NCBI GenBank assembly: GCA_017514235.1
Contig: JAFWKK010000073.1
Location: 1 to 61,615, forward strand
DNA length: 61,615 nt
Reading direction: 5' to 3'
DNA from: Kiritimatiellia bacterium
GTDB taxonomy: Bacteria > Verrucomicrobiota > Kiritimatiellia > RFP12 > UBA1067
In this document: positions 1 to 61,615 of the stretch, piece after piece
Numbering within the stretch: the stretch's first letter is position 1
Layout: the number at the start of each line of letters is the position of its first letter
Notes under the pieces: generated by a model
Database searches by the model: none
What the model was told of the DNA's origin: nothing
Seen by the model: only the letters and a program-made list of their open reading frames with translations
Translations under genes and position numbers: made by a program

Positions 1-1
1 C

Positions 2-379
2 ACCTACCGCTCCGGCGGCGCGGGCGGGCAGCACGTCAACAAGACGGACTCGGCCGTGCGCCTCACGCACCTGCCGACCGGCATCGTCGTGGCGTGCCAG
101 AAGGAGCGCTCGCAGCACATGAACAAGGAGAAGGCGATGAACATGCTGCGCGCCCAGCTCTACGAGTATTACGAGGACCAGAAGAAGGCCGAGATGGACC
201 GTTTCTACGGCGCGAAGAGCGAGAACGGCTGGGGCAGCCAGATACGCAGCTACGTCTTCTGCCCGTACACGATGGTCAAGGACCTCCGCACCGAGTACGA
301 GACGAGCGACGTCAACGGCGTGATGGACGGGCACCTGCAGCCCTTCATCGAGGCGTGGCTCCAGATGAAGGCGAAATAG
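2..379 (+). CDS. prfB: Peptide chain release factor 2, C-terminal part
   Basis: This is the C-terminal 125 residues of a class I release factor; the gene begins before the window. The first codons contain the GGQ motif ([11 protein letters not shown]) that triggers peptidyl-tRNA hydrolysis in the ribosomal peptidyl-transferase centre. The tail has the family-typical blocks S-Q-I-R-S-Y-V and D-L-R-T-E-Y-E-T and ends near the usual RF2 C terminus. The SPF or PXT specificity motif is outside the window, so RF2 rather than RF1 is judged from the tail. The next gene starts 17 bases downstream, so this is probably the head of the operon running to 3569. Confidence 0.93.
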
Positions 380-396
380 CGTCTGCGAGGTCTGCG

Positions 397-729
397 GTGG
401 CGTTCGAGAACGGATTTGACTGGAAGCCCCTGGCACCCGACCAGCGCGGACGCCACGCAAGCCTTTCTTCGGCACTTGACGCCGCGTTCAAGGACCTTGT
501 CACGGAGCGCAACGCGTTCTTCGACTCGCTTGCGGACAACTGGGGCCGGCTCTTCCCGTCTCTGCCGGCCGTGCCTGGCCGCTACGAGGACGGCAAGATA
601 TTCGTCTACGTGCGCAATGCGCCGACGGCGTTTACGGTGCGTCCGCGTCTGCGTTCCGTCGCGGCGCGCCTGGCGCAGCTGCCAGGGGCTCCCAAGCGCA
701 TAGACCTTCGACTGGAGATCCATGCCTAG
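397..729 (+). CDS. DciA-like (DUF721) protein
   Basis: A 110-residue protein resembling the DUF721/DciA family, whose characterised members help load the replicative helicase DnaB. Visible features are a central W-G-R-L-F-P-S-L block, then G-K-I-F-V-Y-V-R-N-A-P and a C-terminal helix and strand ending in I-D-L-R-L-E-I, the normal order for this small domain. I chose the GTG at 397, preceded by a GCGAGG-like ribosome site; the longer open frame back to base 94 lies over prfB and has no family similarity. The end overlaps the next gene by 8 bases. The family call rests on pattern recognition only. Confidence 0.6.
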   Translation: MAFENGFDWKPLAPDQRGRHASLSSALDAAFKDLVTERNAFFDSLADNWGRLFPSLPAVPGRYEDGKIFVYVRNAPTAFTVRPRLRSVAARLAQLPGAPKRIDLRLEIHA

Positions 730-2197
730 CGGCGTCCCATCGCTCATCGCGGCGCTTCTTGCCGCAGTCTTCTCGCGCCCGATGGAGCGCGTCTCGACGA
801 TGGACCCCGTGATGACGCAGAGCATGTACGACGCTCATGCCGTCCAGCTGGTCTACGAGACTCCCTTGACTGTCGATTACCTGGCGCGGCCATATCGCCT
901 TGCGCCTGGCTATTGTGACTTGCCGAAGGTGGATGACGACGGGCTGCGCTACGTGTTCCGTGCGCTGCACGGTCCGGCGGAGGCCGTCGTCGCGTCCCTG
1001 AAGCGTCTCGGCGACCCGTCGCTGACTTCGCCGAACGCCTGGATGGCGAAGGAGATCGCGTCCGTGAGCGCACCCGACTCCGCCACGGTAGAGGTTCGGC
1101 TGAAGCGGCGGACGCATTACTTCCCCTGGCTCATGGCGATGGCACCGGCGGGGATCGTTGGCGCGAACGGCGAAGGAACCGGTCCGTTCCGCCTTGCGTC
1201 GTGGCGGAAGAACCATGAGATGGTGTTCAAGCGGCGTCAGCCCGGCGGAGACGGCTTCGACGAGGTGCGCTATCTGGTCATCGATGACGCCAGCACGCAA
1301 TGGCTGATGTTCCTGAAGGGCGAGATAGACTTTCTCGGCGAGGTCTCGCGCGACAACTGGGATTCCGTCGTCGGTCGTGACGGACGCCTCCTGCCGTCCT
1401 TGGCGGAGATGGGGGTGCGCCTCCACTCGACGCCGTCGCTGGACGTGCTCTACGTCGGCATCAACATGCGCGACCGCGTGCTTGGCGGCAACCGCAGCCT
1501 GCGCCAGGCGCTGAACGCGGCGTTCGACTATCCCTCCTGGGAGCGCTTCTACAACGGCCGCATCAGGGAGTGCGACGGGCCTGTCCCGCCGGGCGTCGGC
1601 GGACGGCTTGAGACGCCGTTCCCGTACCGTTACGACCCGGAGCTGGCGAAACGCCTTCTGGCGGAGGCCGGCTACCCCGGCGGCGCCGACCCTGCCACCG
1701 GGCGCCGCCTTTCGCTCACGCTGACCATCGGCCGTCCTACGCAGGACAGCCGCGAGGCAGGCGAGCTGATGGCCTCGTTCTACGACCGCGTCGGCATTAG
1801 GCTGGAGCTCCAGTACCTTACGTGGGACGCGTTCCTGCGCGCGGTCAACGAGGGCCATGTGCAGATGTTCCGCATGGGATGGGTTGCGGACTACCCGGAC
1901 GCGCAGAACTTGCTTCAGCTGTTCTACTCCCGCAACGTCAGCCCCGGGCCGAACCACGCCAACTACGAGAACCCGGAGTTCGACCGCGAATACGACGCCG
2001 CGCTCGACGCCGCGGGCGAAGAGGAACGCAACGCGCACTGGCGGCGGTGCCAGGAGATCGTCCGCGAAGACTGCCCCTGGATCTTCACCAACTTCAACAA
2101 GAACCATTCGCTGACCCGCGAGCGGGTCGGCAATTACGTTCCGTCCTACTTCCCCTACGGGCAGGAGAGCCGTTACACTGTGAAGGAGGCGCGATGA
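722..2197 (+). CDS. ABC transporter solute-binding protein, family 5 (peptide/nickel type)
   Basis: A 491-residue extracellular solute-binding protein of the DppA/OppA cluster (SBP_bac_5). A short hydrophobic N terminus (about residues 6-17) looks like a signal peptide; there is no lipobox cysteine. Family landmarks are G-T-G-P-F-R-L at about 157-163, Y-V-G-I-N-M followed by R-Q-A-L-N-A-A-F-D, A-K-R-L-L-A-E-A-G-Y-P-G, and the late G-W-V-A-D-Y-P-D-A-Q-N block. No permease or ATPase genes are adjacent, so this is an orphan binding protein. The ligand cannot be told. It overlaps dciA-like by 8 bases and tsaB by 4 (ATGA), so it is translated within the housekeeping operon. Confidence 0.85.
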   Translation: MPSGVPSLIAALLAAVFSRPMERVSTMDPVMTQSMYDAHAVQLVYETPLTVDYLARPYRLAPGYCDLPKVDDDGLRYVFRALHGPAEAVVASLKRLGDPSLTSPNAWMAKEIASVSAPDSATVEVRLKRRTHYFPWLMAMAPAGIVGANGEGTGPFRLASWRKNHEMVFKRRQPGGDGFDEVRYLVIDDASTQWLMFLKGEIDFLGEVSRDNWDSVVGRDGRLLPSLAEMGVRLHSTPSLDVLYVGINMRDRVLGGNRSLRQALNAAFDYPSWERFYNGRIRECDGPVPPGVGGRLETPFPYRYDPELAKRLLAEAGYPGGADPATGRRLSLTLTIGRPTQDSREAGELMASFYDRVGIRLELQYLTWDAFLRAVNEGHVQMFRMGWVADYPDAQNLLQLFYSRNVSPGPNHANYENPEFDREYDAALDAAGEEERNAHWRRCQEIVREDCPWIFTNFNKNHSLTRERVGNYVPSYFPYGQESRYTVKEAR

Positions 2198-2718
2198 GCA
2201 CGCTCTACATAGACAGGTCCGTCAGCGACGGCAGCCGCGGCAACTGGGTCGAGTCGCTTGCCCTTGAAGGCGTCGACAGGATAGTCGTCGGCACCGGCCC
2301 GGGCTCGTTCGCAGGCATACGCTCCGCACTGGCGTTCGCGCAGGGCTACGCCCTCGGGCGCCGGTGCGAGGTGCTTGGCCTGCCGTCAGCCTGCGCGCTG
2401 GCAGGCGACGGCCTGCTCGCCGTGGTGGGGGACGCCAGGCGCGGATGCTTCTGGGTGGCGCTCTTCGACGGGTTCCGTCCCGAGCGTGACATATTCCAGG
2501 TCGGGGAAGCGGAACTGGCGTCGGCCGTTCCGGCCGACCACGCGGTGACGACGCCTGACGCCGCTCGCATCGACGCGCTGCTGAAGGAAACATTCGGCGA
2601 TCGCTACCTGGGCGGGAGGATTCCTACGGACGATGGGCTCCGCCGATTCGCCGAGGCAAACCCGGCGGTCCTTCGTCCGGAACCGTTGCCGATATACCTC
2701 AACCCGGCGGTCCGCTGA
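2194..2718 (+). CDS. tsaB: tRNA t6A synthesis protein TsaB
   Basis: A 174-residue TsaB/YeaZ protein, the scaffold partner of TsaD in adding threonylcarbamoyl to A37 of ANN-decoding tRNAs. The diagnostic block G-T-G-P-G-S-F-A-G-I-R-S-A-L-A sits at about residues 33-48. It is shorter than typical TsaB (about 220-230 residues), mainly at the N terminus, where the usual opening strand I-L-A-I-D-T-S is reduced to L-Y-I-D-R-S. The ATG at 2194 has a strong AAGGAGG site and overlaps the previous stop as ATGA; a longer frame back to 1822 only shadows the binding-protein gene. tsaE follows directly; tsaD is not in the window. Confidence 0.9.
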   Translation: MSTLYIDRSVSDGSRGNWVESLALEGVDRIVVGTGPGSFAGIRSALAFAQGYALGRRCEVLGLPSACALAGDGLLAVVGDARRGCFWVALFDGFRPERDIFQVGEAELASAVPADHAVTTPDAARIDALLKETFGDRYLGGRIPTDDGLRRFAEANPAVLRPEPLPIYLNPAVR

Positions 2719-2736
2719 CATGAAGAGGAATGCGGT

Positions 2737-3174
2737 TTGGAGGCCAGGTTCGTGAAAGGGACTTTTGAGGTTGGTTCGGTCGAGGAGACGTGGTCGCTGG
2801 CGCGGCGGCTGGCGGCGGAGCTTAAGCCTGGCGACGTCGTATGTCTCGAAGGTGACCTTGGCGCCGGCAAGACCACGTTCGTGCAGGGACTGGCCGCCGC
2901 GCTCGGCGTCGCAGGGCGCGTCACCTCGCCTACGTTCTGCCTTGTGCAGGAGCACGGGTCGGCTGACGGATGCCTTCTCGTGCACATGGACCTCTATCGC
3001 CTGGCGTCCGAGGACGACGTTCTTGCGATCGGCTGGGAGGACTTTCTCGCCAGGGGGGCGATCCTGGCGGTGGAATGGCCGGAGCGAGCCGGGTCGCTCG
3101 TTCCGGAAGACGCGGTGCACGTCTCGTTCGCTTGCCTGGAGGGCGAAGATGCAAGGAGGATCGAGATATCATGA
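2737..3174 (+). CDS. tsaE: tRNA t6A synthesis ATPase TsaE
   Basis: A 145-residue TsaE (YjeE) P-loop ATPase that resets the TsaB-TsaD complex during t6A synthesis. The Walker A motif G-D-L-G-A-G-K-T-T is at about residues 40-48, followed by T-S-P-T-F and the family-typical H-M-D-L-Y-R-L and A-V-E-W-P-E-R. I give a TTG start at 2737 because AAGAGGAA precedes it at normal spacing; GTG at 2752 is a possible alternative. The stop overlaps the next ATG by 4 bases. Confidence 0.92.
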   Translation: MEARFVKGTFEVGSVEETWSLARRLAAELKPGDVVCLEGDLGAGKTTFVQGLAAALGVAGRVTSPTFCLVQEHGSADGCLLVHMDLYRLASEDDVLAIGWEDFLARGAILAVEWPERAGSLVPEDAVHVSFACLEGEDARRIEIS

Positions 3175-3569
3175 ACAACTTGTTCTACGGCTCGGTAGCT
3201 CAGGTGCTTGAAGTGGACGAGGTCGGCTTCGACACCGATTTCCGTCAGGTGCCGGGCTGGTGTTCGCTACAGGCGTTCGGGCTGCTCGTGCTGATGGAGA
3301 ACGACTGGGGCGCGCCGCTGGACATCGTGCGGCTGAACGCGATGCGGACTGTCGGGGACCTCTACTGCGAGGCGTTCATCGCCTTCGCCGCCTCGCTTTT
3401 CGGCGTGGACCGCGCATCGCTCGCCCCCGACAGCGCCTACGGCTCCATCCCCGCCTGGGACAGCGTTAACCACCTTCGCCTGGTGATGGAGGCCGAGAAG
3501 CGTTTCGGCACCCACTACCCGCTGGAGACCATTCCGAACTTGCGGACCATACGCGATTTTTTGGTATAA
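3171..3569 (+). CDS. Tandem (double) acyl-carrier-protein-like protein
   Basis: A 132-residue protein that reads as two acyl/peptidyl-carrier domains in a row. Domain 1 (about residues 1-62) has G-W-C-S-L-Q-A-F where a carrier protein has the phosphopantetheine site D-S-L, followed by a typical helix and M-R-T-V-G-D-L. Domain 2 (about 68-132) has the intact site P-A-W-D-S-V-N-H-L and ends T-I-R-D-F-L. So one Ser retains full context and the other has Asp replaced by Cys. It overlaps tsaE (ATGA), an odd neighbour. No ketosynthase, ligase or phosphopantetheinyl transferase lies nearby, so the acyl or aminoacyl cargo is unknown. Confidence 0.7.
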   Translation: MNNLFYGSVAQVLEVDEVGFDTDFRQVPGWCSLQAFGLLVLMENDWGAPLDIVRLNAMRTVGDLYCEAFIAFAASLFGVDRASLAPDSAYGSIPAWDSVNHLRLVMEAEKRFGTHYPLETIPNLRTIRDFLV

Positions 3570-3570
3570 T
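3562..3570 (+). promoter_or_regulatory. Extended -10 promoter of purF
   Basis: TGG-TATAAT lies across the end of the carrier-protein gene; the purF ATG is 29 bases further on behind a GGGGGAGG ribosome site. Confidence 0.7.
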
Positions 3571-3599
3571 ATCTTCATCCATACAGACAAGGGGGAGGC

Positions 3600-5048
3600 A
3601 TGGGCGGATTTTGCGGAGTCATTTCGAAGGAGGATTGCGTAATCGATCTCTTCTTCGGCACGGACTACCATTCGCATCTCGGCACGCATCGCGGCGGGAT
3701 GGCGGTTTTGGGCAAGAAAGGCTTTCAGCGGTCCATTCACAACATACAGAACGCGCCGTTCCGCTCCAAGTTCGAGCATGACATAGCCGGTTTCGAGGGG
3801 CGCGTCGGCATCGGCGTGATTTCCGACACCGATCCCCAGCCGCTCGTGATGTGCTCGCATCTCGGCATGTTCGCGATCGTCACCGTGGGGCTTATATCGA
3901 ACATCGAGGAACTCAAGCGCGAACTGTTCGTGGGCAATTCGGCCCAGCTCCAGTATTCGACGACAAGCGGAATGGTCGGCCCGACGGAGGTGGTGAGCGC
4001 CCTCATCGCCACGCAGCCGTCGATAGTGGACGGCGTGCGCTACGTGCAGAGTCGCGTAGAGGGCAGCTGTTCGATACTGATCCTTACGGAGGAAGGTCGG
4101 CTCTTCGCCGCACGCGACCGCTACGGGCGCACGCCTATCGTGATCGGGCGCAAGGACGGCTCGACGATCGCACTCATGGAGTCTTGCGCGCTGCCCAACC
4201 TTGGCTACGAGTACGTTCGCGACCTCGGGCCCGGCGAGATGGCGGAGCTGACGCCCGAAGGCGAAGTCTCGACCGTTGTCCAGCCCGGCGACAAGATGGC
4301 GATCTGCGCGTTCTTCTGGGTGTATTACGGCTATCCTGCATCGTCCTACGAAGGCCGGAACGTGGAGATGGCGCGCTACCGCTGCGGCAGCGCCCTGGCG
4401 AAGCGCGACGACACTGTGGCGGACGCCGCCTGCGGCATTCCGGACTCCGGCACGTCGCACGCGCTCGGCTACGCCCACGAGAAGGGCATAAAGTTCGCGC
4501 GTCCGTTCGTAAAGTACACCCCGACCTGGGCGCGGTCGTTCATGCCGTCCGACCAGAAGCAGCGCGAGAAGGTCGCGGCGATGAAGCTGATACCGATTCC
4601 CGGCCTCATACGCGACAGGAGGCTCGTCTTCTGCGACGACTCTATCGTGCGCGGCACCCAGCTCGGCAGGCAGGCCGACCGCCTCTATTCCGAGGGTTGC
4701 CGCGAGATGCACGTGAGGATCGCCTGCCCGCCGCTCCTCTACCCCTGCCGCTTCATAAACTTCTCCCGTTCCAAGAACGAATACGATCTCATCACGCGCC
4801 GCTACATACGCGACCACGAGGGCGAGGGCGCCGATGTCGACAAGTACCAGGACGAACGCGGCGCTCCGTACAGGGAGATGGTGGAGTACATACGTCGCAA
4901 GCTGAACCTCACGTCGCTGGCCTTCCAGACGGTCGACGACCTCGTCGCGGCTATCGGATTGCCTAAGGAACGGCTTTGCACCTTCTGCTGGACGGGCAAG
5001 GACGTCTCGTGCGGCGGCTCCTGTCCGGGATGCCCCTGCCACGGCTGA
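3600..5048 (+). CDS. purF: Amidophosphoribosyltransferase (PurF) with Cys-rich tail
   Basis: A 482-residue class II glutamine amidotransferase fused to a phosphoribosyltransferase, the first committed step of purine synthesis. The nucleophile is Cys5 after a four-residue propeptide (M-G-G-F-C-G). The PRPP-binding loop L-V-F-C-D-D-S-I-V-R-G-T is at about 341-352. Near the C terminus C-T-F-C-W-T-G matches the paired cysteines of the Fe-S form of PurF, but here it is followed by an extra Cys/Gly tail (C-G-G-S-C-P-G-C-P-C). The sequence is divergent overall, with no recognisable second purine gene beside it; purC is 34 kb away. Transcribed from the extended -10 at 3562. Confidence 0.88.
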   Translation: MGGFCGVISKEDCVIDLFFGTDYHSHLGTHRGGMAVLGKKGFQRSIHNIQNAPFRSKFEHDIAGFEGRVGIGVISDTDPQPLVMCSHLGMFAIVTVGLISNIEELKRELFVGNSAQLQYSTTSGMVGPTEVVSALIATQPSIVDGVRYVQSRVEGSCSILILTEEGRLFAARDRYGRTPIVIGRKDGSTIALMESCALPNLGYEYVRDLGPGEMAELTPEGEVSTVVQPGDKMAICAFFWVYYGYPASSYEGRNVEMARYRCGSALAKRDDTVADAACGIPDSGTSHALGYAHEKGIKFARPFVKYTPTWARSFMPSDQKQREKVAAMKLIPIPGLIRDRRLVFCDDSIVRGTQLGRQADRLYSEGCREMHVRIACPPLLYPCRFINFSRSKNEYDLITRRYIRDHEGEGADVDKYQDERGAPYREMVEYIRRKLNLTSLAFQTVDDLVAAIGLPKERLCTFCWTGKDVSCGGSCPGCPCHG

Positions 5049-5065
5049 TCGCAACGGCATCAAAA

Positions 5066-5075
5066 GGGGGGGGGG
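5066..5075 (+). repeat. Homopolymeric G10 tract
   Basis: Ten consecutive G residues between the purF stop and the ribosome site of the 28-residue ORF. It is outside any recognised coding frame, so length changes would alter leader spacing rather than a reading frame; it could also be an assembly error. Confidence 0.9.
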
Positions 5076-5083
5076 AACAGGAG

Positions 5084-5170
5084 ATGAAAAAGACTTTGTC
5101 GTCTCAGGACCTGGTTTTCGTCGCGTCGGTCCTGTCGAACAACCGCGGCGAGTTTTCCGAGGAGACGTAA
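5084..5170 (+). CDS. 28-residue ORF of unknown function
   Basis: ATG at 5084 with a well-placed CAGGAG site opens a 28-codon frame starting M-K-K-T-L-S-S-Q-D-L and ending in E-E-T, closing 8 bases before the next gene. It has no recognised domain and no signal peptide; residues about 9-17 are moderately hydrophobic. It may be a real small protein, or its translation may serve coupling to the downstream dehydratase. The frame is also open upstream to 4976, but that part overlaps purF. Confidence 0.35.
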   Translation: MKKTLSSQDLVFVASVLSNNRGEFSEET

Positions 5171-5178
5171 GGCGGCTT

Positions 5179-6501
5179 ATGAACATCAACAAGGTCAATC
5201 CTTCGACGCTGAAGATCACCGACATGCGCTTCGCCGACATCGACGGGGCGCCGAAGCGCTGCACGCTGATGAAGCTATTCACGAACCAGGGGCTCGTCGG
5301 CTACGGCGAAGTGCGCGACGCGTCGAGCCGCACGTACGCCGCGATGCTGAAGAGCCGCATCCTCGGCGAGAACCCGTGCAACGTGGAGAAGGTGTTCAGG
5401 CGCATCAGGCAGTTCGGCGGCGACTCTCGCCAGGCGGGCGGCGTCTGCGCGGTTGAGCTGGCGTGCTGGGACATCTGCGGCAAGGCATGGGGGCTCCCCG
5501 TGTGGCAGCTCCTCGGCGGCAGGTGGCGCGACGAGATACGCTGCTACTGCGACACGGACTCCGAAGGCGGCGGCAGGGACATGGGCGCGGCGCTCAAGGA
5601 ACGCATGAAGATGGGCTTCACGTTCCTGAAGATGGACCTCGGCATAGAGCTCCTGATGAACGTTCCGGGAGCGCTGATCGCGCCCCTGGGCTATCTCGGC
5701 TACATGAAGAAGATGAAGCACGTGGTGCAGACGCCGCACGGCTCCATCGACCCGCGCTCCATGCGTGGCGAGGCGTACGACCTCTTCAACACTGCGCACG
5801 GCTTCACCGGCATCCACATCACCGAGAAGGGGCTGGACTTCCTGGAGAAGTACATGTCCGACGTGCGCGAGGTCGTCGGCTGGGAGGTGCCGGTCGCCAT
5901 CGACCATCTCGGCCACATACCGTACGAGGACTGCGTGCAGCTGCTGAGGCGGCTTGAGAAGTACCATCTCTCGTGGGCCGAGGACGTGCTGCCCTGGCAG
6001 ATGACCGGGCAGTGGAAGCAGCTGCACGCGGCGACCGTGACGCCGCTCGGCACAGGCGAGGACATTTACCTGAAGGAGAACTTCAGGCCGCTCCTGGAAT
6101 CCGGCGCTCTTGCGGTGGTGCACCCCGACCTGCTGACGGCTGGCGGAATGATGGAGACGAAGAAGATAGGCGACAAGGCCGAGGACTTCGGCGTGCAGAT
6201 GAACATACACATGGCCGAGTCGCCGATAGCCTGCCTCGCGGCGGTGCATGTGGCGGCGGCGACCAGGAACTTCATGGCGCTGGAGCTGCATTCCGTAGAC
6301 GTGCCGTGGTGGGGCGACCTCGTGAAGCCCGCGCTCTCCTGCAAGGGCGGCTTCATCAAGGTGCCTGCGAAGCCAGGGCTCGGCATCGACGAGCTCAACG
6401 AGAGGCTCGTCCGGAAACAGTCGTGCGCAGACTTCCCGCCTCCGTGGGCGCCTACGAAGGAATGGGACGGCGAATGGTCTAATGACAGGCGGTGGTCGTG
6501 A
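5179..6501 (+). CDS. Enolase-superfamily (mandelate racemase/sugar-acid dehydratase) enzyme
   Basis: A 440-residue mandelate racemase/muconate-lactonizing family protein, by overall resemblance a sugar-acid dehydratase of the galactonate type. The N-terminal capping domain contains V-E-L-A-C-W-D-I-C-G-K-A-W-G-L-P; the barrel carries F-L-K-M-D-L (about 153-158), V-A-I-D-H-L-G-H, W-A-E-D-V-L-P-W and G-T-G-E-D-I-Y, then H-P-D-L-L-T-A-G-G. These supply the usual metal-binding acidic residues. An unusual insertion of about 40 residues (around 165-210) follows the K-x-D region. It heads a cluster with a dehydrogenase, a transporter and an oxidase pair, which points to catabolism of a hydroxy or sugar acid; the substrate cannot be read from sequence. 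Confidence 0.85.
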   Translation: MNINKVNPSTLKITDMRFADIDGAPKRCTLMKLFTNQGLVGYGEVRDASSRTYAAMLKSRILGENPCNVEKVFRRIRQFGGDSRQAGGVCAVELACWDICGKAWGLPVWQLLGGRWRDEIRCYCDTDSEGGGRDMGAALKERMKMGFTFLKMDLGIELLMNVPGALIAPLGYLGYMKKMKHVVQTPHGSIDPRSMRGEAYDLFNTAHGFTGIHITEKGLDFLEKYMSDVREVVGWEVPVAIDHLGHIPYEDCVQLLRRLEKYHLSWAEDVLPWQMTGQWKQLHAATVTPLGTGEDIYLKENFRPLLESGALAVVHPDLLTAGGMMETKKIGDKAEDFGVQMNIHMAESPIACLAAVHVAAATRNFMALELHSVDVPWWGDLVKPALSCKGGFIKVPAKPGLGIDELNERLVRKQSCADFPPPWAPTKEWDGEWSNDRRWS

Positions 6502-7568
6502 TGGCAAGGAGATACAGGATAGCGGTGATTGCCGGTGACGGCATTGGGCCAGAAGTCATCGCCGAGGGCGAAAAGGTCCTGAAGCGGGCCGCACGGCTCG
6601 ACGGGACGTTCGGGTTCTCATTCGCGCATTTCCCGTGGGGGTGCGAATACTACCTGAAGACGGGGCGCATGATGCCGGCGGACGCGCTGAAGACGCTGGC
6701 GAAGTTCGATGCGATCTTTCTCGGCGCGGTCGGCTTTCCCGGCGTGCCTGACCACGTATCCCTCCGCGAGCTGCTCCTTGAGATTCGCCACGGCTTCGAC
6801 CAGTACGTGAACGTGCGCCCGGTGAAGCTGCTGCCGGGTGCGCCGTGCCCGCTCGTCGGCGCAAGGCCGGAGGACATCGACATGACGTTCGTCCGCGAGA
6901 ATTCGGAGGGCGAATACTCCGGTTCCGGCGCATGGCTTTACCGCGGCACGCCAGAGGAGGTCGTGATACAGAACGGCGTGTTCTCCCGCAAAGGCACCGA
7001 GCGGATCATCCGCTACGCATACGAGCTTGCGCGCCGCGAGAAGAAGACGCTGACCTCCATATCGAAGGGGAATGCGCTCAACTACTCGATGGTCTTCTGG
7101 GATCAGGTGTTCAAGGAGGTCGGCACCGAATATCCCGACGTGGAGACGCATTCGCTTCTGGTGGACGCGGCCTCGATGTTCATGGTGAAGGACCCGAAGC
7201 GCTTTCAGGTCGTCGTGGCCTCGAACCTCTTCGGCGACATACTGACCGACCTTGGAGCGGCGATCTCCGGCGGAATGGGGCTTGCGGCGGGCGCGAACCT
7301 CAATCCCGAGCGCAGGTTCCCGTCGATGTTCGAGCCGATTCACGGCAGTGCGCCCGACATCGCGGGGAAGGGGCTGGCGAATCCGCTCGCAACCGTGTGG
7401 AGCGCGGCGCAGATGCTTGAGTTCCTCGGCCACAGGCGGTGGTCAGACAAGGTCCTCGGCGTGATTGCGAAGATGCTGCGCGAGAAGATTTCGCTTACTC
7501 CCGACATGGGCGGAGCGGCGACGACCGCGGAATGCGGCAGTGCCGCGGCGCGGCTCCTGGACAAGTAG
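6501..7568 (+). CDS. Isocitrate/isopropylmalate-family dehydrogenase (tartrate/D-malate type)
   Basis: About 355 residues of the NAD-dependent beta-decarboxylating dehydrogenase family. Landmarks: I-A-G-D-G-I-G-P-E-V at the N terminus, N-V-R-P-V-K-L-L-P-G, F-V-R-E-N-S-E-G-E-Y, L-V-D-A-A-S-M, S-N-L-F-G-D-I-L-T-D-L, and F-E-P-I-H-G-S-A-P-D-I-A-G-K near the C terminus. The E-N-S-E-G-E-Y loop and catabolic context fit tartrate or D-malate dehydrogenases better than LeuB; no leu genes are adjacent. I use ATG 6501, which overlaps the previous stop as TGATG; a GTG at 6492 in the same frame is possible. Confidence 0.88.
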   Translation: MARRYRIAVIAGDGIGPEVIAEGEKVLKRAARLDGTFGFSFAHFPWGCEYYLKTGRMMPADALKTLAKFDAIFLGAVGFPGVPDHVSLRELLLEIRHGFDQYVNVRPVKLLPGAPCPLVGARPEDIDMTFVRENSEGEYSGSGAWLYRGTPEEVVIQNGVFSRKGTERIIRYAYELARREKKTLTSISKGNALNYSMVFWDQVFKEVGTEYPDVETHSLLVDAASMFMVKDPKRFQVVVASNLFGDILTDLGAAISGGMGLAAGANLNPERRFPSMFEPIHGSAPDIAGKGLANPLATVWSAAQMLEFLGHRRWSDKVLGVIAKMLREKISLTPDMGGAATTAECGSAAARLLDK

Positions 7569-7577
7569 CATGTCGAC

Positions 7578-8864
7578 ATGACGCCTGCCGCTATAACGCT
7601 GACCGTATTCCTGATCGCCCTTGGGCTTTTCATCGCAGACTTCCTGCCGATGGGGCTCATGGTGTTCATGGTGCCGCTGGCGCTCTACTTCTGCGGCGTC
7701 ATCGAAGTCAAGGAGATATTCGCCCCGCTCGTCGGGCAGTCCATAATACTCGTCGTGGCGATGAGCGTTATCGGGGCTGCGCTGTTCAGGACGGGCATGG
7801 CGGAGCGGATCGGCAGGCTGCTGTTTCGGTTCTGTCCGGGCGAACGGTCGCTCATGATGGTCGTGACGCTGTTCTCCGGCGTCGTGTCCGCGTTCGTGTC
7901 GAACACGGGGACCGTGGCGATACTGATACCGATCGTCATGGGTGCGGCCGCCTCGCATCGGGTGCGCCCCAGCCGGCTGCTGATTCCGCTGACGGCGGGC
8001 GCGACGCTGGGCGGGAACATCTCGGTGATCGGAAGCCCCGGGAACCTGATCGCAAAGGAGACGATCGAGAGGTTCTCCGAGGGCGCGATGAGCGTGAGGT
8101 TCTTCGAGTATGCGGGCGTCGGCATTCCGCTGCTTGTCGCGGCGGCGGTCTTCTATGCGCTGGTCGGTCCGAAGCTGCTTCCGGAGAAGGGCGGTGCCGA
8201 GGCCGGCTGCGGCGGTGCGCAGGGCGTGGCGGCGCTGCCAGGCTGGAAGGGCTGGTTTACGGTTGCCGTGCTGCTCGGGACGGTCGGGGCGATGATTGGC
8301 GCCGACTATTTCAAGTGGCTGCCGCCGATGCACGTGACGGCATGCGTCGGCGCTGTCGCAGTCGTCCTTTTCGGCGTGCTCACGCAGAAGGAGGCGTTCG
8401 CCGCCTTCGACATGCAGGCGGTGTTCCTGCTCTCGTTCATGACGCCCCTCGGCGGGGCGATGATGAAGACAGGTGCGGCTCGGCAGATAGCCGACGCCGT
8501 CGTGGGCGTCGGCGGAGGACACGGCCCGCTTGTGATGATGGCCGTCCTCTGGCTGACGGTCTGGGGGCTGACCCAGGTGATGAGCAATACCGCAACCTGT
8601 GCGCTGTTCTGCCCGATAGGCTGGACGATCGCCAAGACGCTCGGCGCCGACCCTCGCGCCGTCGTGATCGCGATCCTCATCGCCTCGTCGGTCGCTGTCT
8701 GCACGCCGCTCGCCATTCCGGCGAACTCGATGATCCTCGAGCCGGGCGGCCTGCGCTTCAAGGACTTCTTTAAGCCCGGCATCTGCCTTTCTGCGCTGGC
8801 GTTCGTGCTTTCGATGCTTCTGCTGCCGGCCATCTACCCGTTCTATCCTGCCGCAGCATCCTGA
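7578..8864 (+). CDS. SLC13/DASS-like (CitT/ArsB superfamily) anion permease
   Basis: A 428-residue polytopic membrane protein with roughly 11-12 hydrophobic segments. The S-N-T-G-T-V-A-I-L-I-P-I segment (about 109-120) and the later S-N-T-A-T-C-A-L-F-C-P-I (about 335-346) form the two inverted S-N-T hairpins typical of the SLC13 dicarboxylate/sulfate carriers; G-S-P-G-N-L-I-A and F-L-L-S-F-M-T-P-L-G-G are also family-like. It starts 9 bases after the dehydrogenase stop and most simply imports the organic acid handled by its neighbours. Whether it uses Na+ or H+ is not visible. Confidence 0.85.
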   Translation: MTPAAITLTVFLIALGLFIADFLPMGLMVFMVPLALYFCGVIEVKEIFAPLVGQSIILVVAMSVIGAALFRTGMAERIGRLLFRFCPGERSLMMVVTLFSGVVSAFVSNTGTVAILIPIVMGAAASHRVRPSRLLIPLTAGATLGGNISVIGSPGNLIAKETIERFSEGAMSVRFFEYAGVGIPLLVAAAVFYALVGPKLLPEKGGAEAGCGGAQGVAALPGWKGWFTVAVLLGTVGAMIGADYFKWLPPMHVTACVGAVAVVLFGVLTQKEAFAAFDMQAVFLLSFMTPLGGAMMKTGAARQIADAVVGVGGGHGPLVMMAVLWLTVWGLTQVMSNTATCALFCPIGWTIAKTLGADPRAVVIAILIASSVAVCTPLAIPANSMILEPGGLRFKDFFKPGICLSALAFVLSMLLLPAIYPFYPAAAS

Positions 8865-8929
8865 TTCCGGTTCTCAATTTCTCTCACGTTTGTTCAAATC
8901 TTTTCGGACAACTCTCATGCCCGTTGTAG

Positions 8930-8935
8930 TATAAT
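8930..8935 (+). promoter_or_regulatory. -10 element upstream of the GlcD-like gene
   Basis: TATAAT followed by GTACGGC. The -35 region is weak (GGACA around 8906-8910). It allows the oxidase pair to be expressed apart from the three upstream genes. Confidence 0.55.
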
Positions 8936-8968
8936 GTACGGCACAAGCAAGTCACGGAAGGAACTGAA

Positions 8969-10423
8969 ATGAAGATCAAGACCGACAGCTACATGTTCGA
9001 GATGATTCGGACTGAGCTTACCGACGCCGTAGGCGATGCGAACGTCGACGTGAAGTTCGCCGACAAGTTCGGCCACTCCATCGACTACTACTGGATTCCC
9101 GAGATGTGGCACGACCGCGGCAAGGAGTGCCCCAAGGCGGACTTCATCGTCCACCCCGGCAGCACCGAAGAGGTTTCCAAGGTGATGAAGATCGCCAACC
9201 AGTACAAGATTCCGGTTGTTCCGTGGGGCGGCGGCTCCGGCTCGCAAGGCGGTGCGCTTCCGATCTACGGTGGCATCATCCTTGACATGAAGCGCATGAA
9301 CAGGTTCTACGGCGTGGACAGGGAGAGCTACACCGTCCGCTGCCAGACGGGCATCATCGCGCGTCACCTGGAATGGAACTGCAACAAGGAGGGCTTCTCG
9401 ACGATGCACCTGCCGGCGTCCATCTCCTGCGCGACGATCGGCGGCTTCCTGGCTCACCGCGGTACGGGCGTCCTCTCCACGAAGTACGGCAAGATAGAGG
9501 ACATGGTGATGTCGCTTGAGGTCGTCACGCCGTCCGGCGAGATAATCCGCACGCTTCCTGTGCCGCGCCACGCCTCCGGTCCCGACCTGACGATGCTCTT
9601 CCTCGGCAGCGAGGGCACCCTCGGCGTCATCACCGAGGTGACGCTCAAGGTCCACCCGCAGCCCGAGGCCCGCGAGTTCCGCGCGTACATATTCAAGGAC
9701 TTCCATACCGCGATGCAGGCCGGCGCGACGCTCATGCGCTCCAGGCTCGGCCCTTGCGCCATGCGCCTCTACGACGAGACGGAGACGAAGACGCATGTCT
9801 CGAAGGTGTTCGGCATCACCCTTGACAAGGGCGCGTACCTGGTGTTCGGGTTCGACGGGCGCAAGGACATCGTCGCCAGCCAGATGAAGTACGCCCGCGA
9901 GATCATGGAGCGCGAGTTCAAGGGCAAGGACCTCGGCGCAAAGGGCGGCGAGTGGTGGTGGGAGAACAAGTACAAGTTCTTCTATCCCGGGTACATGTTC
10001 CACGTGCCGCAGGCGTTCGGCACGCTCGACACGGTCGCTGACTTCGCTCACATCGAGAAGGTGTACTGGGCGATGAAGAACGTCGTTAACAAGGAGTTTC
10101 CCGACGCCCGCTTCATCGGGCACTTCTCCCACTGGTACGAATGGGGCTGCATGCTCTACGCGCGCTTCATCTTCCCGGGCGACAAGGTCCCGCCGAACGA
10201 GCGCGAGGCGGCGGCGCTCTACAACGCCGTCTGGGACAAGGCGATCCGCGCCGCGATCGCCAACGGCGGCGTCATCAACGAGCATCACGGCGTCGGCCTT
10301 AAGCTCGGCCGCTACGTCAAGGACCTCTACGGCACGGCGATGCCGGTCCTGGAGGGCATCAAGAGGCAGCTGGACCCGAACGGTATCATGAACCCGGGCA
10401 AGCTCGGCTTCGCAGGATGCTGA
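8969..10423 (+). CDS. FAD-linked oxidase, GlcD/D-lactate dehydrogenase type
   Basis: A 484-residue flavoprotein of the vanillyl-alcohol-oxidase fold: FAD_binding_4 at about 60-235 and FAD-oxidase C-terminal domain to the end. Visible landmarks are V-P-W-G-G-G-S-G-S-Q-G-G (pyrophosphate loop), a T-I-G-G-F-L-A-H-R-G-T-G-V block, G-S-E-G-T-L-G-V-I-T-E-V and, near the end, E-H-H-G-V-G followed by L-D-P-N-G-I-M-N-P-G-K-L. These are hallmarks of glycolate, D-lactate and alkyl-DHAP type enzymes. Start has GGAAGGA 8 bases upstream. Its Fe-S partner follows, as in glcDEF-like pairs. The hydroxy-acid substrate is inferred only from context. Confidence 0.9.
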   Translation: MKIKTDSYMFEMIRTELTDAVGDANVDVKFADKFGHSIDYYWIPEMWHDRGKECPKADFIVHPGSTEEVSKVMKIANQYKIPVVPWGGGSGSQGGALPIYGGIILDMKRMNRFYGVDRESYTVRCQTGIIARHLEWNCNKEGFSTMHLPASISCATIGGFLAHRGTGVLSTKYGKIEDMVMSLEVVTPSGEIIRTLPVPRHASGPDLTMLFLGSEGTLGVITEVTLKVHPQPEAREFRAYIFKDFHTAMQAGATLMRSRLGPCAMRLYDETETKTHVSKVFGITLDKGAYLVFGFDGRKDIVASQMKYAREIMEREFKGKDLGAKGGEWWWENKYKFFYPGYMFHVPQAFGTLDTVADFAHIEKVYWAMKNVVNKEFPDARFIGHFSHWYEWGCMLYARFIFPGDKVPPNEREAAALYNAVWDKAIRAAIANGGVINEHHGVGLKLGRYVKDLYGTAMPVLEGIKRQLDPNGIMNPGKLGFAGC

Positions 10424-10429
10424 CGGTAG

Positions 10430-10449
10430 GGCCGCAGTCCTCTGCGGCC
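10430..10449 (+). other. Intergenic hairpin between the oxidase and Fe-S genes
   Basis: A perfect 8-bp inverted repeat, GGCCGCAG - TCCT - CTGCGGCC, lies just after the oxidase stop. It has no U-tract, so it is more likely an mRNA-processing or stability element, or an attenuating structure, than an intrinsic terminator. Confidence 0.7.
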
Positions 10450-10471
10450 GCAATGAAGAAAGGACTTGAAA

Positions 10472-11506
10472 ATGAACATCGACAAGTACGAAGACGCCAT
10501 CATGAACTGCCGGTTCTGCTTCATGTGCCGGCATCTCTCCGCCATCGGGAACGTTCGCTTCACCGAGGTGGACACGCCCCGCATCCGCGCGGCGATGCTT
10601 TACGGTCTCAGGACCGGCACGAACTCGTTCGACGACGAGGACTTCGTGGACGCCCTCTACCGTCAGGACCTCTCGGCCTGCTGCGCGCGCCACTGCGTGA
10701 ACCACTACGACGAGAACGGGCTCGCCCTCGCGGCCCGCGCCGATGCGGTTGAGGCCGGCAAGGCCCCGGCGGCGGTGAAGAAGCTCGCCGCGAAGCTCGC
10801 GAAGTCCGCCGCGTGGAAGGCGTCCGGCAAGGGCAAGGTCGCGCTCTTCCTCGACGGGACAACGGCCTCCGACAAGGCCGAGACCGCCGCGCTCGGCAAG
10901 CTCATGAAGAAGGCCGCCGGCGACTACGTCACGGTTACGGGCGGGTCGATAGGCAAGGCGCTGAAGGTGCTCGGCTACGTTTCCGAGGCCAGGGACGCCG
11001 CCGCGAAGTTCGCGCAGTTCCTCAACGGGCTGGACGTCTCCGCCGTTGTGGTGCCGAATCCTGCGGCGTTCGACGCGCTGAAGAACGACTATCCGGCATG
11101 GGGCCTGAAGCTGAAGGCCAAGGTGTTCTGCACGGCCGGCTTCCTTCTCGACAGGAAGGTAAGGTTCTCCAAGTCCGCCGGCGAGCTTTACTATCTCGCC
11201 GATGACTTCATGCGCAACTACTGCGGGTGCGAGTGCCCTGAAAGACTGCTTGCCGCGCTCAAGGCGAAGAACAGGCCGTTCGGCACTAACGACGAGGAAA
11301 CGTACAACTGTGGCGAGGGTGCCGTTGTCCTGGACAGGCTGCATCCCGAAATCGTGAAGTCGCTCGCCGAATATGTCGCTGCGCGCGCGGACGATCCGAA
11401 GAACGATCGCATCGTTACGCTCGGGGTTTATGCGAAGAAGGCGCTGGTCAAGTACGGCAAGCTCAACGTAAAGACGCTGAACGAGATTGCAGCCGACTGC
11501 CTGTAA
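10472..11506 (+). CDS. Cys-rich putative Fe-S partner of the FAD oxidase
   Basis: About 344 residues. The N terminus has C-R-F-C-F-M-C-R-H and about 60 residues later C-C-A-R-H-C, an arrangement that could hold an Fe-S cluster but is not the standard CxxCxxCxxxCP ferredoxin pattern. A middle region (about 85-220) is rich in Ala and Lys, and another Cys group, Y-C-G-C-E-C-P-E-R, follows at about 250. The position right behind a GlcD-like enzyme and the Cys groups suggest the GlcF/heterodisulfide-reductase-like electron-transfer role. I use ATG 10472 with AAAGGA upstream; an upstream TTG at 10466 is less likely. The family is not firmly recognised. Confidence 0.55.
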   Translation: MNIDKYEDAIMNCRFCFMCRHLSAIGNVRFTEVDTPRIRAAMLYGLRTGTNSFDDEDFVDALYRQDLSACCARHCVNHYDENGLALAARADAVEAGKAPAAVKKLAAKLAKSAAWKASGKGKVALFLDGTTASDKAETAALGKLMKKAAGDYVTVTGGSIGKALKVLGYVSEARDAAAKFAQFLNGLDVSAVVVPNPAAFDALKNDYPAWGLKLKAKVFCTAGFLLDRKVRFSKSAGELYYLADDFMRNYCGCECPERLLAALKAKNRPFGTNDEETYNCGEGAVVLDRLHPEIVKSLAEYVAARADDPKNDRIVTLGVYAKKALVKYGKLNVKTLNEIAADCL

Positions 11507-11542
11507 CCTGCGGCGCGCGAGTGGGCGTCTCCGGCGGAATTG

Positions 11543-11551
11543 TGGTATACT
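11543..11551 (+). promoter_or_regulatory. Extended -10 promoter of the toxin-antitoxin pair
   Basis: TGG-TATACT with only 7 bases to the antitoxin ATG at 11559, so the mRNA would start at or next to the start codon (leaderless). Confidence 0.7.
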
Positions 11552-11558
11552 ATGCGGC

Positions 11559-11747
11559 ATGGCGGAGATGGCAGAGATGACGGAGCTGGACCGGAAGCTG
11601 GCGAAGGCCGCGCACGAATGCAGCGCGGACGCCGTTCGGCGCACGTTTGAGGCAGGCTTGCCGATTACAATCCTCGTCGGCAATCGTATTGTCCGGCGGT
11701 GGGCGGACGGGCGAGAGGAACTTGTCAAGGAACTGCCGCCGCGATGA
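11559..11747 (+). CDS. Putative antitoxin paired with zeta-like kinase
   Basis: A 62-residue acidic/basic small protein beginning M-A-E-M-A-E-M-T-E-L-D-R-K-L. The N-terminal half is predicted helical; the second half has strands with I-T-I-L-V-G-N-R-I-V-R-R. Its stop overlaps the start of the P-loop kinase gene as ATGA, the usual coupling in type II toxin-antitoxin modules. There is no Shine-Dalgarno before ATG 11559, and the -10 element ends 7 bases upstream; ATG 11568 is an alternative internal start. The antitoxin role is inferred from size, order and overlap. Confidence 0.6.
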   Translation: MAEMAEMTELDRKLAKAAHECSADAVRRTFEAGLPITILVGNRIVRRWADGREELVKELPPR

Positions 11748-12469
11748 TCCACCGCTTCCGCATGGTTGCCGGGCCGAACGGTTCAGGCAAGACGACGCTG
11801 GTCGGCTGGCTGACCCGCGATTACGCTGTCAACTTCTACACGATGCTCAATGCCGATGACGTGTTCGCCCAGGTGAAGCGGACAAGGGCGTTTTTTCTCC
11901 CGTTTCCGGTAGATTCGGCGTCGCTTGAGGCGTATGTCGAATCTTCGCAATATGACGAGTGCGAAAAAATGCGATTCCGGTCAGGCGAGATTGTCGTAGA
12001 GGGGGATTGCGCCCGTTTCAATGAGGATGATGCCGTAAACTCATATTCGGTCGCCTTGCTGGTGAATTTCCTTCAGGACGAATTCATCAGCCGCGGAATC
12101 AGCTTTTCGCAGGAAACGGTATTCTCGCATCCCTCAAAGGTCGCCGCGCTTGCCAAGGCGCATGATGCCGGATTCCGGAATTATCTCTACTATGTGGCGA
12201 CAGACGATGCTGCAATCAACGTGGATCGCGTAATGCGTCGCTATGCGCAAGGTGGACACGATGTGCCGCCCGAGAAGATTGCGGCGCGATACGTGCGTTC
12301 GCTCGCTAACATCGCGTCAGCGCTCCCGTATCTTTCTAGGGCATTCTTCTTTGACAACTCCAACGCGGAGATGCGGTATCTGGCCTCCTACGATGCTGAT
12401 GGCGGGTTCGCCCTGCACGTTCCTTCTGCGGAACTGCCGCTCTGGTTCTGTCGCAACGTTACTATGTAA
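11744..12469 (+). CDS. Zeta-toxin-like P-loop kinase (COG4185 type)
   Basis: A 241-residue protein with Walker A A-G-P-N-G-S-G-K-T-T at residues 8-17, then N-A-D-D (substrate-side acidic residues), S-Q-E-T-V-F-S-H near 130, and Y-Y-V-A-T-D-D-A-A-I-N-V-D-R-V-M-R-R-Y-A-Q-G-G-H, the lid segment with R residues seen in COG4185 and zeta toxins. Characterised zeta toxins phosphorylate UDP-N-acetylglucosamine; whether this one does is unknown. The total length is normal for the family. It is translationally coupled to the small upstream ORF. Base composition is less GC-rich than the neighbouring operons, consistent with a mobile module. Confidence 0.8.
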   Translation: MIHRFRMVAGPNGSGKTTLVGWLTRDYAVNFYTMLNADDVFAQVKRTRAFFLPFPVDSASLEAYVESSQYDECEKMRFRSGEIVVEGDCARFNEDDAVNSYSVALLVNFLQDEFISRGISFSQETVFSHPSKVAALAKAHDAGFRNYLYYVATDDAAINVDRVMRRYAQGGHDVPPEKIAARYVRSLANIASALPYLSRAFFFDNSNAEMRYLASYDADGGFALHVPSAELPLWFCRNVTM

Positions 12470-12521
12470 ATGCCACTTGTAACGATCGAATGTACACCTG
12501 TCCTCCTCTTGCCGAGCAATT

Positions 12522-13850
12522 ATGAAAGCAAATGTTGCAATAGTCATTGCGCTGAACGCGCTTGTCACAGCCGCTTCGGCGGCGGTCGTACCGGTCTCGC
12601 CGACGGGCGGAGCGAAGGTCGCGCTTCTGCCGGAGGCGCAGAAGAAGATCATGTCGTTCGCCACCTGCGGGGAACGCGTTGCCGCCCTCAAGGCGGACAG
12701 CGAGAAGCCGCACGACGAGCGCTTCTACGGCAAGGACCGCTCGTCGAAGTGGCGCACGTCCCTGCCGCTTAAGCTCGAATGGCGCACGACCGACGGCGAG
12801 TCCGGTCCGTGGAAGATCATGATCGGCAAGACTCCCGACCTTGCCGGCGCGACCGAGATATGGCTCAATTCGGAGGCGGCCCTCAAGATGTCGCTGACGG
12901 AGAAGGGCTCTGCGGACGAAAAGGTCGACGGCAACACGCACGTCTACAGCTATGCCGTGCCGCGGGCCAACCTCGAAGTGGGACGCACCTACTATTGGAA
13001 AGTGTGGAGCAATGTCGCATGCCGCCGCTTCCCGCACGGTTCCACGATGTACGCCAAATGTCCCTACTGCGACGGCCGTTGCGCCACGGCGTCGGACGTG
13101 GCGTCCTTCGCCACCGAAGACCAGCCGCCGCGCTGGATCAAGCTGGAGGGCGGCGTGGGGAACGTCCGCGACCTTGGCGGATGGAAGACGTTCGACGGGC
13201 GGCGCGTGAAGCAGGGCATGGTCTTTCGCGGATATGGACTCAACAACGGCAGCGTAAACGGCGAAAGGCCGGGGCCTTGCCGCCTGACGGTCGAGGACGC
13301 AAGCTACATGAGGGACGTGCTGGGCATAAGGACGGACCTCGATCTCCGCACGGATCTTGAGGCTGGCGGCATGACCAAGTCTCCGCTCGGCGACGGCGTC
13401 AGGCTGATCCAAAGGGCTTCGCCGGCATACGCAGGCCTGTTCGTCGTCGGCGACAAGTCGGGAGGGTTCAACAAGCATCTTTGCCCGGACGGCAAAAAGG
13501 CGACGGCAGAGAACTTCCGCGTGTTCTGCGACAAGTCGAACTATCCCATCTATTTCCATTGTGCCGGCGGCGCCGACCGCACAGGGTCGCTTGCGTACAT
13601 CCTCATGGGCGTACTCGGCGTCTCCAGGCACGATGCCGAGGTGGAATGGGAATCGACCTTCTATCCGAAGTTCGCAGAGCTTGATGCCGTCACGGACAAC
13701 TGGAGGAGCAAGCGGCATTTTGACGAGGGCCTTGCCAAGTACGGCGACGCCGACACTCCGTGGATCAGGCGCATAGAGCTTTATCTTGCCGACTGCGGCG
13801 TCACGCAGGAGGAGATCTGTCGGTTCCGCTCGATAATGCTGGAGCCCTGA
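12522..13850 (+). CDS. Exported tyrosine/dual-specificity phosphatase-like protein
   Basis: A 442-residue secreted protein: signal peptide about 1-20 (hydrophobic, ending A-A-S-A-A), an Fn3-like beta region at about 75-200 containing a C-x2-C-x4-C group, then a phosphatase domain of the Y_phosphatase3 type from about 205. The domain has G-N-V-R-D-L-G-G near its start and the catalytic loop H-C-A-G-G-A-D-R-T-G at about 346-355 (C-x5-R intact). Cytoplasmic members dephosphorylate tyrosine or phosphoinositides; an exported one in an environmental bacterium may instead act on phosphosugars. It stands alone, with no obvious -10 and a weak ribosome site. Confidence 0.82.
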   Translation: MKANVAIVIALNALVTAASAAVVPVSPTGGAKVALLPEAQKKIMSFATCGERVAALKADSEKPHDERFYGKDRSSKWRTSLPLKLEWRTTDGESGPWKIMIGKTPDLAGATEIWLNSEAALKMSLTEKGSADEKVDGNTHVYSYAVPRANLEVGRTYYWKVWSNVACRRFPHGSTMYAKCPYCDGRCATASDVASFATEDQPPRWIKLEGGVGNVRDLGGWKTFDGRRVKQGMVFRGYGLNNGSVNGERPGPCRLTVEDASYMRDVLGIRTDLDLRTDLEAGGMTKSPLGDGVRLIQRASPAYAGLFVVGDKSGGFNKHLCPDGKKATAENFRVFCDKSNYPIYFHCAGGADRTGSLAYILMGVLGVSRHDAEVEWESTFYPKFAELDAVTDNWRSKRHFDEGLAKYGDADTPWIRRIELYLADCGVTQEEICRFRSIMLEP

Positions 13851-13869
13851 CCGCGCGGCCGAGACCCCC

Positions 13870-13898
13870 TTGCGGACCGAGTGAGAATTTGCTATACT
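13870..13898 (+). promoter_or_regulatory. Sigma-70 promoter of tRNA-Cys
   Basis: TTGCGG, 17-base spacer, TATACT, with TGC directly before the -10 (extended -10). The mature tRNA begins 24 bases downstream. Confidence 0.75.
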
Positions 13899-13921
13899 AC
13901 CAATCAACGTAGCGCTTGTTC

Positions 13922-13995
13922 GGTGGGATGGCCGAGCGGTTAGGTAGCGGACTGCAAATCCGCTTACAGCGGTTCAACTCCGCTTCCCACCTCCA
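13922..13995 (+). tRNA. tRNA-Cys (GCA)
   Basis: A complete cloverleaf: acceptor GGTGGGA/TCCCACC, anticodon stem GCGGA/TCCGC with loop CTGCAAA (anticodon GCA), T arm AGCGG-TTCAACT-CCGCT, discriminator U73 as expected for Cys, and an encoded CCA. The D stem is closed by a G-U pair. An intrinsic terminator follows within 3 bases. Confidence 0.95.
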
Positions 13996-13997
13996 AC

Positions 13998-14031
13998 AAA
14001 AAACCCCAGTAAAAATGGGGTTTTCTTTTTT
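13998..14031 (+). terminator. Intrinsic terminator after tRNA-Cys
   Basis: AAAACCCCA - loop - TGGGGTTTT followed by TTCTTTTTT forms a 9-bp stem with a U-rich tail. Confidence 0.9.
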
Positions 14032-14120
14032 CGGTGCTATGTGGCGTGTCCGTCCGTTTCCCCTCATTTCCCCCGTTATCAGTCAATACTTGTAATCAAA
14101 AAGTAATCAGTCGGCGGCGG

Positions 14121-14180
14121 CTGTTTGGAATACTTGCGAAGATGGCGAAGGCAGACGGCAAGGTCAATGAGGTTTTGTAG
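14121..14180 (+). pseudogene. Relic of a TerB/DjlA-like domain
   Basis: The forward frame reads L-F-G-I-L-A-K-M-A-K-A-D-G-K-V-N-E-V-L-stop. A-K-A-D-G-x-V-x-E is the signature of the TerB-like helical domain found in tellurite-resistance TerB and DjlA. Nothing upstream or downstream completes the domain and no start or ribosome site is present, so this looks like a decayed fragment between tRNA-Cys and the AAA ATPase gene. Confidence 0.4.
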
Positions 14181-14207
14181 AATTGTCCCAAACGGCGATG
14201 TCCTTTA

Positions 14208-14216
14208 TGGTATAAT
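14208..14216 (+). promoter_or_regulatory. Extended -10 promoter of the AAA ATPase gene
   Basis: TGG-TATAAT followed by ATCTGGC; the ATG is 28 bases downstream behind GAGAGGAA. Confidence 0.65.
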
Positions 14217-14244
14217 ATCTGGCGCAAGAGAGGAATAGTCAGTT

Positions 14245-15354
14245 ATGAATCCATTCAAATACGGTTGTGTGGTATGCGGGGAGAACTTCTGCCGACGCGG
14301 GGAAGCCGAACGCCAATTGCGCCGATTCGCCGAATCTGGGCAGAACGTAGTGGTGCAGGGGCCCAGACGCATGGGCAAGTCGTCTCTCGTTAAGAAGGCG
14401 ATTTCAGACATGCACGGCATGAATCTTGTTTATATCGATCTTTATTACATTGGATCGTTGTCCGACCTGTGCAAACGCGTGATGGCTGGAATCGCCGGAA
14501 TGAACAGCAAGATGTCGTTTATACGTAAAGTGATGTCACTTGTGTCCCACCTTCGCCCAACATTGTCATTCAGCACGACAGATGGGTCGCCGATTATCTC
14601 CGTGGACGCTCGTGCGGCGGACGATCCCAACTCATTGCAGACTGTAATGGAATTGTTAGAGAAGATTGCATCTGGTGGCAAAACATGCATTGTGTTTGAC
14701 GAGTTTCAGGACATATTGCGCATTCCGGACGCCGATCGAGTAATGGCAGAAATGCGTGGAGCCATACAGTTCCAGCCAGACATACCGTATTTCTTTCTTG
14801 GAAGTGTCAGGCATGACATGATGGCGATATTCTCCAGTCCTAAGAGCCCATTTTTCAAAAGTGCGGCCGCATTTGAGGTCGATACGATCCCTCGCAAGGA
14901 CTTTGTGGCATTCATTGGCCGCCGTTTCGCCAAGGGGAAGAGGAAAATTGCAGATGAAACAGCCAGTCGTCTTATAGATGTCGCAGATTCTGTGTCTGGA
15001 GATGTCCAGGAACTCTGCGCGGCGCTTTGGGAGACGACGAATGATGGCGCAACAATCACCGAAGGGGATGTGCCGCTTGCCCTTGAGCATATTTTCGCAC
15101 GTGAACGCAAAGGGTTTGAGAAATCGATAGCGCGACTGACCCCGACCCAAATTGCGGTTCTAAAGGGGCTTGCTGCCACCGATGAGGCCAAGATTTATTC
15201 GTCGCAATTTCTTGATAGCATTAGGATAGCCAGCACAGGAACGGTGAAAAAGGCGGTGAAAAGACTTGCGGCTGATGAGCTTGTTTATGAATGGAATCAC
15301 ACATGGCGATTTGTTGACCCTTTTTTCCGTGAATGGGTCAACCGTAAGATCTAA
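14245..15354 (+). CDS. AAA ATPase of the COG1672 (archaeal-type) family
   Basis: A 369-residue STAND-like ATPase. It opens with N-P-F-K-Y-G and a C-x2-C-x4-C (residues 8-16), Walker A Q-G-P-R-R-M-G-K-S-S at about 38-47, Walker B C-I-V-F-D-E-F-Q-D at about 150-158, a sensor region F-L-G-S-V-R-H, and a C-terminal winged-helix (about 290-365) ending in F-F-R-E-W-V. COG1672 members often accompany mobile or defence-related regions; their target is unknown. It is clearly lower in GC and codon bias differs from its neighbours, and it sits behind a tRNA gene, both suggesting horizontal acquisition. No integrase is visible. Confidence 0.8.
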   Translation: MNPFKYGCVVCGENFCRRGEAERQLRRFAESGQNVVVQGPRRMGKSSLVKKAISDMHGMNLVYIDLYYIGSLSDLCKRVMAGIAGMNSKMSFIRKVMSLVSHLRPTLSFSTTDGSPIISVDARAADDPNSLQTVMELLEKIASGGKTCIVFDEFQDILRIPDADRVMAEMRGAIQFQPDIPYFFLGSVRHDMMAIFSSPKSPFFKSAAAFEVDTIPRKDFVAFIGRRFAKGKRKIADETASRLIDVADSVSGDVQELCAALWETTNDGATITEGDVPLALEHIFARERKGFEKSIARLTPTQIAVLKGLAATDEAKIYSSQFLDSIRIASTGTVKKAVKRLAADELVYEWNHTWRFVDPFFREWVNRKI

Positions 15355-15411
15355 GCGTCTGCTTTCGATTTCGTCATGCCAGCTCGGCACTTGCGTGGAA
15401 CGGGGAAAAAT

Positions 15412-15420
15412 TGATATACT
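15412..15420 (+). promoter_or_regulatory. Extended -10 promoter of pcnB
   Basis: TGA-TATACT ends 9 bases before the pcnB ATG and there is no ribosome site between, so a leaderless or 1-3 base leader transcript is expected. Confidence 0.65.
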
Positions 15421-15429
15421 ATACATTCA

Positions 15430-16638
15430 ATGTTCGGGTTCTTGAAAAAACAGCGAAAGGGACCGGTCGTGTATGCGCGGCCGGATCACTGCATTTCGCG
15501 CAAGAACATAGATCCGGACGCGCTGAAGGTGCTGTACCGCCTCGATTCGCTGGGCTACACGGCCTATCTCGTCGGCGGCGGCGTCCGCGACCTTCTCATG
15601 GGGCGCAAGCCGAAAGACTTCGACGTGGGCACGTCCGCCAAGCCGAACGAGGTAAAGCGGGCGTTCCGCAACTGCTTTCTCATCGGGCGCAGGTTTCGCC
15701 TCGCGCACGTCCGCTTCGGCGACAAGGTGATCGAGACGGCGACGTTCCGCCAGAACTCGCAGACGGTGGGCGAGATAATCGAGCACGCGGCGGAAGGCCC
15801 GATGGAGGACAACACCTTCGGCACTCCCGAGACCGACGCCTACCGCCGCGACTTTACCGTCAACGGGCTGTTCTACAACATCAGGGACTTCACCGTGATT
15901 GACTGGGTGGGCGGCGTCGAGGATATACGCAAGAAGGTGATACGCGCCATCGGCGACCCTGAGATACGGTTCCAGGAGGACCCCGTGCGCATGATGCGGG
16001 CGATCAAGTTCTCGTCGCGTCTCGGCTTCAAGATCGAGCGCAAGACGGCCGCCGCGATGCGACGGTACCACGCTTGCATCCGCAATGCGGCCCTGCCGCG
16101 CGTCTGCGAGGAGGTGTTCCGCCTTTTTCCCTACGGGCACAGCGCAGAGGCGTTTCGGCAGATGTACGCCTGCGGAATGCTGGGCGACCTGTTGCCGGAA
16201 CTTGCGAAGTTCATCGACGGCGACAGCGGGGAGCGCTCGACTACGTTCGAATACCTTGGCGTGCTCGACAGCTACGAGAACATGATGTCCGAACGCGGCT
16301 TCGAGGTGTCGAACGGCCTTCGCGCCGCAGTCCTGATGACGGGCATGTTCCGCAAGGCCAACAAGGACGGCGCCGGGCGGCGCATCATGAAGACGGTCGT
16401 GGACGCGCTGAAGATCCCGAAGGCCGCATACTTCACCGCCGTGCTGCTCATGGAGTCCATGCGGCGACTCTCGGTGTCGCCGAAGAAGGGCAAGCAGCGG
16501 TTCGTCGGCAACCGCGACTTCCTCGACGCGCTCGACTACAATCGAATCGTGCTTCGTGCGGAGCACAGGAGCGAAGATGTCCTAAACGAATGGGCAGACC
16601 TCTACGAGGAGACCGTGAAGAAAGGAGATAAAGAATGA
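15430..16638 (+). CDS. pcnB: Poly(A) polymerase / tRNA nucleotidyltransferase family (PcnB-like)
   Basis: A 402-residue class II nucleotidyltransferase. The head domain shows Y-L-V-G-G-G-V-R-D-L-L-M-G and D-F-D-V-G-T (catalytic Asp pair), then R-R-F-R-L-A-H-V and R-R-D-F-T-V-N-G-L-F-Y, and R-A-I-K-F-S-S-R-L-G-F of the neck domain. The basic N terminus (G-F-L-K-K-Q-R-K-G) and the R-R-F-R-L-A-H-V block favour the PcnB poly(A) polymerase branch over CCA-adding enzyme; both are close relatives. It adds 3' A tails that promote RNA turnover. Its stop overlaps the next gene by 4 bases. Confidence 0.88.
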   Translation: MFGFLKKQRKGPVVYARPDHCISRKNIDPDALKVLYRLDSLGYTAYLVGGGVRDLLMGRKPKDFDVGTSAKPNEVKRAFRNCFLIGRRFRLAHVRFGDKVIETATFRQNSQTVGEIIEHAAEGPMEDNTFGTPETDAYRRDFTVNGLFYNIRDFTVIDWVGGVEDIRKKVIRAIGDPEIRFQEDPVRMMRAIKFSSRLGFKIERKTAAAMRRYHACIRNAALPRVCEEVFRLFPYGHSAEAFRQMYACGMLGDLLPELAKFIDGDSGERSTTFEYLGVLDSYENMMSERGFEVSNGLRAAVLMTGMFRKANKDGAGRRIMKTVVDALKIPKAAYFTAVLLMESMRRLSVSPKKGKQRFVGNRDFLDALDYNRIVLRAEHRSEDVLNEWADLYEETVKKGDKE

Positions 16639-17387
16639 AACCCAAGATCAATCCGGAAGTCCTTCCGCTGATAGAGTGGTGGGAGAAAGACGGCAGGGAG
16701 TATGTGATCGGCTTGCTGATCGCCGCAGTGGTCGTCGGCGGGTGGTACGGCTGGAAGCACCACCGTACATCCGTGCGGAATGCCGCGTCCGCCGCAATCA
16801 CCAGCACCTACACGACCGAGGATATGGAAGACGCCGTGTCCAAGTATGCCGGAACGCCTTCCGGCGGCGTGCTTCGCCTTCGCCTGGCGAAGGGCTACTA
16901 TGACGCGGGACGCTACGAGGAGGCCCTTGCCGCCTACGAGGCTCTTGCCGCTGACGCGCCTGACGGCTTTGCGGACGTGCCTGCAGTCGGCCGTGCGCAG
17001 TGCCTTGAGGCGATGTCAAGGTTTGAGGAGGCACAGAAGGCGTTCGATGCGTTCGCCGAGGCGAATCCCACGAACTACCTGACGCTTACCGCCCGGCTAG
17101 GTGCCGCGCGCTGCATTGCGCAGGCCGGCGACAAGAAGAAGGCGCTCGCCCGCATCGACGCCATACGTGCCGCGAACAAGGGCGACGAGGTGTCTTCGGC
17201 GCGCATCGATGCGGCGGAAAGCCTGATCAAGCGCTTTGAGAAGAACAAGCCCGCTGCGGAGGCGAAGCCGGTTGCCGAGGCGAAGGCAGAAGCCAAGCCC
17301 GAAGCAAAGCCGGCGGCGGCGAAGCCTGAGGCCAAGCCTGCCGCGAAGCCCGAAGCAAAGCCTGCCGCGGAGGCAAAGAAGCAGTAG
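16635..17387 (+). CDS. TPR-containing inner-membrane protein (YfgM-like)
   Basis: A 250-residue protein with one membrane segment at about 24-41 (I-G-L-L-I-A-A-V-V-V-G-G-W-Y-G-W) after a short charged N terminus, then tetratricopeptide-like helices at about 75-195 (G-Y-Y-D-A-G-R-Y-E-E-A-L-A-A-Y), and a C-terminal tail from about 200 made of repeats built from K-P-E/A-A-K units, likely disordered. The layout matches the YfgM/TPR_21 family, which holds the SecYEG-associated chaperone network in the periplasm. It overlaps pcnB by ATGA. The Ala/Lys/Pro-rich tail varies freely in such proteins. Confidence 0.7.
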   Translation: MKPKINPEVLPLIEWWEKDGREYVIGLLIAAVVVGGWYGWKHHRTSVRNAASAAITSTYTTEDMEDAVSKYAGTPSGGVLRLRLAKGYYDAGRYEEALAAYEALAADAPDGFADVPAVGRAQCLEAMSRFEEAQKAFDAFAEANPTNYLTLTARLGAARCIAQAGDKKKALARIDAIRAANKGDEVSSARIDAAESLIKRFEKNKPAAEAKPVAEAKAEAKPEAKPAAAKPEAKPAAKPEAKPAAEAKKQ

Positions 17388-17409
17388 TCCGATTGCGGCG
17401 GCTGTGGCG

Positions 17410-17823
17410 ATGAAAAAGGTCACGGTTGAATATCGCGTTCCGTATGCCGACACCGATCAGATGGGCGTCGTCTACTACGGAAACTACCTGACGCTTTTCG
17501 AGCGCGCCCGCAACGAGCTGATGCGCGAAGCCGGCTATCCGTACCGGCGCTGCGAGGCCGAGGGCTGGCTGCTGCCTGTAATCCACGCCGAGGTGGACTA
17601 CCGGACGCCTGCGCGGTACGACGACCTGCTGGTGGTGACGGCATGGGTCAGCAAGATGAAGGGCGTTAGGGTGGAGATTTCGTGCGAAGTCCGCAGGAAG
17701 GGCGAAGAGACGGTTCTCGCCAGGGGTTTCACCCGGCACTGTTTCGTGTCCGCGCGGGACTTTCGTCCCTTGCCGCCGCCGGCGGAGATTGTGGAGATTT
17801 TCGGCATAAAGGAGAAGATGTGA
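17410..17823 (+). CDS. ybgC: YbgC-type acyl-CoA thioesterase (hotdog fold)
   Basis: A 137-residue 4-hydroxybenzoyl-CoA thioesterase-family protein. The catalytic block Y-A-D-T-D-Q-M-G-V-V-Y-Y-G-N-Y at residues 11-25 is diagnostic, with the Asp at its expected place. YbgC enzymes hydrolyse short-chain acyl-CoA and are often near tol-pal genes; here a TPR membrane protein lies upstream but no tolQRAB. I start at ATG 17410, directly before the conserved V-E-Y-R-V-P-Y; the open frame back to 17236 only overlaps the Lys/Pro-rich tail of the previous gene. It lies 1 base upstream of gpmI. Confidence 0.9.
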   Translation: MKKVTVEYRVPYADTDQMGVVYYGNYLTLFERARNELMREAGYPYRRCEAEGWLLPVIHAEVDYRTPARYDDLLVVTAWVSKMKGVRVEISCEVRRKGEETVLARGFTRHCFVSARDFRPLPPPAEIVEIFGIKEKM

Positions 17824-17824
17824 G

Positions 17825-19411
17825 ATGAGACCTGTTGTTCTTGTAATTCGTGACGGCTGGGGTGTGAACCCGCGCGCCGACGGCAATTCCGTTTACGGGG
17901 CGAAGACGCCTGTCATAGACCAGATTCGTGCGCGCTATCCGCACTGCCTGCTGGACTGCTGCGGCGAGGCCGTAGGCCTTCCCGACGGCTACCAGGGGTC
18001 GAGCGAGGTCGGCCACCTCAACATGGGCGCAGGCCGGATAGTCGTGCAGGAACTGAAGCGAATCGACGACGGGCTTTCCAGCGGCGAGCTGTTCAAGAGC
18101 CAGAAGTGGCAGAACCTGATCGCGCAGTGGAAGGCGAACAACTCTCAGTTCCACTTCTTCGGGCTGCTTCAGGACGAAGGCGTGCACGCACATCAGGAGC
18201 ATCTTTTCAAGCTGATGAAGCGTGCGCGCTCCGAGTTCCCTGAAGGGCGCATCGTCGTGCATCCGTTCCTTGACGGACGCGACACGCCTCCAAGGTCTAC
18301 TCTGGAGTACGTAGCCCGCCTGAAGCAGGAGCTTGCAGCCGTCGGCAACGCTGCGATCGGCACGGCTATGGGCCGCTACTACGGCATGGACCGCGTCAAG
18401 AACTGGAAGCTCACCAGCGAGGCGTACGACTGCATCGTCAGCTGCAAGGGCAAGAGGTCGGCTACGGTCGAGGAGTGCGTCAAGGCGGAGTACGAGACCG
18501 GCAAGACGCCTGACGGAACGCCCATGACCGACGAGTACATACCGTGCTACGTCATCGGCGGCTACGAGGGCATGAAGGACGGCGACGTCGTCATGCACAC
18601 CAACTACCGTCAGGACCGCGCGATCCAGCTGACGCAGGCGTTCGTGTCGGACGACTACCCCGGCGAGCGCGCGGCACGTCCGAAGGTGGCGTTTCTCGGC
18701 TTTACGCGCTACTGGGACGAGTTCGAGGACTACCTGCTCGGAGCCATGGGTGCCGGCGGCGGCATGGATAACCTGCTTGGAGAGGTCGTGTCGAAGGCTG
18801 GCATCCGCCAGCTGCGCATCGCCGAGACGCAGAAGTTCCGCCACGTGACGAGTTTCTTCAACGGCAAGTCGACGACGCCTTCGGAAGGCGAGGACCAGGT
18901 CGAGGTGAAGAGCCGATTCGACCCGGCGACGTTCGCGTCCCATCCGGAGATGGACGCATACAACGTGACGGACGAGCTGCTGAAGCGACTTGAGGACAAC
19001 CCGTATGGCTTCATCGTCGTCAACTACGCGAACTGCGACATGGTCGGCCATACGGGCGACGAGAAGGCGGCGACGAAGGCGGTGGAGGTTACGGACGAGT
19101 GCATAGGGAAGATACTGCCGCGCCTCATGGAGCTGGACGCTCACGTGCTCATCTTCGCCGACCACGGCAATGCCGAGCAGATGGTTGACTACAAGTCAGG
19201 GCTGGTGAAGACATCGCACACCCTGAACCTCGTTGACTGCTTCTACGTTGCGAACGATGCGGCAGGGGTGCGCCTCACGCCGCTCGCGAAGCTCTCGGCA
19301 ATTGCGCCGACCGCGCTGCAGATGCTTGGCATCCCGGTGCCGCCTGAAATGACGACCCCGTCTCTTCTCGCAGGCAAGGAACCTTGGAGCCGCACGGCTC
19401 TCGCCATATAA
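17825..19411 (+). CDS. gpmI: 2,3-bisphosphoglycerate-independent phosphoglycerate mutase
   Basis: A 528-residue cofactor-independent phosphoglycerate mutase (alkaline-phosphatase superfamily), interconverting 3- and 2-phosphoglycerate in glycolysis. It carries R-D-G-W-G, Q-G-S-S-E-V-G-H-L-N-M-G-A-G-R (with the catalytic Ser), F-F-G-L-L-Q-D-E-G-V-H-A-H, D-G-R-D-T-P-P-R-S, G-R-Y-Y-G-M-D-R and A-D-H-G-N-A-E-Q-M, so all Mn2+ ligands expected of the family appear present. The length is usual. It is last in the pcnB-TPR-ybgC-gpmI run, before tRNA-Arg. Confidence 0.96.
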   Translation: MRPVVLVIRDGWGVNPRADGNSVYGAKTPVIDQIRARYPHCLLDCCGEAVGLPDGYQGSSEVGHLNMGAGRIVVQELKRIDDGLSSGELFKSQKWQNLIAQWKANNSQFHFFGLLQDEGVHAHQEHLFKLMKRARSEFPEGRIVVHPFLDGRDTPPRSTLEYVARLKQELAAVGNAAIGTAMGRYYGMDRVKNWKLTSEAYDCIVSCKGKRSATVEECVKAEYETGKTPDGTPMTDEYIPCYVIGGYEGMKDGDVVMHTNYRQDRAIQLTQAFVSDDYPGERAARPKVAFLGFTRYWDEFEDYLLGAMGAGGGMDNLLGEVVSKAGIRQLRIAETQKFRHVTSFFNGKSTTPSEGEDQVEVKSRFDPATFASHPEMDAYNVTDELLKRLEDNPYGFIVVNYANCDMVGHTGDEKAATKAVEVTDECIGKILPRLMELDAHVLIFADHGNAEQMVDYKSGLVKTSHTLNLVDCFYVANDAAGVRLTPLAKLSAIAPTALQMLGIPVPPEMTTPSLLAGKEPWSRTALAI

Positions 19412-19491
19412 CGCAGTGCCTTGCTTGTTGGCGGCGTCGCGGCGGGGCAGCCCGCTTCGGCGTCGCATGTTCAGTGCCGCAGCCGTGCGAT

Positions 19492-19520
19492 TGACGCGGC
19501 TGCGGCAAGTATGTTATAAT
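19492..19520 (+). promoter_or_regulatory. Sigma-70 promoter of tRNA-Arg
   Basis: TTGACG, 17-base spacer, TATAAT, with TGT before the -10. This is the closest match to consensus in the window and starts 13 bases before the tRNA. Confidence 0.85.
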
Positions 19521-19533
19521 CCCAAAACTTTTT

Positions 19534-19610
19534 GCGACTGTAGCTCAATTGGATAGAGCGTTGGCCTCCGAAGCCGAAGGTTGCGGGTTCGATCCCCGCC
19601 AGTCGCACCA
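19534..19610 (+). tRNA. tRNA-Arg (CCG)
   Basis: Full cloverleaf: acceptor GCGACTG/CAGTCGC, anticodon loop CTCCGAA (anticodon CCG) on stem TTGGC/GCCGA, T arm GCGGG-TTCGATC-CCCGC, discriminator A and encoded CCA. Confidence 0.95.
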
Positions 19611-19624
19611 ATCTCCGGCTTGGC

Positions 19625-21616
19625 TTACGAAGCCGGAGTTATCGTGACCGTTCCCGGCTCGTCTTTCGTGCGGTCCTTGTCGTCAAGGGTGCGAAGGTCG
19701 AGCTTCAGGACGTCAAGCGCCGAGCCGCTGCGGTCGCCGGGCTCGAACTTCGTGCCGTTGACGTACTCGCGGCCCATCACGGCGTTCTTCGGGAGACCGA
19801 TGTCCTTCGGCAGCTCCGCCGGGTTGGCTATGCCGATGGTGACGCAGACGATGATTTCCTTCTGCACCTTCGCGCGGCTCTTCCAGCCGAAGAGCGACTG
19901 TCCGATCCAGGGAAGGCGGCGAAGGTAGGGAATGCCGGAGTCGACGTCCTCCTCGGTCGTCCTGGAAAGGCCGCCGATGACGGCGGTGGAGCCGTCCTTC
20001 ATCGTGAAGTCGGTGGTGATGCGCTTCATGCTGATGATCGGGAAGAGTCCGACGGAGGTGTCGCTCTTGACGGAATAGTAGCCGCTGCCGTCCTCCGAGG
20101 CGTCGTAGTCAAGCTGGGAGATGGTGGGCGTGATTTCGACGGAAATGAGGCCGTCGGGCGAGATGCGAGGCTTGACCGTGAGCGTGATGCCCCACTCGAA
20201 GAAGCAGGATCCGGCGAAGAGGCCCTTGTCCTTGTCGCCCTGTATCTGCTCGAGCTGTGCGGACATGTCGAGGTAGGAGCCGTAGTCGGAGTTGTTGCGC
20301 TGCGAGGTGAGCTTCACGTTCGGGAACTTCGTCGTCATGTCGACGTTGGCTTCTTTGCCGTTGGAGACGATGACCTTCGGGTTCGAGAATATCCGGCCTT
20401 CGCCGAAGCTTTCGAACGCGCTGAGTGCAAGGCGGAAGTCGTCGGCGGAGAGCTGCCCGGAGAAGCCGCTTGCGTTGGCCCAGGCCATGCTTGCTGCAGA
20501 GCGTCCAGCGCCTGTCGCCTCGCCAATCGAGGCAGGGGAGAGGGTGGACAGTGTGGTACCGCGCGCGAAATCGCTGACAAGAGACTTGGTTGACGTGCCG
20601 GAAGTCGTGGAACACGACGTGGCGTCCACAGTGCTGGCCGTTTCGTTCTTGCCAGATGCCGAGATGCTCCTGGTTGGGATTCTCGACCCATATACCGCAG
20701 TCCGTCCGTAGTTGTTCTCCCAGCCTGCCTCCATGCCCTTGGCCGTTACGCCCCAGCTTTCGAGCTGGTTCCACTTTACGCCGAGCTTGTGCATCGCCTC
20801 GGAGGAGAGCTCCAGGAACCTGGCCTCGATGTAGATCTGTGCGACCGCCTTGTCGACGGCCTTGATGATCGATTCGCAGTCGCCGAGCGTCTTCTCGGTG
20901 GCGCTGACCACCACGACGTTGGCTCCGTCGAAGCTGGAGGCAATTGGAATTATGACGCTGCCCTTGGCGTCCTTCTTGCCGTAAGCCTTGTTGAAGAGTT
21001 CGGCAAGTTCGCCTGCGGACGCGTGGTTTAGCGTGAAGGAGCGCGTAAGTATCGGTTCGGAGACCTTGTCTTCCTTCACGAAGAAGATGTCGCCGCGCTC
21101 CTCAAGGCGGTAGTTGCGCGAGTTGAGTATCGACTGCAGGCCGTCCAGCCAGAAGACGCGGTGCAGGTTCACCGACACGCGGCGCTGAAGGTTGGTGGAG
21201 TCGTCGGAGATGATGTTGGCGTCCGTCACCTTGCGGAACTGGCGGAGCACGTCTTCAAGCGTCGCGTTGTCGCACGAGATGTCGACCAGGGTGACGTCGT
21301 TGCTGGAAGTGGAAGCGGTTATCACCGGCGCCTGCCCGCGGGCCTCAGCCGAGTCATCGGCCTCATCGAGGTTGATTTCATCGGTGGATTCGCGCGTGGC
21401 CGCCGCGTCGGCAGGCTTTGACGCCTCGGGCGCAGCAGGTTCCGCTTCCGAGACGGGCGTTTGCTCCGCTGCCGGAGCCTGTTCTGCCGATGCAGTGGCT
21501 TGTTCAGTTTCTGCAGCAGGGGCCTGTTCGGTTGCAGGCACGTCGGGTGCAGTCGTCTCTTCGCCGAACGCGCAGAGCGTTGCAATGATGGCTATTGCGT
21601 GGATTGGTGCTTTCAT
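19625..21616 (-). CDS. pilQ: Secretin (PilQ/GspD family)
   Basis: A 663-residue outer-membrane secretin. Signal peptide about 1-18, then an Ala/Glu/Pro-rich linker to about 90, an N-domain with L-E-D-V-L-R-Q-F-R-K-V-T-D-A-N-I (about 118-133), a ring-building domain with F-T-L-N-H-A-S-A-G-E-L-A-E-L-F, and the secretin pore from about 390: R-I-F-S-N-P-K-V-I-V-S-N-G-K-E-A, G-I-T-L-T-V-K-P-R-I-S-P-D-G-L-I and T-A-V-I-G-G-L. A Ser/Thr-rich insertion lies at about 305-375. It is the last gene of the five-gene pil set, joined to the preceding one by ATGA. Whether it serves a pilus or type II secretion cannot be settled here. Confidence 0.88.
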   Translation of the reverse strand: MKAPIHAIAIIATLCAFGEETTAPDVPATEQAPAAETEQATASAEQAPAAEQTPVSEAEPAAPEASKPADAAATRESTDEINLDEADDSAEARGQAPVITASTSSNDVTLVDISCDNATLEDVLRQFRKVTDANIISDDSTNLQRRVSVNLHRVFWLDGLQSILNSRNYRLEERGDIFFVKEDKVSEPILTRSFTLNHASAGELAELFNKAYGKKDAKGSVIIPIASSFDGANVVVVSATEKTLGDCESIIKAVDKAVAQIYIEARFLELSSEAMHKLGVKWNQLESWGVTAKGMEAGWENNYGRTAVYGSRIPTRSISASGKNETASTVDATSCSTTSGTSTKSLVSDFARGTTLSTLSPASIGEATGAGRSAASMAWANASGFSGQLSADDFRLALSAFESFGEGRIFSNPKVIVSNGKEANVDMTTKFPNVKLTSQRNNSDYGSYLDMSAQLEQIQGDKDKGLFAGSCFFEWGITLTVKPRISPDGLISVEITPTISQLDYDASEDGSGYYSVKSDTSVGLFPIISMKRITTDFTMKDGSTAVIGGLSRTTEEDVDSGIPYLRRLPWIGQSLFGWKSRAKVQKEIIVCVTIGIANPAELPKDIGLPKNAVMGREYVNGTKFEPGDRSGSALDVLKLDLRTLDDKDRTKDEPGTVTITPAS

Positions 21617-22074
21617 TTCTTGGTTCCTTTCGGGCGGCTTTTCTCAAGTGGTTTGGCGCGAACGCGCTCAAGTTTCAGGGTTCCGCTCTCGGTAAGACCG
21701 GTGACCCGCCATGTGAATCGGTAACCGTCGAAGTTGACGGACACGAAATCGTTGTCGACGTAATCCCGTCCGTTTATGAAGACGGACGAGCGGGTGGAGC
21801 CGTCGGGCTCCCTCGCGAAGACTGTGCCGCCGATGCGGAGCGTCTTTCGGGCGGCGACCCAGTCTTGGACGGTCGCTTTCTTCTCCTTGTCCTTCTGGGG
21901 CTGAAGGTTCTCTTGCTGTGCCTTGGCGGTCTGCGCGCCGTCTTTCGGTTCTGGCGCAGCCTTGGCGGCGACGCGCATTTCTGCTGAAATCTCCTCGCGC
22001 ACGCCCTCGTAGCCAATGGGCCAGAAGGGGTTGCGCAGGAGCAGCGCGGCGACGATAAGGAATGACGCGCTCAT
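21613..22074 (-). CDS. PilP-position small exported protein
   Basis: A 153-residue protein between the PilO-like and secretin genes, where PilP usually sits. It starts M-S-A-S-F-L-I-V-A-A-L-L-L with a hydrophobic N terminus, followed by a charged Lys/Glu/Gln linker (about 35-65) and a small beta domain with R-K-T-L-R-I-G-G-T-V-F and the strand pair F-V-S-V-N-F-D-G-Y-R-F-T-W-R-V. I choose ATG 22074 (ATGA overlap with the upstream gene) over the longer frame to 22101. PilP normally binds PilN/PilO and the secretin; here the role is inferred from order and layout, not from clear similarity. Confidence 0.55.
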   Translation of the reverse strand: MSASFLIVAALLLRNPFWPIGYEGVREEISAEMRVAAKAAPEPKDGAQTAKAQQENLQPQKDKEKKATVQDWVAARKTLRIGGTVFAREPDGSTRSSVFINGRDYVDNDFVSVNFDGYRFTWRVTGLTESGTLKLERVRAKPLEKSRPKGTKK

Positions 22075-22667
22075 TTCGACATGCCTCCCTTCGACGGCCA
22101 TTCGAAGACCATCTCGATCTGCTGGCGGTCCGGGTTGTTGGCGGCGGCAAGCGACAGCGACTGGAGAGCGACTAGCGGATGCTCCTTTTCGACCCGCAGG
22201 AGAAACGATATGGCACCCATGTAGCTGCCTTGCGCCGTGACCCTGATCGGTCGGCGCACGTGAAGCTGCGCCGGAACTGGACGCGGCGCCGGCAGGGCGC
22301 GTGGAGCGATCTCCGCATAGTCGAGGTTGGAAAGCCCGGCGTCGAATGCGAGCGGCTCAAGTATTGACTTCGCGCGCATCGCGTAAGAGCCGAGAAGGGG
22401 CTCCAGCATCGCGTCGCGGAACGGCTTCAGCGATGCGTCCAGCGTCTGCAGGCGCTCCTTGTTCGCCGGGGCGCCGCGAAGGTTCGCCTTTATGATCTGA
22501 AGCCGCGATTCCTGGTCGTTGTGCTCCCTGTGGGCTTTTGCGAGCGATTCCTCGGCCGGCTGGACGGCAAACAGGTAGAGCCCGGCGGCCGTTGCGCCCA
22601 AGACGAGCGTCACGGCGAAGGAGCGCTTGGCGTTTGGGGCCATGTTCTGGAAAAGCGACGCGCTCAT
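22071..22667 (-). CDS. pilO: PilO/GspM-like inner-membrane assembly protein
   Basis: A 198-residue protein: a short cytoplasmic start, one membrane helix at about 17-36 (S-F-A-V-T-L-V-L-G-A-T-A-A-G-L-Y-L-F-A-V), a coiled-coil at about 45-75, then a ferredoxin-like alpha/beta domain ending with the R-V-E-K-E-H-P-L-V-A-L-Q-S-L helix and strand typical of PilO. The start at 22667 is supported by GGAGG five to nine bases upstream and by ATGA overlap with the previous gene; a frame from 22697 would be too early. Confidence 0.72.
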   Translation of the reverse strand: MSASLFQNMAPNAKRSFAVTLVLGATAAGLYLFAVQPAEESLAKAHREHNDQESRLQIIKANLRGAPANKERLQTLDASLKPFRDAMLEPLLGSYAMRAKSILEPLAFDAGLSNLDYAEIAPRALPAPRPVPAQLHVRRPIRVTAQGSYMGAISFLLRVEKEHPLVALQSLSLAAANNPDRQQIEMVFEWPSKGGMSK

Positions 22668-23326
22668 TTCGCAAACCTCCTGTCGGTCGCGTTGCACTCA
22701 AGCTCGAATGCGATCAGACGGGCCTCGCCAGCCTTTCGCGGCTGCGCCTCCTGCTGGACGGACCGGACCTTGGCCTTGCCGAGACGGTTGGTGAACTGCG
22801 CGCTGTCCAACGATTCCATGAAGGCGACCACCGTAGTTTCGCGCGCCGCGCGCCCGGCTATTATGAGCGAGGCCTTCTCGGTGTCGTTGGTTGGGCCGAT
22901 GAGGGGCGGACGCTTCGGGTTTTTCGGGTCCCGCAGCATTTGCGGCGGCGGTTCGGGAATCTCCATGTGCAGCAACTGGATCTCTTTCGGCAGGGCTTTT
23001 GCGACAGCCGCGAACGTCTCGCCCCAGCGGACGCAGCCGCCGCGGTAAAACTCGAGCTGCTCCAGTTGCGCGGTCTCTTCGTTGGCGAGGTTCATGTTGC
23101 CTACGATGGCATCGTGCGCGGCCTTCTTCGCGTCAATTTCCTCAATGACGGAGGCGGTCTTGGTGTGCACCAGCATAGTCTGCGTCGTAAGCGTACCCCA
23201 CCAGACGACCATGCCGATGACGGCGAGGATAGTCAGTATGGGCAGCATTACCCTGATGCGGATCGGCGAGGACGACATCTTCTCGGCCTCGGTAAGCAGG
23301 TTGAGGTGGAATGACGATGTGTTCAT
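22664..23326 (-). CDS. pilN: PilN/GspL-like inner-membrane assembly protein
   Basis: A 220-residue bitopic protein. The N-terminal segment N-L-L-T-E-A-E is the short PilN motif that binds the cytoplasmic PilM; a membrane helix follows at about 25-45, then a coiled region and a periplasmic domain with F-Y-R-G-G-C-V-R-W-G-E-T-F near 100 and a Pro-rich stretch P-E-P-P-P at about 124-128. It overlaps both neighbours by 4 bases, consistent with fixed stoichiometry of the alignment subcomplex. Confidence 0.75.
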   Translation of the reverse strand: MNTSSFHLNLLTEAEKMSSSPIRIRVMLPILTILAVIGMVVWWGTLTTQTMLVHTKTASVIEEIDAKKAAHDAIVGNMNLANEETAQLEQLEFYRGGCVRWGETFAAVAKALPKEIQLLHMEIPEPPPQMLRDPKNPKRPPLIGPTNDTEKASLIIAGRAARETTVVAFMESLDSAQFTNRLGKAKVRSVQQEAQPRKAGEARLIAFELECNATDRRFAK

Positions 23327-24501
23327 GCCACCACCTCCGATGCTGCGATAGCCGCTCCAAGCGCCGGCAGGAATGCGCAGTCACTGGTGACCGTGTCCTT
23401 TGGCGGCGGCTGAATGCCGTCGAACACGCCCGGTTCGAACAGCTCCATGTGGAACGATTCCTTTGCGAAAGAGCAAACGTGCTTGCCGCCTACCGGAAGG
23501 CCCATCATAAGTATCCTGTCGACCTTCATGCTGTGCTTGCCTGCGAGGTATGCGCGGGAAAGCTCAAGTTCGTTGAGGATCGGGGCGAGGAACGGCTCCA
23601 GGGCGTAACGGGGGTCGATCAACGTGTCTTCCAGCACCGCGGCTATCATGCTTTCGTCGAGCCCGAGCCCGCGCTTCACCGCATCATACATTGACAGGTA
23701 GCCGCCCTGTACCGGACAATGGCGCCACAGCACCGGCATTCCCGAACGGTAGCCGGCGAAGAACACCGAATCAGCCCGCACGAACATGACAAGTGCGTTG
23801 CCGCCTGCCTCGGCCAGGGCCGGTTGCGCGAGTACGGAGGCCATCAGAGCCGCCTCGGCAGGCTGAATGGACGCGACAGTCGGGCGATGCCCCTCCGGAA
23901 GCAGCCGCGCCAGCCAGAGAACCTGAAACTCGGGCAACGCCGCCTCGATGTGCTGACCGCTTTCCGCAAGCGGCCTGACGGTGAAGCGCATGCCGTTCGT
24001 TGCGGTCGGCACGCCGGGGTCTGGCATCTTCGAGGCGACGTTTTCCGCTGATTTCGACGATGTTGGCGCGGCAGACGATTCGTTGCGCCGGATTGCGAAG
24101 CGACGCTTGCCTGGGTCGGACGACGCGACGTGGGCGGAGCCTGTCGGAATGCCGCGCGACATGTCTTGAAGCACGGTGTCGGCCGTTGCTTGAGAGAAGA
24201 TGGAGAGCCGCGAGTTGATCGCTATCGCCGCATGAGGTGCTTGAAAGGCGGGCGGCATCTCCCACGAAGAACGGTTCGAAACGTCTTCCCACTTTTCAGG
24301 CAGTTCGCCGGCCGGTGGCTTTACGAAGTCTGCCGCCATGAGATGCCAGGCGGACTTCTTGTGCGCGAGACGCACGGCAGGCGCACCTCTCGAATCGCTG
24401 CCGAAAAGCTCGACGCCCACCAGGTCCGATGAGGTGGAACCACCGCTCTTGCGAGGAAGAGAGATGTCGATGGTCTTCGTACGTGTCAGCTGCAATTTCA
24501 T
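23323..24501 (-). CDS. pilM: PilM-like actin-fold pilus assembly protein
   Basis: A 392-residue cytoplasmic protein at the head of the pil operon. The C-terminal half has features of the PilM/FtsA actin-like fold: G-G-N-A-L-V-M-F-V-R-A-D (phosphate-binding-like strand turn), L-E-L-S-R-A-Y and R-I-L-M-M-G-L-P-V-G-G. The N-terminal third is divergent, with a Ser/Ala-rich low-similarity stretch at about 130-165. It is likely the cytoplasmic anchor of PilN. The ATG at 24501 lies 8 bases from a -10 element and has no ribosome site. Confidence 0.72.
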   Translation of the reverse strand: MKLQLTRTKTIDISLPRKSGGSTSSDLVGVELFGSDSRGAPAVRLAHKKSAWHLMAADFVKPPAGELPEKWEDVSNRSSWEMPPAFQAPHAAIAINSRLSIFSQATADTVLQDMSRGIPTGSAHVASSDPGKRRFAIRRNESSAAPTSSKSAENVASKMPDPGVPTATNGMRFTVRPLAESGQHIEAALPEFQVLWLARLLPEGHRPTVASIQPAEAALMASVLAQPALAEAGGNALVMFVRADSVFFAGYRSGMPVLWRHCPVQGGYLSMYDAVKRGLGLDESMIAAVLEDTLIDPRYALEPFLAPILNELELSRAYLAGKHSMKVDRILMMGLPVGGKHVCSFAKESFHMELFEPGVFDGIQPPPKDTVTSDCAFLPALGAAIAASEVVA

Positions 24502-24509
24502 CTGGGAGC

Positions 24510-24518
24510 CTTATAGCA
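24510..24518 (-). promoter_or_regulatory. Extended -10 promoter of the pil operon
   Basis: On the minus strand TGC-TATAAG ends 8 bases before the pilM ATG, so the message probably begins at the start codon. Confidence 0.55.
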
Positions 24519-24569
24519 CAACCCGTGCCAACGAGTTTGGAACTGCATTTGTATAATGGGCGCAAAAAA

Positions 24570-24578
24570 TGGTATAAT
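24570..24578 (+). promoter_or_regulatory. Extended -10 promoter of the NtrC-type regulator
   Basis: TGG-TATAAT followed by GTACGGC; the regulator ATG is 10 bases downstream with no ribosome site. A second TATAAT lies at 24552-24557, and TTGTAT at 24549-24554 could act as -35. Confidence 0.65.
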
Positions 24579-24588
24579 GTACGGCATC

Positions 24589-25944
24589 ATGTCTAAGATA
24601 TTGGTTGTCGATGACGAGCCGCGGATACTTTTGCTCATGCAGAGTCTCCTCAAGACCAACGGCTATACCGTTGTAACCGCCAAGGACGGCGCGAGCGCGA
24701 TTGAGCTAGTCCGAGGCGGCGGCATTGATATCGCCGTCACCGACTTGCGCATGCAGCCGATGGACGGAATGACGCTCTTCAAGCAGATTCACGCCATTGC
24801 GCCAGACATGCCGGTAATACTGCTTACCGCCTATGCCAGCGTGGAGACGGCCATTGAAGCGATGAAGCTTGGAATCTTCGACTACATCACCAAGCCGTTT
24901 AAGGTCGATGACATGGTTTCCTGCCTGAAGCGGGCCGAGGAGAAAGCGAGCAAGTCTGCGACGCAGGCGATGGGCATGGAGCATCAGTCCAATTACCTTT
25001 TTGAGAACCTCATAGCTTCGTCGGCCGCGATGCGCTCGGTCTGCGACATGATACAGAAGGTCGCGCCGACGGCAGTAACGGTGCTGATCAACGGCGAGTC
25101 CGGCACTGGCAAGGAGGTTGTCGCGAAGACGATTCACCGTCATTCCACACGCGCCCGCAAGCCATGGGTCGCCGTGAACTGCGCGGCGATTCCGGAACAG
25201 CTCCTGGAAAGCGAGATGTTCGGACACGTTAAGGGATCCTTTACCGGTGCCGTAGCCGACAAGGAAGGGCTTTTCGAGGCGGCGAACGGCGGAACGCTCT
25301 TCCTTGACGAGGTGTCTTCCATGCCGCTCATACTCCAGGGCAAGCTGCTTCGCGCATTGCAGGAGAAGGAAATCAGGCGGGTCGGCGGAACCAAGGACAT
25401 TCCGGTGGACGTGCGGGTCATTGCGGCGTCCAACGCGAACCTCGAAGAGGCTGTTGTGAAGGGAACGTTCCGCAGCGACCTCTATTACCGTTTTGCCGTC
25501 ATTACGATTGACATTCCGCCGCTCAGGAAGCGTGTCGAGGACATAATTCCTCTGGCGCGGCATTTCATGAAGACTGAGCTCGGCGACGGGTTTGACCAGC
25601 CTGTTCCCAGAATTGCCGCCGACGCGGTAAAGGCCCTTGAGTCGTATGACTGGCCCGGCAACGTTCGGGAACTTGAAAACGCGATGAAGCATGCGCTTAC
25701 CTTCTATCAGGACGGTGACATTACGGCAGACCTTCTGCCGGCGAAAATACTCGAGCATTGCAGCGCGTCAAATGCGGCAGATGGTGACATTCAAGACAAT
25801 GCCTCGCTAAAGAGTTATCTGAAAGCGAAGGAAAAGGAATATATCGGGCGGATTCTGGATAATAACGGTGGCGACAAGGAAAAGGCCGCTGAGGCGCTGA
25901 AGGTAAATCTTTCGACGCTTTACCGGAAGTTGGCGGACGGCTGA
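24589..25944 (+). CDS. NtrC-family sigma-54 response regulator (PilR-like)
   Basis: A 451-residue activator: receiver domain 1-120 with acidic pocket V-D-D-E and phospho-acceptor Asp52 in V-T-D-L-R-M; AAA+ domain about 145-375 with Walker A G-E-S-G-T-G-K-E (about 169-176), sigma-54 contact loop G-S-F-T-G-A (one change from GAFTGA), and G-T-L-F-L-D-E; C-terminal Fis-type helix-turn-helix ending V-N-L-S-T-L-Y-R-K-L. It is divergent from pilM, and the pilin at 28013 has a -24/-12 promoter, suggesting a PilR role. No histidine kinase gene is next to it. Start chosen at the receiver's first Met (M-S-K-I-L-V-V-D-D-E). Confidence 0.93.
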   Translation: MSKILVVDDEPRILLLMQSLLKTNGYTVVTAKDGASAIELVRGGGIDIAVTDLRMQPMDGMTLFKQIHAIAPDMPVILLTAYASVETAIEAMKLGIFDYITKPFKVDDMVSCLKRAEEKASKSATQAMGMEHQSNYLFENLIASSAAMRSVCDMIQKVAPTAVTVLINGESGTGKEVVAKTIHRHSTRARKPWVAVNCAAIPEQLLESEMFGHVKGSFTGAVADKEGLFEAANGGTLFLDEVSSMPLILQGKLLRALQEKEIRRVGGTKDIPVDVRVIAASNANLEEAVVKGTFRSDLYYRFAVITIDIPPLRKRVEDIIPLARHFMKTELGDGFDQPVPRIAADAVKALESYDWPGNVRELENAMKHALTFYQDGDITADLLPAKILEHCSASNAADGDIQDNASLKSYLKAKEKEYIGRILDNNGGDKEKAAEALKVNLSTLYRKLADG

Positions 25945-25951
25945 CAGGCGT

Positions 25952-27307
25952 CTACTTCAAGACGTCCCAGTAGCCGTTCTTGTCCGCCCCCACGCGCTTG
26001 ATTTCGCCAGCCGCTTGAAGGGCTTTCATCTTGCGGGCGATATTGCTTGCAGACACTTGAAGAATATCGGACAATTCGGCGTATGTGATAAATGGATCGG
26101 CATTGAGATTCTCCTTGATTTGCAATTCAAGTGAATCGCCATTTACATGATTTACACTGTCAGAATTATTCTGTAAACGCAAAAACTTATCAGCTGACTT
26201 GCCAAAATCGGCGATTTTAGATACCATATTTTGCAAGAAGTCCTCGATTCGCGACAGGCGATCTGCCGGTAGATTATAGTATTTGTGCCGTTTGAAGCGA
26301 AAGCCCTTCAATTGGCTGATGCGGTTTATCATTTCTGATGTCAGTTCTTTTGGAAAATCCAGCCACTTCTCGTAGAGGGCGGGTGAGACGTGCTTGACGA
26401 ACTTACGGAGGTCGTCATACTCGTCATATCGCTGTCCTGGCCTGTACAGCGCGAGCGAGAAGAGCCCGTAGCCGTTGTCGAAGATTGGGGCGGCGTCGAC
26501 GATTTCGTTAGTATCGTTGTCAATCAGATAGCCGAAGTTCCCCATGTGTCGGTCGGTATTGAAGATGATTGCGTCGAAGAAGAATATCTCGGCGAAACGT
26601 GGGTCGGCGAGGGCTTCGTCGCGCGAGATTAGTCGACCGGCTGGAATATAGCCGTATTTGTCGCTCGTGAAAAGGGGGCATGTGGAACAGAGCTTGCCCT
26701 TGAATTTTTCAAGACCATAAGCAACGTGGTTTAACCCCATTGCTTCGGCAATCTGTGCCGCGTAGTATTCCGAGTAGGGTTCGAAGCCTGTGTTAGCGGC
26801 ACCTTCCGTTCCGGACTTGTACAGAAGCACCTCGTTGTCCAAACGTCGCCAGCATTTTGCAAGCATTCCGTTTGTGGTGAATTCGGGGGAAGTGGAGATA
26901 TCCTTTTTCGCATTGAATTCTCCACGGAATCCGCCGGTAAAGGCCATAACCGCAAGGGTCTTCGAGAACTCATTGTCGTAGAGGTTATTGTCTTTCCATT
27001 TGCCGGTGAACGAGTCTTGGACGACCCAATAGACGTCATTTAGGGATAGCCCCTTGCACATCTCGATGATGGCGCGCGTGTTCATGCGCATGATTCCAAG
27101 GTTCCCGAGCATCATTTGGATGTAGTGGCGGTGCTTAGGCACCGTCCGCCGCGTCAGCCATGTCCATAGTGCTTCATCGGTGGTTTCGCCCTTCATGTCG
27201 AGGGGCAGGAACCGACGCTCGGCCTCGTTCACCGAGAGTACGCGAACCCCTTGCGGTTCAATCCAGTCAAACCGCAGCAGTTCGCGATCTCGGTGTTTCA
27301 GTATCAT
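25952..27307 (-). CDS. HipA-like kinase with C-terminal winged helix
   Basis: A 451-residue protein. The central part has the HipA/CtkA kinase signatures F-F-F-D-A-I-I-F-N-T-D-R-H-M-G-N-F-G (catalytic D-x-H-x-x-N at about 249-258) and D-A-A-P-I-F-D-N-G-Y-G-L (metal-binding Asp at about 277). Residues about 388-451 form a separate winged helix (I-T-Y-A-E-L-S-D-I-L-Q-V-S-A-S-N-I-A-R-K and G-Y-W-D-V) of the type usually seen at the end of RecG-like or Fic-type regulators. No HipB gene is adjacent, so the DNA-binding part may be built in. GC is lower than in the flanking pil genes, suggesting acquisition. GGAGA precedes the ATG. Confidence 0.75.
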   Translation of the reverse strand: MILKHRDRELLRFDWIEPQGVRVLSVNEAERRFLPLDMKGETTDEALWTWLTRRTVPKHRHYIQMMLGNLGIMRMNTRAIIEMCKGLSLNDVYWVVQDSFTGKWKDNNLYDNEFSKTLAVMAFTGGFRGEFNAKKDISTSPEFTTNGMLAKCWRRLDNEVLLYKSGTEGAANTGFEPYSEYYAAQIAEAMGLNHVAYGLEKFKGKLCSTCPLFTSDKYGYIPAGRLISRDEALADPRFAEIFFFDAIIFNTDRHMGNFGYLIDNDTNEIVDAAPIFDNGYGLFSLALYRPGQRYDEYDDLRKFVKHVSPALYEKWLDFPKELTSEMINRISQLKGFRFKRHKYYNLPADRLSRIEDFLQNMVSKIADFGKSADKFLRLQNNSDSVNHVNGDSLELQIKENLNADPFITYAELSDILQVSASNIARKMKALQAAGEIKRVGADKNGYWDVLK

Positions 27308-27336
27308 GCGAATGTTTTCTCCATTGAATGGTGCGT

Positions 27337-27345
27337 ATTATACCA
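27337..27345 (-). promoter_or_regulatory. Extended -10 promoter of the HipA-like gene
   Basis: Minus-strand TGG-TATAAT, 29 bases before the ATG; a GGAGA ribosome site lies between. Confidence 0.65.
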
Positions 27346-27392
27346 AAGTTGAGTGCCGTGATGGTGTCTGATTTTGCAGGGTTGCGAAAAAT

Positions 27393-27412
27393 TTTTCTCA
27401 AAAATGAGAAAA
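27393..27412. repeat. Perfect 8-bp AT-rich inverted repeat
   Basis: TTTTCTCA - AAAA - TGAGAAAA. It could be an operator or a weak terminator; it lies upstream of the HipA-like promoter. Confidence 0.6.
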
Positions 27413-27541
27413 CCGTGATGAACGAAGAGAAACTCCGAGGGCTGGCAAAAGGCGTCGCTACCGCTATGCTTCGTGCTCCGCGCCGTTCAGCCGCGTTTAA
27501 AGCATTCGAATGTTTAGGGGCTGCCTTCGGCAGAGGAGGGC

Positions 27542-27624
27542 AGGCAGTTGCAAAACCTTCTTGATGGCCGTGTAGAACGTGTAGATTTGGTCTTGCTGTA
27601 ACAGTAGAGGCACTTGCAAAACCT
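27542..27624. repeat. Direct repeat pair AGGCA[G/C]TTGCAAAACCT
   Basis: Two 17-base copies at 27542-27558 and 27608-27624 differ at one position and are 66 bases apart. They look like part of an intergenic repeat family rather than a gene. Confidence 0.75.
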
Positions 27625-27645
27625 CCCGCACAGTTTCTTTGATAG

Positions 27646-27712
27646 CCACGAAATATACTAAATACACGAAAGTTCGCAAGAAACAAGCGAATTCGTGTGC
27701 TTCGCGTGTTCT
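27646..27712. repeat. CACGAAAT/ACACGAA-type intergenic inverted repeat
   Basis: CCACGAAATATACTAAATACACGAA on one side and TTCGTGTGCTTCGCGTG on the other form an imperfect inverted repeat. I believe similar TTCGTGT-rich intergenic repeats occur in several PVC and environmental genomes, but I cannot check copy number from one window. Confidence 0.4.
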
Positions 27713-27928
27713 TGACCGCCGTAGCCTTGGCAAAGGAGGTTTGTGGTTCTGCAATTACATCTGCATGGAAATACAACATATCACAGGTTGAAATGCGCAG
27801 AGCGTGAGCCGAAGTGGTTACGGAGGCCTTTTTGACAACCCTCGGAGTTTGATTCTGGACGGGGCTGGCATAGTGTGCGGTGAATTAGACTCAGGACGAG
27901 CGTGGGGGCGAAATCGTCGTGTCCGCTA

Positions 27929-27944
27929 TGGCACGAAATATGCT
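27929..27944 (+). promoter_or_regulatory. Sigma-54 (-24/-12) promoter of the pilin gene
   Basis: TGGCACG-AAAT-ATGCT matches the consensus TGGCACG-N4-TTGCW except one base; the GG and GC pairs are exactly 12 apart. The predicted start near 27955 leaves a leader of about 58 bases. TGC-TATAAT (27941-27949) overlaps it, so a sigma-70 form is also possible. Confidence 0.7.
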
Positions 27945-28012
27945 ATAATATGCTTGTAGCGGTCGGCATGGTGTCGGCTGCACAAAAAACAAACAAGAAA
28001 AGGAACACAACC

Positions 28013-28411
28013 ATGAAAAGAATGCTGAAGGGTTTTACCCTCGTTGAAATCATGATCGTGGTCGCCATCATCGCCATTTTGGCAGCAGTTGCGATCCCGA
28101 ACTTCGTACGCTATCGCAAGACGTCGCAGATGAACGCCTGCATCAGCAACCTGAAGCAGCTTCAGACGGCGACAGAACAGTATCGGATGAATCATTCTGA
28201 TGCCGTTAATATGGAAACCCTTACGACGGGTACGGATCCGTACATTAAAGTTGCTCCAACTTGTCCTGCTCAGGGTACGTACACTCCTCCGGCGGATAAC
28301 GATTCGTCTGATTGGACGTGTTCTCTGGGCACCGATACAGATTATCCGCATGTGTTGCCTGGAAGCACCGCTGCAACACCTGCTCCTGCTGGCGGCGGCA
28401 CAGGCGACTAA
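28013..28411 (+). CDS. Type IV pilin / major pseudopilin
   Basis: A 132-residue prepilin. A short basic leader M-K-R-M-L-K-G is cleaved before F-T-L-V-E-I-M-I-V-V-A-I-I-A-I-L-A, with the conserved Glu5 of the mature protein present. The globular part is small: N-A-C-I-S-N-L-K-Q-L-Q-T-A-T-E-Q-Y, then two Cys (about residues 84 and 102) that may form a disulfide, and a Gly/Pro/Ala-rich C-terminal tail. The size and the N-A-C-I-S-N-L-K block are like GspG/PilA of PVC and delta-type bacteria. I start at 28013, after AAGGAA; an open frame upstream has no function. It is isolated from the pil operon but probably controlled by the same NtrC-type regulator. Confidence 0.93.
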   Translation: MKRMLKGFTLVEIMIVVAIIAILAAVAIPNFVRYRKTSQMNACISNLKQLQTATEQYRMNHSDAVNMETLTTGTDPYIKVAPTCPAQGTYTPPADNDSSDWTCSLGTDTDYPHVLPGSTAATPAPAGGGTGD

Positions 28412-28440
28412 TGATTCTTTGCTGTAAGCCAAAGAAGCGA

Positions 28441-28472
28441 AAAGGGCGGTCTCTTTCGAGGCCGCCTTTTTC
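28441..28472 (+). terminator. Intrinsic terminator of the pilin gene
   Basis: GGGCGGTCTC - TTTC - GAGGCCGCC followed by TTTTT, 30 bases after the stop. Confidence 0.85.
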
Positions 28473-28742
28473 GCATCGCCGCTGGGTGGTCGGGGAGCGG
28501 GGGCCTTTGGGGAACGTTAGTTCCGGGAGTCTGGCAATTTTGGGGGAGAGTGTCCCTTTTTGTTCTTGCTTCTGTGGAGAGGATGTGTTGCCATTTGTCC
28601 AATGTTATGTCAAGAACGTGAACCGTGTTTGCCGGTATGACGACTCCGCTCCCTTCGTGGATCGTGACACAGCGGCGGGAGGGCGTCTTGCGAGCGTTGA
28701 TATGGGATAATGCGTAGTGTTTTGAAACCCTAAAATCTTTTG
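28473..28742. other. Gene-free stretch between pilin and XylR-type regulator
   Basis: No convincing gene. There is a small hairpin GGAAC-GTTA-GTTCC at 28511-28524 and two copies of AAACCCTAAA (about 28726 and 28758, the second inside the end of the regulator gene). Nothing else stands out. Confidence 0.6.
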
Positions 28743-29945
28743 CTAATAGGGATTCAAAACCCTAAAGGAGATTGTGGAAGATGGACGAATGTAGCCTTTG
28801 GCGGCGGCGGAAGCCTTGCGCCAGACTAGCGGGTTGACGCCCGTTTCCTTGCGAAAGGCGTCGCGGAAATACGTCGATGAACCGTAACCGCAGGATTCGA
28901 TTACGGCGGATACAGGAAATTGGGTGTCTACGAGGAGCCGTTTCGCCAGGTTTATTCGCGCTTTCAGCAATTCGTCGAGAACGGAATGGCCGGTTGCCTG
29001 CCGAAAGCGCATCTCGGCGCTTCTTCGCGAGCAGGGGAACATGGCAAGGACGTCCCTGGCAGTCAACCTGACGCCGTCCTTGCTCCAGATGCGTTCGAGT
29101 GCGGCCGAAACGCAATCATCCCTGCGCCTTGAAATGCGGGTCGAGCCACGCCGGACGATGCCTGATATGGAGAAGGTCGTTTCGGTGCGAACGGCATCAG
29201 ACGGATCAAGCATCTTTCGGGCGAGCAGGCGTGCGGCGAAACGACCGCCCTGCCGGAAGTCGGGGCGTATGCTCGTCAATGTAGGCATGGTGTTCTCGCA
29301 TATCGCCTCGTCGTCATCTACGCCTATGACCGCAATATCGTCCGGCACGGAAATGGACAGCAGACGGCAAGCGTTTAACGCCGTTTCGGCTATGGCATCG
29401 CTTGCAGCCAGTATCCCGCATGGCTTTGGAAGCGTTGCAAGCCAGCGCTTGAGGGGATGTATTCCCTTGTCGATCGACGGCAGATCTATTGAAATCAGTT
29501 CTCGTCCGTTCAGTTTCAACGCATCGGCGAAAGCATCCTTGCGCCGATCGCTCCATGCATGGCCTTTCCAGCCGATGAACGCAAGATGCCCGAATCCCAG
29601 CGTCATCAGTTCGCGGGCGGCGGCTTCGCCCACGGCGACGGCATCGTGGATGACGCATGTCGCGTTCCGTGGCGTCAGCGTCGTATCGCCGCCGATGCAC
29701 ACCATCGGCATCGAGCCGAACGAACGGTATGGAATCATGCCTGGCTTCAGCCCGTTCCCGCTGGCTTCGACTATGCAGCCGGCCGGCGACCAGAACCGGA
29801 TGAGGTCCCGTATCGGGAAGGGTTTGCCATTGAATTTTACTGACTGTATGTTCCAGTCGGTGCCTTGCGCGAAATCGCGTACGCCGGACAAGACTCCCAT
29901 GGCGGCCTTTCCCGACGAAGTCAGCAGCATCAGTATCATCTTCAT
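28743..29945 (-). CDS. XylR-type transcriptional regulator (LacI-like sensor plus AraC DNA-binding domain)
   Basis: A 400-residue regulator. Residues about 1-270 form a periplasmic-binding-protein-like sugar sensor without the N-terminal LacI helix-turn-helix (landmarks G-F-G-H-L-A-F-I-G, C-G-I-L-A-A-S-D-A-I-A and D-I-A-V-I-G-V-D-D-D, the last a hallmark of XylR-like proteins). Residues about 285-400 form an AraC pair of helix-turn-helices (C-S-R-R-S-A-E-M-R-F-R and C-G-Y-G-S-S-T-Y-F-R-D-A-F-R-K-E-T-G). The start at 29945 lies 6 bases after the -10, with no leader. It is divergent from nagB and a 7-bp palindrome lies in its own promoter, so it likely controls itself and nagB onward. Confidence 0.9.
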   Translation of the reverse strand: MKMILMLLTSSGKAAMGVLSGVRDFAQGTDWNIQSVKFNGKPFPIRDLIRFWSPAGCIVEASGNGLKPGMIPYRSFGSMPMVCIGGDTTLTPRNATCVIHDAVAVGEAAARELMTLGFGHLAFIGWKGHAWSDRRKDAFADALKLNGRELISIDLPSIDKGIHPLKRWLATLPKPCGILAASDAIAETALNACRLLSISVPDDIAVIGVDDDEAICENTMPTLTSIRPDFRQGGRFAARLLARKMLDPSDAVRTETTFSISGIVRRGSTRISRRRDDCVSAALERIWSKDGVRLTARDVLAMFPCSRRSAEMRFRQATGHSVLDELLKARINLAKRLLVDTQFPVSAVIESCGYGSSTYFRDAFRKETGVNPLVWRKASAAAKGYIRPSSTISFRVLNPY

Positions 29946-29951
29946 GGGCGC

Positions 29952-29960
29952 ATTATACCA
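29952..29960 (-). promoter_or_regulatory. Extended -10 promoter of the first XylR-type regulator
   Basis: Minus-strand TGG-TATAAT with 6 bases to the ATG at 29945, so transcription would begin on the start codon. Confidence 0.75.
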
Positions 29961-29961
29961 T

Positions 29962-29980
29962 AACATCTTCCGGAGATGTT
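29962..29980. promoter_or_regulatory. Candidate operator palindrome AACATCT-N5-AGATGTT
   Basis: A perfect 7-bp palindrome overlaps the -35 position of the XylR-type promoter. Placement fits autorepression, and it is within reach of the nagB promoter at 30035. Confidence 0.55.
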
Positions 29981-30034
29981 GCGCAAAAAAGGCATTTATT
30001 TTTTCGCAATAAAGGCATAACGAAGCATGAGGCT

Positions 30035-30043
30035 TGCTATAAT
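30035..30043 (+). promoter_or_regulatory. Extended -10 promoter of nagB
   Basis: TGC-TATAAT followed by ATATGGC; nagB ATG is 37 bases downstream behind GGGGAGA. Two AAAGGCAT copies (about 29988 and 30011) lie upstream. Confidence 0.65.
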
Positions 30044-30080
30044 ATATGGCAAACCCAAAGGATGACAAGGGGAGAAATGG

Positions 30081-30857
30081 ATGTTGCTTGAACCGGCAAG
30101 GGATTATGCGGCAATGAGTTCGGCCGGCGCGTCGATTCTTTTCGAAGAAGCGATGCGCAAGCTGTCAAAGGGCGAGCGCTTCAACCTCGGCCTTGCCACC
30201 GGCAATACGATGATTGCGCTCTACGACGAGCTGGCGGAGAAGTTCAACCGTGCGAAGGCAAACCTGTCGCTCGTGTCCACCTGGAACCTCGACGAGTATT
30301 CGCCGGACGGCAAACGTGCCGTTCCTCGCGACCATCCGCTTTCGTACTGGAAGTACATGCACGAGATGCTGTTCTCGAAGTTCGACCCGGCGTTAGGCTT
30401 CCGCGAGGGGAACGCGCACTTCCCCGACCCCGATTCGCCGGAGGCGTACGACCCCGCCATCGCGGCGGCGGGCGGACTCGACTTGCAGCTGCTCGGCATC
30501 GGCTTCAACGGACATATCGCATTCAACGAGCCGATGAGGGAAGACGAGATTTCCGTCGAGGCGTTCGCGGATCTGCCCACGCGCGTACTGCCACTCTCGC
30601 AGGAGACCATCGTGCAGAACACGCACGTGACGGCAAACGGAGACGAGTCGCTAGTGCCGCGCTACGCCGCCACGATGGGCATGGCGCCGATCCTCGCCGC
30701 AAGGAAGTGCCTTTTGCTTGCGTGCTTTGAGGAGCAGGCCGCGCCGATCAAGGCGATAGCCGCGAAGGGCCGTCCGACGCCGTTCCTGCCCGCTTCGTAC
30801 CTGTGGGAACACCCGGACTTCAGGCTCATCTACACGGCTGACAAGATTTCACTATAG
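30081..30857 (+). CDS. nagB: Glucosamine-6-phosphate deaminase
   Basis: A 258-residue NagB, converting glucosamine-6-phosphate to fructose-6-phosphate and ammonia. Visible motifs are L-A-T-G-N-T-M (phosphate loop), T-W-N-L-D-E-Y-S (catalytic Asp region), L-G-I-G-F-N-G-H-I-A-F-N-E-P (catalytic His and lid), and Y-T-A-D-K at the C terminus. It sits before a DUF1080 lipoprotein and a Gfo/Idh oxidoreductase, consistent with amino-sugar or glycan use. ATG 30081 is chosen because the ATG 4 bases earlier gives an immediate stop. Confidence 0.93.
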   Translation: MLLEPARDYAAMSSAGASILFEEAMRKLSKGERFNLGLATGNTMIALYDELAEKFNRAKANLSLVSTWNLDEYSPDGKRAVPRDHPLSYWKYMHEMLFSKFDPALGFREGNAHFPDPDSPEAYDPAIAAAGGLDLQLLGIGFNGHIAFNEPMREDEISVEAFADLPTRVLPLSQETIVQNTHVTANGDESLVPRYAATMGMAPILAARKCLLLACFEEQAAPIKAIAAKGRPTPFLPASYLWEHPDFRLIYTADKISL

Positions 30858-30872
30858 AAAGGACAATGAAAA

Positions 30873-31580
30873 ATGAAGAAGCCTAGAGTCATCATTGCGG
30901 CAGGTGCCGCGCTTTTGCTGGCCGGGTGCGCGACTGCGCCCAAGGCTGCCAACGAGCCGCATCCCGACACGCCGGCGTACGCCTGGAAGCCGCTTTTCGC
31001 GAAAGATCTTTCAGACGCCGAGTTCGAGAAAGGGGCCTGGCGATGGGAAGGCGACGTGCTGCGGAGCATCCTCGACAAGCCGATCTGGACGAAAGCCGAC
31101 TGGGAGAACTATGTGCTCGACTTCGAGTACATGATGGAGAAGGACGGCAACAGCGGAGCCTTCATCTACATCTCGAACCTCGAGAAGTTCCCGAAATACA
31201 AGGTTGAAGTGCAGCTTCTGGATGACGACAGTCCCAAGTTCAAGGGCAAGGAACTTGCCTATCAGCAGTCCGGTTCGCTCTACGGACGCGCCGCCGCGCT
31301 GGAGATCGCCTCGAAACCGGCGGGCGAGTGGAACAGGATGACGGTGTTCTGCCAGGGCAAGAACGTTCACGTCGTCCTGAACGGCAAGGCCGTTGTCGAT
31401 GCGAATCTTGACGACTGGAAGGATCCGCTCGTCAATCCGGATGGTACGCCAGTTCCGCCATGGCATCGCGGCTTTCCGGCGCTTTCTACGATTCCGACGA
31501 AGGGACGCGTCGGATTTCAGGGCGTACATGGAGATGCCGGCGTAAGAATCCGCAATCTTCGAATTGCGCATCTGTACTGA
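30873..31580 (+). CDS. DUF1080 (3-keto-disaccharide hydrolase family) lipoprotein
   Basis: A 235-residue lipoprotein: signal peptide with lipobox L-L-A-G-C (Cys18), followed by a concanavalin-like beta-sandwich of DUF1080. Characteristic parts are W-R-W-E-G-D-V-L (about 47-54), D-F-E-Y-M-M-E-K-D-G-N-S-G-A-F-I-Y-I, K-Y-K-V-E-V-Q-L-L-D and G-R-V-G-F-Q-G-V-H-G. DUF1080 members in PVC and Bacteroidota bind or cleave glycans, some acting on 3-keto sugars made by Gfo/Idh-type oxidases, and such an oxidoreductase gene is next. Surface display is likely but sorting to the outer membrane is not proven. Confidence 0.88.
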   Translation: MKKPRVIIAAGAALLLAGCATAPKAANEPHPDTPAYAWKPLFAKDLSDAEFEKGAWRWEGDVLRSILDKPIWTKADWENYVLDFEYMMEKDGNSGAFIYISNLEKFPKYKVEVQLLDDDSPKFKGKELAYQQSGSLYGRAAALEIASKPAGEWNRMTVFCQGKNVHVVLNGKAVVDANLDDWKDPLVNPDGTPVPPWHRGFPALSTIPTKGRVGFQGVHGDAGVRIRNLRIAHLY

Positions 31581-31607
31581 CGTCAAGGCACAAGAGGGAG
31601 GAATCAA

Positions 31608-33014
31608 ATGAAGAAGACAATCAACCGCAGAACGTTCATCGGTGCGGGAGCGGCGTTTGCGCTTGGCGGATGCCGGTCGTGGAAAGGGGGCTTTCCCGCC
31701 ATCACGGCAGTGCGCAGCCCCAACGGGTTGCTGCGTCATGCCTCGATCGGGTGCGGCAACCGCGCGAGAGGCGACATCAAGGAAATCTGCACTCACAAGA
31801 TGATTGAGATGGCCGCGTTCTGCGACGTGGACGCGACCTATCTCGCCTGGGCCAAGGAGAAGTTCCCGAATGCGCGTTTCTACCGCGACTGGCGCGAGAT
31901 GCTGGAGACTGAGGGCGACAGGATCGATTCGGTGCTGGTCGGTGCGCCGGACCATCACCATGTCGCCATGGCGACGGCGGCGATGAAGCGCGGCAAGCAC
32001 GTCTATCTTGAAAAGCCGATGGCGAAGACGATGCAGGAAGCGGAGTTCCTTCGCCGGACGGCGCGCGAGAACGGCGTGGTCACGCAGATGGGCACGCAGT
32101 ACAACGCCTATGCCTCCGACAGGCAGACGGTCGCCGCACTCAAGGCCGGGGTACTCGGCCCTGTCGAGCACGTCTATCTCTTTTCGACGCGGAAGGGGAT
32201 TTCACGCCGTCGCCGCCTTGTGCCGAAGGTTGCTCCCGTTCCCGCAACGCTGGACTGGAATCTCTGGCTTGGCAGCGCGGCGGAGCGTCCGTACGCCGAC
32301 TTCGTCTACCACCCTCTCATCTGGCGCATCTGGCGCGATCTCGGCAGCGGCTGGATCGGCGACATAGGCTGCCACCTCATCGCTGCCGCCTGGCAGGGAA
32401 TGGAGCTCGGCACCGTCGCTCCGCGCGACGTATGGGCAGAGACGCTTACTGACGCGGAGGACGGCGTCAAGGACCTGGTGTGGCCGACATCGGCCCACAT
32501 CATCTGGAATTTCGACGGAGTTGCCTCTTCGGGCGGCAAGCCGTTCAAGTTCGAGTGGTTCGACGGCTGCAGCGACGCGGACAACCTCGCGCCCGCAAAC
32601 TACCGTCCGCCGGCCGAGATTGACGCGCTTTTCGCCGCTTCGCCTTTCAAGTCGCGTCCGTACGAGGGCAAGGCTGTGAAGTGCGCGAAGGGATGGCTGC
32701 TTCAGCCGCATGGCGTGAAGAATGCATACGCTGTGGACTTCAAGGGCAACGAGGTGAAGATGCCAGACGTAGGTTCCGCGCCCACGCACTACCACGAATT
32801 CGTGGACTGCTGCTTTGCAGGAAAGACGGCGGCGACCGACTTCGCCTGGTCAACCTACATGCGCGAGTGCGTTATTGCAGGCGAGATAGCCGAGCGCGTT
32901 CAGGGCACGAAACTCGCTTGGGACGCGAAGCGTCGCCGTTTTGACAGCGATGCCGCCAACGCCTTCCTCACGCGCCCCTACCGCAAGGGCTGGGAGATCA
33001 CCGGACTTGGATAA
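31608..33014 (+). CDS. Exported Gfo/Idh/MocA-family oxidoreductase
   Basis: A 468-residue NAD(P)-dependent oxidoreductase with an N-terminal twin-arginine-like signal N-R-R-T-F-I-G-A-G-A and a lipobox-like L-G-G-C at about 20. The Rossmann part contains A-S-I-G-C-G-N-R (nucleotide loop variant), V-L-V-G-A-P-D-H-H-H-V and H-V-Y-L-E-K-P-M-A-K (catalytic Lys, E-K-P). A downstream H-L-I-A region provides the usual catalytic His. Exported members are abundant in PVC bacteria and act on sugars outside the cytoplasm. It is presumably a partner of the adjacent DUF1080 lipoprotein in a 3-keto-sugar route, which is inference from family knowledge. Confidence 0.9.
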   Translation: MKKTINRRTFIGAGAAFALGGCRSWKGGFPAITAVRSPNGLLRHASIGCGNRARGDIKEICTHKMIEMAAFCDVDATYLAWAKEKFPNARFYRDWREMLETEGDRIDSVLVGAPDHHHVAMATAAMKRGKHVYLEKPMAKTMQEAEFLRRTARENGVVTQMGTQYNAYASDRQTVAALKAGVLGPVEHVYLFSTRKGISRRRRLVPKVAPVPATLDWNLWLGSAAERPYADFVYHPLIWRIWRDLGSGWIGDIGCHLIAAAWQGMELGTVAPRDVWAETLTDAEDGVKDLVWPTSAHIIWNFDGVASSGGKPFKFEWFDGCSDADNLAPANYRPPAEIDALFAASPFKSRPYEGKAVKCAKGWLLQPHGVKNAYAVDFKGNEVKMPDVGSAPTHYHEFVDCCFAGKTAATDFAWSTYMRECVIAGEIAERVQGTKLAWDAKRRRFDSDAANAFLTRPYRKGWEITGLG

Positions 33015-33072
33015 GCGCCGTGAGAATCCGGTAAACAAGATCTGAAACTGCCAAACAACCGGGAGAACACCC

Positions 33073-35286
33073 ATGAATGCGACGATTAACGTGCTGAGAC
33101 GAAGGCTTTCGGCTTTCGCCGCGCTCTCCTGCGCAAGTGGATACCTGACCGCATCGGCGGCAGTAAATGGCCCGGGTGTGGACATCACCGCGTTCGTCCG
33201 AAATTCCGGTGTGGGGAACTACACGGTCGAGGCTGGTAGTTCCACGGTCGTAAATCAGGGCTCCAGCGCTCCCATAGCAGCCGCATTTGACGGCAACACG
33301 GCCGCAGATGCAGATGCACGTGTCTTGATCAGGAACGGTTCAGGAGACCCGACGCCCGCCAGAATCCTGTACTCCATTGTCGATTCGGCGTTCATCGGGT
33401 ATGATTTCGAGGTGTGCTCGTTCACCCTGTACAGGGTGACGCGAGATTCTGCCCTTGAGCGCAGCCCTACGGAGTTCAAGCTGGAAGGGTGGGACGGCAG
33501 CAACTGGAAACTTCTCTTCGAGACAGATGAAACGCAGGCATGGGATTGGGACACGTATCAGCGCACCTATACGATCCCATCCGAAAACCGCGGCAGCTAC
33601 CGCAAGTACCTTTTCACGGTAACGAAGAATGGCGGCGACCCGTATTGGACTGGGCTACAGGAAATCATGTTCCACGGTAACATTACACATGGTCTTGTCT
33701 GGAACGGCTCGGATGGCGCAAGGTGGAATGCGACGGACGCGAATTGGCTAGACGGCACAGGCGTGTCCACGAACTGGATTCCCGGCGCGAAGGCCTTTTT
33801 TGGCGAACGCGGCTCGACGTCCGTCACGGTTGAAGGCACGAACGTGGTTGGTGAAATCTCCTTCTCGCCGACGAACACATGCACGATTTCTGGCGGAACG
33901 CTGGCGATGACGCTTCCCGCCGAGATTCATGCGGGCAACGGCGACATCGTCGCGTCGGAGATGACGGACGCCGCGCCAGTCGATGTTTACAAGGGCTACC
34001 TTGATGCGAACGAAACGCAACCGGAATATTTTCCTGTCGATCCGGACAACAAGAATCAGGGTTCTTGGATTTTGCTCTGGCGCAACCGGAAACTTCCGGA
34101 CATCACGGGCTTCACGGGCGCGGTGATACGCCAAGGATCGGACAATCGTCCGGCGCAGGCATACAATTTCATCAAAGACGAGGGTGGCGTGACGGCGTCC
34201 GTGCAGTTCCAGCATTTGCTTTCCTATGACCCCTATCCGATCATTTGCGTGAAATTGTTGCTTGCGCAGTGCGGTGCCGACGTGTACGGGCGTATCGCAT
34301 ACGCAAAGTATTCGTATGTTGAAGGCAGACAGCTTGGCGATGACTTCGATGCGAGCGGACCAGGCGCAACCACTGTCTCGGACTATAATGTAAGTTCATC
34401 TGGCTATGGACTTTTCGGGGTGAAGCCAGTCGGCGGCGAGCTGTCGGGCGAACCGCTTGCGGTGTCTGTCGGCGAAAGCGCCAAGTACGTTTCGCCGCTT
34501 GGCGAGAGGTATCTTCCAAAGAGCGCGACCAACTCGAAGACGGGCGACGCGGTTCTTTGTTTCCCTGGATGCAGAGTGGCGGATCTTTTCGCGATTGACA
34601 GTGCTGGCATATGCTATAACGGATCTCCGAAGTCTGCGACAGTACATTATTTCACGAACAGCGTGACGAATGCGACGGTTCAGGTACAGGGCAATACGGG
34701 AGATCCCGGAGTCGGCGCGCAGTTGTGCGTGAAAGTCGAGTTCACTGATGGTGTCGGCGGCGTGTATGCCCGCGCAGTCTATGCCAAGTACGACTGGAGC
34801 ATCAAGACGGCACATGATTTCGATGGCGTAACAAGCATTGCGGACATCTACGATGAAACATACGTAACCGGAGCAGCTTATGGCGTGAATGACCTTGTGG
34901 CGGAGTTCAAGGGGAGCCGCGTGACGTTCGGTGCGCCGACCTTGACGCTTGACCGCGAAATCACGGGCGACGGCACGGTGCGCTTTGCGCCGCTTTCCGG
35001 TTCGCAGACGGTGACTGTTCCTGCTGCGCGGACGTTAGACAAGGTCGTGTTCGGCGGTGCGACGACGTTCGCGTTCAACCAAGGCGCGTCGCTTTCCGTC
35101 GGCACTGCCGAGATTGAGGACGCCGCCGCGGTGAATGTGTCCGGGGAAAGCCTTCTGCGCATCGGCACGTCAAAGGGTCTCACGAAGGGCGAGCGTGCGC
35201 ACTTTGCGATTAACGGTGCCGGAGCCATGCAGGACGATGGTGGCTGGATAGTTCGGAAGTCTGGGATGACGGTCACAATACGATAG
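33073..35286 (+). CDS. Large secreted protein with discoidin-like N terminus and S-G-x4-R C-terminal tail
   Basis: A 737-residue extracellular protein. The signal peptide (about 1-30, ending A-S-A-A) has an N-R-R-R-like basic start. Residues about 38-205 look like a discoidin (F5/8C) module: P-T-E-F-K-L-E-G-W-D-G-S-N-W-K-L-L and R-K-Y-L-F-T-V-T-K-N-G-G. The middle contains W-N-G-S-D-G-A-R-W-N-A-T-D-A-N-W-L, resembling autotransporter-associated strand modules, and two copies of a block around 380-420 and 560-600 (L-C-V-K-V/I-C-V-K-L with Y-G-R-I-A-Y-A-K-Y). It ends K-S-G-M-T-V-T-I-R, matching two other secreted proteins here. Function is unknown; surface display or glycan binding is plausible. 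Confidence 0.7.
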   Translation: MNATINVLRRRLSAFAALSCASGYLTASAAVNGPGVDITAFVRNSGVGNYTVEAGSSTVVNQGSSAPIAAAFDGNTAADADARVLIRNGSGDPTPARILYSIVDSAFIGYDFEVCSFTLYRVTRDSALERSPTEFKLEGWDGSNWKLLFETDETQAWDWDTYQRTYTIPSENRGSYRKYLFTVTKNGGDPYWTGLQEIMFHGNITHGLVWNGSDGARWNATDANWLDGTGVSTNWIPGAKAFFGERGSTSVTVEGTNVVGEISFSPTNTCTISGGTLAMTLPAEIHAGNGDIVASEMTDAAPVDVYKGYLDANETQPEYFPVDPDNKNQGSWILLWRNRKLPDITGFTGAVIRQGSDNRPAQAYNFIKDEGGVTASVQFQHLLSYDPYPIICVKLLLAQCGADVYGRIAYAKYSYVEGRQLGDDFDASGPGATTVSDYNVSSSGYGLFGVKPVGGELSGEPLAVSVGESAKYVSPLGERYLPKSATNSKTGDAVLCFPGCRVADLFAIDSAGICYNGSPKSATVHYFTNSVTNATVQVQGNTGDPGVGAQLCVKVEFTDGVGGVYARAVYAKYDWSIKTAHDFDGVTSIADIYDETYVTGAAYGVNDLVAEFKGSRVTFGAPTLTLDREITGDGTVRFAPLSGSQTVTVPAARTLDKVVFGGATTFAFNQGASLSVGTAEIEDAAAVNVSGESLLRIGTSKGLTKGERAHFAINGAGAMQDDGGWIVRKSGMTVTIR

Positions 35287-35294
35287 ATGACCGC

Positions 35295-35498
35295 CTAGGC
35301 TTCCCGGAAGCGAGCCGCCAAGTCGGCGATGCGGATGGGCGACGCGAACTCCGATTCCAAAGTCTCCCGGCAGCGCCGCGCCAGTGCATCGCAGGGGAAT
35401 GGACGGATTGTTGCCGCGGCGATTCTGGATAGGACAGGGTGGAGACTGATCGCCATGCAAAGGGTGGGGAAATTATGGTAAAATATCCGCCCGTTCAT
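35295..35498 (-). pseudogene. Truncated AraC-type regulator relic
   Basis: The minus frame reads A-A-A-T-I-R-P-F-P-C-D-A-L-A-R-R-C-R-E-T followed by L-E-S-E-F-A-S-P-I-R-I-A-D-L-A-A-R-F-R before a stop. This resembles the first half of an AraC helix-turn-helix domain as found in XylR-type proteins, but the second half and the sensor are missing. I read it as a decayed remnant between the secreted-protein gene and yidC. Confidence 0.4.
35476..35484 (+). promoter_or_regulatory. Extended -10 promoter of yidC
   Basis: TGG-TAAAAT followed by ATCCGCC, 38 bases before the yidC ATG. Confidence 0.5.
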
Positions 35499-35522
35499 CT
35501 CTGAACATAAGACTTCGAATCT

Positions 35523-37301
35523 ATGAACAAGACTGAGAAACTAATTTGCCTCGTGCTGGGCGCGGTACTGGTCTGGTACCTGTTTGTTGAGACGCCGCGT
35601 CAGGCGAAGGCGCGTCAGGAGGCGGCGCAGGTGCAGGCGCAGGAAGCGGCTTCGGCCGGGATTGCGGACGCTGCCGCCGGTGCGGAAGGCGTTGCGGTGC
35701 CGCAAAGGGCCGCAGACACGGTGGCTCCGGTGCCGGAGAAGCCGGCGGTTCCGTCCGTTCCCGAGAAGACGGTCGTTCTTGAGAACGACGAGCTGAAGCT
35801 TGAGCTGTCCTCATGGGGCGCGGTCGTAAAGAAGGCGACGCTCAAGAAGTACGCGCGGGGGCTCGGGCCGATTGGCGAGGAGAATCCGGCCGTAGAGTTC
35901 GACTTCGCCGCTTCGCCGCTCGGTGCGCTCGGCGGAATTAAGGGTCTTGCGCCGAACGCCGCTTACGACGTTAAGGAACAGTCGTCCAATTCTGTCGTGT
36001 TCGCGAACGCGACCGCCACGCGCACCGTTACGCTCTCCGCAGGGTACCGGGTCGTCTACGCCGATGAGTTCGTGGGAGATGGCGCCGCATCGCCTCTCGC
36101 GGGCGCCGGCAGTTCGATTTCGCTTGGCGTGATGACGATGGGAGGGTCGAAGAACGACCTTCTTTCCGTAGACTCGCTCGACTTGGCCAACGCTAAGGGC
36201 AAGACGGAGGTGATCCACCACTGCGAGGGCGATTCGCCCTTGAAGCCGTATCTCGTCGGCGGGCTTTCTGGTGGATGCAGCGGGTCCCAGAGCGCGGAGG
36301 GAATGCCGTCGGTTAAGGAGACCGAAGTGCGCGACGGAATGGGCTGGATCGCCGTCAAGAACCGGTTCTTCGTGACGGCGCTGTGCGCGGCGGACGCGGC
36401 GATATCGGGCTTTGACGCCGATATCGCGCGTGACATGGCGTCGGCGACCTATCGTCCCGCCTCGGTTGCGGTTCGCGCCACGTTCGGCGGCGCGGAACCG
36501 AGGCGTACGGTGACGTTCTACGTGGGGCCGAAGAAGCAGTCGCTGCTGTGGGACCTTGGCATGAGGGACGTTATGGAGTTCGGCATGTGGCGCTGGCTCT
36601 GCTATCCGCTCGTGTGGGTGCTGAACCTCTTCAACGACTGGATTCCTAACTACGGCGTGGCGATAATACTGCTCACGATCCTCGTGCGTCTCCTCTTCTG
36701 GCCGCTTACGCACAAGTCGACTGTCGGCATGAAGAAGATGCAGGAGCTTCAGCCGAAGATGAAGGAGATACAGGCGAAGTTCAAGGACAATCCGCAGCGG
36801 CTGCAGCAGGAGACGTGGGCGCTGTACCGCGAGGCCAAGGTGAACCCGATGAGCTCTTGCCTGCCGATGCTCATACAGATTCCGGTGTTCATCGCCCTCT
36901 TCAACGTGCTTCGTTCGGCGGTGGAGCTTCGCTATGCGCCGTTCCTGTGGATAGCCGACCTGTCCGAGCCGGAAGGGCTGTTCGCGAGCTGGTTCCCGTT
37001 CGGCGGCCTCAACATCCTGCCGATCCTCATGGCCGCCACGACAGCGTTGCAGAGCGCGTTCACGCCGTCTGCCGGGGACAAGAGCCAGCAGAAGATGATG
37101 ATGGTGTTCATGCCGATCATGATGCTCGTGATGTTCTACTCGTTCCCGTCGGCGCTTTCGCTATACTGGTTCCTTTCCAACATCTTCTCCATCGTGCAGA
37201 TGTGGATAATCCGCCGCCAGACTGCGGCTGCGCAGGGCGGCGCGCTCGTGCCCGAGGTCATCGATCCGCCGGTCACGCGGCAAATGCGCAGGCACCAATA
37301 G
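35523..37301 (+). CDS. yidC: Membrane protein insertase YidC
   Basis: A 592-residue YidC/Oxa1 insertase. One membrane segment at about 6-22, an Ala/Glu/Gln/Pro-rich linker to about 85, a periplasmic beta domain to about 345, then the conserved membrane core: P-N-Y-G-V-A-I-I-L-L-T-I-L-V-R-L with the hydrophilic-groove Arg, P-K-M-K-E-I-Q-A-K-F-K-D-N-P-Q-R-L-Q in the cytoplasmic loop, C-L-P-M-L-I-Q-I-P-V-F-I-A-L and S-F-P-S-A-L-S-L-Y-W. The G-N-G-like P1 domain is present, as in Gram-negative types. Normally part of rnpA-yidC clusters, but here it is between a secreted-protein gene and purC. Confidence 0.95.
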   Translation: MNKTEKLICLVLGAVLVWYLFVETPRQAKARQEAAQVQAQEAASAGIADAAAGAEGVAVPQRAADTVAPVPEKPAVPSVPEKTVVLENDELKLELSSWGAVVKKATLKKYARGLGPIGEENPAVEFDFAASPLGALGGIKGLAPNAAYDVKEQSSNSVVFANATATRTVTLSAGYRVVYADEFVGDGAASPLAGAGSSISLGVMTMGGSKNDLLSVDSLDLANAKGKTEVIHHCEGDSPLKPYLVGGLSGGCSGSQSAEGMPSVKETEVRDGMGWIAVKNRFFVTALCAADAAISGFDADIARDMASATYRPASVAVRATFGGAEPRRTVTFYVGPKKQSLLWDLGMRDVMEFGMWRWLCYPLVWVLNLFNDWIPNYGVAIILLTILVRLLFWPLTHKSTVGMKKMQELQPKMKEIQAKFKDNPQRLQQETWALYREAKVNPMSSCLPMLIQIPVFIALFNVLRSAVELRYAPFLWIADLSEPEGLFASWFPFGGLNILPILMAATTALQSAFTPSAGDKSQQKMMMVFMPIMMLVMFYSFPSALSLYWFLSNIFSIVQMWIIRRQTAAAQGGALVPEVIDPPVTRQMRRHQ

Positions 37302-37303
37302 TT

Positions 37304-37312
37304 TGGTATAAT
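37304..37312 (+). promoter_or_regulatory. Extended -10 promoter of purC
   Basis: TGG-TATAAT directly after the yidC stop; the purC ATG is 25 bases downstream. Confidence 0.7.
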
Positions 37313-37337
37313 TGAAACCTCCTCAACGGAACGAATC

Positions 37338-38237
37338 ATGAAATACGACAACAACCACGCTCTCCTGGAATGCGAGATTCCGGGGGTTACGCGACGGAGC
37401 GGCAAGGTCCGCGACGTCTTCGACCTCGGCGACAGGCTGCTCATGGTGGTGACCGACCGCATCAGCGCCTTCGACGTAATCATGCCAAACAGCGTGCCCG
37501 ACAAGGGCAGGGTGCTCAACCAGCTTTCGCTCTTCTGGTTCGGCCTGCTTGGCGTGAGGAACCACCTCGTCACTGCCGACGTCTCGGAATACCCTGAAGT
37601 CTTGCGCCCGTATGCGGATGACCTTCGCGGCCGTTCGATGCTTGTCAGGAAAGTTAACATGATCGAGGTCGAGTGCATTGCGCGCGGCTATCTCACCGGC
37701 TCCGGGTGGAAGGAGTACCAGAAGTACGGCACTGTGAACGGCGAGCGGTTGCGTCCCGGCTACCAGAACGCATCTAAGCTCGACGAGGTTCTCTTCACGC
37801 CTACGACCAAGGCGGCGATAGGCGACCATGACGAGGCGATCAGCTATGCGCGGACCGCTGAGCTGACTGGCGAGGAGACCGCAAGGGAGCTTCGCGACGC
37901 AACGATAGGCCTTTACTCGAAGGCGGCGGACTATGCCGCGCAGCACGGCATCATAATCGCCGACACGAAGTTCGAGTTCGGGCGCGACGCCGACGGTGCG
38001 CTCGTCCTTGCCGACGAGGTGCTTACGCCCGACTCGTCGCGCTTCTGGCCGCAGGCCAGCTACCGCGTCGGTTCCAATCCGCCGTCGCTCGACAAGCAGT
38101 ACGTCCGCGACTGGCTTGACTCGGTGAACTTCAACCACCAGCCGCCTGGACCGGCGCTGCCCGACGACGTGGTGGCGAAGACCCGCGAGATATACCTCAG
38201 GGCATACAGGGATCTCGCCGGGAAAGACCTGGCTTAG
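37338..38237 (+). CDS. purC: Phosphoribosylaminoimidazole-succinocarboxamide synthase
   Basis: A 299-residue SAICAR synthetase, step eight of IMP synthesis. It has R-S-G-K-V-R-D-V-F-D-L-G-D (ATP loop), D-R-I-S-A-F-D-V-I-M, M-I-E-V-E-C-I-A-R-G-Y-L-T-G-S-G-W, A-D-T-K-F-E-F-G and L-T-P-D-S-S-R-F-W-P. The longer form (about 300 residues) is of the eukaryote/plant-like or PVC type rather than the short E. coli form. ybaB and recR follow with 12-base and overlapping spacing, so the three may be co-transcribed. Confidence 0.96.
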   Translation: MKYDNNHALLECEIPGVTRRSGKVRDVFDLGDRLLMVVTDRISAFDVIMPNSVPDKGRVLNQLSLFWFGLLGVRNHLVTADVSEYPEVLRPYADDLRGRSMLVRKVNMIEVECIARGYLTGSGWKEYQKYGTVNGERLRPGYQNASKLDEVLFTPTTKAAIGDHDEAISYARTAELTGEETARELRDATIGLYSKAADYAAQHGIIIADTKFEFGRDADGALVLADEVLTPDSSRFWPQASYRVGSNPPSLDKQYVRDWLDSVNFNHQPPGPALPDDVVAKTREIYLRAYRDLAGKDLA

Positions 38238-38249
38238 GAGGAACTCAAA

Positions 38250-38570
38250 ATGGGAATGATGGATCAGATCAAGGAGGCGATGCGCATGCGCAGCGAGGCG
38301 AAGCGCATCGAGGCGGAGATCAAGAAGATCTCGGTTGAGTATTCCAACGGCGGCATCACCGTCGTTGCGAAGGGCGACATGACGATCGAGCGCATAGCGA
38401 TCGCCCCCGAGGCGTATGACGAGGTGAAGCGCGACAAGCCCGCCCGTTTCGAGACGATGCTCTTCAACGTCGTCAACGGCGCCCTCAAGCGCGCACGTGA
38501 GACGACGCAGCAGGAGATGGCGAAGCTGATGCAGTCGGGAGGCGGCGTCGGCGGACTGTTCGGCAAGTGA
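38250..38570 (+). CDS. ybaB: YbaB/EbfC nucleoid-associated protein
   Basis: A 106-residue YbaB-family DNA-binding protein. It shows M-D-Q-I-K-E-A at the start, a long helix with V-E-Y-S-N-G-G-I-T-V-V-A-K-G-D, and the C-terminal G-G-G-V-G-G-L-F-G tail typical of the family. AGGAGG precedes the ATG. The adjacent recR is its usual neighbour across bacteria. Confidence 0.94.
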   Translation: MGMMDQIKEAMRMRSEAKRIEAEIKKISVEYSNGGITVVAKGDMTIERIAIAPEAYDEVKRDKPARFETMLFNVVNGALKRARETTQQEMAKLMQSGGGVGGLFGK

Positions 38571-39169
38571 CGCCGCAGCCGATCGCCGAGCTTGAGAAGT
38601 GCCTGTCGCGCCTGCCCGGCTTCGGGCGGCGGTCTGCCGCGCGCGCGGCGCTGGCGCTCGTGCGCGAGCCGGTGCGGCTGCTGCAACCGCTCGCAGATGC
38701 TCTTCGCGCAGCCGCAGCCGACGTGCGTTGCTGCTCCCGCTGCGGGGCTTTCACCACTGTCGGGAGCGATCCCTGCGCCTTGTGCGCCGACGAGACGCGT
38801 GACGGCCGTGTCGTCTGCGTCGTCGAGGAGCCGGCCGACATCCTGTCGATCGAGGCGTCAGGGGCGTTCCGTGGCCGATACCACGCCCTTGGCGGCAAGC
38901 TCGCCCCGGCCAGGCACTCCGGTCCAGGACGCCTGCGTCTGGCCGAGCTGCAGGACCGCGTCGTCCGCGAGGGCTTTTCCGAAGTGCTGCTGGCCCTTTC
39001 CACCGACATGGACGGCGATGCCACGGCCGGCTACATCGCGGAGCTGCTGAGCGGAAGCGGGGCGAGGGTGACGAGGCTTGCCTTCGGACTGCCTGCCGAT
39101 TCAGGCATCGCCTACTCCGATCCGCTTACGCTCAAGCGCGCCATAAACGGACGCCAGTCCGTTTCCTGA
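38567..39169 (+). CDS. recR: Recombination protein RecR
   Basis: A 200-residue RecR, acting with RecO/RecF to load RecA at gaps. N-terminal helix-hairpin-helix L-P-G-F-G-R-R-S-A-A-R, a zinc finger (C-C-S-R-C-G-A-F then C-A-L-C) and the Toprim domain with V-V-C-V-V-E-E-P-A-D and A-L-S-T-D-M-D-G-D-A-T. Starts at GTG 38567 overlapping the ybaB stop; the Cys quartet is intact. It is on the short side but complete. Confidence 0.95.
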   Translation: MTPQPIAELEKCLSRLPGFGRRSAARAALALVREPVRLLQPLADALRAAAADVRCCSRCGAFTTVGSDPCALCADETRDGRVVCVVEEPADILSIEASGAFRGRYHALGGKLAPARHSGPGRLRLAELQDRVVREGFSEVLLALSTDMDGDATAGYIAELLSGSGARVTRLAFGLPADSGIAYSDPLTLKRAINGRQSVS

Positions 39170-39187
39170 TTCCTCCTGCCGGATTTT

Positions 39188-39196
39188 TGGTATAAT
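39188..39196 (+). promoter_or_regulatory. Extended -10 promoter of the 39.2 kb lipoprotein
   Basis: TGG-TATAAT, then GGCGGC and the ATG at 39203: only 6 bases between -10 and start codon, so a leaderless message is expected. Confidence 0.75.
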
Positions 39197-39202
39197 GGCG
39201 GC

Positions 39203-39892
39203 ATGAAACGCTTCCTGCCTGTAGCGGCCTCGGCCGCATTGCTGTCCGGATGCTGGACGTTCTGCACGTCAGAATATCCGGCTACTCAGACCGTTCCGGC
39301 TCCCTCAGGGACGAATGTCACTGTGTCTGTGAGCGGTTTCAACGCCGTCCTTACGCTGTACCGCGACGTCATGACGTTCGACACCGTCTACGTTCCGGGC
39401 GTATACGGCCGTCGTTACTATTATCCCGGTTACGTTGCGACCGTTCCGTCTCACATGTATATTCCTGAGACGCAGGCGACGGACCAATTCCGCCGTCGTG
39501 CGGCAGATGCGTTCGAGAAGGCCGGCTACGCTGTCGGCGCATCGGTTCCGGACTGGACTGTAGACGTTGAGTTTGCGGGCCCGCTCGTCACGAGCGGCGA
39601 CAATGCGCGGGAAGCGGCGTGGGTTGTCTGCACGCTGTTCTTCTGCGACTATTCGGCTGCGACATGGACGGCGAGTCTCCGCATACGCGACAACCACACG
39701 GGGCGGCTGGTGTTTCACAACGACTACTCGCAGCGTTACGAGACGAATGCCTTCGGGCTGATACCGCTGTTCGGCATCTTGTCCTGCGACGAGACGTCAC
39801 AGGCGTACATTCAGAGCTGGTGCCTTTGCGCGCTGACCGACCGTGCTGTCGCCGACGCTACGGCGTTCCTGTCGCGAACGGCGGTCCGCTGA
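39203..39892 (+). CDS. Lipoprotein of unknown function
   Basis: A 229-residue protein with a clear lipobox L-L-S-G-C (Cys17). It contains a G-R-R-Y-Y-Y-P-G-Y segment (about 69-78), a helical part A-D-A-F-E-K-A-G-Y, and a beta region W-T-V-D-V-E-F-A-G. The arrangement of D-A-F-E-K-A-G-Y followed by V-D-V-E-F recalls DUF4136-type lipoproteins, but I would not assign a family. It is monocistronic or leads into the next gene 35 bases on. Confidence 0.7.
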   Translation: MKRFLPVAASAALLSGCWTFCTSEYPATQTVPAPSGTNVTVSVSGFNAVLTLYRDVMTFDTVYVPGVYGRRYYYPGYVATVPSHMYIPETQATDQFRRRAADAFEKAGYAVGASVPDWTVDVEFAGPLVTSGDNAREAAWVVCTLFFCDYSAATWTASLRIRDNHTGRLVFHNDYSQRYETNAFGLIPLFGILSCDETSQAYIQSWCLCALTDRAVADATAFLSRTAVR

Positions 39893-39927
39893 CAGCGCAA
39901 CGTTTCGGCTATGTCTGACAGAAAAAC

Positions 39928-40896
39928 ATGAACATGACACGTAAGGAATTCTTGACCGGCGGCGCGTCCGTCGTCGGTGCTTTCGGTTTGTCGGCCGCCA
40001 AGCCGCTTTTCGCCGAGGATGCAGGCGCAGGGCGCGGCATAAGGATTCGTTTCCTCGGGAGCGGGGCGGCGGGGTGGAAGCCGGAATGGGGGAAGCAGAA
40101 CCCTAACATGAGAAGGCAGTCCAGCGTGCTTCTGGACGGCAGGATGCTCATCGACTTCACGGAATGCTCGTTCGATATGCTGCCTGAGGGATGTAGGCCC
40201 GAGGCCCTTTTCCAGACGCATTCGCACGGTGACCACTACAAGCCGAGCGCGGCGGTGCGTTCGGGCGTGAAGCGCATGTACGTCCACGAGACTTGGGTTA
40301 AGGCCGCGCGGGAGCAGGTCTCGGAAGCTGCTGCGGCGCTGTCTCTTCCCGCACCGGAGATCGTCGCACTGAGGTTCGGGGTTCCCGTGGAGGAGTGCGG
40401 AATGCGCGTCACATGCGTTCCGGCCAACCACAGCACGTCACGCGTCACTGACGGCGTTCTGGAGCGCACAGCGCTTTATCTGGTCGAGAAGGGCCAGACG
40501 AGGCTTCTTTACGCCACCGACACGGGCGGAATCCCAGGAGATGCCGCCCGGATGATTGGAATAGACCCGCATGTAAGAGAAGAAAACTTTTCGAGATACG
40601 CGAAATCCGCGCCATATGTGTGCGAACCGAAGGCCATAACGGCGTTCGTGATGGAAGCCACAAACGGCGACTTGGACGAAGACTTCCGCATGTTCGTGCA
40701 TTCCGGCGTCCAGACCGTATCGCGCACGGTGGAGATGCTGAAGAAGAACGGACGATACGCCCCGCCGGAGGGACAGAAGGCCTTTATCACGCACCTGGGC
40801 ATCAAGTATCGCGGCTGGCCGTCGGAGAAGATCGACGCCGAGCTGCCTGATTCGCTTCGCGCGGCGTCAGACGGTCTTGAAGTGGTGCTGGGGTGA
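39928..40896 (+). CDS. Exported metallo-beta-lactamase-fold hydrolase
   Basis: A 322-residue protein. The N terminus T-R-K-E-F-L-T-G-G-A-S-V-V-G-A-F-G-L is Tat-like with R-K in place of R-R. The fold shows F-L-G-S-G-A-A near residue 37, the metal motif T-H-S-H-G-D-H (about 97-103), a conserved N-H-S-T-S near 170, and Y-A-T-D-T-G-G-I with the bridging Asp near 195. It belongs with RNase Z/phnP-like beta-lactamase-fold hydrolases rather than class B lactamases. The substrate is unknown. ATG 39928 lacks a strong ribosome site; ATG 39934 is an alternative. Confidence 0.82.
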   Translation: MNMTRKEFLTGGASVVGAFGLSAAKPLFAEDAGAGRGIRIRFLGSGAAGWKPEWGKQNPNMRRQSSVLLDGRMLIDFTECSFDMLPEGCRPEALFQTHSHGDHYKPSAAVRSGVKRMYVHETWVKAAREQVSEAAAALSLPAPEIVALRFGVPVEECGMRVTCVPANHSTSRVTDGVLERTALYLVEKGQTRLLYATDTGGIPGDAARMIGIDPHVREENFSRYAKSAPYVCEPKAITAFVMEATNGDLDEDFRMFVHSGVQTVSRTVEMLKKNGRYAPPEGQKAFITHLGIKYRGWPSEKIDAELPDSLRAASDGLEVVLG

Positions 40897-40925
40897 TCCG
40901 AACAAGGCGTGTCCGATGGCCTTGC

Positions 40926-42125
40926 TCATGCCCTTGTTGACCGTCGGGCTTGACGCCATTTCCGCATTGACATTCCGAACTGGCTTTTGAAAAGGCGCTT
41001 CAGGTAGTCGGCGCTGCGGAAGCCGCACGCGGCGCCGATGTTCTGGATCTTGCGGTCGGTCGTCTCCAGCATATGTCTGACGGCGGCGAGGCGGGTCGTC
41101 AGGATCGCGTCCATGACGCTTTCGTGCCGCAGCTGGCGGAATCGCAGGTCGAGGAGGCTCCGCGAGACCCTAAGGTGCGAGATGACGTTTGACGTGCTGA
41201 TTCCGTCGAGTGCATGGCGTTCGATGTATTCCATCGCCGCGTTCACCACGGCGACGGCCGGCGGAATGTTTTCGGTCGAGGCTCGCGCAACGACCTCCGC
41301 GCCGGGGATGCGGACGACGTCCTCGGCCGGGCGTCGTCCGCGCATCATCCTGTCGAGAGTGCGCGCGGCGGCAAAGCCGGCGGCCTCGAAGGCGGGGAGT
41401 ATGCTTGTGAGGGCCGGCTGGGAGCTCTTGCACAGGATGTCGTCGTTGTCGCACCCGACGAGCGATACTTCCGACGGCATCTTGAGCTGCGCCTTGTGGC
41501 AGGCTCTGGCGACTTGCGATGAGAGTATGTCGTTTGCTGCGAAGACGGCAGCTGGGCGAGGCAGTCTTTTCAGGAAGGCTGCGAGGTCGTCCATCCGCAG
41601 CTGGATGCCGCTTTCGCCGGTCATGTTGACCATCTCGAAGTCGGACTCAGGGTACTCGTACTGCATGGCGCGGCCGTCTGCTGCGGCGAAGAACGCGGCC
41701 TTGCGCTCGAGCGACCAGGGAATCTTCGGCGGCGCGGGAATGAAGACGTAGGCGGCGAAGCGTCCGAGCGACTTGAAGTGTCCGGCGGCGAGGCGTCCGA
41801 TTTCATGGTTGTCCATCAGCACGGAAACGCAGTTTTCGCGCTTGCCTATTCTCTCGTGCATGTTCTCGAGCGTAAGTACGGTAGGTATGTGTTGCGCGAG
41901 GATGTCCTCCACCGATGGCGTGTACGCAGCGAGGATGCATCCGTCGATGCCTTCTTCGAGCAGCGCTGCGACTTCGGCGTCGTTGAACGCGGTGCGCGAA
42001 CTGACGATGCGCAGATCCCAGTTGGTGCGCGTGCTCGCGTAGCGCATCACGCCGGCGACGCGTAGCCGTCCGTCTGGCCCGTTTGTCGGAATGGCCGCCA
42101 AAACCTTCTTCTGCTTCGACTTCAT
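40926..42125 (-). CDS. Second XylR-type transcriptional regulator
   Basis: A 399-residue paralogue of the 28.7 kb regulator: LacI-like sugar sensor (I-D-G-C-I-L-A-A-Y-T-P, A-A-V-F-A-A-N-D-I-L-S and S-L-V-G-C-D-N-D-D-I-L) and AraC domain (L-R-V-S-R-S-L-L-D-L-R-F-R, C-G-F-R-S-A-D-Y-L-K-R-L-F-K-S). The acidic D-N-D-D replaces D-D-D-E of the first copy. I start at ATG 42125 (M-K-S-K-Q-K-K-V-L-A-A-I-P), 7 bases behind TATAAT, implying a leaderless message. It diverges from the LamG-CotH-GH92-GH16 cluster and is the obvious candidate to control it in response to a sugar. Confidence 0.9.
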   Translation of the reverse strand: MKSKQKKVLAAIPTNGPDGRLRVAGVMRYASTRTNWDLRIVSSRTAFNDAEVAALLEEGIDGCILAAYTPSVEDILAQHIPTVLTLENMHERIGKRENCVSVLMDNHEIGRLAAGHFKSLGRFAAYVFIPAPPKIPWSLERKAAFFAAADGRAMQYEYPESDFEMVNMTGESGIQLRMDDLAAFLKRLPRPAAVFAANDILSSQVARACHKAQLKMPSEVSLVGCDNDDILCKSSQPALTSILPAFEAAGFAAARTLDRMMRGRRPAEDVVRIPGAEVVARASTENIPPAVAVVNAAMEYIERHALDGISTSNVISHLRVSRSLLDLRFRQLRHESVMDAILTTRLAAVRHMLETTDRKIQNIGAACGFRSADYLKRLFKSQFGMSMRKWRQARRSTRA

Positions 42126-42132
42126 GGAAATT

Positions 42133-42138
42133 ATTATA
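42133..42138 (-). promoter_or_regulatory. -10 promoter of the second XylR-type regulator
   Basis: Minus-strand TATAAT with 7 bases to the ATG at 42125; no TGN extension here. Confidence 0.6.
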
Positions 42139-42201
42139 CAGAAATTCTTCGGCACTTGCAATGACGGTTGTCTATTAGGTATTGTTTTTGATGGCTAAAA
42201 A

Positions 42202-42253
42202 GTCGTGTTTTGGGTTGCTATTGTGGAATTGTTTTGATAGCATTGAACACGAC
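42202..42253. promoter_or_regulatory. Promoter and flanking inverted repeat of the LamG cluster
   Basis: TTGCTA (42215-42220), 17-base spacer, TAGCAT (42238-42243) with TGA before the -10. Half sites GTCGTGTT (42202-42209) and AACACGAC (42246-42253) form a perfect 8-bp inverted repeat around this promoter, so a looped repressor complex or a long hairpin is possible. Confidence 0.5.
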
Positions 42254-42300
42254 GGGTCCAAAGATACTTCAAACGCTGATCAAACACAAAGGAGATGTCC

Positions 42301-45300
42301 ATGCGCAGTAAAGTGTCATTTGTCGTGTTCACGCTTGTTCCGGCATTGTTTGCCTTCGCGGCACTGCCGGTCGACTACGCAAAGAAGCTGACTATGACCG
42401 TCAGTCCGGCGGCGGTGGGGTACGACGCGGCAGACGTCGCGAATGTGCCAGTGGCCGTGCGGCTTTCCACGGCGATACAGGGCTTCTCTTATGCCGATTT
42501 CAATGAATCTGGCGGCGGCGACCTCTTGTTCACGGACGAGAACGGCAACGCGCTGGCGCACGAGATCGAGAGCTGGAACACGAGCGGTGAGTCGGTTGTC
42601 TGGGTGAAGATGCCTACGTTCGGATCAGGCCGCAAACTCTATGCATACTACGGTGGCGAAGCTGTCGCGCAGAACGCCGCCGGCGTATGGTCGCAGTATG
42701 GAGGCGTCTGGCACATGAGCGAGGCGAGCGGCTATGTGGCCGATGCTACCGGCAACGGTCATGATGCGGTGCCCGGCGGCGAATCCGCAGCACAGAGCGT
42801 CGCCACGACTGGCGCAATCGGAAGCGGACGTGTTAACGCAACTTCCGGCACCGCATATCTTGCTGCCACGAGCACGGCGCAGATTGGCTATGGCGATACG
42901 TTCACGTTCTCTGGCTGGTTTCTCGCCTACTCTGCCGATACAGATGGCGAGGCCACTCTCGTGACCAACAAGGAGCGACGCTGGAACGACAGCGGCTGGG
43001 GAATAAGGCTGCTCAAGGGCACCGACACGACCAAGCTCATTTACCGCGGCCGTGGGGACGCGGGCGATGGAACGCTTGTCGTTCTTGACGTCCCGGACTT
43101 GAAGGATGGATGGGTACATGTTTCTGTGGTGTATGGCCCTGGCGATACGGGCACTATGTATATAAATGGAAAATACGCGATCCCGTACAGGAAAGACCAC
43201 TACGACATCGGAACCCTTACGTCGACTTCGTGGCTCCGTGCTCCTTCTGACAATGGCTATCCGCTGACGTTTGGTTTCAATGCAAACAACGTCTGGGATG
43301 ACGGCTGGTCGCGCTGTTTCCACGGCGCGTTCGACGAATTTCGCATTTCGGACGGCACCAAGACTGCCGCGCAGGTCGCGGCGGAATATGCGGCGCAGAC
43401 TCCTGGCGCGCTTACGTATTCCGTCGGCGCGAACGACGCGAGCTATGCCACTGTCACGCTTGCGAATTTCACGAAGAAGTTCACTGTCGCGGCGTCCGGC
43501 TACGATGGAAGCGAAACATTCGCCGACTTCCCGATGCTCGTGCGGCTTTCGACGGCAATTTCGGGTTTCTCCTACGATGACTTCGTGCAGAGCGACTATG
43601 CCGACCTCGCGTTCTTCGACGTCTCAGGCAATCCGCTTGCGTTCGATGTAGACACGTGGAACACGGCAGGCGAGTCGCTTGTGTGGGTCAAGGTGCCGTC
43701 GTTTGCCTCCGGCACGACCGTCACGGTGGCCTACGGCGGCCTCGTCAGGAACGACGTCCACCAGGCGGCGACGTGGAGCGCTTACCGCGGCGTCTGGCAC
43801 ATGAACGAGACGGGCGATGGCACGCAGACGATCGCCGATGCCACCGCCAACGCCATGGCTGGCACGTCGCACTCAGCTACGGCTTACGTCCCCGCTGGAC
43901 AGCTTGGCGGTTCGCGCCGCATGGCGACGAGCCGAGGCGCGAGCGACCAGAACGGCGGCGTCAGGATTCCGTTCAATCCGGCGATGAACAACGATGCTGG
44001 CGGATCCTTCTCGATGGTGGCGTCCACGTGGGTGAATCTCGACACCGGCGGCAACTGGGGCGGTGCGCTCCTCATGCGCAAGAATGGCATGGATGATGGC
44101 GGGTGGGGCTTCGGCTACCACTACACGGAAATGAACCACTTCGACTACTATTTCCGAGCGAGCTACGACGGCATCTACACGCCGCACTCGAGCGGCGGCG
44201 GCGGATACACGCAATACAACGCCACGGAAAGCATCTGGAAAACTGCCGGTGCCGCAAACGAGTGGCACAGGTACACGGTCATTTACAGCTGGAATGGTTC
44301 GTACATCGTTTGCAGCCAGTATCTTGACGGCGAAAAGGGGAGTGACTGCTGGCTGTACAACTATACGGATGACGGCGACGGAAACTCGACAGGCGAGCGC
44401 TCATACGCGCCGCTTTGCCAGCCGACGGACAAGGGACTCGCGCTGGGCTCATTCATCGGAAGCGGCAACTATCCGCTCCTCGGCGCGATGGACGAAGTGA
44501 GGCTGCGCTTCGGCGCGACGTCTCCGACTCGTGAGGCGCTGGAATACGGACAGGAATCCAACGCTGCATGTTACTCGTATTCGACAGTCTCGGACATTGA
44601 CGGCTCTACCGTTCCGGGGATCGTCGTCTTCGGCGAGGCAGCGGACGCGACTGTCGTGAACGACACCGCGAACGGCAAGGTCGTGTTCACCATCCCGGTC
44701 GTCGTCTCTTCACTGCGTGGCGGCTCGGCGACGCTGAAGCTCATGATCGGCGTGGCGGAGCCCAAGGATGGCGACCCTGCGCTGCGGATGACGCAGGTCG
44801 ACGCGCTTCCAATTAGCGCGGCTGGCAGCTACTCGTTCACGTGGAACGGCGCGACGCTCGGCACAAAGGTCGCCTACAAAGTCGTAAGCGATGCCGCAAT
44901 CGACGCGACGCACATCTGGACGAGCGAGACGGCCCTTAAGGAGACGACGCTGAGCGATTCGGCTACGTACCGTTGGAAGAGCGGCACGACAGGTCTTTGG
45001 AGCGACAGCGCGAACTGGACCACCTCCGCCTCTGACGGGCTTCCCCGCGTTGGCTATCCGACATCCGGTTCAAGATTTGATGTCTATGGCGACAGTCAGA
45101 CGTCGGTGATTCTGGTGGATGCCAACTATGAAGGGCTGCAGGGCGGCAGCACGCTTGGATGGGGTAACGACGACATCACGTTCAAAGGCGTCGTCGAAGG
45201 CGCGGCCATCGGCTATCCGGTCGGCTCCGGCTTCAAGGACGGACAGTACACGAATGTAAAGATCACGCTCGACGGCGTTTCGCTCACATGCGGCAGTTAT

Positions 45301-45990
45301 CATGTGAAAGGCGGCTCGTCTCTCACCATGCTGAACGGGGCATACCTCTATACCCGTTGGGAGTTCTGCGTCGAGGGAGACAACGCCTCGCTTTTCGTCG
45401 GCGACGGATGCGAGCTCAATCAGGTAGGCGTGGACGGCGACCGATTCCTGTTTGCGGGGCAGAACGCGTCGATGGTCATTTCCAACGGCGTCGTCAAGGC
45501 GAATACCCTGCGCATCGGCGGCAGTGGTGATTCTGACACCTCCTACGTGGGCAAGACCCCCGCCGGTGTTTCGTTCCTCGGCGATCACCCGCAGCTGCAG
45601 ATATTGCAGTATGCCAAGGTCCATGCCAACATGGGCGGTGCGCTGCCGATCGTGTTCTCGATTCCCGCCGCCGGATATGAGGCGACGCCGATTGTGAAGA
45701 CGGGCGCGACAAGCCGGTCGTTCGCAGAGCTGAACGGGGAGATTCCCGGCCTGTCGTTCGGCATTGACCGGAAGTCGCCATTCTTCGCGCAGCGCGATAC
45801 CGATACTCTCGTGCAGCGGCTTGTCGACTGGACGCATGGCGGCTCTAACTATGCAATCAATGCCGCCGGAGTCTCGTTCCGCAATACTGGACGCGCAGCG
45901 TTTTCGTATCTGCCGAAAGATTCCGCCACCAAGAGCTTTGTCGAGGTCAGTTTAGTCTGCTCTTCGGGACTGTCAATCATCTTCAGATGA
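42301..45990 (+). CDS. Giant secreted protein with repeated DUF2341 and LamG-like domains
   Basis: About 1229 residues. Signal peptide about 1-21. Residues about 25-105 and about 395-480 are two copies of a DUF2341 domain (S-Y-A-D-F-N-E-S / S-Y-D-D-F-V-Q-S with W-N-T-[SA]-G-E-S-[VL]-V-W-V-K). Each is followed by a LamG/concanavalin-like module: about 140-370 (F-T-F-S-G-W-F) and about 505-760. The rest is beta-rich with W-K-S-G-T-T-G-L-W-S-D-S-A-N-W, like autotransporter-associated passengers. The last residues S-S-G-L-S-I-I-F-R match two other proteins here. ATG 42301 is preferred over ATG 42295 because AAAGGAG ends right before the latter. Overlaps the CotH gene by ATGA. Confidence 0.8.
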   Translation: MRSKVSFVVFTLVPALFAFAALPVDYAKKLTMTVSPAAVGYDAADVANVPVAVRLSTAIQGFSYADFNESGGGDLLFTDENGNALAHEIESWNTSGESVVWVKMPTFGSGRKLYAYYGGEAVAQNAAGVWSQYGGVWHMSEASGYVADATGNGHDAVPGGESAAQSVATTGAIGSGRVNATSGTAYLAATSTAQIGYGDTFTFSGWFLAYSADTDGEATLVTNKERRWNDSGWGIRLLKGTDTTKLIYRGRGDAGDGTLVVLDVPDLKDGWVHVSVVYGPGDTGTMYINGKYAIPYRKDHYDIGTLTSTSWLRAPSDNGYPLTFGFNANNVWDDGWSRCFHGAFDEFRISDGTKTAAQVAAEYAAQTPGALTYSVGANDASYATVTLANFTKKFTVAASGYDGSETFADFPMLVRLSTAISGFSYDDFVQSDYADLAFFDVSGNPLAFDVDTWNTAGESLVWVKVPSFASGTTVTVAYGGLVRNDVHQAATWSAYRGVWHMNETGDGTQTIADATANAMAGTSHSATAYVPAGQLGGSRRMATSRGASDQNGGVRIPFNPAMNNDAGGSFSMVASTWVNLDTGGNWGGALLMRKNGMDDGGWGFGYHYTEMNHFDYYFRASYDGIYTPHSSGGGGYTQYNATESIWKTAGAANEWHRYTVIYSWNGSYIVCSQYLDGEKGSDCWLYNYTDDGDGNSTGERSYAPLCQPTDKGLALGSFIGSGNYPLLGAMDEVRLRFGATSPTREALEYGQESNAACYSYSTVSDIDGSTVPGIVVFGEAADATVVNDTANGKVVFTIPVVVSSLRGGSATLKLMIGVAEPKDGDPALRMTQVDALPISAAGSYSFTWNGATLGTKVAYKVVSDAAIDATHIWTSETALKETTLSDSATYRWKSGTTGLWSDSANWTTSASDGLPRVGYPTSGSRFDVYGDSQTSVILVDANYEGLQGGSTLGWGNDDITFKGVVEGAAIGYPVGSGFKDGQYTNVKITLDGVSLTCGSYHVKGGSSLTMLNGAYLYTRWEFCVEGDNASLFVGDGCELNQVGVDGDRFLFAGQNASMVISNGVVKANTLRIGGSGDSDTSYVGKTPAGVSFLGDHPQLQILQYAKVHANMGGALPIVFSIPAAGYEATPIVKTGATSRSFAELNGEIPGLSFGIDRKSPFFAQRDTDTLVQRLVDWTHGGSNYAINAAGVSFRNTGRAAFSYLPKDSATKSFVEVSLVCSSGLSIIFR

Positions 45991-48900
45991 TGAGCCGCTC
46001 CGCCATCGCGTCAGTCGCGATTGCCGTCGCGGCGTCCGCCGGCGGCGGACTTGTAGTGGTTTCCTTCGACCCGGCGGGCGGCACGCTCGACGACAATGTG
46101 CGCGTCGTAAGTGAGGGCGGAACCTACGGCGAGAACGCCAACCTCTATCCAAGCGGTTCGCCGGCCAACTTCTCCGATCTTCCGAGCAACAAGATCACGC
46201 TTGCGGACGGCGTGTTCGCCTATTCGACGTCCGACCGCTGGTGCAACTACTGGTCAAGGCCGATCGCGAACATCGTTGCCGGGCGTCCATACACATACGT
46301 AATCGATGTTCTGTCCTACGCGAATGAGTCGTCGGCTGGACCGTGGTTCAACATCGGCCACACGGGCAATGACCAGCCCGCGCAGCTGTCGTGGGCATCG
46401 GCGCAGGTGACGGGCGCCGGCCGCCATGTCCGCAACCTGACTGGGCGCACTGTCGAATCCTACACTACGCTCGGACGCGACTACGTAGACTTCAACCATT
46501 CTGACGGCGGCGTCTGCTCTATGACGTTCCGCGTACAGCTCTACGCCGGCAAGGACGCAGTCCCGGCCGACGGCGCCTACGCGGCGTCTGGCGAATGCGT
46601 CGCCATGCCGCTCCCTGTGCCGGCGCGCCCTGGCTTCACCTTCGCTGGCTGGCGGAACGCGGCGGGAGAAGCCGTGACGTCCGCAACGGTAGTGCCTGCT
46701 GGCGAAAGACACACGCTCACCGCCGCCTGGCGGCGAAATCCAGGAACGGTCGTGCCCGTCAAGGTGACGTTCGATGCCAACGGCGGACAGGTGAAGGAGA
46801 AGTTCCGCATCGTCAACACCGAGCAGCCGTTCGGCCGCACCGTGAACCTCTATCCAGGAACCGCGCGTGACAAGTTCATGGACTTCAACGCGACGTATCT
46901 CGCGCTTCAGGACAACGTATTCACCTACAATGCCGACGGGCGCTGGTGCAACTACTGGGCGCGGGCGACGAAATCAGTCGAGCCGGGCGAGACCTACACC
47001 TACGTGATCGATGTTGCGTCGTTTGCCAAGACAGACGCGAACCCATGGTTCAACCTCGGTCAGACGGGTGACTGGCAGGCACAGCTTTCGCGCGCTGCCG
47101 TCGAGATTTCGGCGCCGGGCGTTTACGCCGTTGCGCTCACAGCCCGCGACGCCGCGGAGGGCCCGTTCGATCTTCTCGGGCGCGACTACATAGAGCTTCC
47201 CGGCGGCTCCTGCCAGATGACGTTCCGCATCGCGCTCTTTCCCGGCACTTCGGTGAACGCGGCCAACTACTCATACGCCGCACCGGGCGAGGGCATGTCC
47301 CTTGCGCTGCCTGTCGCCACGAAGAGCGGAAGGGCGTTCGACTGCTGGGTTGACGCCGCCGGCAACCGCATAACCGACGAGACTGTCGCAGATGTTGACG
47401 GCGACGTCACGCTCACCGCGCAGTGGAAGCCCTGGACGATCACTGTTGAGAACGCGGACCGTCCGCAGGTCGGCAAGACGCTGACCGCCTCCACCGACTA
47501 TGGCGACGGATCGCGCGAGGGCGAGAGCGGAGTGGTGTCGTACAAGTGGTTCCGGGGTGACTGGAAGGGCGACTACGAGGCGGCGGCGATTTCCACTGCG
47601 GCGTCCTATACGCCGGTCGCTGGCGACCTCGAGCACTTCCTCAAGGCGGTCGTCTATGTGGACGGCAGCGAAATCCTCTCCTCTGCGCTGTGGCTCTCGA
47701 AGCTCCCGGTCGTCTACATCGACACCTCAGACGGCGCGGACATCATCGTCAAGTCGGACGAGAAGACCTCGAACGTGCGCGTCCAGGGAAACGCGGAGTT
47801 CAAGCAGCAGTACGACGGTCTCGCGTTCGTCAAGGGACGCGGCAACTCGACCTGGGGGCTGCCGAAGAAGCCGTACAAGGTGAAGCTCGACAGCAAAACG
47901 GACATGTTTGGCTTCGGCAAGCAGAAGCACTGTGTCCTCCTCGCAAACTACATCGACGCAAGCTCGATGCGCAACAAGACGGCATATGACATGTCCGGCG
48001 CGTTCGGCCTCGTCCATCAGGACTCCACATGGGTCGAGGTGGTCTTCAACGGGCGCTTTGACGGTCTGTACCAGTTCTGCGAACACGTCCGGGTGGATAA
48101 GACGCGCGTCAACATCCACAACTGGGAGGACGATGTGGAGAACGAAGAGGATCTTTCGTCCATCGACCCTGCGGCGGCTGACATCTCAGGCGGCTATCTC
48201 TGGGAGCTTTCCGCCGAATATGACGAGATCTCCAAGTTCAAGATCGACGTGACCGGCGATGGCGAGACCAACGATGACATTCCGGTCATGTTCAACCGTC
48301 CTGAATTCGCCTATACCAATCCGGCGATGATGGAGTGGTGCAGCAACTTCTGGCAGGAGGTCTATTTTGCCTGGACGTCACCGCTCAACCAGAGCGCTGA
48401 CGGTTCGCGGAGTTGGGAGGAACTCTGCGATATCGGCTCAATGGTCTCCTACTGGCTCGTCAATGAGATTTTCGGCAACGACGACGCCTGGTACAAAAGC
48501 CGCTACTGCTACAAGGATATCGGCGGCAAGCTGACGTTCGGTCCGGTGTGGGATTGCGACTGGGGCCTCGGTTCCGTCGCCACCGGCACCAACAACGTCT
48601 CGCGGTGGCGTCTTGCGCGCGAAAACAACAGCGGGTGGCCGGTGAGCTTCTACAAGGAATGGCTCGACGATCCGTGGTTCTGCCTGAAGGCGCTGGAGAA
48701 GTACTGGGCGATGCGCCCGAAGTTCGATTCACTCCTTGCCGATGGCAGCGGATACGACACCAGCGTGGCCTATCTCCACGAGGCAGGCCTTGCCGAAGAT
48801 GCGCGCTGGGGCGCCGCGCGCGAAAGCTCCTACGGCGTCGACGCGCGTACGCAGGCGGGCGATGCCGCTACTTTCAAGTGGTGGATGAAAACGCGCCTTG

Positions 48901-49307
48901 CATGGCTTGATACGCAGTTTGCCGATCTTGATACGTTTGTGGAGAACGTCCGCAATGACGCAAGTGCCTCGCCGTTCGTGAGGACTCCTGGCGCGCTGTC
49001 GGCAAACGGCTCTGCCGACCGCGAATTGACCGTATCCCGTGCGCGGCCATCAGATTTCAACGTTGCAGTGGGCGATACGGGAGCAACGGCCGTCGATGTC
49101 ATTTTGAACGGGCGGCTGTCGGGTCGCGGCCTGGCTGTCACGAACGGGATGTGCGCGTTTCGGGCAAAGGCGTTCGACTCGAAGGCGGCGCCAGGAACCC
49201 GCGCTCTTGTCGCAGTGCTCGGCCGCCGTGCCGACGGTGAGATCGTCCTGCGCGACTACATGACGCTTCGCGCCGATGCGTCGGGTCTTGGAATTATGCT
49301 GAGATGA
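45987..49307 (+). CDS. Secreted CotH-kinase-domain protein with duplicated N-terminal module
   Basis: A 1106-residue exported protein. Signal peptide about 1-22. Two tandem modules (about 24-245 and 257-490) share V-x-F-D-x-x-G-G, x-G-x-x-x-N-L-Y-P, R-W-C-N-Y-W and T-Y-V-I-D-V, each ending in a Listeria-Bacteroides-like beta repeat (T-L-T-A-x-W). The CotH kinase domain spans about 590-1010: F-V-K-G-R-G-N-S-T-W, G-L-Y-Q-F-C-E-H-V-R and F-G-P-V-W-D-C-D-W-G-L-G with the Mg-binding D-x-D. CotH domains phosphorylate proteins on spores, and secreted versions may act on cell-surface or cellulosome-like proteins. It ends A-S-G-L-G-I-M-L-R. Confidence 0.85.
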   Translation: MMSRSAIASVAIAVAASAGGGLVVVSFDPAGGTLDDNVRVVSEGGTYGENANLYPSGSPANFSDLPSNKITLADGVFAYSTSDRWCNYWSRPIANIVAGRPYTYVIDVLSYANESSAGPWFNIGHTGNDQPAQLSWASAQVTGAGRHVRNLTGRTVESYTTLGRDYVDFNHSDGGVCSMTFRVQLYAGKDAVPADGAYAASGECVAMPLPVPARPGFTFAGWRNAAGEAVTSATVVPAGERHTLTAAWRRNPGTVVPVKVTFDANGGQVKEKFRIVNTEQPFGRTVNLYPGTARDKFMDFNATYLALQDNVFTYNADGRWCNYWARATKSVEPGETYTYVIDVASFAKTDANPWFNLGQTGDWQAQLSRAAVEISAPGVYAVALTARDAAEGPFDLLGRDYIELPGGSCQMTFRIALFPGTSVNAANYSYAAPGEGMSLALPVATKSGRAFDCWVDAAGNRITDETVADVDGDVTLTAQWKPWTITVENADRPQVGKTLTASTDYGDGSREGESGVVSYKWFRGDWKGDYEAAAISTAASYTPVAGDLEHFLKAVVYVDGSEILSSALWLSKLPVVYIDTSDGADIIVKSDEKTSNVRVQGNAEFKQQYDGLAFVKGRGNSTWGLPKKPYKVKLDSKTDMFGFGKQKHCVLLANYIDASSMRNKTAYDMSGAFGLVHQDSTWVEVVFNGRFDGLYQFCEHVRVDKTRVNIHNWEDDVENEEDLSSIDPAAADISGGYLWELSAEYDEISKFKIDVTGDGETNDDIPVMFNRPEFAYTNPAMMEWCSNFWQEVYFAWTSPLNQSADGSRSWEELCDIGSMVSYWLVNEIFGNDDAWYKSRYCYKDIGGKLTFGPVWDCDWGLGSVATGTNNVSRWRLARENNSGWPVSFYKEWLDDPWFCLKALEKYWAMRPKFDSLLADGSGYDTSVAYLHEAGLAEDARWGAARESSYGVDARTQAGDAATFKWWMKTRLAWLDTQFADLDTFVENVRNDASASPFVRTPGALSANGSADRELTVSRARPSDFNVAVGDTGATAVDVILNGRLSGRGLAVTNGMCAFRAKAFDSKAAPGTRALVAVLGRRADGEIVLRDYMTLRADASGLGIMLR

Positions 49308-49329
49308 TCCGAAGAACGGGGGAGACGTC

Positions 49330-51480
49330 GTGAGGATACCTATTGTTGCGAGCATGGCGGCAGGCGCGTTTATGCTGACGGCAGTCGCAATGGAGCCGGT
49401 GGATTGGGTCGATCCGACGATCGGCGCGACGAGCCACATGCTCGTTCCGGCCTATCCTACCGTGTCCGTCCCGTTCGGGATGTACCGCTTCACACCGCCC
49501 GCGCCTTGGTTCACGGTTGACGAGATCGACGATATTCCGCTCTTCCTGCCGTCGCATCGCGCGGCGGGCCTCTTTGCGCTTATGGTCGGCGACGGCGGGC
49601 ATCTCACGCTCGACAACAGGAGGGTGTCGCCGTATTCGTTCTCGGCGTGGGTGGATTCGCACAATTTCGGCCTGAGGCTCGTCCCGGCGGCGAAGGGCGC
49701 GGCGATCAGGTTCGACGCGGCCACGGGCGTGACAAGGCGCGCCATTCCCGATGTGTCGTTCCGCGCGGCCAAATGTGCGCGGGAAGGCCGCACTGTCCGG
49801 CTCGAGGACTCGTTCCGTGGCGTCACGGCATATCTTTACGGAGAGTTCTCTGATGACGGCAGCGGACGCGAACTGCGCTTTGCCGTCTCCTGGATTTCGC
49901 AGGAACAGGCCGAGGCGAACTTCCGCGCCGAGCTTGCCGGGCGGTCGCTTGACGAGCTGGAGTCGTTTGCCCGCGCCGCGTGGAATGCCGCGCTTGGCCG
50001 CATAGCCGTCGAGGGAGGAGACGATTCGAGGAAACGTGTGTTCTACACTGCGCTTTACCGCTGCCATGAGCGCATGGTTGACGCAACTGAAGGCGGGTGC
50101 TTCCGCGGCTGGGACGGCGTTGTGAAGCAGGCGAACGGGCGCCGTTTCACGGACGACTGGAGCTGGGACACCTACCGCGCTCTTCATCCGCTTTTCTGCC
50201 TCCTCGACCCGGAGATGCAGCGCGACAGGCTCAATTCCTACCTGGCGATGGCCTCCGAGACGAAGGAAGGATGGGTGCCTACTTTCCCCAACGTCGCCTG
50301 CGACGGGCACAACATGAATTCGCTCCATCCGGCTGCGATGTTTCTCGATGCATGCGTCAAGGGAGTTGAGGGCGTGGACTGGAAGGCGGCCTGGGCGGCG
50401 CTTGCGCACACCGAGCGCACCGCGAGCCGGCTGCCGTGGCATCGCGGTCCGCGCACGAAGCTCGACGAGCTGCATGACTCGCTCGGGTACTTCCCTGCGC
50501 TTCAGCCTGGCGAAGATGAGACGGATTGGCCGAAAGGGCATTCCATGTGGGAAAAGCGGCAGAGCGTTGCCGTCACGCTCGGCTATGCCTACGACTGCTG
50601 GTGCATCGCTGAGCTGGGGCGAATCGTCGGCGCGAGCGAATCCGACATAGCGGAGTTCGAGCGCAAGGCGGAGTTCGACCGCAACCTGTTCCATCCTGGG
50701 ACGCGCTTTTTCCATCCGAAGGACGCGCGCGGCGAATGGATACGCGACGTCGACTACACGCTTGGCGGCGGGCTTGGCGCACGGATGTACTACGACGAGA
50801 ACAACGGCTGGACATATGCGTGGGACGCACAGCACGACATTGCGTGGCTTGTCGGGGCGCATGGCGGAGCGGTGCGCTTCTGCGCCGACCTGGACGCGCT
50901 CTTCAATGCGCCGCTTGGCGCGCAGCCGTGGGAGTACGTCGCGAATCTGCCGGATTCGACCGGACGCATCGGGCAGTTCGTAGCCGGGAACGAGCCGGGC
51001 TTCCACATCCCGTACCTGTACAACTACGCGGGGCGTCCCGACCGGACGCAGAAGCGCATCCGCCAGATCCTCGACGCATGGTTCCGCGACGATGCGATGG
51101 GTCTTCCGGGCGACGAGGACGGCGGAGGCATGAGCGCGTTCGTCGTGTTCTCGATGCTGGGCTTCTATCCCGTTACGCCGGGGCTTGCCGAATACCAGCT
51201 TGGCTCGCCAGTTTTCGAGAAGGCGGCCTTGCGGCTGGGAAACGGCAGGACGTTCACGATCCTCGCTCCCGGCTCGTCGCGCGAGGCGAAGTACTGGACG
51301 CATGCCAAAGTCGGCGAGAGACATCTCGACGGAACCGTGCTTCGGCATTCCGACGTCGTTGCCGGCGGGACGCTCGCATTCACGATGACGGACCGGCCGG
51401 CCGCGCGCGAACATCGACTGCGTTCGCAAGGACTTGGTATAATACGCGCGAACGTAAAACGTATCGGAGGCGAGAAATGA
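49330..51480 (+). CDS. Glycoside hydrolase family 92 alpha-mannosidase
   Basis: A 716-residue exo-alpha-mannosidase of GH92. Starts at GTG 49330 after GGGGGAG; signal peptide about 1-20, then W-V-D-P-T-I-G of the N-terminal beta-sandwich. The (alpha/alpha)6 domain shows W-S-W-D-T-Y-R-A-L-H-P-L, G-N-E-P-G-F-H-I-P-Y-L-Y-N-Y-A-G and G-D-E-D-G-G-G-M-S-A-F-V-V-F-S-M-L-G-F-Y-P-V, which hold the catalytic Glu and Asp and the Ca2+ ligands. GH92 acts on alpha-1,2/1,3/1,6-mannosides such as N-glycan or yeast mannan chains. It follows CotH by 22 bases and is probably co-transcribed. Confidence 0.95.
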   Translation: MRIPIVASMAAGAFMLTAVAMEPVDWVDPTIGATSHMLVPAYPTVSVPFGMYRFTPPAPWFTVDEIDDIPLFLPSHRAAGLFALMVGDGGHLTLDNRRVSPYSFSAWVDSHNFGLRLVPAAKGAAIRFDAATGVTRRAIPDVSFRAAKCAREGRTVRLEDSFRGVTAYLYGEFSDDGSGRELRFAVSWISQEQAEANFRAELAGRSLDELESFARAAWNAALGRIAVEGGDDSRKRVFYTALYRCHERMVDATEGGCFRGWDGVVKQANGRRFTDDWSWDTYRALHPLFCLLDPEMQRDRLNSYLAMASETKEGWVPTFPNVACDGHNMNSLHPAAMFLDACVKGVEGVDWKAAWAALAHTERTASRLPWHRGPRTKLDELHDSLGYFPALQPGEDETDWPKGHSMWEKRQSVAVTLGYAYDCWCIAELGRIVGASESDIAEFERKAEFDRNLFHPGTRFFHPKDARGEWIRDVDYTLGGGLGARMYYDENNGWTYAWDAQHDIAWLVGAHGGAVRFCADLDALFNAPLGAQPWEYVANLPDSTGRIGQFVAGNEPGFHIPYLYNYAGRPDRTQKRIRQILDAWFRDDAMGLPGDEDGGGMSAFVVFSMLGFYPVTPGLAEYQLGSPVFEKAALRLGNGRTFTILAPGSSREAKYWTHAKVGERHLDGTVLRHSDVVAGGTLAFTMTDRPAAREHRLRSQGLGIIRANVKRIGGEK
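51435..51443 (+). promoter_or_regulatory. Internal extended -10 promoter inside the end of GH92
   Basis: TGG-TATAAT lies within the last codons of the GH92 gene; a GGAGG and the next small ORF follow, so GH16 can be transcribed on its own. Confidence 0.6.
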
Positions 51481-51566
51481 GCATAACACTGTCGATGCCG
51501 CCTGCAGCCGTACAGGAGGTTGGGAATGGGCCGCGGCGAACGGCGGAAAGGCTCATGCAATGGTAA
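51477..51566 (+). CDS. 29-residue ORF leading into the GH16 gene
   Basis: ATG 51477 overlaps the GH92 stop (ATGA), has GGAGG upstream, and ends 7 bases inside the GH16 reading frame. The peptide begins M-S-I-T-L-S-M-P-P-A and has no known domain or signal. It may only serve translational coupling of GH16. Confidence 0.35.
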   Translation: MSITLSMPPAAVQEVGNGPRRTAERLMQW

Positions 51567-53452
51567 AGTCGTTGGCCATTGCCGCAGCGTTCGCGCTTTC
51601 CGCCTTGTGCGCGTTCGGCGCTGCGAATGACGAATATCCGGAGTTCCGCAGCGGCGAGTCGACGAAAGGCGAGGAGTACGTCCAGGCGATAAAGGTTCTT
51701 GCGCCGCAGCACAGGTCGGAGGTAAGGGGAAACGTGACGGTGGAGTTCGAGGCCAGGGGCATGAAGCGCGCGCTTGCCCGCTGCTGGCGGCATGTCGGCG
51801 GGGCTTGGGGAAGCGATGCGACGCTCGCCGACATCTCGCTGAAGCCTGACGGGCGCGGCAGGTTCGTGTTCCGGGCCGACGACTTTCCCGCCGGGCCGAC
51901 TACGATCCGTATTGAGGCAATCGACGGGAACGGCCTTAGGGATTACTGCGAACTTCAGCTCTACAACCTGGGCGGAGTTCCGTGGCGGCAGGGCATCCCC
52001 AAGGCCGATCCTCCTGGCGCGAGGGGAATGAAGCTCGTCTACAAGGACGACTTCGACGGTCCGCTCTCCATATCGCCCGACGGGCGCGGCGCTAAGTACG
52101 CAGCGCACAAGACCGGCGGCGGCGACTTCAGCGGCTGGCCGTTCTCGGATCAGAAGGGCGACTGCATGCCATTCGGCCAGCAAGGCACATACCTGAGGAT
52201 CCACGCCTCGAAGCCCGCCGGCAGCAAGGGCTGCACCGGCATCATCTCGTCTTTGCGCTCCGACGGAACGGGTGTCGCCGTGCCCGTTCCGGCGTACTTT
52301 GAATGTCGCCTGATGTGCCATTCCGCCCCCGGCAGCTGGGGGGCGTTCTGGACGCTCACCAAAGGCACGATCGGAATGAACGTGGACGACCCGCGCTATG
52401 CGGAGACGAAGAATGCCGGCTGCGACGAGCTTGACGTCATCGAATGCTACGGCGGGTATGGTAAGGGACATCCAAACCACGGCGGGAAGTACGGCGTGAC
52501 GACCCACTGGTGGGGGCAGCCGCAGGCGGGCAAGCCGCCGCATGCCTTCCCCGACGCCATGCAGATGGCGGGCCGGTCGTCATGGAGCTGGACGTTTCAC
52601 ACCTATGGGCTGGCCATTACCGAGACGGACACAGTATATTACTTTGACGACGTGGAGGTGTTGCGTCATCCGACGGGCCCCGTCACGAAGTCGCAAGACA
52701 CATGGTTCCTCATAAACTACGCAATCGCCGGGATAAGCGGCTGGCCATACGACCTCGAACGATACGGCAACGAGAGCGACATGTGGATTGACTGGGTGCG
52801 CGTTTATTGCGGCAGGCCGCTGCCGAAGGACTTCGGTGAGGTGCCGTCCGTTGGCGTCAAGGGGTCGATCGGCGTCAACTTCTCGTCGAAAGCGGATCCT
52901 GCCACTGTCATGCGCCTGTGGGACGTAGCCGGCGACGCAGCGACTGGGCAGGCAGGGTGGAACAACGCCGATGCCTCGGCGCGCAGGTTCGTTGGCCTTC
53001 TCGATTCTTGCGGCAGCAAGACGTCGGTGTCTGTTGCGGTTGAGAAAAGCGCGCGTTTCGAGACGTGCGAGTCGTGGGGGTTTCGTGGCGGCGACGAGCG
53101 TCTTCACCGCGGCGGAATCGCTGAATCGCGGATCGCTGTAAGGGACGTGCCATTCAGGAAGTGGGATCTTGTCGTGCATTTCGGAGCCGGGGTGAACGGC
53201 TGGACCGGCGACGTCGAGCTGCTGGACCGCTCCGGGCGTGAGATTGCGTCCCGTGCAGTGAACTTCGGTTGGATCGGCGATGGCCGCTATGTCGAAGCGA
53301 CACGCGGCAAGGGTGCCGATTCTGACGGTCCCGAGTGCTTTGCCGCGTTCCGCGGCCTTTCGGAGAAGGATGTAGCGGTTCGCCTGTCGAAGCGCGGGGG
53401 GAAGGGCGCAGTGGCTGTCGCAGGTGTGCAGGTTGTTCCTTCCGCAGACTGA
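51560..53452 (+). CDS. Exported GH16-like glycoside hydrolase
   Basis: A 630-residue enzyme. Signal peptide about 1-21, a beta-sandwich at about 38-135 (an Ig-like or family-typical N domain), and a GH16-type concanavalin fold at about 150-420 with W-G-A-F-W-T-L and the catalytic signature D-E-L-D-V-I-E (E-x-D-x-x-E). The remainder (about 430-630) looks like a separate NPCBM-like carbohydrate-binding domain. GH16 includes laminarinases, agarases, carrageenases and mixed-linkage glucanases; the subfamily is not readable here. It follows GH92 and the CotH protein, so the cluster attacks complex polysaccharide or glycoprotein. Confidence 0.82.
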   Translation: MVKSLAIAAAFALSALCAFGAANDEYPEFRSGESTKGEEYVQAIKVLAPQHRSEVRGNVTVEFEARGMKRALARCWRHVGGAWGSDATLADISLKPDGRGRFVFRADDFPAGPTTIRIEAIDGNGLRDYCELQLYNLGGVPWRQGIPKADPPGARGMKLVYKDDFDGPLSISPDGRGAKYAAHKTGGGDFSGWPFSDQKGDCMPFGQQGTYLRIHASKPAGSKGCTGIISSLRSDGTGVAVPVPAYFECRLMCHSAPGSWGAFWTLTKGTIGMNVDDPRYAETKNAGCDELDVIECYGGYGKGHPNHGGKYGVTTHWWGQPQAGKPPHAFPDAMQMAGRSSWSWTFHTYGLAITETDTVYYFDDVEVLRHPTGPVTKSQDTWFLINYAIAGISGWPYDLERYGNESDMWIDWVRVYCGRPLPKDFGEVPSVGVKGSIGVNFSSKADPATVMRLWDVAGDAATGQAGWNNADASARRFVGLLDSCGSKTSVSVAVEKSARFETCESWGFRGGDERLHRGGIAESRIAVRDVPFRKWDLVVHFGAGVNGWTGDVELLDRSGREIASRAVNFGWIGDGRYVEATRGKGADSDGPECFAAFRGLSEKDVAVRLSKRGGKGAVAVAGVQVVPSAD

Positions 53453-53495
53453 TGTTGTGCAAAGAACTTTTTGGGAACCTCCACTCATCGGCCCC

Positions 53496-53524
53496 TTGCG
53501 TCAGGCGGGACGTTGTGGTATCAT
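53496..53524 (+). promoter_or_regulatory. Sigma-70 promoter of the SRP-like RNA/HIT region
   Basis: TTGCGT, 17-base spacer, TATCAT with TGG before the -10, predicting a start near 53531. Confidence 0.7.
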
Positions 53525-53530
53525 TGCACC

Positions 53531-53598
53531 GATTCCGGCGCGGGCGGAGCCTCGTTCTGGTGAACGGGTCGGCCTTAGCCGGGCAGCAAGGAGAGTTC
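53531..53598 (+). ncRNA. Candidate small SRP (4.5S-like) RNA
   Basis: The transcript downstream of a good promoter contains GGTGAAC followed by a hairpin GGGTCGGC-CTTA-GCCGGGCAGC and AAGG. GGTGAAC and GCAGC-(N)-AAGG are conserved in bacterial SRP domain IV, though the usual GTCAGG...GGAA tip is here GTCGG...CTTA. The HIT start codon and its ribosome site lie at its 3' end, so it could instead be a structured 5' leader of that gene. Confidence 0.4.
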
Positions 53599-53599
53599 C

Positions 53600-54001
53600 A
53601 TGAGAAACGACTGTGTCTTTTGCGCCATTGCCGACGGCGAGATTCCGAGCTTCAAGGTCTACGAAGACGACCTTGTTCTCGCTTACCTTGACATAAACCC
53701 GTTCGCGAAGGGGCATGTGCTTGTGATTCCAAAGCTCCATTCGCAGGGCCTTCTGGACACAGGCGATGAGACGTTGTCAGCAGTGATCGTCCGAGTGAAG
53801 CGGATTGCGGCGCACGTCAAGGAGGTGCTTGGCTGCGACGGGTTCCATGTATTGCAGAACAACGGCGAGGCAGCCGGGCAGACCGTACGGCACGTTCACT
53901 TCCACATAGTGCCGCGCTGGACGGGCGATCCGCTCGGGTTTGTGAACCACAAGGGCGACATGGGCGAGCTGGCGGCTCTTGCGGAGCGTCTGCACATGTA
54001 A
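53600..54001 (+). CDS. HIT-family (HinT-like) hydrolase
   Basis: A 133-residue histidine-triad protein. N-terminal C-V-F-C-A-I-A zinc-like pair, D-I-N-P-F-A-K-G-H-V-L-V-I-P-K and the triad Q-T-V-R-H-V-H-F-H-I-V-P-R-W (H-x-H-x-H). HIT proteins hydrolyse nucleoside phosphoramidates. AAGGAG precedes the ATG; the spacing is inside the structured RNA described above. yggS is 13 bases downstream. Confidence 0.93.
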   Translation: MRNDCVFCAIADGEIPSFKVYEDDLVLAYLDINPFAKGHVLVIPKLHSQGLLDTGDETLSAVIVRVKRIAAHVKEVLGCDGFHVLQNNGEAAGQTVRHVHFHIVPRWTGDPLGFVNHKGDMGELAALAERLHM

Positions 54002-54014
54002 GGAGAGAGGTCGG

Positions 54015-54797
54015 ATGAGAGATCTGGGTGAGATTTTGGCTGAAGTCCGCGCAAGGATTGACGCGGCCTGTGCTCGGGTGGGGCGCGATCCTGCGGGCGT
54101 TGAGATCGTGGCCGTCACCAAGACGCATGGTGCGGAGGTCGTGAAGGAGGCATGGGACGCGGGTCTGCGGATCGTCGGCGAGAACAAGGTTCAGGAGGCT
54201 GCATGGAAGCGTCCGGCGAGCGTGTCCGGTCCGATGTGGCACCTGATCGGGCATCTCCAGTCCAACAAGGTTCGTCATGCGCTGGAGCTTTTCGATTTCA
54301 TTCATTCGGTGGACTCTGTCAAGCTGGCCGACCGCATCAACATGATTGCGGAGGAGACAGGCGCCGCGCCGCACGTGCTTCTCGAAGTCAACGTCTCCGG
54401 CGAAAAGTCTAAGAGCGGCATGAAGCCCGAGGAGGTCGGGACGACGGTGCGCCACATATGCGAAGCATGTCCGCGCGTGACTGTCGAGGGGTTGATGACG
54501 ATGGCGCCTTTCAGCGAGGATCCGGAGGATTCGCGGCCTTGCTTCCGCCGCCTGCGCGAGCTGCGCGACGCCGTGGAGCAGGAGCAGGGCGTTGGACTGC
54601 CGCGTCTCTCGATGGGCATGAGCGGCGATTACGAGGTAGCGGTGGAGGAAGGGGCGACGTGGGTGCGCCTCGGCACCGTACTCTTCGGTGAGCGCCCGAA
54701 GACTAAGGCCGCAAGGCCGGCTTCAGACGACGGGATCGCAGCTGGCGGGCTTGATTCCTATTCTGGCGAAGGGCCGACGTACAAGGTCCTGGACTGA
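54015..54797 (+). CDS. yggS: YggS/PROSC pyridoxal-phosphate homeostasis protein
   Basis: A 260-residue PLP-binding protein controlling intracellular PLP. It shows V-A-V-T-K-T-H with the Schiff-base Lys, G-E-N-K-V-Q-E-A, W-H-L-I-G-H-L-Q-S-N-K, and the glycine-rich S-M-G-M-S-G-D-Y and R-L-G-T-V-L-F-G phosphate loop. The last about 30 residues (after G-E-R-P-K-T-K) exceed the usual length by a short tail. AGGAGAG precedes ATG 54015. The next gene starts 14 bases after. Confidence 0.95.
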   Translation: MRDLGEILAEVRARIDAACARVGRDPAGVEIVAVTKTHGAEVVKEAWDAGLRIVGENKVQEAAWKRPASVSGPMWHLIGHLQSNKVRHALELFDFIHSVDSVKLADRINMIAEETGAAPHVLLEVNVSGEKSKSGMKPEEVGTTVRHICEACPRVTVEGLMTMAPFSEDPEDSRPCFRRLRELRDAVEQEQGVGLPRLSMGMSGDYEVAVEEGATWVRLGTVLFGERPKTKAARPASDDGIAAGGLDSYSGEGPTYKVLD

Positions 54798-54811
54798 AGG
54801 GTGCGGCGGAC

Positions 54812-55741
54812 GTGAAACGCCAGATTCCATACGTGAACGAGGCGGTCGCCGACCGCGACTTCAAGTACTACATCTTTGATTGGGACGACAACATACTGCA
54901 CATGCCCACTAAGATCCGGATGGAGCACCTCGGCGAAGACGGCGCATGGCACCCAGTCGAGATGTCCACCGCGACGTTCGCGCTCATCCGCGCTGACGTC
55001 GCGCACTACCGGCCTCCGTCTGACGGGGGCTGGGCTGCGGCGTTCGCGGACTTCGAGGACCGGCCGGGGCGCAGCACGTTCATAGAGGACACCGTATCGG
55101 CCATGGAGCGCATCGAGCACGGCGCCAGGCCGGGGCCGAGCTACAACGCGCTAAAGAAGACGCTGCGAGAAGGGCGCCTCTTCGCGATCGTGACGGCGCG
55201 CGGGCATTCTCCGGCGACCATTGAGAAGGCGGTGCGCATATTCATACGCTATGCGCTCACCGAGGACGAGCGCACGGAGATGATGGGCAACCTGAGGGGT
55301 TACCGCCGCTGGATTGACGGCGTTGAGAAGTTCGGATCCGACGCGGAGGAACTGGACTACTACCTGGGCATGTGCCGATACGCGGCTGTCACAAACGCGC
55401 TCTTTAAGGAACGAATGGCAAGTGACCCGATCTACCGCGAGAAGCTGGCGACTGCAACGGTAGCGGCTCGTCCGGAACTGGCTAAGGAGTTCGCCATACG
55501 CGACTTCGTGGAACATGTCTTCCACATGCTGCGCCGTGCGGGGCGGCTCGACCGATCCGTCTCGATAGGGTTTTCCGACGATGATCCCGGCAATGTGAAG
55601 GCGGTCTCGTCATATATCCGCTCCGAACTGTCAAAAAGGTTCGAGGGCATCAAGTTCGTAGTGTATGACACGTCCGACCGCACGCTTCCGAAGGGGCGCA
55701 AGGTATGCGTCTCCGGGCAACTAAACCTTCCCGGGTTCTGA
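54812..55741 (+). CDS. HAD-superfamily protein of unknown role
   Basis: A 309-residue protein with haloacid-dehalogenase signatures: Y-Y-I-F-D-W-D-D-N-I (motif I D-x-D, about residues 20-29), I-V-T-A-R-G-H (motif II Thr), and V-S-I-G-F-S-D-D-D-P-G-N (motif IV acidic cluster, about 247-258). A large helical cap lies between motifs I and II. Starts GTG 54812. It lies in an operon-like run with HIT and YggS but has no clear partner. A phosphatase acting on a small phosphometabolite is the default guess; I do not recognise a named subfamily. Confidence 0.65.
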   Translation: MKRQIPYVNEAVADRDFKYYIFDWDDNILHMPTKIRMEHLGEDGAWHPVEMSTATFALIRADVAHYRPPSDGGWAAAFADFEDRPGRSTFIEDTVSAMERIEHGARPGPSYNALKKTLREGRLFAIVTARGHSPATIEKAVRIFIRYALTEDERTEMMGNLRGYRRWIDGVEKFGSDAEELDYYLGMCRYAAVTNALFKERMASDPIYREKLATATVAARPELAKEFAIRDFVEHVFHMLRRAGRLDRSVSIGFSDDDPGNVKAVSSYIRSELSKRFEGIKFVVYDTSDRTLPKGRKVCVSGQLNLPGF

Positions 55742-55797
55742 TGCGCCGGGAAAGGACGGTGCGGCGACGGTCGTTGACATGTTGACAGGAGGCAAAG

Positions 55798-56361
55798 ATG
55801 AACAGAAGAGAATTTTTGAAGGATACAGCCTGCGCCGGGTGCCTGGGCTTGCTGGGAGGGTGTGCGCTCTCCAGAGACACGAACCGCCCGGCAGGCATGG
55901 TGCGCGGCACTATCGCTGATTCGGCGAAGTACGAGCATCTCCATCCCCGTTTCAGGAAGGCGTTCGAATTCCTGCGTTCGCACGATCTGGAGAAGCTGCC
56001 GCTCGGCCGCAACGAGATTGACGGCGACGACATTTACGCCAATGTGATGGACGTGACGCTCGGCATTTGGGATGTGAATGCGAAGCTGGAGGTCCACCGT
56101 AAATACTTCGACATCCACGTGCCGATTTCCGGCGACGAGGTGGATGGCTTCATCTACGACGAGGAGAGCACGAAGGCAAACGCCGCCGATTTCAACGTGG
56201 AGAAAGACTACGTGCTTTTCCAGAACCCGAAGATGGAGAAAGTGGTCTTGAAGAAGGGCGAGTTCGCCATATTCTATCCGCCCTACGGCGCACATGCTCC
56301 CAACAAGACGGAAGGTGCGCCACGCAAGCACCGCAAGCTTGTGGTGAAGGTGCGGTTCTGA
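55798..56361 (+). CDS. Exported YhcH/YjgK/YiaL-family protein
   Basis: A 187-residue DUF386 protein. The N terminus N-R-R-E-F-L-K-D-T-A-C-A-G-C-L-G is a Tat-like signal with a possible lipobox G-G-C at about residues 20-22. The domain follows from about 37: the helical start, then G-D-D-I-Y-A-N-V-M, L-E-V-H-R-K-Y-F-D-I-H (metal-site His), and F-A-I-F-Y-P-P-Y-G-A-H-A-P near the end. Cytoplasmic relatives handle sialic acid or are the small subunit of Ebg beta-galactosidase; export is unusual and fits the secreted glycan theme. Confidence 0.85.
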   Translation: MNRREFLKDTACAGCLGLLGGCALSRDTNRPAGMVRGTIADSAKYEHLHPRFRKAFEFLRSHDLEKLPLGRNEIDGDDIYANVMDVTLGIWDVNAKLEVHRKYFDIHVPISGDEVDGFIYDEESTKANAADFNVEKDYVLFQNPKMEKVVLKKGEFAIFYPPYGAHAPNKTEGAPRKHRKLVVKVRF

Positions 56362-56416
56362 CAACAGCGACGAAGTCCGGCTTTTGTTCTTGTGACTTTG
56401 GCCGGGAACTTGAAAT

Positions 56417-56734
56417 ATGAACTGGATCATTCTACTGGTAGCTGGAGTGTTCGAGGTAATGTGGGCGACTGCGCTCAAGATGTCCAACGGGTTCAAAAAC
56501 CCGCTTGCCGACGTGGTTTGCATTGGCGGGATGGCGCTCAGCTTTTGGTTTCTGTCCATTGCCATGAAGACGATTCCGATGGGAACGGCCTACGCCGTAT
56601 GGACGGGAATTGGCGCGGCCGGCGGTGTCGTCGTCGGCATCGTCGCGTTCGGAGAATCGGCGTCCGCTCTGCGCATCGCATCTGCCGCGCTTATCGTCGC
56701 AGGCATCGTTGGGCTTAAACTCGCATCGAAATAA
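56417..56734 (+). CDS. sugE: SMR-family transporter, SugE/Gdx type
   Basis: A 105-residue small multidrug-resistance family protein with four membrane helices. Helix 1 has the essential Glu (G-V-F-E-V-M-W-A) and L-K-M-S-N-G-F, which are typical of SugE/Gdx guanidinium exporters rather than EmrE. I looked for a guanidine riboswitch upstream but saw only a single A-C-G-A and a weak C-C-G-G-C hairpin. It is preceded by a short gap from the YhcH gene. Confidence 0.88.
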   Translation: MNWIILLVAGVFEVMWATALKMSNGFKNPLADVVCIGGMALSFWFLSIAMKTIPMGTAYAVWTGIGAAGGVVVGIVAFGESASALRIASAALIVAGIVGLKLASK

Positions 56735-56788
56735 GGAAACTTCTATCCCAAAACATGACGCCGGGAAATGGCGTCCTAGTTGAGGATA

Positions 56789-56797
56789 TGGTAGAAT
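56789..56797 (+). promoter_or_regulatory. Extended -10 promoter of the ECF sigma factor
   Basis: TGG-TAGAAT followed by ATGCGGC; 7 bases to the ATG at 56805, implying leaderless mRNA. Confidence 0.65.
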
Positions 56798-56804
56798 ATG
56801 CGGC

Positions 56805-57410
56805 ATGGGCGCCTTCTCCCAGGACAACCTTGCCGCCGCCTTTGCCGAGAACAGGCAAAGGCTGTTTGCGATCGCCGAAAAGCGGCTTAATCCGATTCTG
56901 CTCAAGAGGATGAGCGTGGAAGACGTCTTGTCGGAGGCGTACGCCAATGCGGCGAAGCGCGCAGACTACTTCGCTTCGCATGACGACGTGCCGATCTATT
57001 ACAAGCTGCGCACGATTCTCATGCAGACGATGGCCGACATCGAACGCTGCAATCTCAAGGCAAAGGGACGTGACGCCTACAAGGAAGTTGAAAGACTGAA
57101 GTCGAGAGATGGAAGTGGGGAGCCTGACGGGCAAGATGCCGCACGTTTCGATAGCATTCCGGCCGACATCACGTCGCCCGTTTCCCGTGTTGACAGGGAC
57201 GAACGCCATGCGATCCTCCGCCACGCACTCGCCGCGCTGCCGGAGAACGACCGTGCGATTCTCGTCATGCGTCATTTCGACGGCATGGGCAACTCCGAAT
57301 GCGCCGCCGCGCTCGGCGTTACGGAAAAGGCAGCGTCAATCCGGCATGTCCGCGCATTGGAGCGTTTGCAGCAGAAACTTCTGGAGGTGTCGTGCTTCAG
57401 GAAACGCTGA
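56805..57410 (+). CDS. ECF-type sigma factor (RhopiVer-like, kinase-linked)
   Basis: A 201-residue sigma-70-family regulator. Region 2 (about 8-75) includes M-S-V-E-D-V-L-S-E-A-Y; a loosely conserved linker rich in Lys and Arg follows; region 4 (about 140-195) includes L-P-E-N-D-R-A-I-L-V-M-R-H-F-D-G-M-G-N-S-E-C-A-A, split here only for length. No anti-sigma gene is adjacent. Instead a Ser/Thr kinase begins before the sigma stop, a linkage known from planctomycete and verrucomicrobial ECF groups, where the kinase is thought to relay the signal. Start ATG 56805 has no ribosome site. Confidence 0.85.
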   Translation: MGAFSQDNLAAAFAENRQRLFAIAEKRLNPILLKRMSVEDVLSEAYANAAKRADYFASHDDVPIYYKLRTILMQTMADIERCNLKAKGRDAYKEVERLKSRDGSGEPDGQDAARFDSIPADITSPVSRVDRDERHAILRHALAALPENDRAILVMRHFDGMGNSECAAALGVTEKAASIRHVRALERLQQKLLEVSCFRKR

Positions 57411-58633
57411 CCGTCGGGCTGCGTCATCTGGCAGCCGAACTGGACGAACTTGCCGAAAACGAGCATTCGTCTCCTCCTTCGTTCCCGTCAATTCCCGACT
57501 TTGAGCCGGTTTCCCTCCTCGGCAGCGGCGGAATGGGCGCGGTATATGTGGCGAGGCAGGTTTCGCTTGGCCGCGATGTCGCAGTCAAGGTCGTGCCGTC
57601 GTGCGGCACTCTTCCGGAAGAGGCGCGAACGGTCGCGCAACTTCATCACCCGAACATCGTGCAGGTCTTTTCTGCTGGCAATTACGGTGACTCCGCCTGG
57701 TTTGCGATGGAACTGGTCAAGGGCGAAAGCGCCGACGTGCACTCGTTCTCATCGGCAGAGGAAGTGTCTCGGCTTGGGATAGCCGTCGCCGAGGCGCTTT
57801 CATACGCCCATCGGTGCGGAATCATCCACCGCGACGTGAAGCCGTCCAACGTCTTTGTCGGGGACAATTTGACGGTGAAGCTCGGTGACTTCGGCCTTGC
57901 ATGCCTTGCCGGCGACAGCGTAAAGGACAAAAGCGGCACAAGGCGCTACATGGCTCCGGAAGTGCTGGACGGTGGAGGAGCCTCAGAGGCGAGCGACCAG
58001 TATGCGCTTGGCGTGACGCTTCGCGAACTGGCAGGGGCGAGCTTGCCGCAACCGGAGGATTCTGGTGCGCAAAAGCGTTTCCCTCCCGACTTTGCCGCGA
58101 TTTGCGTCAAGGCAACGGCGAAAGATCCCGCATGCCGCTACGAAAGCGTAGAAGCGATGCTTGCAGACTTGCGCCGTTTCCTCGTGCACGAGCCGGTTTC
58201 AGCCAACTCGCCGTCACCTTTGCGACGCTTTAGACTGTTTGCGCGGCGGAACCCTCTTGCGGCATTCGGAACTGTCGCGACTGCGGTTTGCCTTGTTGCT
58301 TTCATTGTCTCGATTGCAGTTGGATATGTGAAGACGTCCCGTGCGCTGGAAGCGACGCATCAGGAGGCAGCGCGCGCCGCGCAGTCGCTTGCCGCGACGA
58401 TGACAAGCTTCGACAGGGGCGAACGGGATCCCCGAGACACGGAGCTCCGTCGTGCCCTGGAAGTAGCCGAGTCGTTGGCGGCGCGTTTCCCGGACGACGA
58501 GACGATCAGGGCGTCTGTCGAGGCCATCCGCAAGGCCCGCGAGCGCCGCGCCAGCCGCACTAGACGCCCTCGCCGCACCTTTGACGGCAGGCCGGGCCGC
58601 CCAATCCTGCCGCGAAAAGAAAACTCGCTGTAG
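57392..58633 (+). CDS. Membrane-anchored Ser/Thr protein kinase
   Basis: About 413 residues. A Hanks-type kinase domain at about 35-270 has G-S-G-G-M-G-A-V-Y, V-A-V-K-V (Lys), H-R-D-V-K-P-S-N (catalytic, about 146-153), D-F-G and A-P-E-V. A membrane segment lies at about 288-312 (V-A-T-A-V-C-L-V-A-F-I-V-S-I-A-V-G-Y) and a charged helical tail, rich in Arg, follows. GTG 57392 is chosen because GGAGG lies four bases upstream; it overlaps the sigma factor end by 19 bases. The most likely role is signal-dependent phosphorylation of the sigma factor or its targets. Confidence 0.9.
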   Translation: MLQETLTVGLRHLAAELDELAENEHSSPPSFPSIPDFEPVSLLGSGGMGAVYVARQVSLGRDVAVKVVPSCGTLPEEARTVAQLHHPNIVQVFSAGNYGDSAWFAMELVKGESADVHSFSSAEEVSRLGIAVAEALSYAHRCGIIHRDVKPSNVFVGDNLTVKLGDFGLACLAGDSVKDKSGTRRYMAPEVLDGGGASEASDQYALGVTLRELAGASLPQPEDSGAQKRFPPDFAAICVKATAKDPACRYESVEAMLADLRRFLVHEPVSANSPSPLRRFRLFARRNPLAAFGTVATAVCLVAFIVSIAVGYVKTSRALEATHQEAARAAQSLAATMTSFDRGERDPRDTELRRALEVAESLAARFPDDETIRASVEAIRKARERRASRTRRPRRTFDGRPGRPILPRKENSL

Positions 58634-58697
58634 ATTTTTCGTCGCTGCTGCGTTCTTATGAGCGGACGGCAATGATGCCGTTTGGAAAGGATAAGGC

Positions 58698-60659
58698 ATG
58701 AACAGGTTCTTTGCTACAACTTTCGTCGCAACTATGGCGGCGATTTGCGCATGCGCTTGGCTCGCGCCGCTTCAAGGCGCACAGGAATGCGCTGACGGTC
58801 TTTGCACGTTGCCACCGGCGGGCGAGGCGACGCTTTCCGTAATGTCGCCCGTGCCAGAGGCGGCGATTGAGCCGATGGCAGCAGCGCCTCGCCTTAAATC
58901 GCTGGATGGCAAGGCGATCGCGCTTGTCGGCGGAAGCTTCATGGCGAACGTCACTCATCCGGAACTGAAGCGTCTCATACTCGCCGAATTCCCGACGGCG
59001 AAAGTCTATGTGCTGAGCGAGATCGGCTCTGCGGGGCCGTGGCCGCGTCCGGGCGTGGTACGGCGCGAGAAGGCGGAGTTCCAGCGCAAACTGCGCGAGT
59101 TCAAGATTGATGCGGTAGTCTCAGGCAATGGCGGATGCGGACTCTGCACCCCGAAGGAGACAGGCTCGTGCATCGCCGCCGAAGCGCTTGGCATACCATC
59201 CGTGATGATTGCCGCGCCGGGATTCGTCAAACAGGCGAAGGGCGCGGCGGCGTCAGCCGGCCTGGCAAGCCTCCGTGTCGCGGAATATCCAGGCGCGTTC
59301 GCAAGCCACACGCGGACGGAACTTCTTGAGAACACGAGGAAGGTTCTTTGGCCGCAGGTCAAGGCGGGGCTGACAGGGGGAATGGCATTGGGCGAGCGAC
59401 GCGCGCCAGGAGACGAGAAAATCGTCCAATCCCGTCTTTCGCCTGCCGTCTCGAGCCAAGAAAGCAAATCTTTCCTCACCGGAACCTTTTCGGAAGTCCA
59501 GCGCATCTTCCTCGATTCCGGCTGGACGGACGGGCTTCCGATCATTCCGCCTACGGAAGCGGCGGTGGCGGAGTCCCTTAAGTTCACCGATTTGCCGCCG
59601 GACCGTTCGCTCGGCGCGATTCCGCCCGCACAGCGTGATGTGACGGTAAGGCATGTAGCGGCGAATGGCGTTATGGCGGGGTGCCCGCCGGAGTTCATGC
59701 CGCTCCTTGTCGCGTTCGTCGAGGCCATGAAGGTCGGCGACTTCCGCCGTCCGCTCTCATCAACACATGCCTGGACGCCCTACTGCTGGCTGAACGGGCC
59801 TGTGGCGCGGCAACTCGGCTTCGATTGCGGACAAGGCGAAATCAACGAACCGAACAACGCCGTCCTTGGACGCTTCATAAGCCTTGCCATGCTCAACCTC
59901 GGCGGCTATCGCGTGAAGGAGAACCGAATGGGGACGTTCGGCTATCTTATGCCGTGGTGCCTTGCCGAGGACGAGATCGCCGCGTTGAAAGTCGGATGGA
60001 AGCCTTGGCACATGCAACAGGGATACTCCATAGACGACTCTACGTTCACGGCCGGTTCGGCGATCAACTGGGGAAACAACCTTGTGCCTGCAACTTCTGA
60101 TGGAGGGAGAATCAAGGACATGATTGCCTGGGATGCAGTAGAGAAGTCACAGATGGCCGTTGCGAGCGGAATGCCATGCACATATCGCGTCTTTCTGCTG
60201 ACGGAGGGCGTCGCTCGCGATCTTGCGCGGACATACTCTTCGAAGGATGCGCTCTGCCGCGCCGTGGAAGAGACGGCGCGCATACCGCTCGGAGCGCGGG
60301 CGTTCGCGAACTACTGGGGCAATCCCGGCAGCGCGTTCGATCCCGAGAGGTATTCGCTGCGGAGACACGAGTATCGCATTGCGGGAAAGGAGGGGGCGTC
60401 AGAGACCGCGACCCCGCCTTGGCTCGGCTGGACCGGCATGGAAATGATGGAGACAGTCCCCGCGATGTCGGATGGCAAGAGCGCATTTCTCGTCACCGGC
60501 GACAGGGCGAGGAACAAGGAGATGTGCTTGCCAGGGGGCGGTTTCGCCACGGTCAAGATTCAGCTTCCAAAAGCCTGGGACAAGTTGATGGCAGAGCGTG
60601 GCTACGAGCCGCTGGAAAAGTTCCGCCTCACATCAAGCCTGAAGCCAGACGCGCAGTGA
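58698..60659 (+). CDS. Exported UGSC-like domain fused to a GWTDGLP-type domain
   Basis: A 653-residue protein. Signal peptide about 1-28. Residues about 70-210 resemble the UGSC (seleno)protein domain: L-D-G-K-A-I-A-L-V, then D-A-V-V-S-G-N-G-G-C-G-L-C-T (C147 and C150 form a CxxC), and I-A-A-E-A-L-G-I-P-S-V-M-I. Where relatives have U-G-S-C this one has C-G-L-C, and no TGA-read Sec is needed. From about 270 a second domain carries S-G-W-T-D-G-L-P-I-I-P-P-T and N-G-V-M-A-G-C-P-P-E, seen as a partner of UGSC proteins. Reaction unknown; redox or thiol chemistry is likely. Start after AAAGGA. Confidence 0.7.
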   Translation: MNRFFATTFVATMAAICACAWLAPLQGAQECADGLCTLPPAGEATLSVMSPVPEAAIEPMAAAPRLKSLDGKAIALVGGSFMANVTHPELKRLILAEFPTAKVYVLSEIGSAGPWPRPGVVRREKAEFQRKLREFKIDAVVSGNGGCGLCTPKETGSCIAAEALGIPSVMIAAPGFVKQAKGAAASAGLASLRVAEYPGAFASHTRTELLENTRKVLWPQVKAGLTGGMALGERRAPGDEKIVQSRLSPAVSSQESKSFLTGTFSEVQRIFLDSGWTDGLPIIPPTEAAVAESLKFTDLPPDRSLGAIPPAQRDVTVRHVAANGVMAGCPPEFMPLLVAFVEAMKVGDFRRPLSSTHAWTPYCWLNGPVARQLGFDCGQGEINEPNNAVLGRFISLAMLNLGGYRVKENRMGTFGYLMPWCLAEDEIAALKVGWKPWHMQQGYSIDDSTFTAGSAINWGNNLVPATSDGGRIKDMIAWDAVEKSQMAVASGMPCTYRVFLLTEGVARDLARTYSSKDALCRAVEETARIPLGARAFANYWGNPGSAFDPERYSLRRHEYRIAGKEGASETATPPWLGWTGMEMMETVPAMSDGKSAFLVTGDRARNKEMCLPGGGFATVKIQLPKAWDKLMAERGYEPLEKFRLTSSLKPDAQ

Positions 60660-60680
60660 CGTCATTCGCGGCCTCGCCGC

Positions 60681-60716
60681 ATGTTTAAAGGACGGCAAAA
60701 GCAATCCTTAAAACAT
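60681..60716. promoter_or_regulatory. Candidate operator ATGTTTAAAGGA-N12-TCCTTAAAACAT
   Basis: An 11-of-12 inverted repeat with 12-base spacing lies 19 bases upstream of the -10 at 60736, overlapping where -35 would be. Confidence 0.5.
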
Positions 60717-60732
60717 TATTGCCCGCTGTTTA

Positions 60733-60741
60733 TGATATACT
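60733..60741 (+). promoter_or_regulatory. Extended -10 promoter upstream of the sialidase gene
   Basis: TGA-TATACT followed by TTACGGC and an ATG 7 bases downstream (leaderless 24-residue ORF). Confidence 0.6.
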
Positions 60742-60748
60742 TTACGGC

Positions 60749-60823
60749 ATGGGTACGGGAATCTACAGCATGAACCGTCGCCGTTCCTTTGGCGGGACGA
60801 GCGTCGGGCGGCGATTCAAATGA
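60749..60823 (+). CDS. 24-residue leader-type ORF
   Basis: ATG 60749 directly after the promoter opens a 24-codon frame (M-G-T-G-I-Y-S-M-N-R-R-R...) ending 24 bases before the sialidase ATG. It is basic (Arg-rich) and has no known domain. It may be a regulatory leader peptide or simply the leaderless start of the message. Confidence 0.3.
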   Translation: MGTGIYSMNRRRSFGGTSVGRRFK

Positions 60824-60847
60824 AACGATAAAGAAGAGAAACTTGCA

Positions 60848-61615
60848 ATGAAGAAGGGTCTGATTGTCGCAATGTCTGCGCTTTGCCTGTCCGTGCTGGC
60901 CGATCCTGCGCCGGGCGTGAAGGTTGCGCTTGAGCTGAAGCCGGGCCCGGACAATCCGCGCAACAGCGAAGGGGCGTTCATGCCGCTAAAGGACGGGCGC
61001 ATCATGTTCGCCTATTCGCGGTATTACGGCACGAACAGTCACGATCATGCGACGGCCGACATCGCTGCGCGCTATTCCTCCGACAAGGGCGCGACCTGGA
61101 CGGACAAGGACGAGATCATCGTGAAGAACCATGGCGGCATGAACGTGATGAGCGTGAGCCTCCTGCGGCTCCGGAGCGGCGAGATCGCGCTCTTCTACCT
61201 GCTCAAGAACAGCACGAGGGACTGTCGTCCCGTGCTGCGCCGTTCGTTTGACGAGGGCAGGACGTGGAGCGAGCCGACGCTGTGCATTGCCGATGAAGTG
61301 GGGTACTTCGTGCTGAACAACGACCGTGTGATCCAGCTGAAGGACGGGCGGCTCCTCTTCGCCGTGTCGCTGCACGGCTTCGACGCCAACGACAAGTTCG
61401 ACAACAAGGGTGTGGTGATGACGTATGCGAGCGACGACAACGGCAAGACGTGGCGGCGCGGAAAGCCCGAGTTACGCATCGTCTCGCCGAGCGGACGGAA
61501 GTATTCCGCGCAGGAGCCGGGCGTGGTGGAGTTGAAGGACGGGCGCATTCTCCTCTGGATCCGCACGAATGCCGGTTGCCAGTTCATGAGCTGGTCGAAC
61601 GATCGGGGCGAGACC
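60848..61615 (+). CDS. Secreted sialidase/BNR-repeat hydrolase, N-terminal part
   Basis: The first 256 residues of a gene cut by the window end. Signal peptide about 1-18 (M-S-A-L-C-L-S-V-L-A), then a sialidase-type six-bladed propeller: A-R-Y-S-S-D-K-G-A-T-W (Asp box, S-x-D-x-G-x-T-W), R-R-S-F-D-E-G-R-T-W and Y-A-S-D-D-N-G-K-T-W, three Asp boxes in sequence. A conserved R in the N-terminal strand region could serve the carboxylate-binding triad, but I cannot confirm it. Family could be GH33 or a related exo-hydrolase. Confidence 0.88.
   Translation, partial: MKKGLIVAMSALCLSVLADPAPGVKVALELKPGPDNPRNSEGAFMPLKDGRIMFAYSRYYGTNSHDHATADIAARYSSDKGATWTDKDEIIVKNHGGMNVMSVSLLRLRSGEIALFYLLKNSTRDCRPVLRRSFDEGRTWSEPTLCIADEVGYFVLNNDRVIQLKDGRLLFAVSLHGFDANDKFDNKGVVMTYASDDNGKTWRRGKPELRIVSPSGRKYSAQEPGVVELKDGRILLWIRTNAGCQFMSWSNDRGET

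Follow-up and report, generated by a model that had tools for sequence, protein, structure and literature searches.

Do the similar C-terminal ends of three otherwise dissimilar exported proteins in one bacterial contig represent a sorting signal, and if so, of what kind? The window (the whole stretch of DNA analysed, 61,615 nucleotides of contig JAFWKK010000073.1 from a Kiritimatiellia bacterium) encodes on its + strand the exported proteins P0001 (33073..35286; 737 aa, without a Pfam match), P0002 (42295..45990; 1,231 aa, DUF2341) and P0003 (45987..49307; 1,106 aa, InlB-type repeats and a CotH kinase domain), as determined from open reading frames (ORFs), Pfam scans and signal-peptide prediction. 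Reading of the ORFs confirmed the endings given in a preliminary description of this DNA: KSGMTVTIR for P0001 (tail S-GMTVTIR plus stop at 35260..35286, +, with the constrained part being the last seven codons, 35263-35283), SSGLSIIFR for P0002 (S-GLSIIFR plus stop at 45964..45990, +) and ASGLGIMLR for P0003 (S-GLGIMLR plus stop at 49281..49307, +). That all three are secreted agrees with the signal-peptide-like start found in three of three by a home-made, crude predictor (for P0001 at 33073..33162, +, the end being approximate), and that they have no common domain architecture agrees with their Pfam matches. The stop codon of P0002 overlaps the start codon of P0003 (ATGA at 45987-45990), thus the two genes probably form one transcription unit.

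The source genome (3.96 Mb) was searched at the DNA level for an octapeptide pattern that covered [S/T..]G[LM..]x[IV]x[ILF]R-stop, and for a wider heptapeptide pattern, GGNNTNNNNNTNNNNNTNMGNTRR (G-hydrophobic-x-hydrophobic-x-hydrophobic-R-stop); the search pattern also admits TGG and AGY (Ser) codons, and the reversed pattern was the control. The octapeptide was found at five places (one of them with TGG and not a stop) versus one for the reversed control. It was rejected as the unit of the signal, being rare beyond the window and with its Ser not kept: this Ser, taken as invariant in the preliminary description, sits at position −8, which carries 0.55 bits over 46 source-genome tails. The wider pattern was found at 64 places versus 35 for its reversed control, and reading of each place left 58 with a true stop and 6 with TGG. 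Among these 58, 34 terminate ORFs that carry a signal peptide (33 distinct ORFs, since one lies where two contig ends overlap and is counted twice), 6 terminate ORFs in which a signal peptide lies internally or a membrane anchor is present, and 10 are frames of <60 aa. The remaining eight are L089, whose clear signal peptide escaped the crude predictor; L058/L082, a protein of 74 residues that is hydrophobic at its N-terminus; L050, which ends in Ser; an antisense match at window position 6066; and L092, L105, L109 and L111, which resemble C-terminal fragments or incomplete frames. By eye, no convincing cytoplasmic carrier was found in this genome-wide list of 58, the gene caller, like the predictor, being home-made and crude. 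The tag is therefore restricted to exported proteins, about 40 of which are closed by it in the source genome, and the enrichment among secreted relative to cytoplasmic proteins that the preliminary description had proposed to count came out as a strong excess. The tag itself, seven residues of the form G-[M/L/F/I/V, less often T/A]-x-[I/V/L]-x-[I/F/V/L]-R-stop, is well supported.

The motif is also fixed in its position relative to the stop codon. Inside ORFs it occurred 14 times per 179,488 residues, from which 0.034 of 434 C-termini would be expected to carry it, while 39 were observed; for this test the stretches sampled lay mainly around matches (46 of 58 were selected in this way and 12 as background), and the match list itself is genome-wide. 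Over 46 source-genome tails, the information content was 2.3 to 4.3 bits at −7 (G), −6 (M, L, V, F), −4 (I, L), −2 (I, V, F) and −1 (R), values that are partly circular since the search pattern selected them, whereas the drop before −7, the free position −5 and the lineage-dependent position −3 are not circular. Each of the positions −8 to −14 held about 1.0 bit or less in these 46 tails; elsewhere the upstream positions reached up to 1.7 bits in the family genome G378 (n=20) and 1.3 bits in a mixed set (n=50, including L021, L146, two window rows (L186) and one G378 row (L175)). At −1, R was found in 44 and K in 2 of the 46 tails, a set chosen to end in R or K. Looser ends were found on other large exported proteins (GAVIVIF, GAIIIVQ, GMTITIH, GLIISVK, GAVIIVR and GTVIYIR), thus the strict counts are lower bounds.

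The similarity is one of protein and not of DNA. All 40 of the 40 tails compared have distinct DNA 24-mers, their third-position identity is 0.34 and all six Arg codons are used; the constraint therefore acts on the protein, and the tails are no DNA repeat, as had been stated from the window alone. A 3′ element was rejected together with the repeat: within at most 150 bases past the stop, only three pairs of 15-23 bases reach an E value of 0.01.

The tag is also independent of the passenger fold. Its carriers range from 74 to 1,523 residues in the source genome (and up to 2,549 in a relative), and 48 tail proteins fall into 33 C-terminal similarity groups, based on the 151 residues before the last nine (blastp, E 1e-3), or into 21 groups by whole-protein blastp at the same threshold. 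In 40 of the 42 strict carriers, 21 Pfam families were matched, such as Laminin_G_3 (7), PA14 (2), F5/8C (2), CotH (1), beta-helix (1) and PATR (1), with DUF2341 and InlB-type repeats also present. Across the family, some CotH homologues carry the tag and others finish in an unrelated sequence of the ..RFFKVKVSLP type, which suggests that the tag is swapped as a module. No Pfam or NCBIfam model matches the tag; the last 150 residues of 40 carriers hit 16 NCBIfam and 18 Pfam families. In one of these segments, that of L097 (653 aa), a choice-of-anchor Q domain (NF041518) was found at residues 596-642 (25.9 bits; cut-off 25), with the tag starting at residue 647. NCBI names as 'choice-of-anchor' those domains that lie directly before differing C-terminal sorting signals; since the domain ends four residues before the tag, the model of an independent curator marks this spot as an anchor place. 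Such a domain lies directly upstream of the tail in 1 of the 40 segments (2 of 40 at E up to 1, the other 38 being without). These observations bear on the alternative, left standing by the preliminary description, that the carriers share a passenger-type fold and that the tail is nothing but its closing strand or hairpin. Many carriers are indeed beta-rich, and six paralogues (L074, L076, L085, L088, L102 and L111) all end in a GYL/GWL-loop-tail arrangement; yet the 33 groups are without detectable similarity, the information at the search-selected positions falls away upstream of −7 in the source genome and G378 alike, the tag of L097 lies beyond its domain and CotH homologues without the tail exist. 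A shared last hairpin is thus disfavoured, and we rate it as very improbable.

The distribution of the tag was determined with an intermediate pattern (per-genome counts being transcribed by hand). The family of the source gave 827 matches versus 207 for the control in 115 genomes, its own included: 298 versus 80 in the 62 genomes of its genus (own included) and 529 versus 127 in 53 genomes of the other genera. The rest of the class, with 504 versus 475 in 149 genomes, was near background. The tag is patchily distributed: the control was exceeded by 5 or more in 45 of the 115 family genomes and in 12 of the 149 elsewhere in the class (in G108 through a repeat), and at most one match was found in 32 of the 115 family genomes (24 of 62 in the genus and 8 of 53 in the others), many of which are incomplete. 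With a tighter pattern, applied to 288 genomes of the phylum, 21 matches were counted by eye in 14 family genomes (control 0), and outside the family 40 matches were found in 274 genomes (control 9), 16 of the 40 being TGG by eye. Among 11 stretches read outside the family, five hold such a carrier and six do not; the carriers are L021 (G072) and L134 (202 aa; G085) from the same order, L146 (G261) from the same class, and L136-L139, a set of four orthologues of a single protein with the ending GMAIIIR. These may reflect chance or a wider, thinner spread. The earlier view of a signal peculiar to this lineage thus holds in that the tag abounds in one family and stays close to background in the remainder of the class, but the restriction is not absolute. 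In the literature covered (on secretion and sorting in Kiritimatiellae or Kiritimatiellota and on short C-terminal sorting signals, with subscription papers and preprints outside its scope), the tag was described in no title or abstract beginning found.

Individual genomes of the family differ in how many tails they carry and in their flavour. In G017, the exported ORFs of at least 350 aa that were read, 11 in number, all lack a tail, and in G190, which is tail-poor by the stricter pattern, looser versions were seen by eye on 4 of the 28 exported ORFs of at least 350 aa that were read (GTMMWVR, GSLISVR, GTLLRIY and GTRILLQ). G378, on the other hand, yielded 20 tails in 19 stretches. The ORFs that these tails close span 678 to 2,121 residues; 18 of them have a signal peptide, another is truncated by the edge of its stretch and in the last no start was recognised. 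At −3, N is present in 20 of the 27 pattern matches in G378 versus 0 of the 48 tails in the source genome (G000), a comparison in which paralogues are not independent. Such a lineage-specific preference would be expected if the tag co-evolves with a receptor.

Among established C-terminal signals, PEP-CTERM (as well as MYXO-CTERM and GlyGly-CTERM) resembles the tag in being transferable, present in dozens per genome, combined with an N-terminal signal peptide, borne by diverse carriers and basic at its end. An excerpt of PMC1569441 describes PEP-CTERM as a PEP motif followed by a transmembrane helix and then a basic cluster. The tag, unlike PEP-CTERM or GlyGly-CTERM, has no transmembrane helix, no PEP or GG motif and only seven residues, and a classical PEP-CTERM set coexists with it. 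No PEP-CTERM model is among the families matched by the 40 C-terminal segments. Exosortase was found in 23 of 23 family genomes, whether tail-rich or tail-poor: a single match in 19 of them (10 of the 14 tail-rich and 9 of the 9 tail-poor) and two or three in G386, G378, G403 and G406, all of which are tail-rich. PEP-CTERM matches at E up to 1 numbered from 1 to 10 per genome, the mean being 5.4 for tail-rich genomes (n=14) and 4.4 for tail-poor ones (n=9), although at this threshold the model also matched 7 of 14 control genomes (2 of them over the cut-off). The ORFs listed in one 20-kb exosortase neighbourhood (L248) include no tail protein. Should the tag be a PEP-CTERM-like variant that the resident exosortase handles, the presence of the enzyme in all 23, the extra matches confined to tail-rich genomes and the basic end would be accounted for; however, seven residues without a PEP motif leave no room for a transmembrane helix, the PEP-CTERM means are similar and most tail-rich genomes make do with a lone exosortase, as all tail-poor ones do. 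Among the readings weighed here this is the least probable. One system behind both signals is thus disfavoured, and the two are not clearly linked.

A second comparison is with type IX secretion (T9SS), whose cargo, according to excerpts of PMC11285876, bear a folded Ig-like C-terminal domain and need an extreme C-terminal strand, with basic residues near the end such as KLIKK, in a species-specific manner. The tag, a predicted strand at the extreme C-terminus with a basic residue near its end, diverse surface carriers and species-specific flavour, is similar in all these respects; it differs in that its segments match no such folded domain. None of the models that we take to represent this domain (TIGR04183, TIGR04131 and PF18962) was found by Pfam and NCBIfam scans in the 40 last-150-residue segments, and the SprA model TIGR04189 was found in 0 of 23 family genomes, though in no control genome either. 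The first of these results speaks against a dedicated outer-membrane secretion machine, T9SS-like or novel, that would remove or modify the tail, with BAM not reading it; the likeness to T9SS cargo in strand, basic end and specificity, the flavour at −3 and the dozens of substrates in the source genome speak for it. Such a machine is rather unlikely, though the strongest of the alternatives weighed here.

The closest likeness is to the beta-signal of outer-membrane barrels, which an excerpt of PMC10945584 gives as a C-terminal polar-x-G-x-x-[aromatic/hydrophobic]-x-[aromatic/hydrophobic] and which is read by the BAM complex; species specificity of BamA is reported in an excerpt of PMC3869937. 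The tag has the same G-x-x-hydrophobic-x-hydrophobic spacing, lies at the extreme C-terminus of exported proteins and comes in lineage-specific flavours; the match at fixed positions follows from the construction of the search, while the excess over the control and over the internal rate does not. It differs by one additional Arg past the last hydrophobic residue, where barrel signals end in an aromatic one, and by its −9 position, corresponding to the polar position of the beta-signal, which is polar in only 21 of 48 tails and so is not kept. Beta-signals bind BamA or BamD and are carried by barrels; no barrel family is among the 21 Pfam families matched in the 40 of 42 strict tag carriers scanned. 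Omp85 (PF01103) is present in each of the 23 family genomes examined, irrespective of how many tails they have, with one match each except in G014. That genome alone has another match (26.3 bits; cut-off 24), and the idea that tail-rich genomes possess an additional Omp85 was dropped. With both Omp85 and exosortase present in all 23 genomes, the co-occurrence with one protease or outer-membrane factor suggested in the preliminary description came to nothing. Of the 23 Omp85 frames read at their C-termini, 19 end in DF or EF (mostly ..GYDF), one in QF and one in IGFE, two are in the wrong frame and none ends in Arg; a 313-aa protein, porin-like by its end, finishes in ..GLALTLNF. The barrels seen in these genomes therefore end without Arg.

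Based on the shared spacing and on barrels without a terminal Arg, we propose that the tag would be a barrel beta-signal detached from any barrel, plus one C-terminal Arg. It is moderately probable, in our judgement, that it serves as a transferable C-terminal sorting tag, an edge beta-strand that is read at the outer membrane, most likely by BAM or a similar strand binder, and that leads to surface export or anchoring; the receptor, the strand and the outcome are here inferred from sequence features. A carrier would cross the inner membrane via its N-terminal signal peptide or membrane anchor, features known here from the sequence. The tag would then form a short exposed beta-strand recognised through beta-augmentation at the outer membrane, presumably either by the BAM complex or by a strand-binding barrel or receptor of the same kind. 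The result would be surface export or anchoring of carriers that mostly have no lipoprotein signal (a loose lipobox was found in 3 of 36 tail proteins versus 17 of 104 tail-less exported proteins of 250 aa or more). The initial suggestion of a C-terminal sorting, export or maturation signal is supported by the counting tests, with its function a matter of interpretation. The pattern being degenerate, the likeness to the beta-signal could be coincidence. The tail might also act, rather than as an export signal, as a donor strand that completes a sheet in the next surface protein or in a shared scaffold, an arrangement like that of fibres or surface layers; its amphipathic strand pattern and fixed end, the large size and adhesion-type domains of many carriers and the proximity of some (P0002 and P0003; three in L154) would suit this role, yet the carriers have no acceptor domain in common, and the carriers of ~100 residues (L086, L091 and L095) match no family of large carriers. 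We regard a donor strand as improbable.

If the detached beta-signal is accepted, a further step is conceivable, which we offer tentatively and as possible rather than probable: a bare seven-residue beta-signal may suffice to direct proteins of whatever fold, other than barrels, to the outer membrane or to anchor them there, with BAM or a dedicated barrel serving as a family-wide surface-display machine, and with tag and receptor co-evolving. To our knowledge, the C-terminal sorting tags of diderms consist of a transmembrane helix used with a sortase-like enzyme, or of a folded domain; a tag of seven residues, with neither helix nor folded domain, would then be the smallest such signal. It closes tens of exported proteins of uncultured gut bacteria, and many of these have domains of glycan-binding type; a sorting role would let it show which proteins these bacteria display and point to a novel receptor. 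Should the receptor be BAM, what this complex handles beyond barrels would become testable with a peptide.

The tails in the window are retained in relatives. A Kiritimatiellae genome from goat jejunum (JAFRJH010000237.1) retains the P0002-P0003 pair with both tails: as read in L125, the homologue of P0002 (41% identical over residues 390-1231) ends in GFAVFVR and that of P0003 (64% identity in the best segment) in GFGVRIR. Between the P0003 tail, SGLGIMLR, and those of its homologues, PGFGVRIR and PGFGVLLR, residue classes are conserved and letters are not. AlphaFold modelled the C-terminal 130 residues of P0003 with the tail as a coil, but the model is poor (mean pLDDT 50) and says little on the strand. 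No relatives of P0003 were confirmed among IMG/VR viral contigs; relatives were found in 25 phage records, all at <60% identity, with 29% over the CotH part among the five matches listed.

Four long open frames of the source genome carry the tail (the seven C-terminal residues G-hydrophobic-x-[I/V/L]-x-[I/F/V/L]-R-stop) behind cytoplasmic-type N-termini, which comprise ECF sigma regions in L087:3211-7071 (+ strand), zf-HC2 in both L102:4532-7063 (+ strand) and L106:1525-2958 (− strand), and a region with no Pfam match in L076:4081-7026 (+ strand). In each, this N-terminus is followed in a single frame by a hydrophobic segment, a linker that contains PYVAS or a near variant, and a second signal-peptide-like stretch, whose ATG is preceded on its 5′ side by purine-rich, Shine-Dalgarno-like bases (clearest in L102). 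ECF sigma genes lie immediately upstream of the L102 and L106 tail genes. The four are possibly sigma/anti-sigma units that are either fused to surface proteins or coupled with them in translation.

Pairing of a tail gene with an FGE-sulfatase (SUMF1-like) domain gene is recurrent in the source genome: such genes were found near five tail genes (L086, L091, L095, L106 and L107), four of which encode small proteins (87–228 aa).

In the window, the gene of the tail-bearing exported protein P0001 (33073-35286, + strand) is immediately followed by a YidC (60KD_IMP) gene at 35523-37301 and then by SAICAR synthetase.

Among relatives from several genera, the tail-less CotH homologues (L191-L196 and L206-L210) share a second extreme C-terminus, ..RFFKVKVSLP or near variants, perhaps another C-terminal signature.

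Far outside the tag-rich family, four stretches (L136-L139), belonging to three genomes that fall in a different family of the same phylum, encode a protein of ~1,000 aa ending in ..LPENGMAIIIR (LPESGMAIIIR in one copy); these proteins are apparently homologous to one another.

In G108, a genome of the same class, GGTGTACCCGTCCGCTTTCGGTGG is present in many copies, several of them near contig ends; it is probably a repeated mobile element, and its copies inflate the number of matches to the tail DNA pattern in that genome.
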